Shown: in pieces, positions 1 to 38,528 of the stretch | Position numbering within the stretch: the stretch's first letter is position 1 | Layout of the letters: the number at the start of each line of letters is the position of its first letter | NCBI GenBank assembly: GCA_022340485.1 | Contig: JAJDNX010000071.1 | Location: forward strand, 1 to 38,528 | Direction of reading: 5' to 3' | Source of the DNA: Gammaproteobacteria bacterium | Lineage (GTDB): Bacteria; Pseudomonadota; Gammaproteobacteria; UBA9214 | DNA length: 38,528 nt | Notes under the pieces: generated by a model | What the model was told of the DNA's origin: nothing | The model's input: only the letters and a program-made list of their open reading frames with translations | Database searches by the model: none | Position numbers and translations under genes: made by a program

Positions 1-24
1 GTTGACTTCAGCCAGTCTGTTCAT
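1..24 (-). CDS. Possible 5' end of a divergent gene, cut by the window edge
   Basis: On the minus strand an ATG at 24-22 opens a frame reading MNRLAEVN to the window edge. It is preceded by AAGGA at a suitable distance. Only eight codons are visible, so the product cannot be named. A gene transcribed away from yicC is plausible, because divergent neighbours are common at yicC loci. The call rests only on the start codon and the ribosome binding site and may be chance. Confidence 0.3.
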
Positions 25-87
25 GCCTGTCCTTAAGGCTTACCATGTTGGTCCTTCCATCGGGACGAGTGAATCGCAGGTGACCTC

Positions 88-954
88 ATGATACGCAGTA
101 TGACGGCGTTTGCACGACAGGAGCTTGATACCGGCAGAGGCGAGTTGGCCTGGGAAATCCGTTCGCTGAACCATCGTTATCTGGAACTGGGTGTGCGCCT
201 GCCGGAAGAGCTCCGCGCCATCGAGTCGGCCGTGCGTGAACGACTGGGCGCGCGCCTCGGGCGTGGCAAGGTGGAGTGTACCTGCCGTTACCGGCCGCTA
301 GCCTCCGCGACCGTGCCGGTCGATATCGACCAGGATAACCTGACGCGTTTGCTGGCTGCCTGTGCGGACGTGTCTGCCAGGCTGCCGGAGTCTGTTCCCC
401 TGAACCCGATTGAGCTGTTGCGCTGGCCAGGGGTGCTGCGGGAAGAGGCTGTTGACACTGCGCCACTGGTGAAAACTGCGCTGGCACTGCTTGATCGGAC
501 CCTCGATGAACTGTTGCAATGCAGGGAGCGCGAGGGCGCGCAGATCAAGCAGCTGTTGTTGCAGCGCTGTGATGCCATGGGCGAACTGGTGCAGCAGGCA
601 CGCAATAGCCTGCCGGAAATACTGGTGGCGCTTCGGGAAAAACTGCAGGCGCGCCTGGCGGAGCTTGAGACCGTGGCCGATCCCGGACGGCTGGAGCAGG
701 AACTGGTTATACAAATACAGAAAAGTGATGTGGACGAGGAAATGGAGCGGCTGCAGGGTCATATTGACGAGGTGCGTCGGGTGCTGGAGCGCGATGAACC
801 CGTCGGACGCCGCCTGGATTTCCTGATGCAGGAACTGAATCGTGAGGCGAATACCCTGGGGTCCAAGTCGGTGGCGGCAGTAACGACCAATATCTCGGTC
901 GAGCTCAAGGTCCTGATCGAGCAGATGCGCGAGCAGGTGCAAAACACGGAGTGA
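88..954 (+). CDS. yicC: YicC family endoribonuclease-like protein
   Basis: The 288-residue protein matches the usual YicC length (287 in E. coli). It opens with the family signature MIRSMTAFAR and contains SLNHRYLELGVRLPEELR. The C-terminal DUF1732 region runs from about residue 205, with DVDEEMERLQGHIDEVRRVL and GRRLDFLMQELNREANTLGSKS, a highly conserved stretch. YicC proteins are reported to be endoribonucleases affecting RNA stability in the cytoplasm. The gene lies 33 bp upstream of gmk in the same orientation, a common arrangement in Proteobacteria, and the two are probably co-transcribed. The start is the first ATG in frame and aligns with the family start. Confidence 0.95.
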   Translation: MIRSMTAFARQELDTGRGELAWEIRSLNHRYLELGVRLPEELRAIESAVRERLGARLGRGKVECTCRYRPLASATVPVDIDQDNLTRLLAACADVSARLPESVPLNPIELLRWPGVLREEAVDTAPLVKTALALLDRTLDELLQCREREGAQIKQLLLQRCDAMGELVQQARNSLPEILVALREKLQARLAELETVADPGRLEQELVIQIQKSDVDEEMERLQGHIDEVRRVLERDEPVGRRLDFLMQELNREANTLGSKSVAAVTTNISVELKVLIEQMREQVQNTE

Positions 955-1629
<675 letters not shown>

Positions 1630-1685
1630 TTCGGGTAAACTCGCCCGCCCGATAGTCAGTAGTATCAGGTTTTCCGGAGAGTTAC

Positions 1686-2012
1686 ATGGCACGCGTTACC
1701 GTAGAAGATTGTCTCGACAAGGTTGATAACCGCTTTCAGCTGGTGCTGATCGCAACCAAGCGTGCCCGGCAGCTTGCCAACGGTGTGCAGCCCCTGGTGC
1801 CATGGGAAAATGACAAGCCAACCATCGTGGCCCTGCGCGAGATCGCCGCTGGCCTCGTCGGCCCTGCGATCCTCGACGAGACGGTGCATTCCGTGTTTGA
1901 AGAGGAGGATGAGGAGGAAGCCGTTGTGGGCGCCGTGTCCGAGGAAGCCACGGCAGCCGTTACATCACCCGAGACCCCTGACGATACCCCCCCGCCGGCA
2001 ACAGAGGGCTGA
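1686..2012 (+). CDS. rpoZ: DNA-directed RNA polymerase omega subunit
   Basis: Omega is the small RNA polymerase subunit that helps fold and retain beta-prime, and in E. coli it contributes to a ppGpp binding site. The first 60 residues match the family closely: [30 protein letters not shown], then [23 protein letters not shown]. The protein has 108 residues against 91 in E. coli. The excess is an acidic, proline- and threonine-rich C-terminal tail ([10 protein letters not shown]...TPDDTPPPA), probably disordered and common in variable form. A good ribosome binding site (GGAGAG) precedes the ATG. The gene lies 56 bp after gmk. Confidence 0.96.
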
Positions 2013-2133
2013 CCACCGGACAAGCCCCGCCTGCCACTCGTGGCAGCGGTCATACGACCGCAAATCCACTCGACTTGCTGCGCCACCACCGCGGGATCAC
2101 GATGGTGGTGTGCGTATCTGCGCTGCACCCAAA

Positions 2134-2139
2134 TATAAT
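2134..2139 (+). promoter_or_regulatory. Candidate -10 element for spoT
   Basis: A perfect TATAAT lies in the 213-bp rpoZ-spoT gap, 87 bp before the spoT ATG. No convincing -35 hexamer is found 16-18 bp upstream, and no TGn extension is present. The inverted repeat at 2157-2175 would fall just downstream of the predicted start. The call is based only on the hexamer and its position. Confidence 0.4.
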
Positions 2140-2156
2140 AGGGACTCACGGGCCGT

Positions 2157-2175
2157 CATTGATTTATCATCAATG
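2157..2175. repeat. 19-bp inverted repeat in the spoT leader
   Basis: CATTGAT-TTATC-ATCAATG is a perfect 7-bp inverted repeat with a 5-nt centre, 50 bp upstream of the spoT start. The core resembles the FNR/ANR half-sites TTGAT and ATCAA, but the spacer is 5 rather than 4 nt, so a normal FNR site is not supported. It could be a transcription factor operator or an RNA hairpin. Confidence 0.5.
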
Positions 2176-2225
2176 CAAGACGTAGCGCCAGTCGCTACAG
2201 GCAGACCACGCAACACCAGGGTTTC

Positions 2226-4379
2226 ATGGCAAGCAGACCGGATTTAAACACCGCAGATGAATCGCGATTCCTGATCAGCGATCTGTGCGGGATGCTGGAA
2301 TCCTATTTAGACAAAGAACAGGTGCAGGAGGTTTATCGCGCCTACCTGTTTGGCGCGGAAGCGCACGAGGGACAGCAACGACTGTCCGGCGAGCCCTACA
2401 TATACCACCCCATTGCCGCAGCACGCATCCTTGCCGAGCTGCACCTCGATCACAAGTCGATTATTGCGGCCATCCTGCACGACGTCATAGAGGATACGCC
2501 AATCGCCAAGGAGCAGATTGAAAGCGCCTTCGGTGCCGATGTGGCGGAACTGGTGGACGGGGTCAGCAAGTTGACACAAATAGAGTTCGAGAGCCAGGCA
2601 GAAGCCCAGGCCGAGAATTTCCGCAAGATGATCCTGGCGATGGTGCGTGATATCCGCGTCATCCTGGTAAAGCTGGCGGACCGCCTGCACAACATGCGCA
2701 CCCTGGGTGTGATGCGCCCTGACAAGCGCCGCCGTATTGCCCGCGAGACTCTCGATATCTACGCGCCGATCGCCAATCGCCTCGGCATCAATGCACTGCG
2801 TGTGGAACTGGAAGATCTGGGTTTTGCCGCACTCTACCCGTTGCGTTACAAGGTACTGGAAAAGGCGGTGCTGGCGGCACGTGGGCACCGCAAGGAAGTG
2901 CTGAACAAGATCAATACCGCCATCAAGCGGCGTATCGAGCAGGAGCATTTACCGGCGCGGGTACTGAGTCGCGAGAAACACCTCTACAGTCTTTATCGCA
3001 AGATCCGTGACAAGGCACTGTCCTTTGAAGAAATCTACGATGTCTATGCATTTCGAATCATCGTCAAGGATGTTGATGCCTGCTACCGGGCGCTCGGTAT
3101 CATGCACAACCTGTACAAGCCGGTGCCGGGCAAGTTCAAGGACTATATCGCCATACCCAAGGCCAACGGTTACCAGTCCCTGCACAGTATTCTGTTTGGC
3201 CCCTACGGAGTACCGCTCGAGGTCCAGATTCGCACCGAGGATATGAACAAGGTTGCCGAATCGGGTGTGGCGGCTCACTGGGTGTACAAGGCCAACGAGG
3301 AAAGACTTGACCAGATGCACGCCGGTGCCCGTGAGTGGATGCGCGAGTTGCTGGAGATGCAGACCCGCGCCGGCGATTCGCTGGAATTTCTCGAAAACGT
3401 CAAGGTCGACCTGTTTCCCGATGCGGTCTATGTGTTCACCCCGGCAGGTGAGATCATGAAGCTGCCCTATGGCGCGACGGTGATTGACTTTGCCTATGCG
3501 GTGCACACCGATGTGGGTAATACCTGTATCGATGCAAAGGTCAACCGGCAGGTGGTGCCCTTGCGCACCGTGTTGCATAACGGGCAGACGGTCGAGATCG
3601 TGACCGCGGTGGGCGCCTGCCCGAGTCCTGCCTGGCTGAACTTTGTGGTGACAGCCAAGGCGCGCTCCAATATTCGCCACTACCAGAAAAGCCTGAAACG
3701 GGAAGAGGCCATCGAGCTGGGACGACGCATGCTGGATCGTGCGCTCGGTGTCTTTGAGGTCACCGCGGCGGATATATCCGAGAAGCGGCTGCAGGTGCTG
3801 TTACAAGACTATCACCTGAGCACGCTGGATGACCTGCTGGTTGAGGTGGGCATGGGCAGACGACCCTCGGTGCTGGTGGCGCGCGCCCTGGTACCCTCGG
3901 AGGCGGCTGACTCAAAGGGTGATGATATGACCATGCGGCCCCTTGTGATCAAGGGTACCGAAGGTATGGTCATGCGGTTTTCGAAGTGCTGTCGCCCGAT
4001 ACCCGGCGATCCGGTCATCGGGATAATCACCGGCGGGCGTGGCCTGATGATCCACTCCCAGAACTGCAGAAACATCACCGACAACAAATACCCGAAGGAG
4101 AACCAGCTCGATGTGCAGTGGGAACCGGGCATTGATGAAGAGTTTCCTGTTGAAGTCAGCGTCATTGTCGAGGATCGCAGGGGGGTACTGGCAAGGGTCG
4201 CAACCGTCATTGGCGATGCAGATTCCAACATCGAAAACGTCGGTATAGAAGAGCGAGACGGGTTGACGAACAAGCTGCAGTTCACCATCACGGTACACAA
4301 CCGCCAGCACCTGGCGCGCGTGATGCGCCGGGTCCGCAATATTCCCTCGGTAATCAAGATTACCAGGACCAGGAGCTGA
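2226..4379 (+). CDS. spoT: Bifunctional (p)ppGpp synthetase/hydrolase (SpoT/Rel family)
   Basis: This cytoplasmic enzyme makes and degrades the stringent-response alarmone. The N-terminal HD hydrolase domain has its metal ligands intact: H61, H85-D86 (HDVIEDT) and ED at 89-90. The synthetase domain follows, with REKHLYSLYRK, DVYAFRIIV, AIPKANGYQSLH and VEVQIRTEDM-like residues ending in GVAAHW. A TGS domain (VYVFTPAGEIMKLPYGATVIDFAYAVHTDVG) and a C-terminal ACT domain (VEVSVIVEDRRGVLARVATVIGDADSNI) complete the long RSH architecture at 717 residues. The RXKD motif typical of bifunctional enzymes reads KFKD here (303-306), against EXDD in RelA. The gene lies between rpoZ and ridA, as in many gammaproteobacteria. 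Confidence 0.96.
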   Translation: MASRPDLNTADESRFLISDLCGMLESYLDKEQVQEVYRAYLFGAEAHEGQQRLSGEPYIYHPIAAARILAELHLDHKSIIAAILHDVIEDTPIAKEQIESAFGADVAELVDGVSKLTQIEFESQAEAQAENFRKMILAMVRDIRVILVKLADRLHNMRTLGVMRPDKRRRIARETLDIYAPIANRLGINALRVELEDLGFAALYPLRYKVLEKAVLAARGHRKEVLNKINTAIKRRIEQEHLPARVLSREKHLYSLYRKIRDKALSFEEIYDVYAFRIIVKDVDACYRALGIMHNLYKPVPGKFKDYIAIPKANGYQSLHSILFGPYGVPLEVQIRTEDMNKVAESGVAAHWVYKANEERLDQMHAGAREWMRELLEMQTRAGDSLEFLENVKVDLFPDAVYVFTPAGEIMKLPYGATVIDFAYAVHTDVGNTCIDAKVNRQVVPLRTVLHNGQTVEIVTAVGACPSPAWLNFVVTAKARSNIRHYQKSLKREEAIELGRRMLDRALGVFEVTAADISEKRLQVLLQDYHLSTLDDLLVEVGMGRRPSVLVARALVPSEAADSKGDDMTMRPLVIKGTEGMVMRFSKCCRPIPGDPVIGIITGGRGLMIHSQNCRNITDNKYPKENQLDVQWEPGIDEEFPVEVSVIVEDRRGVLARVATVIGDADSNIENVGIEERDGLTNKLQFTITVHNRQHLARVMRRVRNIPSVIKITRTRS

Positions 4380-4415
4380 GAATGCTTTGTGTTTTTTTTA
4401 CTACAGGGGTCAATG

Positions 4416-4805
4416 ATGACACGCATATCGATACAGACTGAGCGCGCACCACAGGCAATTGGTACCTACTCACAGGCCGTTCGCTGCGGTAATACGGTCT
4501 ACCTGTCAGGACAGATTCCGCTACTGCCGGATACCATGGAGCTGGTTAACGGTGATATGGATGCACAGATCAGGCGCGTTTTTGACAATCTTGCGGCGGT
4601 TGCGGAGGCCGCTGGCGGGTCGCTGGCCGATGTCGTCAAGCTGAATGTTTTTCTACCCGACCTCGGGAACTTTGCGCTGGTGAATAACATCATGGCGGAA
4701 TATTTTGAGGCACCCTACCCGGCACGCGCGGCGGTGGGCGTTGCGGCCTTGCCAAGAGGCGCTCAGGTGGAGATGGATGCTATCATGGAGTTGGCAAGCG
4801 CCTGA
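4416..4805 (+). CDS. ridA: RidA family reactive intermediate/imine deaminase
   Basis: RidA proteins are small cytosolic trimers that hydrolyse reactive enamine or imine intermediates released by PLP enzymes. The sequence carries family landmarks: [23 protein letters not shown], a [18 protein letters not shown] segment, then [22 protein letters not shown], which contains the conserved arginine and glutamate. The ORF track starts at a GTG (4389). Two ATGs at 4413 and 4416 lie after AGGGGT at 4405-4410, and spacing favours 4416, giving about 129 residues, the normal length. It sits 36 bp after spoT, a frequent spoT-ridA pairing, and is likely in the same transcript. Confidence 0.93.
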
Positions 4806-4879
4806 CAAGCCGGTCTGGCGCAGCCAGTTCCAGGGAGTCATTGTCCCTCGTTGCCTGCCCGTGCCGTGACACGGCTGGC

Positions 4880-4910
4880 GCTGATTCGTCCTCTTCGTAA
4901 AAAAATCAGC
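4880..4910 (+). repeat. Inverted repeat just upstream of recG
   Basis: GCTGATT (4880-4886) and AATCAGC (4904-4910) are perfect 7-bp complements with a 17-nt loop holding an A-run. The structure ends 8 nt before the recG TTG start. As RNA it could occlude the translation start. It has no trailing U-run on the plus strand, so it is not a normal terminator for ridA. Confidence 0.4.
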
Positions 4911-4918
4911 CCTGAACC

Positions 4919-7027
4919 TTGAGTCAATCACCCGATAACCTCGACACCCTCCCGGTAACCGTGCTCAAGGGTGTGGGGCCACGTATCGCCCGTCGACTGG
5001 AACGGCTGCAGATACGCACGGTTCAGGATGTGCTGTTTCACTTGCCGGCACGCTACGAGGATCGTACCCGCGTTACACCCATGGGCGCCGTGCAGCCCGG
5101 CCAGTCAGTGGTGGTGCAGGGTAAAGTGGAGCTTGCAGAAGTACGCTTCGGGCGACGGCGCAGTCTGCTGGTGCGTATCAGTGACGGCAGCGGGGCGTTG
5201 ACGCTGCGCTTTTTCCATTTCAATGCGGCCCAGCAGGCGGGTTTTAAACGTGGTGCAGCGATCCGCTGCTACGGGGAGGCCCGCGGCAGCCACTCTGCAC
5301 TGGAGCTGATCCATCCCGAGTACAGCTTGCTGCCGGTCGCTGCGCACGCTGTGATGGAGGAGTCTCTCACCCCTGTTTACCCGGCGACCGAGGGTGTCCA
5401 CCAGCTGAGCCTGCGCGCCCTGACCGAGGAGGCGCTGTCCTACCTGGGCAAACCGGACAGTAACCACGGGGTTGCACTGGTCGACTGGTTACCGGCGGCG
5501 CTGGTGCGCTCATTCAGACTGACATCACTGCCGGCGGCGCTGCGTTATGTGCATCGTCCGCCCCCGAATGCCCCGCTGGAACTGCTGGCAGCCGGCAAGC
5601 ATCCGGCCCAGCAACGGCTTGCTTTCGAGGAGTTGCTGGCACACCACCTGAGCCTGAGACGCATACGCCAGCGCGCGCAGCAACTGGCCGCGCCGGCCTT
5701 TGTTGGCAGCCAGGCACTCGTCGAGCATTTTATCAAGCGCTTGCCGTTCATGCTGACCACGGCACAGCAGCGGGTGCTCGGGGAAATCCAGCTGGACCTT
5801 TCCCGAGCACACCCGATGGCACGCCTGGTGCAGGGCGATGTCGGTTCTGGCAAGACGGTGGTGGCAGCGTGTGCGGCCCTGGTAGCGGTGCAGTCCGGAT
5901 ACCAGGTCGCGCTGATGGCACCCACCGAATTACTGGCTGAGCAGCACTACCGCAGTTTCCGCGAGTGGTTGTCGCCTCTGGATATCCGCGTTGTCTGGCA
6001 CACTGGCAAGTCCAAGGGCAAGACGCGCAGTGCGGCACTGCAGGCAATCGCTGGCGGCGCGGCGGCAGTGGCCGTCGGCACGCACGCACTGTTCCAGGAC
6101 GAGGTCGAGTTTTCCCGCCTGGGCCTGGTGATTATTGATGAACAGCATCGCTTTGGTGTGCATCAGCGGCTGGCCTTGCGTGACAAGGGGCGGCTGGGTG
6201 AGCAACGCCCACACCAGCTGGTCATGACGGCAACACCGATCCCGCGCACACTCGCCATGACGGTATACGCCGACCTGGATAGTTCGGTGATCGATGAGTT
6301 GCCACCCGGGCGACAACCGGTGAAGACGGTGGCCCTCAGCCAGCAGCGACGCGAGGAAGTGATCCAGTCTGTGCGCAAGGCCTGTGCTTCCGGGCAACAA
6401 GCCTACTGGGTGTGTACGCTGATTGATGAATCCGAGGCGTTGCAATGCCAGGCGGCCGAGAACACCGCAGCCCTGCTTACCGATTGCCTGCCGGAGCTGC
6501 GCATTGGCCTGGTGCATGGCCGCCTGGCGGCAGCGCAAAAGGAAACGCTGATGGCTGCCTTCAAGGCCGGTGAGCTGGACCTGCTGGTGGCAACGACTGT
6601 CATTGAGGTCGGTGTTGATATTCCGAATGCGTCGTTAATGATTATCGAGAACCCTGAAAGGCTGGGGCTCGCTCAACTGCATCAGTTGCGCGGACGCGTT
6701 GGCCGTGGCAGTCGGCAGAGCAATTGTGTGTTGTTATATCAGCCACCACTCACGGAGACGGCACGTGAACGTCTGGCCGTGCTGCGAGCCAGCAATGACG
6801 GTTTTGAAATTGCGCGCCGTGACATGGAATTGCGCGGCCCCGGTGAGGTGCTGGGCACCCGTCAGACCGGAGAGATGCAATTCCACATAGCCGATCTGTT
6901 GCGTGACGAGTCGCTACTGGCTGCCGTGGAGGCCGCCGCCACACGGCTGCTGGAGCTGGCACCGGAGAATGTGTCGCCATTGATCCGACGCTGGCTTGGT
7001 GCGTCGGTGGATTACGGTGAGGTGTGA
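4919..7027 (+). CDS. recG: ATP-dependent DNA helicase RecG
   Basis: RecG remodels stalled replication forks and Holliday junctions. The N-terminal helix-hairpin-helix-like and wedge (OB-fold) region includes LKGVGPRIARRLERL and LFHLPARYEDRT. It is followed by superfamily 2 helicase motifs: Walker A GDVGSGKT at 306-313, DEQH box at 407-410, MTATPIPRTLAM (motif III) and QLRGRVGRG (motif VI). The length of 702 residues is normal (693 in E. coli). The start is TTG, the best-aligned start available, but it has no clear Shine-Dalgarno sequence and a hairpin lies just upstream. The spoT-ridA-recG neighbourhood matches the E. coli spoT-trmH-recG region with ridA in place of trmH. Confidence 0.96.
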   Translation: MSQSPDNLDTLPVTVLKGVGPRIARRLERLQIRTVQDVLFHLPARYEDRTRVTPMGAVQPGQSVVVQGKVELAEVRFGRRRSLLVRISDGSGALTLRFFHFNAAQQAGFKRGAAIRCYGEARGSHSALELIHPEYSLLPVAAHAVMEESLTPVYPATEGVHQLSLRALTEEALSYLGKPDSNHGVALVDWLPAALVRSFRLTSLPAALRYVHRPPPNAPLELLAAGKHPAQQRLAFEELLAHHLSLRRIRQRAQQLAAPAFVGSQALVEHFIKRLPFMLTTAQQRVLGEIQLDLSRAHPMARLVQGDVGSGKTVVAACAALVAVQSGYQVALMAPTELLAEQHYRSFREWLSPLDIRVVWHTGKSKGKTRSAALQAIAGGAAAVAVGTHALFQDEVEFSRLGLVIIDEQHRFGVHQRLALRDKGRLGEQRPHQLVMTATPIPRTLAMTVYADLDSSVIDELPPGRQPVKTVALSQQRREEVIQSVRKACASGQQAYWVCTLIDESEALQCQAAENTAALLTDCLPELRIGLVHGRLAAAQKETLMAAFKAGELDLLVATTVIEVGVDIPNASLMIIENPERLGLAQLHQLRGRVGRGSRQSNCVLLYQPPLTETARERLAVLRASNDGFEIARRDMELRGPGEVLGTRQTGEMQFHIADLLRDESLLAAVEAAATRLLELAPENVSPLIRRWLGASVDYGEV

Positions 7028-7253
7028 ATGCAGCCTGTATCTCCAGGCAATAGGGGTGGCTTGCCTGCCTGCAGGTTGCGTCGTCTGGATCGCCGCCGCA
7101 GTCGTTTCTTTGCCATGCGTACATACGGTGCCCTGCAGGCAACCTGTAAATCGTGTTCCGGCATCGTCTGTGTGCTGCGCCTGTCGGGGCGGCCGTGAAC
7201 ACGGCAGAAACCAGCGAACAATCATGCGATAATCCCGCCCCCGTTGGATCCTG

Positions 7254-7934
7254 ATGATATCTGCCTTGAAAACAGCCGCTGCCGATACCCGCCCGACCTG
7301 CTGGAAACCCGAGCGCTATTTTCTGCGCAGCCGTCTTCCACGGGAGTTGTCCGGCTGGCTGCTGGATACAGCTTCATTGACCCTGCGCCTGCAGCGACTT
7401 TGCCCGAAAAAATTCCAGGTACAGGTGCTGTCGCAGGCCTGGGGTGTGCCCAGGATCGATGAAGCCCGGGTGCTGGGGATGAGGCAGGCGGGTCTGGCAA
7501 TCATCCGGCAGGTGCACCTGCTCTGTGACGGTCAGCCCTGGGTGTATGCACGTACCGTGATTCCTGCTACCTCCTTGCATGGTAAATTGCAGCGCCTCGC
7601 GAAACTGGGAACGCGTCCGCTGGGTGGTGTATTGTTTGCCGATCCAGGCATGCAGCGAGGACCTGTCGAGCTGGCACGGATCTGCAGAGAGGAGTCCGTT
7701 TATCAGGCCGCCACCGGTCATCTGCGCCAGGCCCCGGCAGAAATATGGGGGCGGCGGGCGGTATTCAGGCTTTCCGGCAGGCCACTGCTGGTGAGCGAGG
7801 TGTTCCTGCCTGAATTTCCAGCGGGCAGTCCATCTGCGCCGTGCTGGAAAGGCAGCAGCTCAATCCGTGATGAACGTCACCGGGAGGGTGATTTGACAAG
7901 CGTACAACAGGCAACATGTCGTCCTCGATCATAA
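7254..7934 (+). CDS. ubiC: Chorismate pyruvate-lyase
   Basis: UbiC removes pyruvate from chorismate to give 4-hydroxybenzoate, the first committed step of ubiquinone synthesis. Diagnostic segments are [13 protein letters not shown] (the conserved arginine), [36 protein letters not shown] with the basic WGRR, and the final glutamate of the active site. The family usually ends shortly after LPxxP. Here about 35 more residues of low-complexity, unconserved sequence run on and overlap the ubiA start by 19 bp. At 226 residues it is longer than the roughly 165 of E. coli because of this tail and an N-terminal extension. Coupling to ubiA, the next enzyme, is the standard ubiCA arrangement. Confidence 0.9.
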
Positions 7935-8785
7935 CCCGTCTGGGTGATTACGCACGCCTGCTGCGGCTCGACAAGCCGATTGGCATCTTTTTGTTGCTGT
8001 GGCCGACGCTCTGGGCACTGTGGATTGCCAGTGAAGGCCACCCCGATCACAAGATCCTGGCAGTATTTGTGCTGGGTGTAATCCTGATGCGTTCTGCAGG
8101 CTGTATCATCAACGATTACGCGGATCGTGACATCGATCGTCATGTCTCGCGCACCCAGAACCGGCCATTAACCAGCGGTCGTGTCAGTCTCCGGGAGGCA
8201 AAAATCCTGTTGCTGGTGTTATGCCTCGCAGCCTTTGTACTGGTGCTGCAGCTGAATACCCTGACGATCCTGTTGTCCATTGTCGGGTTGTTGCTGGCGG
8301 CCATTTATCCGTTTATGAAACGTTTCACCCACTTGCCGCAGATTTTTCTGGGTGCGGCATTTGGCTGGGCCGTGCCGATGGCATTTGCCGCCCAGACGGG
8401 CAGCGTGCCACAAATTGCCTGGTTGATGTTCCTGGCGACATTGCTCTGGGCAACGGCCTACGACACCCTTTACGCCATGGTCGACCGTGAAGATGATCTT
8501 GCGCTGGGGATTAAATCCACAGCGATCCTGTTCGGGGATTCTGATCGCCAGATCATTGCCCTGATCCAGATCATGGTGTTGTTATGCCTGCTGATGATCG
8601 GTCGCCAGGCAGAGTTGGGGCTGATTTATTATATCAGCGTGCTACTGGCTGGCTTACTGGCCGCCTACCAGCAATACCTGATCCGCTATCGCACCCGTGA
8701 AGGGTGTTTTCAGGCATTTCTGAACAACAACTGGTTCGGGATGGTAATCTTTCTCGGGATCCTGTTCGATTACCTGGCTGCCTGA
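7916..8785 (+). CDS. ubiA: 4-hydroxybenzoate polyprenyltransferase
   Basis: This integral membrane prenyltransferase attaches the polyprenyl tail to 4-hydroxybenzoate made by UbiC. Both Mg-diphosphate-binding aspartate motifs are present: [20 protein letters not shown] (first) and [21 protein letters not shown] (second). The rest consists of hydrophobic helices typical of the UbiA superfamily. The length of 289 residues equals the family norm. [22 protein letters not shown] near the N-terminus is characteristic of the UbiA rather than the CyoE branch. The ATG lies inside the end of ubiC, suggesting translational coupling. Downstream, comF converges from the other strand 42 bp away. Confidence 0.96.
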
Positions 8786-8827
8786 TCGGCTGTACCAGTG
8801 AGTCCCGGCGACCTGCCAGTTGCAAGC

Positions 8828-9532
8828 CTATCCCGCCCGCGCAATCACCCAGACCTCCACGTGCTCCGCACCCGCCTGTTTTAGAACCCGTGCCAGTTCA
8901 TTGCCGGTGTGGCCGGTGGTCATGACATCATCGATAATGGCAATATGCCGGGTCACAAGTTCGCGTTGCATGCTGAATGCGTTGCGCAGGTTCAAGCGGC
9001 GTGCATTGGGAGACAACAGGGATTGCGGTTCGGTCTTCCTGTTACGTTTACAGAGACGTTGATCGGTGCGGACCCCCAGCTCGCGACCGACACGACGTGC
9101 CAGTTCTGTGGCCTGGTTGAAGCCGCGTTCCCGCAGGCGCGTGTGGTGCAATGGCACCGGGACGAGCAGTGAGGGGAGCGGGGCCGCGCGTGTTGTCAGG
9201 CGCGCAGAAAGGAGTGCGGATAACACCGGGATAATGGCCAGCTCGTTGGCGAACTTCAACTGCTTTATGAGGTAATCAACCGGTGGCTGGTAGCGGAACA
9301 GGGCGGTTGTTGTATCAAAAGCGGGTGGCCGTTGCTGGCAGTGACCGCAGCGGCTGTTTTCAGCATGCTGCGGCAGTGGGGTGCTGCATTGTATGCAGGC
9401 ATTCCTGATCCAGGGTGAATCAGCTAGACACTGAGCACACAACTTCATGGTGGTGCCGGTGGCGGCGCCGCACAATCGGCAGTGTGACGGAAACAGTCGT
9501 GATTGCAGCCACTGTGCGTAGTTGTAAACCAT
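8828..9532 (-). CDS. comF: ComF family protein (phosphoribosyltransferase-like)
   Basis: ComF/GntX proteins have an N-terminal zinc-ribbon-like cysteine cluster and a C-terminal type I phosphoribosyltransferase fold; they are linked to DNA uptake or use of external DNA. Visible are CRLCG, CAQC, CIQC and CGHCQ pairs in the first 80 residues. Later come VPVPLHHTRLRERGFNQATELAR and the PRPP loop IAIIDDVMTTGHTGNELA. The ORF track extends upstream to 9709, but that region overlaps the bioB 5' end. The ATG at 9532 (MVYNYAQWLQ) has AAAGGA six bases upstream and gives 234 residues, the usual size. Its start codon and codons 2-4 lie inside the BirA-type operator shared with bioB. Confidence 0.93.
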   Translation of the reverse strand: MVYNYAQWLQSRLFPSHCRLCGAATGTTMKLCAQCLADSPWIRNACIQCSTPLPQHAENSRCGHCQQRPPAFDTTTALFRYQPPVDYLIKQLKFANELAIIPVLSALLSARLTTRAAPLPSLLVPVPLHHTRLRERGFNQATELARRVGRELGVRTDQRLCKRNRKTEPQSLLSPNARRLNLRNAFSMQRELVTRHIAIIDDVMTTGHTGNELARVLKQAGAEHVEVWVIARAG

Positions 9533-9554
9533 AAAATCCTTTACTGGTTGACAG
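9522..9554. promoter_or_regulatory. BirA-type biotin operator between comF and bioB
   Basis: TTGTAAACC (9522-9530), 15 nt, GGTTGACAG (9546-9554) matches the known bacterial BirA signal TTGTAAACC-N14/15-GGTTTACAA with a perfect left arm and two mismatches in the right arm. Those mismatches create TTGACA, the -35 of the bioB promoter. BirA loaded with biotinoyl-AMP represses bio genes in E. coli. The position before bioB strongly supports the call, although birA itself is not in the window. Confidence 0.85.
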
Positions 9555-9576
9555 CTAAAAAGATCCGCCTCATAGT
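9548..9576 (+). promoter_or_regulatory. Sigma-70 promoter of the bio operon
   Basis: TTGACA (9548-9553), a 17-bp spacer and CATAGT (9571-9576) form a good sigma-70 promoter directed at bioB. The -35 is embedded in the right arm of the biotin operator, so BirA binding would block polymerase directly. Predicted transcription begins near 9583, close to the bioB start. Confidence 0.7.
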
Positions 9577-9593
9577 GACCAGCCTCTGAAACG

Positions 9594-10589
9594 GTGTCTG
9601 CCAAGCCTATGAATAACCTATCACACTGTCTGTCGGATAAGCCTGAAGCTGTTGTGCGCCATGACTGGTCTCGAGACGAGGTCAGGGCTGTATTTGAACT
9701 GCCTTTCAACGAATTGTTGTTTCAGGCGCAGACGCTGCACCGGCAATATTTCGATCCGAATGCCGTGCAGGTGAGTACCCTGCTGAGTATCAAGACCGGT
9801 GGCTGTCCGGAAGACTGCCACTATTGCCCGCAAAGTGTCCATTACGATACCGGTCTTGAGCCTGAAGCCCTGATGGACATCGAGGACGTGGTGCTGGCGG
9901 CAAGACGTGCCAGGCAGGCGGGGGCGACACGCTTTTGTATGGGTGCTGCATGGCGCAATCCAAAAGGCCGACAGTTTCAGCGTGTGCTGGAGATGGTGAG
10001 CAGGGTGCAGGCCGAGGGTCTTGAGACCTGCGCTACCCTTGGCATGCTGGATGCGGAGCAGGCGCATGCACTCAAGGCCGCCGGGCTGGACTACTACAAC
10101 CATAACCTGGATACCTCACCGGAATTTTATGGCGATATCATCACCACACGCAGCTACGATGACCGCCTGAATACCCTGACGCATGTTCGTGATGCCGGTA
10201 TTCATGTCTGCTGTGGCGGTATCGTCGGTCTGGGAGAGCATCGCGAAGACCGCGTGGCGCTGTTATGCGAACTGGCGAACCTGCCGGAACATCCCGGTAG
10301 TGTTCCGATCAACCAGCTGGTGAAGGTGCAGGGCACGCCGCTACAGCAACAACCAGACATCGATGCCATTGAATTTGTGCGTACCATTGCAACGGCACGT
10401 ATCCTGATGCCCGCCTCGTATGTACGCCTGTCGGCGGGGCGCTCTGCAATGACAGACGAAATGCAGGCGCTGTGTTTCCTTGCCGGAGCCAACTCGATTT
10501 TTTATGGAGAGAAGTTGTTGACCACCGGGAACCCGGATACCGGTGCGGATGATGTCCTGTTTGCAAAACTGGGCTTGCATCCGGCGTAG
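9594..10589 (+). CDS. bioB: Biotin synthase
   Basis: BioB is a radical SAM enzyme that inserts sulfur into dethiobiotin, the last step of biotin synthesis. The radical SAM cysteines are in [11 protein letters not shown] (C71, C75 and C78 from the GTG start), and the sacrificial [2Fe-2S] cluster arginine is in [24 protein letters not shown] and [11 protein letters not shown] are also typical. The ORF track start is GTG 9594; an ATG at 9609 is the alternative, and neither has a clear ribosome binding site. The predicted transcript start near 9583 allows both. It is the first gene of bioB-F-H-C-D and lies directly behind a BirA-type operator. Confidence 0.97.
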
Positions 10590-10655
10590 TTGCGCAGGAG
10601 CTCTACTGGCAAGCGGATCAACGAACCGCTGCTGTGAAATGCTTGCCTATCGGAC

Positions 10656-11837
10656 ATGAAAAACCTTGCCTCACAATTGCAGGAGCGCAGGCAACAGCAG
10701 CTGTACCGAGAACGGCTGGTCGTTGACGGTCCGCAGGGCGTTGTTGTCCGGATTGACGGCAGGGACTACCTGTCATTCTGCAGTAATGACTACCTCGGAC
10801 TTGCCAATCACCCCGAGGTGGTGGCGGCCTTTCACCACGGGCTGGATGAATTCGGCAGTGGCAGTGGTGCCGCACACCTGATCACGGGGCACAGCCGTGC
10901 GCATCATGTACTGGAAGAGGAACTCGCCAGTTTTGTGCAACGGCCGCGGGCCCTGCTGTTTTCAACCGGTTACAGTGCCAACCTCGGTATTATTTCGTCG
11001 CTGCTTGGACGCAGTGACCGCGTTTTTGAGGACCGCCTCAATCATGCCTCGTTGCTGGATGCCGCCCGGCTCAGTAATGCCCGATTGCTCCGTTATCCAC
11101 ATGTGGATACGGAGGTACTGGCCTCGCAGCTGGCTGCTGCGCCAGCGTCTGAGTACCTGGTGGCAACCGATGCGGTCTTCAGCATGGACGGAGACAGTGC
11201 GCCGCTGGCACGGTTGTCCGCGGTTGCCGCTCAGCACGATGCCTGGTTGCTGGTAGATGATGCCCATGGGCTGGGCGTGCTCGGTCCGCATGGACGTGGC
11301 AGTGTCGCAGGGGCCGGTCTGGGGGTAAGCGAGGTGCCGATTCTCATGGGTACGCTGGGCAAGGCGTTCGGTACCTTTGGTGCCTTTGTTGCCGGCAGCG
11401 ATGATCTGGTGGAAACCCTGATACAGCAGGCACGAACCTATATCTATACCACGGCACCGCCACCGGCAGTGGCCTGCGCAACCCGCGCAGCACTGCAACG
11501 GGTCAGGGAGGATGACTGGCGGCGCGAGCACCTGCAGGCGTTGATCAAGCGGTTCCGAACCGGGGCCATGCAACTGGGGCTGGCATTGTGTGATTCGCAG
11601 ACCCCGATACAACCGTTGCTCGTGGGTACAGCCGGGCAGGCGCTGAAGTTTAGCCTGGCCCTGCGGGAGCAGGGGATATTGATCACTGCAATTCGTCCGC
11701 CGACTGTTGCCGAGGGTTCCTCACGCCTGCGTATCACCTTCTCGGCGATGCACAGTGAGGTGCAGGTGGACCGGTTGCTGGCAGCACTGGAGCGTGCGGG
11801 GATGGCGGCCAGGGATGCCGCAGGTGCTGCCCGATGA
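10656..11837 (+). CDS. bioF: 8-amino-7-oxononanoate synthase
   Basis: This PLP enzyme condenses pimeloyl-ACP (or -CoA) with L-alanine in biotin synthesis. Family features include YLSFCSNDYLGLANHPEV, GSGSGAAHLITGHSRAHHVLEEELA, DDAHGLGVLGPHGRG, and MGTLGKAFGTFGAF, which contains the lysine that binds PLP. The length of 393 residues agrees with the family (384 in E. coli). It follows bioB by 66 bp, and its stop overlaps the bioH start by four bases (ATGA), implying coupled translation. Confidence 0.97.
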   Translation: MKNLASQLQERRQQQLYRERLVVDGPQGVVVRIDGRDYLSFCSNDYLGLANHPEVVAAFHHGLDEFGSGSGAAHLITGHSRAHHVLEEELASFVQRPRALLFSTGYSANLGIISSLLGRSDRVFEDRLNHASLLDAARLSNARLLRYPHVDTEVLASQLAAAPASEYLVATDAVFSMDGDSAPLARLSAVAAQHDAWLLVDDAHGLGVLGPHGRGSVAGAGLGVSEVPILMGTLGKAFGTFGAFVAGSDDLVETLIQQARTYIYTTAPPPAVACATRAALQRVREDDWRREHLQALIKRFRTGAMQLGLALCDSQTPIQPLLVGTAGQALKFSLALREQGILITAIRPPTVAEGSSRLRITFSAMHSEVQVDRLLAALERAGMAARDAAGAAR

Positions 11838-12595
11838 GTCTTTATATAGAGACGGACGGCAATGGTCCCGACCTGGTCATGATTCACGGCTGGGGTTTGC
11901 ACAGTGGCATCTGGGATGCATTTGTGCCACTGCTGCAATCAGCTTTCCGGGTTACACGCGTTGATTTGCCAGGCCATGGCCGCAGTGACTGGCAAGGAGC
12001 GTCGTTGCTGGACGAGTGGGTCGACGCGGTACTGGCCGTTGTGCCACAGTCTGCTGTGTGGCTGGGTTGGTCGCTGGGTGGACTGGTTGCGATGCGTGCT
12101 GCCTTGCGGGCACCGCATAGGGTTACGTCCCTGATCACAATTGCCAGCACCCCCTGTTTCGTACGCAAGCCGGGTTGGCAGAGTGCGATGCTGCCGTCAT
12201 TGCTGGAGACGTTTTCTGTCGAACTGGAGCAAGACTATGCACGCACCCTGAACCGGTTTCTGTCCTTGCAGGTGCGCGGCAGCGAGCAGGCAAGCGCCGT
12301 GTTGAAATCACTGCGTGCCTCACTGCTTGCCCATGGCGAACCGGATGCTGCCGCACTGGCGGCCGGTCTTGCAATTCTGCGTGCGACTGATCTACGCGAT
12401 GCGATGGGGGCAATGGCTTGTCCCTTCCTTATGATAATGGGGGAGCGGGATATGCTGGTGCCGGTGAGCGTTGGCAAGGAGGTATCGAGACTGGCGGAGG
12501 ATGTGCGGCTCGAGGTGATCGAGGGTGCCGGGCATGCGCCATTCCTGGCGGCAGCGGACACGGTGGCGCGTCGAATCCAAGGATTTGTATGCTAG
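11834..12595 (+). CDS. bioH: Pimeloyl-ACP methyl ester carboxylesterase
   Basis: BioH removes the methyl group that BioC adds, releasing pimeloyl-ACP for BioF. It is an alpha/beta hydrolase: oxyanion region HGWGLHSGIWD, nucleophile elbow GWSLGG (serine), acid GERDMLVP (aspartate) and catalytic histidine in GAGHAPF. GWSLGG and HGWG are the forms also seen in E. coli BioH. The length of 253 residues is typical. Here the gene is inside the bio operon, overlapping bioF by 4 bp, unlike E. coli, where bioH is elsewhere. This operonic position is common in other gammaproteobacteria. Confidence 0.95.
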   Translation: MSLYIETDGNGPDLVMIHGWGLHSGIWDAFVPLLQSAFRVTRVDLPGHGRSDWQGASLLDEWVDAVLAVVPQSAVWLGWSLGGLVAMRAALRAPHRVTSLITIASTPCFVRKPGWQSAMLPSLLETFSVELEQDYARTLNRFLSLQVRGSEQASAVLKSLRASLLAHGEPDAAALAAGLAILRATDLRDAMGAMACPFLMIMGERDMLVPVSVGKEVSRLAEDVRLEVIEGAGHAPFLAAADTVARRIQGFVC

Positions 12596-12661
12596 GGGCA
12601 GGGCGTTTATCTCCCGCGATTCACCGGGGCATGTGCGAGGGGTGGTTACAGAAGAGGACCC

Positions 12662-13528
12662 ATGGCTGAAATAAGTACCATTGACAAGCAGCAGGCACGC
12701 CGTGCGTTCAACAGGGCGGCGGCAACCTATGATGCCGTGGCCGAGCTGCAGAATGAGATCGGCGCTCGCCTTATCGAGCGGCTCGACTACATCCGTCTGC
12801 AACCTGCACGGATCCTTGACCTCGGCGCCGGCACCGGTGCCTTTTCCAATGCCTTGTTAAAGCGCTATCGCAAGGCGGATGTGATTGCACTGGATATCGC
12901 CGAGAACATGCTACAGCGTGTGCCGTCGCGTGCTGGCTGGTTCCGCAGGCCACGCTGCGTGTGTGCCGATGGCGAATTGTTGCCGTTTGCGGACAACAGT
13001 TTTGATTTGATTTTTTCTAACCTGATGTTGCAGTGGTGCGTCGACCTTGAGTCGACGTTGAGCGAGTTGCGGCGGGTGCTGGCACCGGGCGGTTTGTTGA
13101 TGTTTACCACCCTGGGCCCGGATACCCTGATGGAGTTGCGTGCCAGCTGGGAGGCAGTTGATGGCTATACCCATGTCAATGCATTTATTGATATGCACGA
13201 TGTCGGTGATTGCCTGGTCAAAACCCGCTGGGCGGAGCCGGTGATGGATTCCGAGCGTATCACGGTGACCTACAGGAAATTGCGTACCCTGATGGACGAT
13301 CTGAAACAGATCGGTGCGCATAATGTCACGCTCGGTCGCCCAGGTGGATTGACCGGCCGGCGGCGTATGCAGCAGCTGGCGGAGGCCTATGAAGGTTACC
13401 GCGTGGATGGTGTTTTACCGGCCAGCTACGAGGTGGTCTACGGCCATGCCTGGTCGCCATTGAATAAACAGTCAAGCGGTCCAGGCAATGCAGTGCCACT
13501 CGCCAGTCTGCAACCTCCCGGTGAGTAA
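12662..13528 (+). CDS. bioC: Malonyl-ACP O-methyltransferase
   Basis: BioC methylates malonyl-ACP so that fatty acid synthase can build the pimeloyl chain. The N-terminus AFNRAAATYDAVAELQNEIG and the SAM-binding motif ILDLGAGTGAFSNAL, followed by IALDIAENML and DNSFDLIFSNLMLQWCVD, are diagnostic. LAPGGLLMFTTLGPDTLMELR completes the class I methyltransferase core. At 288 residues it is somewhat longer than the 251 of E. coli, mainly at the C-terminus. A 66-bp gap separates it from bioH, and AGAGGA precedes the ATG. Its stop overlaps the likely bioD GTG start. Confidence 0.96.
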   Translation: MAEISTIDKQQARRAFNRAAATYDAVAELQNEIGARLIERLDYIRLQPARILDLGAGTGAFSNALLKRYRKADVIALDIAENMLQRVPSRAGWFRRPRCVCADGELLPFADNSFDLIFSNLMLQWCVDLESTLSELRRVLAPGGLLMFTTLGPDTLMELRASWEAVDGYTHVNAFIDMHDVGDCLVKTRWAEPVMDSERITVTYRKLRTLMDDLKQIGAHNVTLGRPGGLTGRRRMQQLAEAYEGYRVDGVLPASYEVVYGHAWSPLNKQSSGPGNAVPLASLQPPGE

Positions 13529-14210
13529 GCGTTGCGGCTACTTCATCACTGCGACCGACACCGGTGTTGGCAAGACGGTGGTGACGCTGGGGCTGATGCG
13601 GCTGCTGCAGGCACAGGGCAAATCGGTGGCCGCCATGAAACCGGTGGCTTCCGGGTGTGAGCGTCATGCCGCCGGGCTCCACAATGCAGATGCACTGCTG
13701 CTGCAGCAGCAGGCCTCAGTGGCTTTGGACTATGAGCTGGTCAATCCCTATGCCTTCGAACCTGCGATTGCGCCGCACATCGCTGCAGAACAGCTGGGTG
13801 TCACCATCGACATTGAAAAAATAACTAACAATTACAATAGGCTGTGTAAAAGTGCCGACTGTGTGCTGGTGGAAGGAGTGGGTGGCTGGCTCGTGCCGCT
13901 GAATGAGGAGGAGACCCTGGCTGATCTGGCGCGGCGGCTGGGACTGGAGATCATTATGGTCGTGGCGATCCGTCTGGGTTGCCTGAATCATGCCCTGTTG
14001 ACGGCGGCCGCCATCCGGGCGGCGGGTTGTACGTTGGTCGGCTGGGTGGCGAATCGGTTGCCGCCGCTGGGGGACTCTGCGCAGGAGAATATTACTGCAT
14101 TAGAATCAAGAATTTCTGCACCTCTGCTGGGCGTGTTGCCGGATTTTCAGGGGGTAAGCGCCAGTAAAGTGGCGGATCATCTGGTGCTGCCATCCCGGAG
14201 TCCTAGTTGA
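13521..14210 (+). CDS. bioD: ATP-dependent dethiobiotin synthetase
   Basis: BioD closes the ureido ring of dethiobiotin using CO2 and ATP. The P-loop region FITATDTGVGKTVVT and the MKPVASGC segment, together with VEGVGGWLVPL, identify it. The ORF track begins at ATG 13488, well inside bioC. The GTG at 13521 gives VSKRCGYFITATDTGVGKT, which aligns with E. coli MSKRYFVTGTDTEVGKT and overlaps the bioC stop by 8 bp (GTGAGTAA), a normal coupled junction. I therefore prefer 13521, giving 229 residues (225 in E. coli). It is the last gene of the bio operon. Confidence 0.93.
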   Translation: MSKRCGYFITATDTGVGKTVVTLGLMRLLQAQGKSVAAMKPVASGCERHAAGLHNADALLLQQQASVALDYELVNPYAFEPAIAPHIAAEQLGVTIDIEKITNNYNRLCKSADCVLVEGVGGWLVPLNEEETLADLARRLGLEIIMVVAIRLGCLNHALLTAAAIRAAGCTLVGWVANRLPPLGDSAQENITALESRISAPLLGVLPDFQGVSASKVADHLVLPSRSPS

Positions 14211-14240
14211 AGTAAGGGTGCCATTGCTTGGTGTTCTCAA

Positions 14241-14269
14241 TTGAAACTTGGGGAACCGCGCTATACAAT
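14241..14269 (+). promoter_or_regulatory. Sigma-70 promoter for the DUF2244-cox gene cluster
   Basis: TTGAAA (14241-14246), 17 bp, TACAAT (14264-14269): each hexamer has one mismatch to consensus, with ideal spacing. It lies in the bioD-DUF2244 gap. A GC-rich hairpin CCGCGC-N8-GCGCGG (14256-14275) spans the -10 region, so it may be an operator-like dyad or the end of the bio transcript. Confidence 0.6.
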
Positions 14270-14275
14270 GCGCGG
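14256..14275. repeat. GC-rich inverted repeat spanning the cox-side promoter -10
   Basis: CCGCGC-TATACAAT-GCGCGG is a perfect 6-bp dyad whose loop is the -10 element. There is only a weak T-run downstream (ACTTTGT), so it is a poor terminator. It could be a regulator site or coincidence. Confidence 0.4.
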
Positions 14276-14345
14276 CACTTTGTCGCACTGGAAACTTGAT
14301 TTGCGGTAAATGGATCAGGTTGCGGGAGCAGTTTGTGCGTCCTGA

Positions 14346-14885
14346 TTGCAGTCTGACCACGAACACAGGCTCTACAAACGAGAAGTGCTAGAACGGGTAT
14401 GTGATCCATCGGGACTTGACTGTCACTGGGTGATTCGACCAAACCAGTCATTGTCATGGCGCGGTGCTGTAAGGATTTACACGGCCATTGCCACGTGTTG
14501 TCTGGGCATAGGCGTCCTGTTCGCATTCTATGGCTACTGGCCAGTGTTGCCATTTGCCGGCCTGGAAGTGTTGTTACTGGGGATTGCCTTTTACCGTTGT
14601 CTACTGCGCAGCCAGCTGCGCGAGGTGATTACTGTCAGTGCTGAGGTCGTCAGCGTGGAGAAGGGACGCCATCAGCCACAGGAACACTGGGAATGCCCGC
14701 GTGTATGGGCGCGGGTAGCGCTGCAACAGGCGCCGATAGCCTGGTACCCGAGGCGCCTGACGGTGGCCTTTCAGGGACGGCAGGTCGAGATCGGGCAGTT
14801 CCTGAATGAGGAAGAACGGGGTGTGCTGGCAGAGGAACTGCAGCAGATGATTCGCACTACGCCATGGCACAAGCACGCCGGCTAG
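14346..14885 (+). CDS. DUF2244 family membrane protein
   Basis: The protein has two adjacent transmembrane helices (about residues 42-62 and 66-84: AIATCCLGIGVLFAFYGYW, then PVLPFAGLEVLLLGIAFY) and soluble ends. IRPNQSLSWRG and the WPVLPFAGLEVLLLGIAFY core are characteristic of DUF2244, a family often found beside aa3/caa3 oxidase genes; its molecular function is not established. The ORF start is TTG 14346 with a weak ribosome binding site. GTG 14385 is an alternative that would shorten it by 13 residues. The gene sits 65 bp before coxB, and its promoter probably also feeds the oxidase genes. A role in oxidase biogenesis is inferred only from context. Confidence 0.8.
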   Translation: MQSDHEHRLYKREVLERVCDPSGLDCHWVIRPNQSLSWRGAVRIYTAIATCCLGIGVLFAFYGYWPVLPFAGLEVLLLGIAFYRCLLRSQLREVITVSAEVVSVEKGRHQPQEHWECPRVWARVALQQAPIAWYPRRLTVAFQGRQVEIGQFLNEEERGVLAEELQQMIRTTPWHKHAG

Positions 14886-14950
14886 GCCGTCAGCACACAG
14901 ACAACAAGTTGCAAGATTAATCATAAACTTTGTGTTAGGGAGATTGATGC

Positions 14951-16084
14951 ATGTTTGCTAAAACGCTAAGACGCACCCTGGGAGTCTTTTTGGGTGCGCT
15001 GATCCTGCTGGGCGCAGGCAACAGCTTTGCAGGTTTTTCCGATACCCTGAATCTCAGGGAAGGCGTTACTGCTATCAGTAACAAGGTCCATGACCTGCAC
15101 ATGCTGATCTTCTGGATCTGCGTCATCGCCTGTTTGCTGGTCTTTGCCGTTCTGATCTACTCCATCTTTACGCATCGCAAGTCCAAGGGGGCCGTGCCCG
15201 CCGATTTTCACGAAAGCACCACGGTGGAAATTATCTGGACAACCATCCCGTTCCTGGTACTGGTGGCCATGGCCGTGCCGGCAACCACCACCCTGCTGGC
15301 GATCGAGGATACACGTGACTCGGACATGTCCATCCAGATCACCGGTTACCAGTGGAAGTGGAAATACGATTATCTCGATGAAGACATCAGTTTCTTCAGT
15401 ACGCTGGCCACCCCGCGTGAACAGATCGAGGGGACTGCGGAGAAGGGTGAACACTACCTGCTCGAAGTCGACAACCCGATTGTGGTGCCGATCAACAAGA
15501 AAATCCGTTTCCTGATCACTTCCAATGACGTTATCCACTCCTGGTGGGTGCCGGATCTGGGCTGGAAACAGGATGCCGTTCCCGGATTCATCAATGACGC
15601 CTGGACCGAGCTCAGTGAACCCGGACTGTACCGTGGTAAATGTGCCGAGCTCTGCGGCAAGGATCACGGTTTCATGCCCATTGTGCTGGTCGCCAAGACA
15701 GAAGAAGATTACGCTGCCTGGGTTGCCGAGCAGAAGGGTGCCGCTGCGGCGGCTGCCGATGCCGCTACCCAGACACTGGCCATGGACGAGCTGATGTCCA
15801 AGGGTGAGGCTGCCTACAACACCAACTGTGCCGCTTGCCACCAGGCCAACGGTGCCGGTATTCCGGGTGTGTTCCCGGCGCTGGCCGGCAGTGCGATTGC
15901 CACCGGTGAGGTTGGTGCCCACATCGACATCGTGGTGCACGGCAAGGCAGGAACCGCCATGCAGGCTTTTGGGGAGCAACTGGGGGCCGTTGATCTTGCT
16001 GCCATCATTACCTACGAGCGTAATGCCTTCGGCAACAATACGGGTGACATGGTGCAGCCTGCAGATGTAGTCGCTGCGAAATAG
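14951..16084 (+). CDS. coxB: Cytochrome c oxidase subunit II with fused cytochrome c domain
   Basis: Subunit II accepts electrons at its CuA centre and passes them to subunit I. A signal peptide (LGVFLGALILLGAGNSFA) and two transmembrane helices precede the cupredoxin domain. CuA ligands are visible: the histidine of DVIHSWW, then C231, E233, C235, H239 and M242 in CAELCGKDHGFM. An alanine-rich linker leads to a C-terminal cytochrome c domain with CAACH (C293-H297) and GIPGVFPALAGS. This fusion marks a caa3-type enzyme. AGGGAG lies upstream of the ATG. The length of 377 residues fits the fused type. The protein acts on the periplasmic face. Confidence 0.96.
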   Translation: MFAKTLRRTLGVFLGALILLGAGNSFAGFSDTLNLREGVTAISNKVHDLHMLIFWICVIACLLVFAVLIYSIFTHRKSKGAVPADFHESTTVEIIWTTIPFLVLVAMAVPATTTLLAIEDTRDSDMSIQITGYQWKWKYDYLDEDISFFSTLATPREQIEGTAEKGEHYLLEVDNPIVVPINKKIRFLITSNDVIHSWWVPDLGWKQDAVPGFINDAWTELSEPGLYRGKCAELCGKDHGFMPIVLVAKTEEDYAAWVAEQKGAAAAAADAATQTLAMDELMSKGEAAYNTNCAACHQANGAGIPGVFPALAGSAIATGEVGAHIDIVVHGKAGTAMQAFGEQLGAVDLAAIITYERNAFGNNTGDMVQPADVVAAK

Positions 16085-16117
16085 GAATTTTCAGGATACA
16101 AGTGGAGAGATAACGCT

Positions 16118-17698
16118 ATGAGTACAGCAACCACACACGACGAGCACCACGATCATGGCGCACCCAGCGGCCTGATGCGCTGGATTACAACCACCAACCA
16201 CAAGGACATTGGTACCCTGTACCTGTGGTTTGCCTTCATCATGCTGCTGATCGGCGGTGCCATGGCCATGGTGATCCGCGCCGAGTTGTTCCAGCCGGGG
16301 CTGCAGGTCGTTGATCCGCATTTCTTCAACACCATGACCACCATGCATGGTCTGATCATGGTGTTCGGCGCCATCATGCCGGGTATGGTAGGGCTGGCAA
16401 ACTGGCAGATTCCGCTGATGATCGGTGCGCCTGACATGGCGCTGCCGCGCATGAACAACTGGAGCTTCTGGATCCTGCCTTTCGCCGGGACCATGCTGCT
16501 CAGCACCCTGTTCATGGAAGGCGGCGGCCCGGCATTTGGCTGGACTTTTTATGCCCCGCTGTCCACGACCTTTGCCCCGGCGAGCACCGATTTCTTCATC
16601 TTCGCCGTCCACATGCTGGGTTTTTCATCCATCATGGGCTCCATCAATATCATTGCCACCGTACTGAACATGCGTGCTCCGGGCATGACCCTGATGAAGA
16701 TGCCGCTGTTCGTGTGGACCTGGTTTATTACCGCCTTCCTGCTGATTGCGGTGATGCCGGTACTGGCTGGTGCGGTGACCATGATGCTGACCGACCGCAA
16801 CTTCGGCACCAGTTTCTTCAGCGCTGCGGGTGGCGGTGACCCGGTGCTGTTCCAGCACGTGTTCTGGTTCTTCGGCCACCCCGAGGTGTACATCATGATA
16901 TTGCCGGCTTTCGGGGTGATTTCAGAGATCATTCCGACATTTGCACGCAAGAAACTGTTCGGCTACAGCTCCATGGTATACGCAACGGCCTCCATCGCGT
17001 TCTTGTCATTCATCGTCTATGCACACCACATGTTCACCACGGGTATGCCGGTGGCCGGTGAGTTGTACTTCATGTATGCCACCATCATGATCGCGGTACC
17101 CACTGCGGTGAAGGTCTTTAACTGGACTGCCACCATGTGGAAGGGCTCCATGACCTTCGAGACCCCGATGCTGTGGGCGATTGCCTTCGTCTTCCTGTTC
17201 ACCATCGGCGGCTTTACCGGCCTGATGATGGGTATAGCACCGGCCGACATGCAGTATCACGATACCTATTTCATTGTCGCGCATTTCCACTATGTGCTGG
17301 TAACCGGTGCGCTGTTCGCAATGATTGGCGCATTCTACTACTGGATGCCGAAGTGGAGTGGCCACATGGTGAGTGAGCGTCTCGGCAAGATTCACTTCTG
17401 GTGGTCGGTGATTTCCGTCAACGTGCTGTTCTTCCCGCAACACTTCATCGGCCTCGCCGGTATGCCGCGTCGTATCCCGGATTACTCGCTGCAGTTTGCG
17501 GACTGGAACATGGTCTCCAGCCTGGGCGGTTTTGCCTTCGGCCTGGCACAGGTATTCTTCCTGTTCATCATTATCAAGACCATCCGCGGCGGCAAGGCAG
17601 CTACGTCCCAGGTCTGGGAGGGTGCACATGGTCTGGAGTGGACAGTGCCCTCACCGGCACCCTACCACACCTTCGAGACCGCACCGGAAGTCAGGTAA
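16118..17698 (+). CDS. coxA: Cytochrome c oxidase subunit I
   Basis: This is the catalytic heme-copper subunit, with 12 membrane helices over 526 residues. Characteristic segments include TTNHKDIGTLYLWFAF, HGLIMVFGAIMPGMVG, WQIPLMIGAPDMALPRMNNWSFW, the CuB/His-Tyr helix WFFGHPEVYIMILPAFG, YAHHMFTTGMP and DTYFIVAHFHYVL with the heme histidines. The glutamate in GHPEVY places it in the A1 subfamily. It reduces O2 to water and pumps protons across the cytoplasmic membrane. It follows coxB by 33 bp. The expected cofactors are heme a and a3, yet no heme A synthase gene lies in this cluster. Confidence 0.98.
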   Translation: MSTATTHDEHHDHGAPSGLMRWITTTNHKDIGTLYLWFAFIMLLIGGAMAMVIRAELFQPGLQVVDPHFFNTMTTMHGLIMVFGAIMPGMVGLANWQIPLMIGAPDMALPRMNNWSFWILPFAGTMLLSTLFMEGGGPAFGWTFYAPLSTTFAPASTDFFIFAVHMLGFSSIMGSINIIATVLNMRAPGMTLMKMPLFVWTWFITAFLLIAVMPVLAGAVTMMLTDRNFGTSFFSAAGGGDPVLFQHVFWFFGHPEVYIMILPAFGVISEIIPTFARKKLFGYSSMVYATASIAFLSFIVYAHHMFTTGMPVAGELYFMYATIMIAVPTAVKVFNWTATMWKGSMTFETPMLWAIAFVFLFTIGGFTGLMMGIAPADMQYHDTYFIVAHFHYVLVTGALFAMIGAFYYWMPKWSGHMVSERLGKIHFWWSVISVNVLFFPQHFIGLAGMPRRIPDYSLQFADWNMVSSLGGFAFGLAQVFFLFIIIKTIRGGKAATSQVWEGAHGLEWTVPSPAPYHTFETAPEVR

Positions 17699-17707
17699 AC
17701 AGGGTAT

Positions 17708-17729
17708 GCACGGGCCCTACGGCCCGTGC
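17708..17729 (+). repeat. Strong hairpin between coxA and the small cox ORF
   Basis: GCACGGGCC-CTAC-GGCCCGTGC is a perfect 9-bp stem with a 4-nt loop, 9 bp after the coxA stop. Only GTTATT follows, so intrinsic termination would be weak. Inference: it may protect the coxBA mRNA 3' end or partly reduce expression of the downstream assembly genes. Confidence 0.6.
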
Positions 17730-17749
17730 GTTATTCAGGGTTCATAGAA

Positions 17750-17869
17750 ATGGCAAAGCAGAATCAGACAAGCGCTCAACGATCAAATCGCAAGGTGCTG
17801 ACGGTTGCCGTACTGGTGCTGGTGGCCTTGGGGTTTTATGTCGCCAGCTTTTTTGTGGTGAGGGGCTGA
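17750..17869 (+). CDS. Small single-pass membrane protein of the cox operon (39 aa)
   Basis: This ORF is too short for the supplied track. It reads MAKQNQTSAQRSNRKVLTVA, then VLVLVALGFYVASFFVVRG. The short polar, basic N-terminus is followed by one transmembrane helix of about 20 residues, suggesting N-in orientation. The stop is one base from the ATG of the cox11 gene, so translation is probably coupled. Similar tiny proteins between coxA and cox11/ctaG are annotated in other proteobacteria as small oxidase assembly proteins; the match here rests on position, size and topology, not sequence search. The coding call is supported by the tight junction, a sensible protein and lack of a competing frame. 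Confidence 0.8.
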   Translation: MAKQNQTSAQRSNRKVLTVAVLVLVALGFYVASFFVVRG

Positions 17870-17870
17870 G

Positions 17871-18461
17871 ATGAGTGCTGCCGAGCAGGCTGCAGCCAAC
17901 CGCAAGGTCGTAAAACGGCTGACCATTGCTGCGGTTGCCATGTTTGGCTTTGGCTTTGCACTGGTGCCTCTGTATGACGTGTTCTGCGACATTACCGGGA
18001 TCAATGGCAAAACCGGGCGTATAGAGCTGGAAGCGGCGCTTGGTCAGACGGTAGATGAAGATCGTATGGTGACGGTGGAGTTTCTGGCAACCGTCAGCAG
18101 TGACCTGCCATGGGAATTCAAGCCTATGGTGAAAAAAGTCAAGGTCCACCCTGGCGAGGTTACCGAGGTTCATTACTACGCCATGAACAAGACAGGCAAC
18201 CAGATTGCCGGACAGGCGGTACCGAGTCTGGCGCCGGGCCTGGCGGCAAAGTATTTCAACAAGACAGAGTGTTTCTGTTTTACCCGCCAGTCACTGGGGC
18301 CGGGGGAAGGCAAGCAGATGCCATTGCGGTTTGTGGTCGATCCGGCTTTGCCTGATGAGGTGCATAGGGTGTCGCTGTCCTACACATTCTACCAGGCAGA
18401 GCCTGTTGCTGCAGGCAAGGAAGATAGCAGCGATTCGGCTCAGCTGGACTCAATTTTGTGA
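17871..18461 (+). CDS. ctaG: Cytochrome c oxidase assembly protein Cox11/CtaG
   Basis: Cox11 delivers copper to the CuB site of subunit I. It has one N-terminal transmembrane helix (LTIAAVAMFGFGFALVPLYDVFCDITG) and a periplasmic immunoglobulin-like domain. The copper-binding CFCF motif is present in FNKTECFCFTRQSLGPGEGKQMP, and RFVVDPALP follows, as in the family. The length of 196 residues is normal. Located between coxA and coxC, it belongs to the standard coxB-A-G-C order. Confidence 0.95.
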   Translation: MSAAEQAAANRKVVKRLTIAAVAMFGFGFALVPLYDVFCDITGINGKTGRIELEAALGQTVDEDRMVTVEFLATVSSDLPWEFKPMVKKVKVHPGEVTEVHYYAMNKTGNQIAGQAVPSLAPGLAAKYFNKTECFCFTRQSLGPGEGKQMPLRFVVDPALPDEVHRVSLSYTFYQAEPVAAGKEDSSDSAQLDSIL

Positions 18462-18506
18462 TTTAAAACGTATAAACGTAATTTTGTATAGCTAAGGGAG
18501 TCATCA

Positions 18507-19370
18507 ATGTCATCATCAAACGGGGGTTACTACCTGCCAGCACCCAGCCACTGGCCGATTGTTGGTTCACTGGGTATGTTCCTGCTGCTGTTCGGTTTTG
18601 CCAGTTATCTTCATGGCAGCACCAGTCTCATCATGATCGCCGGTGCTGCGATCATCATTGTGATGCTGTTCGGCTGGTTCGGGACGGTTATCAACGAAAG
18701 CCTGGCAGGAAAATACAATAACCAGGTGGATGTGTCATTCCGCATGGGCATGGCCTGGTTCATCTTTTCCGAGGTCATGTTTTTCGCGGCCTTCTTCGGT
18801 GCCCTGTTTTACGCACGCATGTATTCCGTTCCGTGGCTTGGCGGGGCGTCCAACAATGTCATGACCAATGAGTTGCTGTGGCCTACATTTGAGGCCATAT
18901 GGCCGACCAATGGCCCGGCCGCTGTCGGTGGCGAGTACCATCCCATGGGTGCCTGGGGTATCCCGGCGATCAATACCCTGATTCTGCTGTCCAGCGGCGT
19001 GACCGTTACCTGGGCACACTGGGGGCTGAAGAAAGACGATCGTACCCAGCTGATCCTGGGTTTGATGGCCACCGTTGCCCTGGGCTTCCTGTTCCTCGGC
19101 TTGCAGGCCTATGAGTATCACCATGCCTATACCGAAATGAACCTGAAGCTGTCGACCGGTATGTACGGCACGACCTTTTTCATGCTCACCGGGTTCCACG
19201 GTCTGCACGTCACACTGGGTGCGACCATGCTCTTTGTCATCCTGATCCGCAGTATGAAAGGGCACTTCACGGAAGAGCATCACTTTGCCTTCGAGGCGGT
19301 GGCCTGGTACTGGCACTTTGTTGACGTGGTCTGGCTGGGTCTGTTCGTGTTTGTGTACTGGCTGGTATAG
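18507..19370 (+). CDS. coxC: Cytochrome c oxidase subunit III
   Basis: This seven-helix membrane subunit supports stability and proton uptake of the oxidase. SSNGGYYLPAPSHWPIVGSLGMF opens the protein. FRMGMAWFIFSEVMFFAAFFGALFYAR, WGIPAINTLILLSSGVTVTWAHW, LGLQAYEYHHAY and FHGLHVTLG follow, ending with AVAWYWHFVDVVWLGLFVFVYWL; all are family hallmarks. The length of 287 residues is typical. AAGGGAG precedes the ATG. The 45-bp AT-rich gap from ctaG (TTTAAAACGTATAAACG) may hold a secondary promoter, but I see no clear hexamer pair. A terminator closes the operon 25 bp downstream. Confidence 0.97.
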   Translation: MSSSNGGYYLPAPSHWPIVGSLGMFLLLFGFASYLHGSTSLIMIAGAAIIIVMLFGWFGTVINESLAGKYNNQVDVSFRMGMAWFIFSEVMFFAAFFGALFYARMYSVPWLGGASNNVMTNELLWPTFEAIWPTNGPAAVGGEYHPMGAWGIPAINTLILLSSGVTVTWAHWGLKKDDRTQLILGLMATVALGFLFLGLQAYEYHHAYTEMNLKLSTGMYGTTFFMLTGFHGLHVTLGATMLFVILIRSMKGHFTEEHHFAFEAVAWYWHFVDVVWLGLFVFVYWLV

Positions 19371-19394
19371 ACGGCAGCCTCTCATTGTAAAAAC

Positions 19395-19425
19395 GGGCGC
19401 TGCTCTGTGCGGCGCCCTTTTTTTT
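19395..19425 (+). terminator. Rho-independent terminator after coxC
   Basis: GGGCGCTGC-TCTGT-GCGGCGCCC forms a 9-bp stem with one G-U pair, followed at once by eight T residues (19418-19425). It is the clearest intrinsic terminator in the window and ends the DUF2244-coxC transcript. Confidence 0.92.
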
Positions 19426-19620
19426 GCCTACAGGGACGTAGGTACTGCCGTTCTCGCACATCCCTGTGCTCCACGGCACCCGGACAATCTGTCCATGGTC
19501 GCCGAAAGACAGGAAAAGTCGAGACCGGAAACCGCCCGAGTGGCTGGCTTGGGCCAGGGATGTAAGTGATTGCCCCTTGATGGAGCGGAGTATCACCGTG
19601 TAGGGTGAAGACAATCGCAG

Positions 19621-19833
19621 CTAACCGGGGGTGATCCCGTGCGGTTGCAGCAGCCCGGTGGCGAAGGCGATCATCAACAGGATGAACAGCAGCACGGACA
19701 GGCTGACACGCAGGGTCAGGGCCCTCACGGTACGTTCCGACGCACCCTTGTCCTTTATCAGGTAAAACAGTCCGCTGAACAGGCTGCCAACGATGCCAAG
19801 CAGAAACAGTACAATAACAATTTTGGTGATCAT
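19621..19833 (-). CDS. DUF2909 twin transmembrane protein
   Basis: This small protein of about 70 residues has two predicted membrane helices: ITKIVIVLFLLGIVGSLFSGLFYLI and VSLSVLLFILLMIAFATGLL. They are joined by a charged loop, KDKGASERTVRALTLR. The pattern and the GLLxPHG ending match DUF2909, a family that often lies between coxC and SURF1 in Proteobacteria. The track starts at TTG 19842; ATG 19833 is three codons inside and better. It is transcribed opposite to its neighbours. Function is unknown; a link to oxidase biogenesis is inferred from conserved location. Confidence 0.8.
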   Translation of the reverse strand: MITKIVIVLFLLGIVGSLFSGLFYLIKDKGASERTVRALTLRVSLSVLLFILLMIAFATGLLQPHGITPG

Positions 19834-19892
19834 GAAGGCCAACTGGAGTGATTGATAGAATGAAATGCGAGTATAGCAAATCAGGATGAAGC

Positions 19893-20627
19893 ATGAGACT
19901 CGGGGTATATGAATTTTCGCCGGCGCTGTGGCCGACGATCCTGACCCTGTTGCTGGTGCCGTTCCTCACCGGGCTCGGCATCTGGCAGCTGGAGCGGGCA
20001 TCCTGGAAACAGGGGCTGGTGGAGGCGCATGCAGAAAGGGGACGGTTGCCGCCGGTGTCACTGGATTCACTCGATGACATCAGGGAGGCTGAGCCGTATC
20101 GGAGAATCTTTGTACGTGGCCATTATGATATGGAGCATCAGCTGCTGCTGGATAACCGTACCTATGAAGGCTATGCCGGTTACCATGTGCTGACGCCGTT
20201 ACGGGTGGCCGACTCCGACAAGACGGTACTGGTCAACCGCGGTTGGGTCCCTGTCGGTAACAACCGGGCGGTATTGCCGGATATCCCGGGTAGCAGTGGC
20301 GAGCTGCTGGTGGACGCAACCATCCAGCTGCCACCAGAGAAAGTATTCAGGCTGGATGCCGTGGAGGAAGAAAACAGGGGGTGGCCCCAGGTCGTGCAGC
20401 AGATCGAGATGAAGGAGTTTGAACAGCGCCTCGGATATCCGTTGCAGCCACTGATACTGCTGCTGGACAAGGATGATGAGTTTGGTTTTATCCGCGACTG
20501 GAAGCCGGTGTACGGGGTCACGCCCGACAAGCATCGCGCCTATGCCGCGCAGTGGTTTACACTCGCAGTCGTGCTGCTGATGATTTATATCGGTGTGAAT
20601 ACCAAACGAATAGCTAGAGAGAAGTGA
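19893..20627 (+). CDS. SURF1 family oxidase assembly protein
   Basis: SURF1 proteins assist insertion of heme a into subunit I. Two terminal membrane helices (PTILTLLLVPFLTGLGIWQLERA at the start and YAAQWFTLAVVLLMIYIGVNT at the end) flank a periplasmic domain. GIWQLERASWKQGLV, the YEGYAGYHVLTPL region and VLVNRGWVPVG are typical motifs. The length of 244 residues fits. It lies downstream of the coxC terminator, so it probably has its own promoter, and it is followed within 10 bp by the SCO-like gene and then ctaB. Confidence 0.93.
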   Translation: MRLGVYEFSPALWPTILTLLLVPFLTGLGIWQLERASWKQGLVEAHAERGRLPPVSLDSLDDIREAEPYRRIFVRGHYDMEHQLLLDNRTYEGYAGYHVLTPLRVADSDKTVLVNRGWVPVGNNRAVLPDIPGSSGELLVDATIQLPPEKVFRLDAVEEENRGWPQVVQQIEMKEFEQRLGYPLQPLILLLDKDDEFGFIRDWKPVYGVTPDKHRAYAAQWFTLAVVLLMIYIGVNTKRIAREK

Positions 20628-20637
20628 CACTGACACC

Positions 20638-21273
20638 ATGAAACGAAATACATCCACCGCCAGGCAGCGCGGTTTTCTGAATTCACGCCAGGCACTGGTG
20701 CTGCTGGCTCTACTCTTCATGACGCCGGTGTTTGTTGCCTGGGTGATGCATCATCAGTCTGGGCAGAGCTGGCGCCCGGAAGGCACCACCAACAATGGCA
20801 TACTGGTACACCCTGCGCGGCCACTGGACATGCCCCTGGAACTGATGATTGCCGGTGCAACCGCCAATGACTATCTGCAGGGTAAATGGACACTGCTGTA
20901 TATCGGCGATGCCGACTGTGATGCTACCTGCAACGAAAACCTCTACAAGATGCGCCAGATAAGAACGGCACAGAACGAGAATATGCTACGTGTACAGCAG
21001 TTGTACCTGGTGCAGGACGAGAGCATGCCTGAGGCGTTGCAGGAGTTGCTGGCCAAGCAATACAAGGAGACAGCGGTTACCCTGCTGTCCGCTCGTGAGG
21101 CACAGCAGATCGCCCCCTACTTTCTTGTCGACGGCATCCCCATGCGGGGTGCAGAGCGTATATATCTTATTGATCCGCTTGGGAATCTTATGATGTATTA
21201 TCCACCGGATGCCAACCCGAGTGGTATGCTGAAAGATCTGAAGAAGCTGCTCAAGTATTCAAAGATCGGCTGA
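20638..21273 (+). CDS. SCO-like membrane-anchored thioredoxin-fold protein, degenerate metal site
   Basis: One N-terminal membrane helix ([19 protein letters not shown]) anchors a periplasmic domain resembling SCO1/Sen[26 protein letters not shown], then [18 protein letters not shown]. The CxxxC pair is kept as CDATC. The histidine that SCO proteins carry just before the YLIDP strand is replaced ([10 protein letters not shown]), so copper binding of the normal type is doubtful. It may act as a thiol reductase for CuA cysteines or have lost redox chemistry. Proteins of this kind commonly lie between SURF1 and heme A or heme O synthase genes. It sits 10 bp after SURF1 and 2 bp before ctaB. Confidence 0.75.
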
Positions 21274-21275
21274 TC

Positions 21276-22151
21276 ATGAACCTGCTAAAAAGCTATCTCG
21301 GCCTGTGCAAGCTCAAGGTGGTGGCGCTGATCGTATTCACCGCCATGGTCGGAATGTTTATGGCGACCACGCCGCCCGGTATGGTGCCCTGGGATGTACT
21401 GTTGTTCGGTAACCTGGGTATCGGTATGGCCGCGAGTGCGGCCGCCGCCATTAACCATGTGCTGGATGCCCGTGAAGATGCAAAGATGGCACGTACCAGC
21501 AAACGGCCCCTGCCTCAGGGTGACCTCAACGAGCGCAACGCGCTGGTCTTTGCCCTGTCCCTGGGGGCGCTGTCGATGCTCATCCTGGTGGTCTTCATCA
21601 ATACCCTGACGGCCGTGCTGACGTTCCTGTCACTGGTTGGTTATGCCGTGGTGTACACCATGTATCTAAAGCGTGCGACACCGCAGAATATCGTCATCGG
21701 TGGTGCCGCCGGCGCCGCGCCGCCGATACTCGGCTGGACTGCGCTTACCGATACGGTGGATCCGCACGCCTTGCTGCTGTTTCTGATTATCTTCATCTGG
21801 ACGCCCCCACACTTCTGGGCGCTCGCGATTCATCGGCGGGATGAGTATGCGAAAGTGGATATCCCGATGTTACCGGTGACTCATGGCATTCCGTTTACCC
21901 GCCTGCAGATCCTGCTCTACACGCTGATGCTGATCATTGTCAGTGTGTTGCCGTTCGTGTTCAGGATGAGCGGCCTGTTCTACCTGATCGGTGCGTTGTT
22001 GCTGGGTGGTGGTTTTCTGTATTACGCGATTCAATTAATGAAAGGCCATGATGAAAGTGTCGCCATGAAGACCTTTGGCTATTCCATCTGGTACCTGATG
22101 GCGATGTTTACCCTGTTGCTGGTGGACCACTACTTGCCGCTGCTGATCTGA
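21276..22151 (+). CDS. ctaB: Protoheme IX farnesyltransferase (heme O synthase)
   Basis: CtaB/CyoE transfers a farnesyl group to heme B, giving heme O. It is a UbiA-superfamily membrane protein with aspartate motif [21 protein letters not shown]. It also has [28 protein letters not shown] and the [29 protein letters not shown] segment, diagnostic of this branch. The length of 291 residues is typical. The start is 2 bp after the SCO-like gene. Heme A synthase (ctaA), which would convert heme O to heme A for the adjacent oxidase, is not next to it and must be elsewhere. Confidence 0.96.
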
Positions 22152-22177
22152 AATCCCCGGCCTCAGGAGCCTTTCAG
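22148..22177. repeat. Hairpin between convergent ctaB and the DUF523 gene
   Basis: CTGAAA (22148-22153) and TTTCAG (22172-22177) are complementary and enclose an internal GGC/GCC pair. The structure overlaps the ctaB stop and lies between convergent genes. It may act as a weak two-way terminator, but it lacks a clear U-run. Confidence 0.35.
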
Positions 22178-22180
22178 GTT

Positions 22181-22720
22181 TCAGTCGCATTCGGGATGCT
22201 GGCTGCGATAGCGCGAGAATACCGCTTCAATGAACTGCACCCGCAGATCCGGGTTCTGCAGTCGGGCCTCATCCGTAACCGCTAGCCCCGGGCGTGCACT
22301 TAGCAGCGCGGCGGCGAAGGCACCGCTTCCGTCCAAGCCGCTCTGCTCGCCCTGTTCCGTCCAGGTGGGAACGCCTTCCAGTCCGCAGCTGGGGGAACGC
22401 GCCTTGAAGATATATCCACAGAGGTCTGCAAATTCCCTGGCGCAGTTGTTGCCGGCCTGCTGCAGCTGGCGGGTGACATCGACCTCGGGATGCCGGATGC
22501 CCCTCACTCGTATGCCACGGTCTGTACGCACCAGCTGTATCGGTTCACGCGGGACACCCAGTCCGATGGCCATCTCGGGACAGAAGGGTCGGAACTCAAA
22601 CAGCTCGGCAAGTTGCGTCGTAATCAGGGGGTCATACTTGTGGCCACCGTCATAGCGGACCGCTTCGCCCAACAGACAACTGCTGATACCGACTGGAATT
22701 TTCAAGGGAATGTCAGCCAT
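22181..22720 (-). CDS. DUF523 domain protein (YbbK-like)
   Basis: Family landmarks are GISSCLLGEAVRYDGGHK near the N-terminus, FCPEMAIGLGVPREPIQLV, and GYIFKARSPSCGLEGVP with the conserved SPSCG cysteine. The length of 179 residues corresponds to a stand-alone DUF523, without the DUF1722 domain found in E. coli YbgA. The two cysteine-containing motifs (SSCLLG and PSCG) suggest metal or thiol chemistry, but the function is not known to me. It converges on ctaB. A GGGAG directly abuts the ATG, so the true start could differ slightly. Confidence 0.85.
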   Translation of the reverse strand: MADIPLKIPVGISSCLLGEAVRYDGGHKYDPLITTQLAELFEFRPFCPEMAIGLGVPREPIQLVRTDRGIRVRGIRHPEVDVTRQLQQAGNNCAREFADLCGYIFKARSPSCGLEGVPTWTEQGEQSGLDGSGAFAAALLSARPGLAVTDEARLQNPDLRVQFIEAVFSRYRSQHPECD

Positions 22721-22808
22721 CTCCCATACGTGTCATTGGCTTGTTTGCAGCAAGCTGCAGGTGCCAATGGTAGCAGCAGGCTGGTGTAAGTCACTACCCG
22801 ATACCTGG

Positions 22809-22836
22809 TTAGCAGGTGCCAGGGCTGCTATATATA
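22809..22836 (+). promoter_or_regulatory. Candidate promoter for the heme-sensor/cyclase module
   Basis: TTAGCA (22809-22814), 16 bp, TATATA (22831-22836) is a plausible sigma-70 promoter. It would place the start near 22845, about 80 bp before the first gene of the module. The run CTATATATAACAGG is the most AT-rich point in this gap. Support is from hexamers only. Confidence 0.35.
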
Positions 22837-22922
22837 ACAGGTGTGATACCATCAGCTGAACAACTGTGGCGTGCTCGGAGTCCGGCGTGGGGAGGTATTG
22901 CTGCATATGCAGGAGGCAGGAT

Positions 22923-23420
22923 TTGTCAGCCGTAGGTTCGCCGGGTAGCGTGGAGAGACGTGCACTCCTATTTGTGGTGCTATGTGTCGCACCGCTTGCA
23001 GCATTTGCTAAATGGTCTGTCGTTGACAAGGTAACAGGAGTGAAGGGATGCAACCTTCGGACGGAAGAGATCAGCCTCTTTGATGGCTACCAGGAGACCC
23101 GGCTGCGGCTGAGTGTGGCCAATGGGGAGTTGCGGGTAAAGACAGAATCGAATATCGACGTCAGTTTCAACGATGTGGGTCTGGCGGTAGATGGCAAGGA
23201 GTTTATCGCCGCAGATGGTGTTGCCGATGAGAAGCAGGTGCTGTTTCAATCCAGTGCGGACGCCATCATTGAACAGTTTATTCGTGGCCGTTCGGTTACA
23301 GTATACCTGCGCTTCTGGCCCAGTTATCCGGCTACGCAGCGCTACCAGGCCCGTTTCAGCCTGATTGGATTCACACGGGCATACAACGACTACAAGATAT
23401 GCAGCGACAAGCTGTCATGA
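22923..23420 (+). CDS. Secreted protein of unknown function, upstream of the heme sensor
   Basis: I do not recognise the family. The track starts at GTG 22866, but TTG 22923 has a perfect AGGAGG six bases upstream, giving 165 residues. The N-terminus is a signal peptide: MSAVGSPGSVERR, hydrophobic ALLFVVLCVAPLA, and likely cleavage after AFA. The mature part (about 137 residues) looks like a compact beta-rich domain with one cysteine near each end (VKGCNL and YKICSD), perhaps disulfide-linked, and no membrane segment. It ends 31 bp before a membrane c-heme sensor, so it may be a periplasmic partner of that receptor; this is inference from position alone. Confidence 0.75.
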   Translation: MSAVGSPGSVERRALLFVVLCVAPLAAFAKWSVVDKVTGVKGCNLRTEEISLFDGYQETRLRLSVANGELRVKTESNIDVSFNDVGLAVDGKEFIAADGVADEKQVLFQSSADAIIEQFIRGRSVTVYLRFWPSYPATQRYQARFSLIGFTRAYNDYKICSDKLS

Positions 23421-23451
23421 CAGTGTGGGATTTGCTGCCAGAGGAGTAACG

Positions 23452-24324
23452 ATGCGACTGACCACCAAGTTCAATCTCGTACTGTTTGCGGTGTTTTCAC
23501 TGGGCCTGGTGATTGCCGGTTATATTTCCTACACGATGCTGCAAAAACACGCACGTGAGGAAGTACTCAACCATGCCGGCATGATGATGGAAGCAGCCAT
23601 GGCGATTCGCGGTTACACGGTCAAGGAGATTCGGCCGCTGCTGACACTGCAGATGAAGCGCGAATTTCTGCCGCAGTCGGTTCCATCCTACGCCGCCACC
23701 CAGAACTTCAGGGCGGTCCGGGAGATGTACCCTGAATATACCTACAAGGAAGCGGCACTGAATCCTACCAATCCCAATGATCGTGCCACCGACTGGGAGA
23801 CCGATATCATCCAGTTATTCCGGAACGACAGTGACACCCTGGAGATCAATGGCGAGCGCGATACCCCGTTGGGGAAATCACTCTACTATGCACGCCCGAT
23901 AAAGATCGCCAACAAGAACTGCCTGACCTGTCACAGTACTGCCGATGCCGCGCCCGAAACCATGATCAAGCTGTATGGCGACTCAAACGGTTTCGGCTGG
24001 CAGCTGGATGAGGTTGTCGGCAGCCAGATCGTCAGCGTGCCGCTGTCGCTGCCCCTGGCAAAGGCGCAGAAGGAATTCCTGATTTTCATGGCCTCACTGA
24101 TTGCGATATTTGTGGTGATATTCATCGTCATCAACCTCATGCTGGGCCAGATTGTGGTGAAACGGGTGAGGGCCATGGCACAGGTGGCGGATGACATCAG
24201 CACCGGACATATGGAGGTGCCGGAATTCATGGTGAATGGCAAGGACGAGATCGCAGACCTGAGCCGCTCTTTCAACCGCATGCGCCTCAGCCTGGAAAAG
24301 GCCATGAAGATGCTGGGAGAATGA
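23452..24324 (+). CDS. Membrane heme c sensor: DUF3365 (Tll0287-like) plus HAMP
   Basis: The track start (23365) overlaps the preceding gene. ATG 23452 has GAGGAG just upstream and gives 290 residues. A first membrane helix (about 9-30) is followed by a periplasmic DUF3365 domain with one c-type heme site, CLTCH at 157-161, in the context ARPIKIANKNCLTCHSTADAAPETMIKLYG. A second helix (about 209-231) leads into a HAMP domain (232-283; VRAMAQVADDISTGHMEVPE, then KDEIADLSRSFNRMRLSLE). It stops there: no kinase, methyl-accepting or cyclase output domain is attached. The cyclase gene begins 3 bp later, so the pair looks like one receptor split into two chains. Redox, NO or other heme-ligand sensing is inferred. 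Confidence 0.9.
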   Translation: MRLTTKFNLVLFAVFSLGLVIAGYISYTMLQKHAREEVLNHAGMMMEAAMAIRGYTVKEIRPLLTLQMKREFLPQSVPSYAATQNFRAVREMYPEYTYKEAALNPTNPNDRATDWETDIIQLFRNDSDTLEINGERDTPLGKSLYYARPIKIANKNCLTCHSTADAAPETMIKLYGDSNGFGWQLDEVVGSQIVSVPLSLPLAKAQKEFLIFMASLIAIFVVIFIVINLMLGQIVVKRVRAMAQVADDISTGHMEVPEFMVNGKDEIADLSRSFNRMRLSLEKAMKMLGE

Positions 24325-24327
24325 AGG

Positions 24328-25158
24328 ATGTCTGAAGACCAGCGCAATACCGAGATGCCGCGCAACAATCGCACCTGGCTGTGCACGGTGCTGTTCATGG
24401 ATATCGTAGGATATTCCACGCATTCCGTGGATCACCAGATGATGGTCAAGCAGAGTTTCAGCACACTGGTGAGTGATGCGCTGCGCAGCCTTCCCGCCGA
24501 TGACTGTATCAAGCTCGATACGGGGGACGGTCTTGCCATCTGTTACCTGGGGGCTCCCGAGGATGTACTCTATGTTGCCGTTGGCCTGCGTGACGCCTTT
24601 GTTGATGTCAAGGAAATCTGCGGGAACTGCTACAGCGTGCGCATGGGTATCAACCTTGGCCCGGTCAAGATACTTGAAGACATCAACGGCCAGCGTAACA
24701 CCATCGGTGATGGCATCAATGCCGCCCAGCGCATTATGAGCTTCGCTCAACCCAATCAACTGCTGGTATCACGTGCCTACTATGACGTGATCAGTTGCCT
24801 GTCGGAGGAGAACCCGAAGATGTTTTCCTACATCGGTGTACATAATGACAAGCACGTGCGCCAGTATGATGTCTATGAGGTTCTGGCACACCAGGACCGT
24901 GAACATGATGGTCTCATTGTCAGTACTGAGGAGTCCGATGAGGCAATGCCACAGCACAGCAGCGACCTGGATGAACGAATTGTGAAGATTGTGCAGGAAC
25001 AGCTGGCCCTGATCATCGGGCCCATGGCCCGTGTCGTGGTAAAGCGCGCCATGCGCAAAAGCGTCAGCCTCGACCAGCTCTACCAGCTGCTTGCCGAGGA
25101 GATCCCGACACCGCAGGAGCGGCAGCGCTTCCTGTCGGGCAAGGACCGGTTGCACTGA
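24328..25158 (+). CDS. Class III adenylate/guanylate cyclase, soluble
   Basis: The catalytic domain spans about residues 15-195. Metal-binding D25 is in LFMDIVGYS and D67 in KLDTGDGLA. K62 is in the position that reads the purine. RMGINLGPV follows, then NTIGDGINAAQRI, with N131 and R135 as transition-state residues. The substrate-recognition aspartate usual before the GxxxN motif reads asparagine, as in some bacterial cyclases, so ATP versus GTP preference is uncertain. The C-terminal 80 residues form a helical segment (VQEQLALIIGPMARVVVKRAMRK, then LDQLYQLLAEEI), a domain also seen attached to bacterial signalling kinases. There is no membrane helix. The ATG lies 3 bp after the HAMP protein with AAGG as ribosome binding site. 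Confidence 0.92.
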   Translation: MSEDQRNTEMPRNNRTWLCTVLFMDIVGYSTHSVDHQMMVKQSFSTLVSDALRSLPADDCIKLDTGDGLAICYLGAPEDVLYVAVGLRDAFVDVKEICGNCYSVRMGINLGPVKILEDINGQRNTIGDGINAAQRIMSFAQPNQLLVSRAYYDVISCLSEENPKMFSYIGVHNDKHVRQYDVYEVLAHQDREHDGLIVSTEESDEAMPQHSSDLDERIVKIVQEQLALIIGPMARVVVKRAMRKSVSLDQLYQLLAEEIPTPQERQRFLSGKDRLH

Positions 25159-25288
25159 CCGTTTTGGACAATCCCGCTATGCTTGATGCAGTCAGGTGAT
25201 TCGCTGTGGTTAGCCTGCCTGCATTCAGGGCCACTGACGCTTTGCGGAATGACCCGCGCAAGGCAGCGGATCCGCTTCAATAACCACC

Positions 25289-26494
25289 CTACTCGTAGCG
25301 CAGTGCTTCTATCGGATCCTGGCGTGCGGCCTTGCGCGCGGGGAAAAAACCGAAGATCACACCGACTGCGGCGGAAAACAGGAAAGCCAGCAGCATGATG
25401 CCCGGGTCGAGCAGCACCGGCATCCCCATCATGGCAGCGAGGCCATAGGTTGTGGCCACTGCCAGCAGGATGCCGAGTAGGCCACCGAACGACGAAAGCA
25501 CGACGGCCTCGACCAGGAACTGCAACAGCACCTCGCGTTCCAGGGCGCCGATCGCCAGGCGTGTACCGATCTCGCGCGTGCGCTCCGTGACCGAGACCAG
25601 CATGATGTTCATAATGCCGATACCACCGACCAGCAGGCTGACCGCGGCCACGGCGCCGAGCAGGGTGGTGAGCACCCGGGTGGTGCCGGTCAACGCCTCG
25701 GCAATCTCCTTCATGTCGCGCACGTTGAAATCGTCATCCTCGTTTGCCGTGATGCGCCGGCGTTCACGCATCAGCAACTCGATGTCGCGTTGTACCTTCT
25801 TGGTGGAGACACCTTCGCGGGCCGAGACATAGATCATCTGCACGTCCATGTTGCCGGCCACGCGCCGCCAGAAGGTGCGCAGCGGGATCACCACCAGGTC
25901 GTCCTGGTCGCGCCCGCCGGCCGACTGCCCCTTGGAGGTCAGTACGCCGATCACCTGGCAGGATAACTTGTTGAGGCGGAGCTTCTCGCCAATTGCCTCC
26001 TGGTTGCCGAACAGTTCCTTGCGCACTGCCTCGCCGAGGATGCAGACAGCCGCGCCGGCGCGCAGCTCACTCGGGCTGAACTCGCGCCCCTTCGCCAGGC
26101 TCCAGTTGCCCACCGGGAAGTACTCGTTGTCGCTACCGGTCACTGTGGTGGACCAGTTGCGGTTGCCGTAGATGACCGTTACGGGCTGCGAGGCACCAGG
26201 TGCCACGGCGGCGACGCCACCCACCTCGCGGCCAATGGCCTCTGCATCCTCGCGGTCGAATGGTTCGGCCTCGGAGCGTTGTCCGTACCCGAGGCGCTGG
26301 CCGGTGCGGACGATCAGCAGGTTGCTGCCAAGACTGGCGATCTGTTCGCCGACCTGGGCGGTTGCGCTGGTGCCCAGGTTGACCATCACGATCACCGAGG
26401 CCACGCCGATGACGATGCCCAGCATGGTCAGCGCCGAGCGCATCAGGTTGCGACGAATCTCGCGCAAGGCAAGCAGCAGGGCGTTCCACAGCAT
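25289..26494 (-). CDS. ABC exporter permease, MacB-like
   Basis: The 401-residue permease has an N-terminal helix (NLMRSALTMLGIVIGVASVIVMVNLG) and a large periplasmic MacB_PCD domain. Three C-terminal helices of the FtsX type follow (GAVAAVSLLVGGIGIMNIMLVSVTERTREIGTRLAIGA, then VVLSSFGGLLGILLAVATTYGLA and LLAFLFSAAVGVIFGFFPARKAARQDPIEALRYE). The ending is a family signature. Unlike E. coli MacB, the ATPase is a separate gene. The start overlaps the ATPase stop by one base (TGATG). Substrates could be macrolides, peptides or lipoprotein-like compounds; nothing in the sequence decides. Confidence 0.93.
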   Translation of the reverse strand: MLWNALLLALREIRRNLMRSALTMLGIVIGVASVIVMVNLGTSATAQVGEQIASLGSNLLIVRTGQRLGYGQRSEAEPFDREDAEAIGREVGGVAAVAPGASQPVTVIYGNRNWSTTVTGSDNEYFPVGNWSLAKGREFSPSELRAGAAVCILGEAVRKELFGNQEAIGEKLRLNKLSCQVIGVLTSKGQSAGGRDQDDLVVIPLRTFWRRVAGNMDVQMIYVSAREGVSTKKVQRDIELLMRERRRITANEDDDFNVRDMKEIAEALTGTTRVLTTLLGAVAAVSLLVGGIGIMNIMLVSVTERTREIGTRLAIGALEREVLLQFLVEAVVLSSFGGLLGILLAVATTYGLAAMMGMPVLLDPGIMLLAFLFSAAVGVIFGFFPARKAARQDPIEALRYE

Positions 26495-27204
26495 CAGCCG
26501 GCTGCCCCGTTCTCGACTTGTCCGTCGAGGAAGTGCACTACCTGGCGCGCGTAGGCGGCCATTTCTGCCTCGTGGGTGACCATGACAATGGTGATGCCCT
26601 GCTCGGCGTTAAAGCGCGACAGCAATTCCATGATCTCCAGGCTGCGTGCGGTATCCAGGTTGCCGGTGGGCTCGTCGGCGAGCAGTACAGCCGGTGCGGT
26701 GACAATGGCCCTGGCAATGGCGACACGCTGTTGCTGGCCGCCAGAGAGTTCGGCGGGAGAGTGCGACTCCCAGCCGGACAGCCCAACCACCGCCAGGGCG
26801 CTGCGGGCGCGTTCGTGGCGCTTTGCTGCCGGGATGCCACGATAGATCAGTGGTAGCTCGACGTTCTCCAGCGCCGAGGTGCGCGCCAGCAGGTTGAAGC
26901 CCTGGAACACGAACCCGATGTAGTTGCGCCGCAGCAGGGCGCGCTGGTTGCGGTCCAGGGCACCCACCTCGATGCCCTCGAAACGGTAACTGCCGTCGCT
27001 GGGCGTATCCAGGCAGCCAAGGATGTTCATGCATGTGGACTTGCCGGAGCCGCTCGGACCCATCATCGCCACGAAGGCGCCTGGCTGGATATCGAGGTCG
27101 ATACCGCGCAGGGCGTGCATGGCCGCCCGCCCCTGACCGTAGACCTTGGTGACACCACGGAGCGCAATCAGCGGCGTGGTAGTTGCCGCGGCTTGTGTGT
27201 TCAC
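26494..27204 (-). CDS. ABC exporter ATP-binding protein, MacB/LolD-like
   Basis: The 236-residue ATPase has Walker A GPSGSGKST, the Q-loop VFQGFNLLARTSALENVELPLIYRG, signature LSGGQQQRVAIARAI, and Walker B LLADEPTGNLD, followed by the H-loop TH. The motif set (ENVELPL, PTGNLD) is typical of the MacB/LolD/FtsE subfamily. It overlaps the adaptor gene by 4 bp upstream and the permease by 1 bp downstream, so the three are one translationally coupled operon driving tripartite export across both membranes. No TolC-like outer membrane gene is in the window. Confidence 0.95.
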   Translation of the reverse strand: MNTQAAATTTPLIALRGVTKVYGQGRAAMHALRGIDLDIQPGAFVAMMGPSGSGKSTCMNILGCLDTPSDGSYRFEGIEVGALDRNQRALLRRNYIGFVFQGFNLLARTSALENVELPLIYRGIPAAKRHERARSALAVVGLSGWESHSPAELSGGQQQRVAIARAIVTAPAVLLADEPTGNLDTARSLEIMELLSRFNAEQGITIVMVTHEAEMAAYARQVVHFLDGQVENGAAG

Positions 27205-28472
27205 GGTTTCACGGTGACTGCATCGACCACGACCCGTTGTCCGGGCCGGAGATCCCCCGACTGCAGCGCGGTGACCTTGCCGTCGCTGGCACCGGTTTTC
27301 ACCGCGACGGCTTCAGTCGCGCCGTCGCGCAATATCCAGACCTGCTGGTCGCCGTTGCGCGCTGCATTGCTGCGTCGCTGACCCATTGGCGGCCTGGGGA
27401 ACAGCATGCCGAAGACGCCGCCACCACGAGTTTGTTCGGCCTCGGTCTGTGGTGGTGTGAACCGCAGGGCCGCATTTGGAATCAGCACTACGTTTTGCAG
27501 CTGCTGCACGGTAATGACTGCAGTCGCGGTCATCCCCGGGCGCAGTGACAGATCCGAATTATCCACGGCAAGCAGGGTCTCGTAGGTGACCACGCCATCG
27601 ATGGTCCGCGGTGCGAAGCGCACCTGGGTGATGCGTGCAGGGAAATTGCGTTCTGGCCAGGCGTCCACGGTGAACACTGCAGACTGGCCCACGGCGATCT
27701 TGCCGACGTCGGCCTCGTCAACGGCCACATGCAATTCCATCTGCGACAGGTCCTCGGCCAGGGTGAAGAGGATGGGTGCCTGCAGGGATGCCGCCACGGT
27801 CTGGCCCGGCTCGATCTGGCGCAGCAGCACCAGCCCGTCGATAGGGGAGTGGATCTCTGCCTTGGCCAGTTCCGTTTCCTTGCCGTCCAGGGTGGCACGC
27901 GCCACGGCCACCTGCGCCCGCGCGCTGGCCTCGGCGGCCTTTGCACGGGTATACGCGGCACGGGCAGCATCAAGATCCCCGACGGTGCAGAGCTGGCGTT
28001 CAGCAAGCTTCTCGCAGCGTTCAAGACTCAGCCGCGTCTCCTGTACGGTGGCTTGTGCCTCCTTGACCTTGGCCTCGTTGGATTGCAGCGAGGCACGGGA
28101 TTCGAGCACCTGCGCCTGCAGACGGTCGGTATCCAGGCGAGCCAGCAACTGGCCGCGTTGTACCTTGTCATTGAAGTCCACCGCCACTGTCTCGATGGTG
28201 CCGGACAGCTCGCTACCCACATCCACCTGGTTCACCGGCTCCAGCGCCCCGGTGGCGGTGACCGTCACGGTGAGATCGCCCTGCTGCACCTCTGCCGTTT
28301 CATAGCGCAGCGCTGATTCCTCGCCGGGCATCAGCAGCAGGGTGCCACCCGCGAGCAGCAATACAGCCAGTGTCGCGAGTGCCCAGCGCAAGCGGCGCTG
28401 CCGGGGTGAGTGCCGGCCGGCGTTCAGGACTGCATGGATTTCTTCGCCGGAGGGTGGTCCGTTTCGGGGCAT
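27201..28472 (-). CDS. Periplasmic adaptor (membrane fusion) protein, MacA-like
   Basis: The track ORF begins at 28667, but ATG 28472 (MPRNGPPSGEEIHAVLN) is the likely start, giving 423 residues. A basic cytoplasmic stretch (RHSPRQRRLRW) precedes one membrane helix (ALATLAVLLLAGGTLLL). The adaptor architecture follows: a first lipoyl half (VTATGALEPVNQVDVGSELSGTIETVAVDFNDKVQRGQLLARLD), a long alpha-hairpin (about 100 residues rich in A, E, Q and R), a second lipoyl half (IHSPIDGLVLLRQIEPGQTV) and beta-barrel domains. GMTATAVITV and a C-terminal HlyD-like end complete it. It links the MacB-like ABC pair to an outer membrane channel. Confidence 0.92.
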   Translation of the reverse strand: MPRNGPPSGEEIHAVLNAGRHSPRQRRLRWALATLAVLLLAGGTLLLMPGEESALRYETAEVQQGDLTVTVTATGALEPVNQVDVGSELSGTIETVAVDFNDKVQRGQLLARLDTDRLQAQVLESRASLQSNEAKVKEAQATVQETRLSLERCEKLAERQLCTVGDLDAARAAYTRAKAAEASARAQVAVARATLDGKETELAKAEIHSPIDGLVLLRQIEPGQTVAASLQAPILFTLAEDLSQMELHVAVDEADVGKIAVGQSAVFTVDAWPERNFPARITQVRFAPRTIDGVVTYETLLAVDNSDLSLRPGMTATAVITVQQLQNVVLIPNAALRFTPPQTEAEQTRGGGVFGMLFPRPPMGQRRSNAARNGDQQVWILRDGATEAVAVKTGASDGKVTALQSGDLRPGQRVVVDAVTVKP

Positions 28473-28783
28473 TCCTGTGTGACTCGCGTTCAGCGGAATA
28501 ATTCCGGGGGAAGGGGATGAGGAGGATAACGCAGAAGTCTCGAGTTTACACGGAGGATGGGTGTAGTTGGTACCGGTACGGCTTAGCAAGCCATGCTTTT
28601 GTACGGGGCTGGCCCACCAGTCCGTCTGAAGCTGCTGTAGGTTCACTGGAGTCGCTACAGAGACCACCGGGAGCTGTGGCTTTTCACGGCACGATTCAGT
28701 GGTGATCCGGGGCTTTCCCCCTCATCCCGGCACGGTTATGCTACTTGCCATGGCCAACAGGCAAGCTATCCGGAGGTATGTGA
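28473..28783. other. 311-bp divergent intergenic region, adaptor gene / CBS gene
   Basis: This gap separates the start of the MacA-like adaptor (minus) from the CBS protein (plus) and must hold both promoters, but I see no convincing -35/-10 pair for either. It contains a short dyad GGAATAATTCC near the adaptor side and an inverted repeat CTTGCC-N10-GGCAAG (28744-28765) just before the CBS ribosome binding site. The small ORFs listed here look like chance frames. Confidence 0.5.
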
Positions 28784-29197
28784 ATGACAAGCATCAAGCG
28801 TATCAGTGTTCAGGATGTCATGAAGACAGACTACGGTACCATCAACCGTCAGGCGACCATAACGGAAGCCCTTAACGAGATGAAGCGCTTGCAATGTGCT
28901 GTGCTCGTGGTGGAAAAAAGGGATGAGCTTGACGAGTACGGCCTTATCCTGGTGTCAGACATTGCCCGCCAGGTACTGGCCAAGGACAAGGCACCCAGCC
29001 GGATGAATGTCTATGAAATCATGACCAAGCCAGCCGTCTGTGTTCCCCCCGATATGGACATCCGTTATTGTTCCCGGCTCATGTCCACATTGAACCTGAC
29101 ACGTGTCCTGGTTGTGAAGGATAGCGAGCTGCTGGGCACCGTCAGTCCCCGGGCCCTGGTATTGCAAGGCCTGGCTGCACTCGAGCTGGACGACTGA
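28784..29197 (+). CDS. CBS domain pair protein
   Basis: The 137-residue protein is essentially two CBS motifs: VQDVMKTDYGTINRQATITEALNEMKRLQCAVLVVE, and VYEIMTKPAVCVPPDMDIRYCSRLMSTLNLTRVLVVKDSELLGTVSPRALV. Such stand-alone pairs bind adenine nucleotides and act as energy or ligand sensors for a partner; the partner here is unknown. GGAGG lies 8 bp before the ATG. A short insertion (EKRDELDEYGLILVSDIARQVLAKDKAPSR) joins the motifs. It is cytoplasmic and monocistronic, with a convergent small gene downstream. Confidence 0.9.
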   Translation: MTSIKRISVQDVMKTDYGTINRQATITEALNEMKRLQCAVLVVEKRDELDEYGLILVSDIARQVLAKDKAPSRMNVYEIMTKPAVCVPPDMDIRYCSRLMSTLNLTRVLVVKDSELLGTVSPRALVLQGLAALELDD

Positions 29198-29297
29198 TCG
29201 CCCCGGGTTCATTTACCGAGGCACTCACCCAACCCAAACACCCACCCGGCAAGTTTCCGGTTCCCCGTGACTGCGATCAAGCACTGCTACGGATGAC

Positions 29298-29310
29298 GCC
29301 CGCTGCGGGC
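29298..29310. repeat. Short GC-rich palindrome between convergent genes
   Basis: GCCCGCTGCGGGC is a perfect 13-bp palindrome (5-bp stem, 3-nt loop) about 100 bp after the CBS gene and 40 bp before the end of the convergent small membrane protein. No U-run follows on either strand, so termination is only a possibility. Confidence 0.3.
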
Positions 29311-29349
29311 ACAGGACTCATGGCCTGTGAGGCCCACCCGGATAGCGGC

Positions 29350-29661
29350 TTACATCTCTCCCAGTGGCCGCAACCAGGCATATTCAAACGGTTCTTTCAC
29401 CAGCTTGGTCCCGGCTTCACCGACATTACCGCCCAGCGCACTGAACGGCAGTGTGACCACAAATACGGCTGCACCGACGATGGTGACTGCAGTCATCGGC
29501 AAGCGCATGAACACCGCATCCGCGAGCATGGCACCTCCCGAGGGTCGTTCGTTGTTGCTGTCATACTCTCTTGCGTAGGCGCCGTTGACCAGCGTCAGGT
29601 TGGATGTGACCAGCACAATGGCCAGAAAACAGCTGACCAGTTTCTTCTGCAGACTGTTCAT
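29350..29661 (-). CDS. Small exported membrane protein of unknown function (103 aa)
   Basis: The track start (29745) is too long; ATG 29661 has a perfect AGGAGG upstream. The protein has a signal peptide (KKLVSCFLAIVLVTSNLTLVNGAYA), a short polar stretch (REYDSNNERPSGG), and a hydrophobic segment, VFMRLPMTAVTIVGAAVFVVTLPFSALGGNVGEAGTKLVKEPFEYAWLRPLGEM. The block from LPFSALGGNVGEAG to RPLGE recurs in short gammaproteobacterial proteins that databases sometimes label multidrug transporter without evidence; I do not endorse that label. It is probably an inner membrane or periplasmic small protein. Confidence 0.75.
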   Translation of the reverse strand: MNSLQKKLVSCFLAIVLVTSNLTLVNGAYAREYDSNNERPSGGAMLADAVFMRLPMTAVTIVGAAVFVVTLPFSALGGNVGEAGTKLVKEPFEYAWLRPLGEM

Positions 29662-29902
29662 GATGTGTACCTCCTGTTGTTTCCATGGAATGAAGCCACG
29701 AAAGCCGTAGAGCAAAGATGATCCTTCAATGGCAATCAAACGCACGCCAAGTTGTGTGAAAATGCCTTGTGCCAGTCACGCAAAGTGATGCCACACGTAA
29801 GCAGAAATATTACCATGAAATTCAGAAATTTATATTGATATCGCGGATATTGTGAGGCAGCAGCTCTGCAGTGCTGGGCGATAGAATTGCAAGCCGCTGT
29901 GC
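29662..29902. other. 241-bp gap with an AT-rich core
   Basis: The gap lies between the 3' end of the stress protein gene and the start of the small exported protein gene, both on the minus strand. It contains an AT-rich stretch around 29800-29855 (ATTTATATTGATATCG) that could carry the promoter of the small gene, and a short dyad CAGCA/TGCTG near 29860. No gene or clear terminator is visible. Confidence 0.4.
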
Positions 29903-30373
29903 TTAGTTGCGCTCGTGTGTCGGCACAATGAGAATCGGGATTTCCGATTTGTGCAGAACCCCTTCGCTCACGCTGCCGAGTAGCAATTGGTACATCTTGT
30001 TCCGTCCGTGAGAACCGATGACAATCATATCGGCATCCAGTTTCTTGGCTTCCTTCAGGAGGGTATCAACCGCTGCTCCCTCCACAAGAAGGGCGGTTGC
30101 ATCCAGGCCTGTCCTGCGCAATCGATCCGCGATCTCCTGCAACTGGCGGTGCTCGGCGTGGAACCGGTGGGCAAGGGAGTCGCGGATAAACTGCGGGTCC
30201 GGTTCCAGTCCAATGGTATCCGGTTCCTGAGCTGCCAGGTAGAGATCCGCTGGCTCCGCCTTTGTACTATGCAGCAGCCACACCGTTGCCGAGAGTGCGG
30301 TGGCGAGTTCCTCGACCTTTTTCACGACCTTTTCCGTGGCTTCAGAAAGGTCGATTCCCACCAGAAGTTTCAT
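29903..30373 (-). CDS. Universal stress protein (UspA family)
   Basis: The start at ATG 30373 (MKLLVGIDLSEATEKVVKKVEEL) has GGAGA upstream and replaces the longer track frame, giving 156 residues. The ATP-binding signature G-x2-G-x9-G-S is present in GSHGRNKMYQLLLGSVSEGVLHKSEIPILIVP, so it belongs to the nucleotide-binding USP class. LVGIDLS at the first strand and HSTKAEPADLY are also usual. USPs accumulate under starvation, oxidative or respiratory stress. The gene appears to be monocistronic, behind a possible purU terminator. Confidence 0.93.
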   Translation of the reverse strand: MKLLVGIDLSEATEKVVKKVEELATALSATVWLLHSTKAEPADLYLAAQEPDTIGLEPDPQFIRDSLAHRFHAEHRQLQEIADRLRRTGLDATALLVEGAAVDTLLKEAKKLDADMIVIGSHGRNKMYQLLLGSVSEGVLHKSEIPILIVPTHERN

Positions 30374-30481
30374 GTCTTGTCTCCAGCAGTCAGGCACCCG
30401 TACAGCGAACCGCTGATGTTGCACCCTGGTTAACGAGCTGCTTGATAAAGTAAGCCTTGCCGCTCCATAGATCAAGACAAG

Positions 30482-30506
30482 AAAAAATCACACCGAAAGG
30501 GCGGCG
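30482..30506 (-). terminator. Possible terminator after purU
   Basis: On the minus strand CGCCG-CCCTTT-CGGTG (one G-U pair) is followed by TGATTTTTT. It lies 67-91 bp after the purU stop and before the stress protein gene. The stem is short, so strength is uncertain. Confidence 0.45.
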
Positions 30507-30572
30507 CCGAGCATCCCCTGGCATCGAACACCCGGGGTATTTGCAGCATGTCCTGGCTGCATTTGCAGCCGC

Positions 30573-31454
30573 CTATTCGAACACCACCGTGCGGTTTTCA
30601 TAGACCAGGATATTGTGGTGCAGGTGGTGCCATATGGCGCGTGACAGCACCATCTTCTCGAGGTCGCGTCCCTTGCGGACCATGTCTTCGACTGAATTCT
30701 CGTGGCTCACGCGCACCACGTCCTGTTCGATGATCGGCCCGGTATCCAGTTCGGCGGTTGCATAGTGGCTGGTGGCACCGATAATTTTCACCCCCCGCTC
30801 ATGGGCGGAGTGGTAGGGACGGGCACCGGGAAACGCCGGCAGAAAGGAATGGTGGATATTGATGATGCGGTCCGGGTACCTGTCGATGAATCCGTTACCC
30901 AGGATCTGCATGTAGCGCGCCAGTACGATGAAATCAATACGATACTGCTGCAGCAGTTCAAGTTGCTTGAGCTCCTGCTCCTTGCGGTTTTCCGCTGTGA
31001 CCGGCAGGTGCACATAGTCGATACCGAGACGCCCTGCCGCGGTTTGCATGTCCGTGTGGTTGCTGATAATCAGCGGGATATCGACCTGCCACTCGCCGGC
31101 TTCGTAGCGCGCCAGGATGTCGTAGAAACAGTGCGGCTGTTTTGATACCAACAGGGCCATGCGCGGCACTTCATCAGAGAAATGCAACTGCCAGTTCATC
31201 GAGAAGCGCCTGGCTACGAGGGTTTCAAAGTATTCACCAATCTTCCCGTCGGCGATGACGAAGTCCTGCAGGTCCCATTCGATGCGCATGAAAAAGACCT
31301 GCCGCTCGGTATCCACGTGCTGGTCCAGGTAAAGGATATTGCCGCCATTCTTGAATATGAACTCGGTAATGGAGATCACGATCCCCTTCTGGTCCGGGCA
31401 GTGAATTAGCAGTATGGCTGACTTCGAGGTCGGGTTTTCCATGTGGCTCTTCAT
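30573..31454 (-). CDS. purU: Formyltetrahydrofolate deformylase
   Basis: PurU hydrolyses 10-formyl-THF to formate and THF, balancing one-carbon pools and supplying formate for purine synthesis. An N-terminal ACT domain (ILLIHCPDQKGIVISITEFIFKNGGNILYLDQHVD) precedes a formyltransferase-fold domain. The catalytic Asn-His pair is in NIHHSFLPAFPGARPYH and the catalytic Asp in LDTGPIIEQDVVRVSH. Possible starts are ATG 31454 (MKSHMENPTSK) and ATG 31442; the choice is open. The start lies only about 10 bp after the rpoH terminator, leaving no room for a separate promoter between them. About 293 residues against 280 in E. coli. Confidence 0.95.
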   Translation of the reverse strand: MKSHMENPTSKSAILLIHCPDQKGIVISITEFIFKNGGNILYLDQHVDTERQVFFMRIEWDLQDFVIADGKIGEYFETLVARRFSMNWQLHFSDEVPRMALLVSKQPHCFYDILARYEAGEWQVDIPLIISNHTDMQTAAGRLGIDYVHLPVTAENRKEQELKQLELLQQYRIDFIVLARYMQILGNGFIDRYPDRIINIHHSFLPAFPGARPYHSAHERGVKIIGATSHYATAELDTGPIIEQDVVRVSHENSVEDMVRKGRDLEKMVLSRAIWHHLHHNILVYENRTVVFE

Positions 31455-31463
31455 CTTCAGGGG

Positions 31464-31491
31464 GAATAAAAAACGGCCCCGCAGGGCCGTT
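31464..31491 (-). terminator. Rho-independent terminator after rpoH
   Basis: On the minus strand AACGGCCC-TGCG-GGGCCGTT is a perfect 8-bp stem followed by a T-rich run (TTTTATT). It starts 22 bp after the rpoH stop and ends about 10 bp before the upstream purU ATG. Confidence 0.88.
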
Positions 31492-31512
31492 CTGATTATA
31501 TACAGCCTGGCG

Positions 31513-32385
31513 TCAGGCAAGCATGGTCTTTTTCAGCTTGCCAAGCGCACTTTTTTCCAGCTGGCGGATGCGTTCGGCAGAAACATCAAAACGGGCGGCC
31601 AGTTCATGCAGCGTGCTTTTTCTGTCTGTCAGCCAGCGTTCTTCAAGGATGGTGCGACTGCGTTCGTCCAGCGTTGCCAGTGCCTCGCTCAGGTTACCGT
31701 TACTGTCGCTGCTCCAGTCCTCCTGCTCAATCATCAAAGCCGGATCGTTGGATGCGTCTGTGAGATAGGCAGCCGGTGCAAAGTGATGGCTATCTTCGTC
31801 GTCATCCTCCACCGTGAGGTCAAAACCGATGTCCTGGCCACTCAGTCGTGACTCCATCTCCAGCACGACTTCCGGTTTGACGCCAAGGTCGTCTGCAATG
31901 CCATTGACCTCTTCCTGGTTCAACCAGCCTAGGCGCTGCTTTTTGCTGCGCAGGTTAAAGAACAACTTACGCTGTGCCTTGGTGGTCGCCACTTTCACGA
32001 TTCGCCAGTTGCGCAAAATGAATTCATGAATCTCCGCCCGTACCCAGTGTACGGCGTAGGAAACCAGGCGCACACCGGCGTCCGGATCAAACCGTTTTAC
32101 TGCCTTCATCAGGCCAATATTGCCTTCCTGGACCAGGTCCCCCAGCGCCAGGCCATAACCGCTGTAACCGCGCGCAATGCGAATAACGAAGCGCAGGTGA
32201 GACATCACCAGGTCACGTGCCGCGTCCAGGTCACCCTCATTTTGCAGTCGCAGTGCCAGGGAACGTTCCTGCTCCGCGCTCAGTACGGGCACGCTGAATG
32301 CCGCCTGGATATACTGATCCAGATTGCCGGTGGGCGGTAATGCTACTGCAAGTGTCTGATTTCTGGTTACTAAAGCCTGTGTCAT
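31513..32385 (-). CDS. rpoH: RNA polymerase sigma-32 (heat shock sigma factor)
   Basis: Sigma-32 directs transcription of chaperone and protease genes. Region 2 reads [73 protein letters not shown]. It is followed by the RpoH box QRKLFFNLR, which is specific to RpoH and absent from other sigma-70 members. Region 4 ends with [30 protein letters not shown]. The length of 290 residues is typical (284 in E. coli). AGAGGGG precedes the ATG. Its promoter is overlapped by a CIRCE element. It lies directly after ftsY-ftsE-ftsX, the conserved gammaproteobacterial order. Confidence 0.98.
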
Positions 32386-32414
32386 GTATTACCCCTCTGT
32401 CTATACTGAGGCTA

Positions 32415-32444
32415 ATCCTAGCACTCTTAACTATAGAGTGCCAA
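32415..32444 (-). promoter_or_regulatory. Sigma-70 promoter of rpoH
   Basis: On the minus strand TTGGCA (32444-32439), an 18-bp spacer and TAGGAT (32420-32415) form a plausible promoter. The predicted start is about 23 bp before the rpoH ATG. The CIRCE element covers the -35, the spacer and the edge of the -10. Confidence 0.6.
32418..32444. promoter_or_regulatory. CIRCE element (HrcA operator) upstream of rpoH
   Basis: CTAGCACTC-TTAACTATA-GAGTGCCAA matches the CIRCE consensus TTAGCACTC-N9-GAGTGCTAA at 16 of 18 arm positions with exactly 9 nt between arms. It lies 33 bp upstream of the rpoH ATG. HrcA binds CIRCE to repress chaperone genes in many bacteria. hrcA itself is not in the window. 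Confidence 0.85.
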
Positions 32445-32539
32445 TTTCCTGATTAGTTCTCGTGAATTCGGTTTGCAGGCAGGTTTCTTGAGTGGCTTTC
32501 CTTGCTCGAGTGCGGTGGTACTGCCCGGGGTAACGCCCC

Positions 32540-33526
32540 TCAGCTGGGTTCAACGGCGTCCAGGTGGCGTCCGACCGCCAGCCAGGAGCCGAGCAGTCCA
32601 AGCAATGTGCCTGCTGCCAGTAATATCCCCAACAGCTGCACCGGGAGGGTCTCAAGGCTGAAGTCACTCTGGTAGAGACCGGCCAGCCGGGAGACCGGTT
32701 CGGATAACAGCCAAAAGCCCGCTTCCACCACCAGCCAGGCGATGAGCGCACCCAGCACACCGTACCAGATGCCGCCATAGAGAAACGGTCTGCGCACGAA
32801 ACCATTGGTTGCGCCGATGAGCTTGGTAACCAGGATTTCCTCGCGCCGGTTCTGGATTTCCAGACGAATGGTATTGCCAACGACAAGCATCACAGCCAGC
32901 GCCAGCAGCACGCTGATTATCAGGATGACACGATGTGCAATAGCCAGGATGGCCGCGAGGCGTTGCACCCACTGCAGGTCCAGCTGTGCCAGTTCGGTTT
33001 CCGGCAGCTGGCTGAAACGGTCACGCAGGGCACTGGCGGCAGCCGGGTCGATGTGGTCTCCTGCCGGTAGCACGATCATGACATAGGGTAGCGGATTTTC
33101 CTCCAATACCCCGAGGACATCTGCAAAGCTGGACTGCTGGCTAAATTCCTGCAGAGCCTGCGCCGGCGTGATCAGCTGCACGGATTCAACCTCGGGCCAT
33201 TCATCCACCTGAGCGAACAGCGCGCGTGCACTGTGGTCCGTGATGTCCTGCTTCAGGAAGATGGACAGGCTGGCTTGACCATCCCAGGAACCACTGAGTC
33301 GTTCAAGATTGCCTAGCAGCAGGTACAGCCCGGAAGGCATTGCCAATGCGATGGCGATGACGGCGGCAGTCATTAGCGTGGGAAGCCGGTTCCGGTACAA
33401 GCGTCCGAGGCTGTCGAGGGCGACCTGTGCGTGGCGTTGCAGGATGGTGCCCGGTGAGAGCATGCGACGCAGGTTGTCTTGCCAGTGGTGTTGTGACTGG
33501 CGCCGGTTTTTACGCATTCGGTTCAT
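32540..33526 (-). CDS. ftsX: Cell division ABC transporter permease FtsX
   Basis: FtsX forms with FtsE an ABC-type complex that activates septal peptidoglycan hydrolases through EnvC-like partners. A basic cytoplasmic N-terminus (MNRMRKNRRQSQHHWQDNLRRM) leads to a first helix (LMTAAVIAIALAMPSGLYLLLG). The periplasmic loop includes ISLFLKQD-like SLSIFLKQDITDHSARALF and VMIVLPAGD. Three C-terminal helices follow (LIISVLLALAVMLVVGNTIRLEIQNRREEILVTKLIGATNGFVRRPFLYGGIWYG). The length of 328 residues is normal. It overlaps ftsE by 4 bp (ATGA). Confidence 0.95.
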   Translation of the reverse strand: MNRMRKNRRQSQHHWQDNLRRMLSPGTILQRHAQVALDSLGRLYRNRLPTLMTAAVIAIALAMPSGLYLLLGNLERLSGSWDGQASLSIFLKQDITDHSARALFAQVDEWPEVESVQLITPAQALQEFSQQSSFADVLGVLEENPLPYVMIVLPAGDHIDPAAASALRDRFSQLPETELAQLDLQWVQRLAAILAIAHRVILIISVLLALAVMLVVGNTIRLEIQNRREEILVTKLIGATNGFVRRPFLYGGIWYGVLGALIAWLVVEAGFWLLSEPVSRLAGLYQSDFSLETLPVQLLGILLAAGTLLGLLGSWLAVGRHLDAVEPS

Positions 33527-34194
33527 GCAGCGCCGGCAACGTCATGAGCCAGACGCCCTTGTTGCAGGGACAGTACCGGGTAATCGAGTTCCTTGATCAA
33601 GGGGATGTCGTGGCTGGCAATCAGCACGCTGACACCAACGTCATTGAAGAGTGAGAACAGTGACATGATCTCGCGTGACAACTCCGGGTCCAGGTTTCCG
33701 GTGGGTTCATCCGCCAGCAGCAGCATGGGTTTGTTGACGACGGCACGAGCAATACCAACGCGCTGCTGTTCACCGCCGGAGAGGGTGATGGGATAAAGGC
33801 GTTCCTTGCTCAGCAGGCCCAGTTTATCCAGTGCAGCCCGAACCCGGCGTCCGATTTCCTGGTGCCGGTAGCCAGCGATAATCAGTGGTAATGCGACGTT
33901 GTCAAAAACGGTACGGTCAAACAGCAGGTGATGTTCCTGGAAAATAAAGCCGATCTTGCGGCGGATATAGGGAATGCGACGTTTGCTGATGCCGGTAACA
34001 TTCTCCCCATCGAGTATGACCTGGCCACGGGTGGCGTACTCGATCAGGGCAACCAGTTTCAGCAGGGTACTTTTGCCGGCGCCGGAGTGCCCGGTGAGAA
34101 AGGCCATGACGCCCTTTTCCATGTGAAAATTGATGTTGCTCAGCGCCTCAAACCCGCCCGGGTAGCGCTTGCTGACATTGGTGAAACGGATCAT
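33523..34194 (-). CDS. ftsE: Cell division ATP-binding protein FtsE
   Basis: FtsE is the cytoplasmic ATPase of the FtsEX divisome complex. Walker A is GHSGAGKST (about 35-43), signature LSGGEQQRVGIARA, and Walker B LLLADEPTGNLD, with the switch histidine in IASHD. MIRFTNVSKRYPGGFEALSNINFHMEKGVMAFLTG is a near-canonical FtsE start. The length of 223 residues is typical. It is coupled to ftsX by a 4-bp overlap and lies 31 bp after ftsY, completing the conserved ftsYEX operon. Confidence 0.97.
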   Translation of the reverse strand: MIRFTNVSKRYPGGFEALSNINFHMEKGVMAFLTGHSGAGKSTLLKLVALIEYATRGQVILDGENVTGISKRRIPYIRRKIGFIFQEHHLLFDRTVFDNVALPLIIAGYRHQEIGRRVRAALDKLGLLSKERLYPITLSGGEQQRVGIARAVVNKPMLLLADEPTGNLDPELSREIMSLFSLFNDVGVSVLIASHDIPLIKELDYPVLSLQQGRLAHDVAGAA

Positions 34195-34225
34195 ATGAAC
34201 GAGAGTTCCGGGTACCGAGTGGGCA

Positions 34226-35203
34226 TTACTGCTCTTTTACAAACAACGCATTGACGAATTCTTCGGCATCGAATTCGCGAAGGTTTTCAATGCCTTCACC
34301 GACTCCAATAAAGCGTATTGGAAGCCGCATCTGTTTTGCGATGGCAAATATGATGCCCCCCTTGGCGGTGCCGTCCAGCTTGGTCAGGGTGATACCGGTA
34401 AGTCCGATGGCATTGTTGAATTCCTGCGCCTGGTTGAGCGCATTCTGGCCGGTGCCTGCATCCACTACCAGCATCACTTCATGGGGTGCGCTTGCATCCA
34501 GCTTTCCCATCACCCGCTTGATCTTTTTCAACTCTTCCATGAGGTTGCCCTGGGTGTGCAGGCGCCCGGCAGTATCCGCAATCAGCACGTCCATGTTGCG
34601 CGACCGGGCCGACTGCAGGGCATCGAAAATGACCGAGGCTGCATCCGCTCCCTGTTGCTGCGCAACGACTGGCACATTGTTGCGCGCACCCCAGGTCTGC
34701 AATTGCTCAACCGCCGCAGCACGGAAGGTATCTCCGGCCGCCAGCATGACCTTCAGACCCTGCTGCTGTAAGCGATGGGTGAGTTTACCGATCGTGGTGG
34801 TCTTGCCGGCCCCGTTGATGCCGACCATCAACAGGACAAAGGGGCGAGTGCCCTCTGGAATGACCAGCGGCTGGCTGCTGGGGGCGAGTATTGCCTGCAT
34901 GTGTTTGTGCAATGCAGTCATCAGGGCGTCGGCATTACTGAACTGCTTGAGTGCAACCTGTTCGGTCAGACGGTCCATGATCTCGCGCGTTGCCTCGATG
35001 CCAACATCCGCCACCAGTAGCTGTGTTTCGATCTCTTCAAGCAGTCCTTCATCGATTGACTTGCTGCCCAGTACCAGCTCGGTGAGTCCGTCGGTGAGAT
35101 TGTGACGGGTCCGTGACAGTCCGTCCCGGAGACGTTTGAAGAGTCCGGGTTTTCCAGCGTCGTCGCTGGAGGCCGATGCTTTGTTTTTTCCGAAACCTAA
35201 CAT
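34226..35203 (-). CDS. ftsY: Signal recognition particle receptor FtsY
   Basis: FtsY is the GTPase receptor that docks SRP-ribosome complexes at the membrane. The N domain (LFKRLRDGLSRTRHNLTDGLTELVLGSKSID) is followed by the G domain with GINGAGKTTTIGKL, DTFRAAAVEQLQ, DTAGRLHTQGNLMEEL, TKLDGTAKGG and IGVGEGIENLREFDAEEFV. The track starts at TTG 35233; ATG 35203 (MLGFGKNKA) resembles the E. coli start region WLGFGQKE and is preferred, giving 325 residues. The acidic A domain found in E. coli FtsY is almost absent, so membrane targeting relies on the short N-terminus. The M16 peptidase genes diverge 98 bp away. Confidence 0.95.
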   Translation of the reverse strand: MLGFGKNKASASSDDAGKPGLFKRLRDGLSRTRHNLTDGLTELVLGSKSIDEGLLEEIETQLLVADVGIEATREIMDRLTEQVALKQFSNADALMTALHKHMQAILAPSSQPLVIPEGTRPFVLLMVGINGAGKTTTIGKLTHRLQQQGLKVMLAAGDTFRAAAVEQLQTWGARNNVPVVAQQQGADAASVIFDALQSARSRNMDVLIADTAGRLHTQGNLMEELKKIKRVMGKLDASAPHEVMLVVDAGTGQNALNQAQEFNNAIGLTGITLTKLDGTAKGGIIFAIAKQMRLPIRFIGVGEGIENLREFDAEEFVNALFVKEQ

Positions 35204-35301
35204 GAAATTGGTTGTCTTTGAGAGATTAGGCAATACCGGGGTGGGTATCCTATCATCCCCAGACCATCCGGGTTAACTACCCGAAGTAAAGGAGTGAATG
35301 A

Positions 35302-36678
35302 ATGCGAAGATTGCTGCTAACCGGCCTGTTAGCCGTTGCCAGCCAGGCGGCGCTGGCGGTCGGAGTTGTCCATGAATATCAACTGGATAACGGTCTGAAA
35401 CTGATCGTCAGGGAAGATCACCGTGCACCGGTGGTGGTCTCACAGGTGTGGTACCGGGTCGGGTCGAGTTACGAGCATGACGGTATCACCGGCGTCTCGC
35501 ATGTGCTGGAACATATGATGTTCAAGGGTACGGATAAGCATCCGCCGGGCGAATTTTCGCGCATTATTGCTGCAAACGGTGGCAGTGAGAACGCCTTCAC
35601 CAGCAGTGACTACACGGCCTATTTCCAAAAACTGGAGAAAAGCCGGTTGCCGATCAGCTTCGAACTGGAGGCTGACCGGATGCGCAATCTGCACTTGCAG
35701 GATGAAGAATTCCAGAAGGAAATCAATGTGGTGATGGAAGAACGGCGGTTGCGCACCGAGGACAAGCCGACAGCACTGACCTATGAACAGTTTGGTGCAG
35801 TTGCCTTTACCAGCAGTTCGGTACGCATCCCGACGATTGGCTGGATGAATGATCTGGAGAACATGCAACTGCCTGATCTGCAGCATTGGTACGAGCGCTG
35901 GTATGCCCCCAATAACGCCATCGTCGTGGTCGTGGGCGATGTTGAACCGGAGGCCGTATTCGCACTGGCAAAGAAATACTTCGGGCCACTGAAGCCGGAA
36001 GAGATTGTGCCGCCCAAGCCTCGTATTGAACCGCCCCAGAAAGGCAAGCGAGACATTATCGTGGAGGCGCCGGCCGAGGTGCCCTATACCATTCTGGGTT
36101 ACAAGGTGCCGGTACTGGCGACTGCCGAGGAGCGCTGGGAACCCTATGCGCTGGAAGTGCTGGCCAATATCCTGGACGGTGGAGACAGTGCCCGCCTGAC
36201 CCGTGAACTGGTACGTGGCAGTCAGATTGCAACCAGTGCGGGTGCCGGCTATGACCTCTACGAGCGGCAGGCAGGCCTGTTTTTGCTGGATGGCACACCG
36301 GCGGGATCACGCGCTGTTCCCGAGTTGCAGGCGGCATTGTTCGAACAGATTCAACGTCTGCAGGAGGAACCGGTTACCGATGAGGAACTGGCACGGGTTA
36401 AGTCCGGCGTGGTGGCCAGTGCCGTTTATGAACTGGACTCGATTTTTTACCAGGGGATGAAAATCGGTCAACTGGAAGCGGTCGGCCTGGACTGGCGACT
36501 GGCCGACGAATACGTGCAGCGTATCAATGCGGTGACGGCTGAACAGGTACAGGCCGTTGCGAAAAAGTACCTGGTCGAGGAGGCCCTGACCGTGGCAGTG
36601 CTGGACCCCCTGCCAATGGAGCAGGGCCGCCAGGCTCATGCTGACAGCAATGGAGTGGGTGATGAATACCAGAATTGA
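35302..36678 (+). CDS. M16 family zinc peptidase, catalytic type, exported
   Basis: A signal peptide (RRLLLTGLLAVASQAALA) targets the protein to the periplasm. The inverted zinc motif HxxEH is intact in SHVLEHMMFKG (H67, E70, H71). The downstream glutamate that completes the zinc site is in EINVVMEERRLRTED. NAFTSSDYTAYFQ is also typical of pitrilysin-like M16B enzymes. The length of 458 residues fits one M16 two-domain chain. AAAGGAG precedes the ATG. It overlaps the next gene, a related chain lacking the zinc motif, by 17 bp. By analogy with paired M16B proteins, the two probably form a heterodimeric periplasmic peptidase; the substrate is unknown. Confidence 0.94.
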   Translation: MRRLLLTGLLAVASQAALAVGVVHEYQLDNGLKLIVREDHRAPVVVSQVWYRVGSSYEHDGITGVSHVLEHMMFKGTDKHPPGEFSRIIAANGGSENAFTSSDYTAYFQKLEKSRLPISFELEADRMRNLHLQDEEFQKEINVVMEERRLRTEDKPTALTYEQFGAVAFTSSSVRIPTIGWMNDLENMQLPDLQHWYERWYAPNNAIVVVVGDVEPEAVFALAKKYFGPLKPEEIVPPKPRIEPPQKGKRDIIVEAPAEVPYTILGYKVPVLATAEERWEPYALEVLANILDGGDSARLTRELVRGSQIATSAGAGYDLYERQAGLFLLDGTPAGSRAVPELQAALFEQIQRLQEEPVTDEELARVKSGVVASAVYELDSIFYQGMKIGQLEAVGLDWRLADEYVQRINAVTAEQVQAVAKKYLVEEALTVAVLDPLPMEQGRQAHADSNGVGDEYQN

Positions 36679-38008
36679 ACCTTCCCTGCAGCGGTTGATC
36701 GGTGCCGTTCTGTTGCTGTGGCTGGCGGCAATACCGGCAGTGTCGGCAATGCCGGTGATACAGCACTGGGTGACGGATAACGGCGTGCGGGTCTACTTTG
36801 TGGCGGCACCGGAGTTACCGATGGTGGATGTCAATGTCACCTTCGCGGCGGGCAGCGTACGTGATGACGGGCATGCCGGCCTGGCGCACATGACCAGCAC
36901 GCTGCTGACTATGGGAGCAGCCGGACTCAGTGCGGATGAGATCGCCAGCCGCACAGAATCGCTGGGTGCCGAGCTGAGTAGTTCGTCTGCACGTGACATG
37001 GCCTCGGTAAGACTGCGCAGCTTGAGTGATGCAGAACACCTGCAGCCGGCACTGAAGCTGCTTGCGGATGTGATCAACCGGCCGGATTTCAACAAGGCGG
37101 ACTTTAAACGGGAACGTGAACGTACGCTGGTCTCGATTCGCCACAGCGAACAGTCACCTGCCACGGTTGCCGAGTACACCTTTTTCCGGGCGCTTTACCA
37201 TGACCATCCCTACGCACTGCGTCCCAGCGGTACCCTAGAAAGCATCAGCGCCATAAGGCTTGACCAGATCAAGGCATTTTACAAGCAGTATTACGTTGCA
37301 CGTAACGCCGTGTTTTCTATTGTAGGTGACCTCGACCGCAAGGCGGCAGAAAAGCTGGTAGAGCAGGTAATCGGAAAGTTGCCGGCCGGCGAGCGTGCCG
37401 CTGCAGTGGCACCAGTCCCGGCCCTGACGAAAGCAGAAGAACAGCGTATCTTTCATCCCTCCACCCAGACGCATGTGCTCGCAGGTGCACCGGGTATGCA
37501 CCGGGGTGATCCGGACTACTTTCCATTGTACGTGGGGAATCACGTACTCGGTGGCGGTGGACTGGTATCGCGCCTGAATGAGGAAGTACGCGAGAAGCGC
37601 GGTCTCTCCTACAGCGTCAGCAGCTACTTTTCTCCCATGGAACAGGACGGGCCCTATCTCATTTCCTTGCAGACCCGTAATGACCAGGTAGATGATGCCC
37701 TGGCCGTAATGCGGGGGATATTGCAGGACTATGTTGATCATGGCCCCACTGAAAAGGAGCTGCTCAACTCGAAGAAGAATATTACCGGTGGTTTTCCTCT
37801 CGCAATCGCCAGCAATTCCAATATCCTCGATTACCTCAATATGATCGGATTTTATGATCTGCCACTCGACTATCTGGATACGTTCAACAGCAAGGTAATG
37901 GCAGTCACGCGTGCGCAAATCATCGATGCCTTCAAGCGCCGGGTAGTGCCGGGAACCATGGTGACCATTATTGTGGGGGGTGAGGAGCCGTCTGCCACTG
38001 CACTCTGA
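36662..38008 (+). CDS. M16 family peptidase-like protein, non-catalytic partner
   Basis: The start at ATG 36662 (MNTRIEPSLQRLIG) is preferred over the track start 36638; it follows GGAGTGGG. A signal peptide (LIGAVLLLWLAAIPAVSA) is present. The position of HxxEH reads HMTST (GLAHMTSTLLTMG), so zinc cannot bind. The substrate-gripping R/Y region near the C-terminus is intact (EEVREKRGLSYSVSSYF). The length is 448 residues. This inactive-plus-active arrangement parallels known M16B heterodimers in which the non-catalytic chain supplies the arginine/tyrosine pair. Translation is coupled to the catalytic gene by overlap. Confidence 0.93.
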   Translation: MNTRIEPSLQRLIGAVLLLWLAAIPAVSAMPVIQHWVTDNGVRVYFVAAPELPMVDVNVTFAAGSVRDDGHAGLAHMTSTLLTMGAAGLSADEIASRTESLGAELSSSSARDMASVRLRSLSDAEHLQPALKLLADVINRPDFNKADFKRERERTLVSIRHSEQSPATVAEYTFFRALYHDHPYALRPSGTLESISAIRLDQIKAFYKQYYVARNAVFSIVGDLDRKAAEKLVEQVIGKLPAGERAAAVAPVPALTKAEEQRIFHPSTQTHVLAGAPGMHRGDPDYFPLYVGNHVLGGGGLVSRLNEEVREKRGLSYSVSSYFSPMEQDGPYLISLQTRNDQVDDALAVMRGILQDYVDHGPTEKELLNSKKNITGGFPLAIASNSNILDYLNMIGFYDLPLDYLDTFNSKVMAVTRAQIIDAFKRRVVPGTMVTIIVGGEEPSATAL

Positions 38009-38277
38009 TTGCAGCGCGCTACTGGAAGGAACGGGGCTCGTGAACTGACCCCTGGCAACCCTGCTTGCCCGGGAATGACCGCAAAGAAACCGCTAGGGAT
38101 TGTGCCGAATAACCCTGTCCATACTTGGCCTATCAGTATTTGCTGACGGGCCGTGTAGCCTTTGGCTGACTGAAAATCCTTTGCCCGCCCGGTAGGGTAG
38201 CGCACTGGACACCCGGAGACGGGCCTGGGCAAGGAAGCCCGCTTTTTTGTACTCAACATACCCATGGAGGGCGCGCG
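38009..38277. other. 269-bp gap with repeated motifs before the exported lamin-tail-like gene
   Basis: No gene is visible. The region holds two copies of AACCCTG (near 38056 and 38106), two copies of GACGGGCC (near 38145 and 38218) and ends with a terminator-like hairpin 30 bp before the next ATG. It could contain the M16 operon terminator plus a promoter, or a structured leader. I could not match it to a named riboswitch. Confidence 0.4.
38220..38248 (+). terminator. Terminator-like hairpin before the last gene
   Basis: CGGGC...GCCCG (or the tighter TGGGC-AAGGAA-GCCCG) is followed by CTTTTTT at 38242-38248. It is 210 bp after the M16 genes and only 30 bp before the next start, so it may be an attenuator in that gene's leader rather than the M16 terminator. 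Confidence 0.6.
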
Positions 38278-38528
38278 ATGTTTTTTTCAGGGAAGTCAGG
38301 GCTGTGTATGACACAGTGTGTAGGTGCATGTATTGCTGTACTGTCAATGTCGCCTGTGCAGGCGCAGACAGTCCTATCTGAAGTGCTCTATGATGCGAGC
38401 ACTACCGATAACGGCAATGTTTTTGTTGAATTGTACGGCACGCCTGGCAGCGTGCTCGATGGCCTGTTGCTGGAGGGTGTGAATGGTGCGGACGGCAGTG
38501 TCTACCGCAGTGTCGCGCTGGCCGGCAC
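38278..38528 (+). CDS. Exported lamin-tail-like (LTD) protein, 3' end outside window
   Basis: This open frame runs off the window and is missing from the ORF track. It starts at ATG 38278 after GGAGGGCGCGCG and has a signal peptide (MTQCVGACIAVLSMSPVQAQ). The mature start, VLSEVLYDASTTDNGNVFVELYGTPGSVLDGLLLEGVNGADG, resembles the lamin-tail (LTD) fold: a SEVLYD opening, FVELYG, then a short loop and a LxxLLLEG strand. Such domains occur in secreted nucleases, phosphatases and surface proteins. Only 83 codons are visible, so the full architecture is unknown. The position after the M16 genes, where rsmD often lies, suggests local rearrangement. Confidence 0.7.
   Translation, partial: MFFSGKSGLCMTQCVGACIAVLSMSPVQAQTVLSEVLYDASTTDNGNVFVELYGTPGSVLDGLLLEGVNGADGSVYRSVALAG

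Follow-up and report, generated by a model that had tools for sequence, protein, structure and literature searches.

The closest described precedent for the locus reported here is the Af1503/Af1502 pair of Archaeoglobus fulgidus. Af1503-like receptors have a HAMP domain as their sole cytosolic part and lack an effector, and the gene of Af1503 is translationally coupled to that of Af1502, a stand-alone domain in which helices 1 and 2 flank an LGPx(x)A motif and whose structure (PDB 5A1Q) defined STAC (PMC4834066). A published account calls the role of STAC unknown (PMC9100948). In the SLC5-STAC histidine kinases CbrA, CrbS and RpuS, it has a membrane signal source on one side and the kinase on the other, and has been proposed to act as a mechanical coupling element (PMC13022988, PMC9100948). 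A second precedent is found in the DUF3365 family, which a 2026 preprint renames sCache_heme (PMC12889525). In that study, a HAMP-bearing member from P. azotoformans (Target 2), which has no axial Cys, released NO slowly (koff 6e-4 per s) and formed no stable oxy complex, and stand-alone members with Cys/His ligation looked redox-type (PMC12889525).

We analyzed a window of 38,528 nucleotides, positions 1 to 38,528 of contig JAJDNX010000071.1 (assembly GCA_022340485.1), from a gammaproteobacterium of the UBA9214 lineage. It contains a cassette of three genes, here called A, B and C, with the following features.

22911..22916, + strand: AGGAGG ribosome binding site of gene A (seen in the sequence)
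22923..23420, + strand: gene A, exported protein, TTG start
about 22923-23009, + strand: signal peptide of gene A
23010-23417, + strand: mature IalB/MotY_N-like domain of gene A (fold match)
23452..24324, + strand: gene B, HAMP-terminal heme-c Cache receptor, 290 aa
23542..24042, + strand: Tll0287-like/sCache_heme periplasmic domain of B, residues 31-197 (Pfam PF11845, E 5e-39)
23920..23934, + strand: heme-c attachment site CLTCH of B, residues 157-161
24073..24141, + strand: second transmembrane helix of B, approximate (hydrophobic stretch in the translation)
24142..24297, + strand: HAMP domain of B, residues 231-282, the sole cytosolic domain (Pfam HAMP, E 6e-10)
24328..25158, + strand: gene C, class III cyclase with a C-terminal STAC-like domain, 276 aa
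24370..24888, + strand: class III cyclase domain of C (Pfam Guanylate_cyc, E 3.5e-6)
24400-24402, + strand: metal-binding Asp D25 of C
24526-24528, + strand: metal-binding Asp D67 of C
24940..25155, + strand: STAC-like putative receiver domain of C, four helices, IGPMA motif (AlphaFold2, Foldseek and profile)
25018-25029, + strand: GPMA of the motif in the putative receiver domain of C

Genes A and B are separated by 31 bp, and C starts 3 nt past the TGA of B, with its ribosome-binding region inside the end of B, whose stop codon lies 8 residues past the HAMP domain. The original prediction had described B as a DUF3365 protein with one CxxCH site that ends after its HAMP domain and is followed three bases later by a class III cyclase, and both statements were borne out. 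Its secreted protein A was also recovered with the signal peptide, the AGGAGG site and the 31-bp spacing; the label of an unrecognised family no longer applies, given a fold match to IalB. In the case of C, which had been described as a plain soluble cyclase, the cyclase domain stood but an additional four-helix domain was found at residues ~205-276. Single-chain HAMP class III adenylate cyclases carry a sensor, a HAMP domain and a cyclase in that order; the cassette splits the same order over two chains, and the distal end of its cyclase bears the putative receiver domain as an addition.

As in Af1503/Af1502, the HAMP domain is the only cytosolic domain of the receptor, and the receptor gene is coupled to that of a protein with a four-helix domain and a GPx(x)A motif; moreover, the two archaeal proteins are the best PDB matches of the B HAMP domain and the C terminal domain, respectively. 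Thus, the earlier statement that no named system has this three-gene layout requires qualification, since Af1503/Af1502-STAC is a named precedent for pairing a HAMP-terminal receptor with a separate partner chain (PMC4834066). In contrast to that pair, the system in the window is bacterial and has a heme-c sensor, and the STAC-like domain, which stands alone in Af1502, is fused to a kinase or a cyclase in this family, which would give the pair an output. The SLC5-STAC kinases differ in being single chains with a transporter as input and a histidine kinase as output. In the open-access literature we found no paper on STAC-type domains joined to Ser/Thr kinases or cyclases, nor any that names partners for HAMP-only heme receptors.

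The three genes occur together in four further genomes (G001, G010, G012 and G020), in agreement with the expectation that they would be neighbors in relatives. None of the eight tested flanking genes of the window was found near the cassette in relatives, within flanks of up to 6 kb. Because the cassette is kept while the flanking genes differ, the linkage of A, B and C is more than chance. In the window, cytochrome oxidase assembly genes (CtaB and SCO-like, by Pfam) adjoin the cassette; a conserved tie to these genes was considered and rejected, as that neighborhood is not conserved in relatives. Directly downstream, at 25289-28667, lie convergent MacAB-type efflux genes encoding a permease, an ATPase and a membrane fusion protein, and these are likewise not conserved beside the cassette in relatives.

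The CxxCH site, which holds the only Cys residues of B, is present in all 108 of the B homologues. With its membrane helices, its HAMP domain and the lack of an axial Cys, B has the sequence characteristics of the NO-sensing subgroup of sCache_heme; it shares the heme-c Cache domain, the two membrane helices and the HAMP domain with the P. azotoformans sensor and, like it, would be expected to have no axial Cys ligand. Its sequence therefore agrees with the HAMP-bearing, NO-binding kind and not with the stand-alone Cys/His kind, and by analogy with the biochemical study the input of B is probably NO (PMC12889525). That study assigns neither a partner nor an output to the HAMP-only form, whereas B has C beside it. 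B would work like Af1503 but is not placed in the Af1503 family, because its sensor is a heme Cache domain rather than a homologous sensor and its host is a gammaproteobacterium rather than an archaeon.

The original prediction had left the input of B as either periplasmic redox state or a heme ligand. A sensor of redox potential or electron flow, coupled to C in the manner proposed below, is an alternative to NO that we regard as doubtful. Heme c sensors can respond to oxidation state, and the stand-alone Tll0287-type proteins do look redox-type (PMC12889525), but the redox-type members have an axial Cys, whereas B has no Cys outside its CxxCH site, and a HAMP-bearing homologue of B binds NO tightly (PMC12889525). 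The cytochrome oxidase assembly genes beside the cassette would also fit a redox sensor; however, as described above, they are not kept in relatives. In addition, the genome of the window has nirS-type genes. By analogy with the preprint, NO is likelier than general redox state as the input.

The genome of the window encodes cytochrome cd1-type (nirS-type) proteins, one cytochrome c assembly gene and nine cNMP-binding proteins. On another contig of this genome (G000:C28:8189-33026), three cytochrome cd1-type genes occur together with two Crp-family genes; this would be a nitrite reductase region that would make NO. We also observed that in a genome of the same genus (G004; L010:1450-2070) the B homologue lacks ~80 residues in frame, including the CxxCH site, but retains its HAMP end, and the cyclase still follows it. 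This receptor is either a heme-less variant or an assembly artefact.

Past the cyclase domain, C has ~70 more residues, including IGPMARVVVKRAMRKSVSLDQLYQLLAEEIPTPQERQRFLSG. Pfam gave no convincing match for any of 92 copies of this terminal domain, and an assignment to DUF8082 was considered and rejected, as no paper in its favor was found and Pfam gave no convincing match. The AlphaFold2 model of the domain (mean pLDDT 82.5) consists of four helices (7-26, 30-40, 44-54 and 58-71), the first two of which flank the GP motif. STAC domains are four-helix units of 60-90 residues, and the domain of C has ~65; the LGPx(x)A motif that separates their first two helices appears in the window as IGPMA, and its GP is invariant across 45 diverse copies of the domain. 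The gene coupling of STAC to a HAMP-terminal receptor is also seen here, as the 3-nt gap in the window and in 99 of 105 relatives. When the model was compared with 350,542 PDB chains by Foldseek, both Af1502 chains (5A1Q) took the top two places with a weak E-value of 0.45 and a probability of 0.95-0.96, and the next matches had a probability of 0.51. Superposition on Af1502 gave a TM-score of 0.6 and an rmsd of 2.9 over 62-64 columns. The initial sequence profile of the domain matched Af1502 weakly (E 0.26), and a profile broadened with copies that lie beside other receptors placed Af1502 first in the PDB with a borderline E-value of 0.04, over KKLLDELKKEIGPIAKIFLNKAMES.

We also compared the domain with the STAC of the SLC5-linked kinase RpuS of Sinorhizobium fredii, which was located via the neighboring symporter gene and identified by its layout, as the record is unannotated. 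No significant similarity between this STAC and the window domain was detected (hhalign P 0.06), and the motif was in register. Two SSF scans of the class for SLC5-STAC kinases listed no CbrA-like long chain. Taken from sequence and model, it is likely that the terminal domain belongs to STAC; we call it STAC-like because motif, fold and gene context agree but the sequence significance is borderline and the RpuS domain was not detected.

To see how B-like receptors are arranged elsewhere, homologues of B were collected by a genome-contig scan, two genome-set scans and from plasmid records, and their neighbors were classified with profiles built for this analysis. After identical receptors had been removed, and with only those HAMP-terminal receptors counted that had at least 1 kb of downstream sequence, 99 of 105 distinct HAMP-terminal heme receptors had a same-strand neighbor carrying the terminal domain of C. 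Among single-chain heme receptors, in which the heme Cache and HAMP domains are followed by their own output, none of 12 had such a neighbor (Fisher p 2e-12, a descriptive value only, as the sequences are related). The six remaining HAMP-terminal receptors had no visible partner. A cyanobacterial HAMP-terminal heme receptor on a plasmid of Rippkaea orientalis (L141:5971-6891) showed no recognisable neighbor with the receiver domain within the stretch examined. With duplicates included, 114 of 124 receptors had a domain neighbor, at a distance of no more than 60 nt in 102 of them. Sorted by the nearest effector, 80 receptors had a domain-bearing kinase, 19 a domain-bearing cyclase, 13 a kinase-cyclase fusion and two another protein. 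In distant relatives, a Ser/Thr kinase that ends in the domain, usually in two copies, takes the place of C. The terminal domain is the mark that the effectors share.

The reverse search, with the domain alone in 274 genomes of the class, gave 25 clusters. All 24 testable clusters adjoin a HAMP-terminal receptor, and the 25th (L191), where a cyclase bears the domain twice, lies at a contig edge. Three loci (L195:250-2061, L196:1477-3150 and L197:1471-3192) have non-heme Cache-HAMP receptors that end after the HAMP domain, each adjoining a protein of ~200 residues that ends in a STAC-like domain. Weak DUF4388 similarity was found in the effectors of L197 and L135, the latter beside a heme receptor. 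From the three non-heme receptors and the variety of effectors it follows that the domain accompanies the HAMP-terminal architecture, and neither heme nor a particular enzyme. In the genome of the window, which is 93% complete, there is one such receptor and one such domain, and they are adjacent; a second copy of the domain was not found there. Four loci have a kinase, A, the receptor and a cyclase in a row (L035:793-5023, L044:3831-7990, L116 and L117), with two receiver domains each in the kinase and the cyclase, suggesting one receptor with two outputs. In a tree of 107 receptors, the cyclase-only label changed at least three times on well-supported branches, and the fused kinase-cyclase form had a single origin. 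The cyclase-only clade of the window is well supported and stands beside loci with kinase and cyclase on moderately supported branches; the lineage of the window may have lost the kinase.

The two-chain receptor of HAMP and cyclase in the original prediction is thus supported by the gene neighborhoods, the shared putative receiver domain, the close spacing of the genes and the one-to-one occurrence in the genome, with the amendment that the usual output of the family is a Ser/Thr kinase. It could be argued that the terminal domain only dimerises or scaffolds the effectors, that the linkage reflects co-expression and that B addresses another protein rather than C directly. Many effectors do have two copies of the domain, the role of STAC has been described as unknown, as mentioned above, and Af1502 is monomeric (PMC4834066), with no HAMP complex reported in the papers examined. 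However, the domain is joined to unrelated N-terminal parts (kinase, cyclase, DUF4388-like and ACT-like), its constant neighbor is a HAMP domain without an output, and single-chain receptors never have it as a neighbor, so that we consider a purely scaffolding role unlikely. We lean instead, with some confidence, towards STAC-like domains being general cytosolic receivers for HAMP-terminal receptors, in split systems whose outputs would be interchangeable (Ser/Thr kinase, nucleotide cyclase, kinase-cyclase or other).

C retains the class III cyclase residues for metal binding (D25 and D67) and for the transition state (N131 and R135). The canonical substrate pair of adenylate cyclases, Lys and Asp/Thr, is replaced by Leu63 and Asn124, so that these positions do not mark C as ATP-specific. 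Equivalents of D25, D67, N131 and R135 occur in all free-standing cyclases examined except those of Myxococcaceae (L056 and L091), and the cyclases examined have Leu, Val or Ile in place of the Lys and Asn in place of the Asp. Judged by these residues, C is likely to be enzymatically active. In L047:6944-8884 and 12 other loci of Zoogloea/Accumulibacter type, a kinase-cyclase fusion precedes two STAC-like domains, and its cyclase part has neither the second metal Asp nor the transition-state Asn. Therefore, the cyclase part is probably regulatory there, a decayed cyclase retained within the kinase. That C itself is a pseudo-cyclase, a regulatory binding protein that makes no cAMP or cGMP, is decidedly unlikely: it does lack the canonical Lys/Asp pair, and these fusions and the Myxococcaceae cyclases have lost the second metal Asp as well as the transition-state Asn, but the free-standing cyclases of the clade to which the window belongs, and most of the other ones, have both metal Asp residues, the Asn and the Arg.

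Members of the gene A family share two near-invariant Cys residues, a WP(T/S)WP-type motif and, close to their start, an invariant Trp. Neither gene A by itself nor the A profile retrieved anything useful from the PDB by sequence. The AlphaFold2 model (pLDDT 93.5) matched IalB best (3dtd, E 1.2e-4, probability 1.00) and MotY more weakly (2zf8, probability 0.96); Pfam MotY_N scored 20.9 bits on A, below the cut-off of 26.3, and the best E-value of Pfam IalB among 39 members of the A family was 0.0034. Of the 15 loci that have a separate cyclase, 13 carry A no more than 400 bp from the receptor, and so do 23 of the 70 kinase-only loci. Burkholderiales have a FecR-like secreted protein instead of A upstream of the receptor (L139:5108-5998 and 12 related loci). 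With A or a FecR-like protein beside the receptor, a secreted partner is thus common, and its kind varies. Our guess is that A is an accessory that modulates B.

Based on these results, we propose that A, B and C probably form a split transmembrane receptor, in which the signal would pass from the HAMP domain of B to the STAC-like domain of C and on to the cyclase, with NO as the most likely input. B would presumably be a dimeric sensor of the inner membrane, with a single covalent heme c in its periplasmic Cache domain. The membrane helices and the HAMP bundle of B would shift when this heme binds a ligand, most likely NO, or changes its state. The STAC-like domain at the C terminus of C would dock on the exposed end of this HAMP domain and thereby switch the cyclase, and the level of the presumed cyclic nucleotide product would change, in whichever direction the regulation may run. 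A would be a periplasmic accessory protein, perhaps modulating B. In relatives, a receiver domain of this kind would connect the same receptor to Ser/Thr kinases.

In Caballeronia, Paraburkholderia, Skermanella, Massilia, Variovorax and Caenimonas, the kinase version is found within or next to clusters for type VI secretion, on several plasmids and chromosomes. Eight such loci (L139, L140, L143, L144, L064, L084, L089 and L093) have the heme receptor and the receiver-domain kinase in or beside clusters with tagF, tssM, tssH and tssB/C, and some type VI-linked kinase loci also have a PP2C phosphatase. PpkA/PppA are threonine phosphorylation pathways of type VI secretion; in the present system the kinase is instead cytosolic and the heme receptor is a protein of its own. 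In the type VI-linked loci, a heme/NO-gated control of secretion is possible. A type VI link was rejected for the window itself: its genome has no VipB, and therefore this setting does not apply to it.

The HAMP domain of Af1503 is a reference structure, yet its receptor has no recognisable effector. If true, the general reading of STAC as a receiver would provide Af1503-type receptors and HAMP-only heme-c NO sensors with the output that they lack. Since the receptor, the STAC-like receiver and an enzyme lie in one operon here, the hand-off from HAMP to STAC can be assayed by enzyme activity. The family would also offer a downstream pathway for periplasmic heme-c NO sensors, which the kinase version would link to type VI secretion clusters in some bacteria. 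There is a fair chance that this system shows a general rule for the Af1503/Af1502 type.
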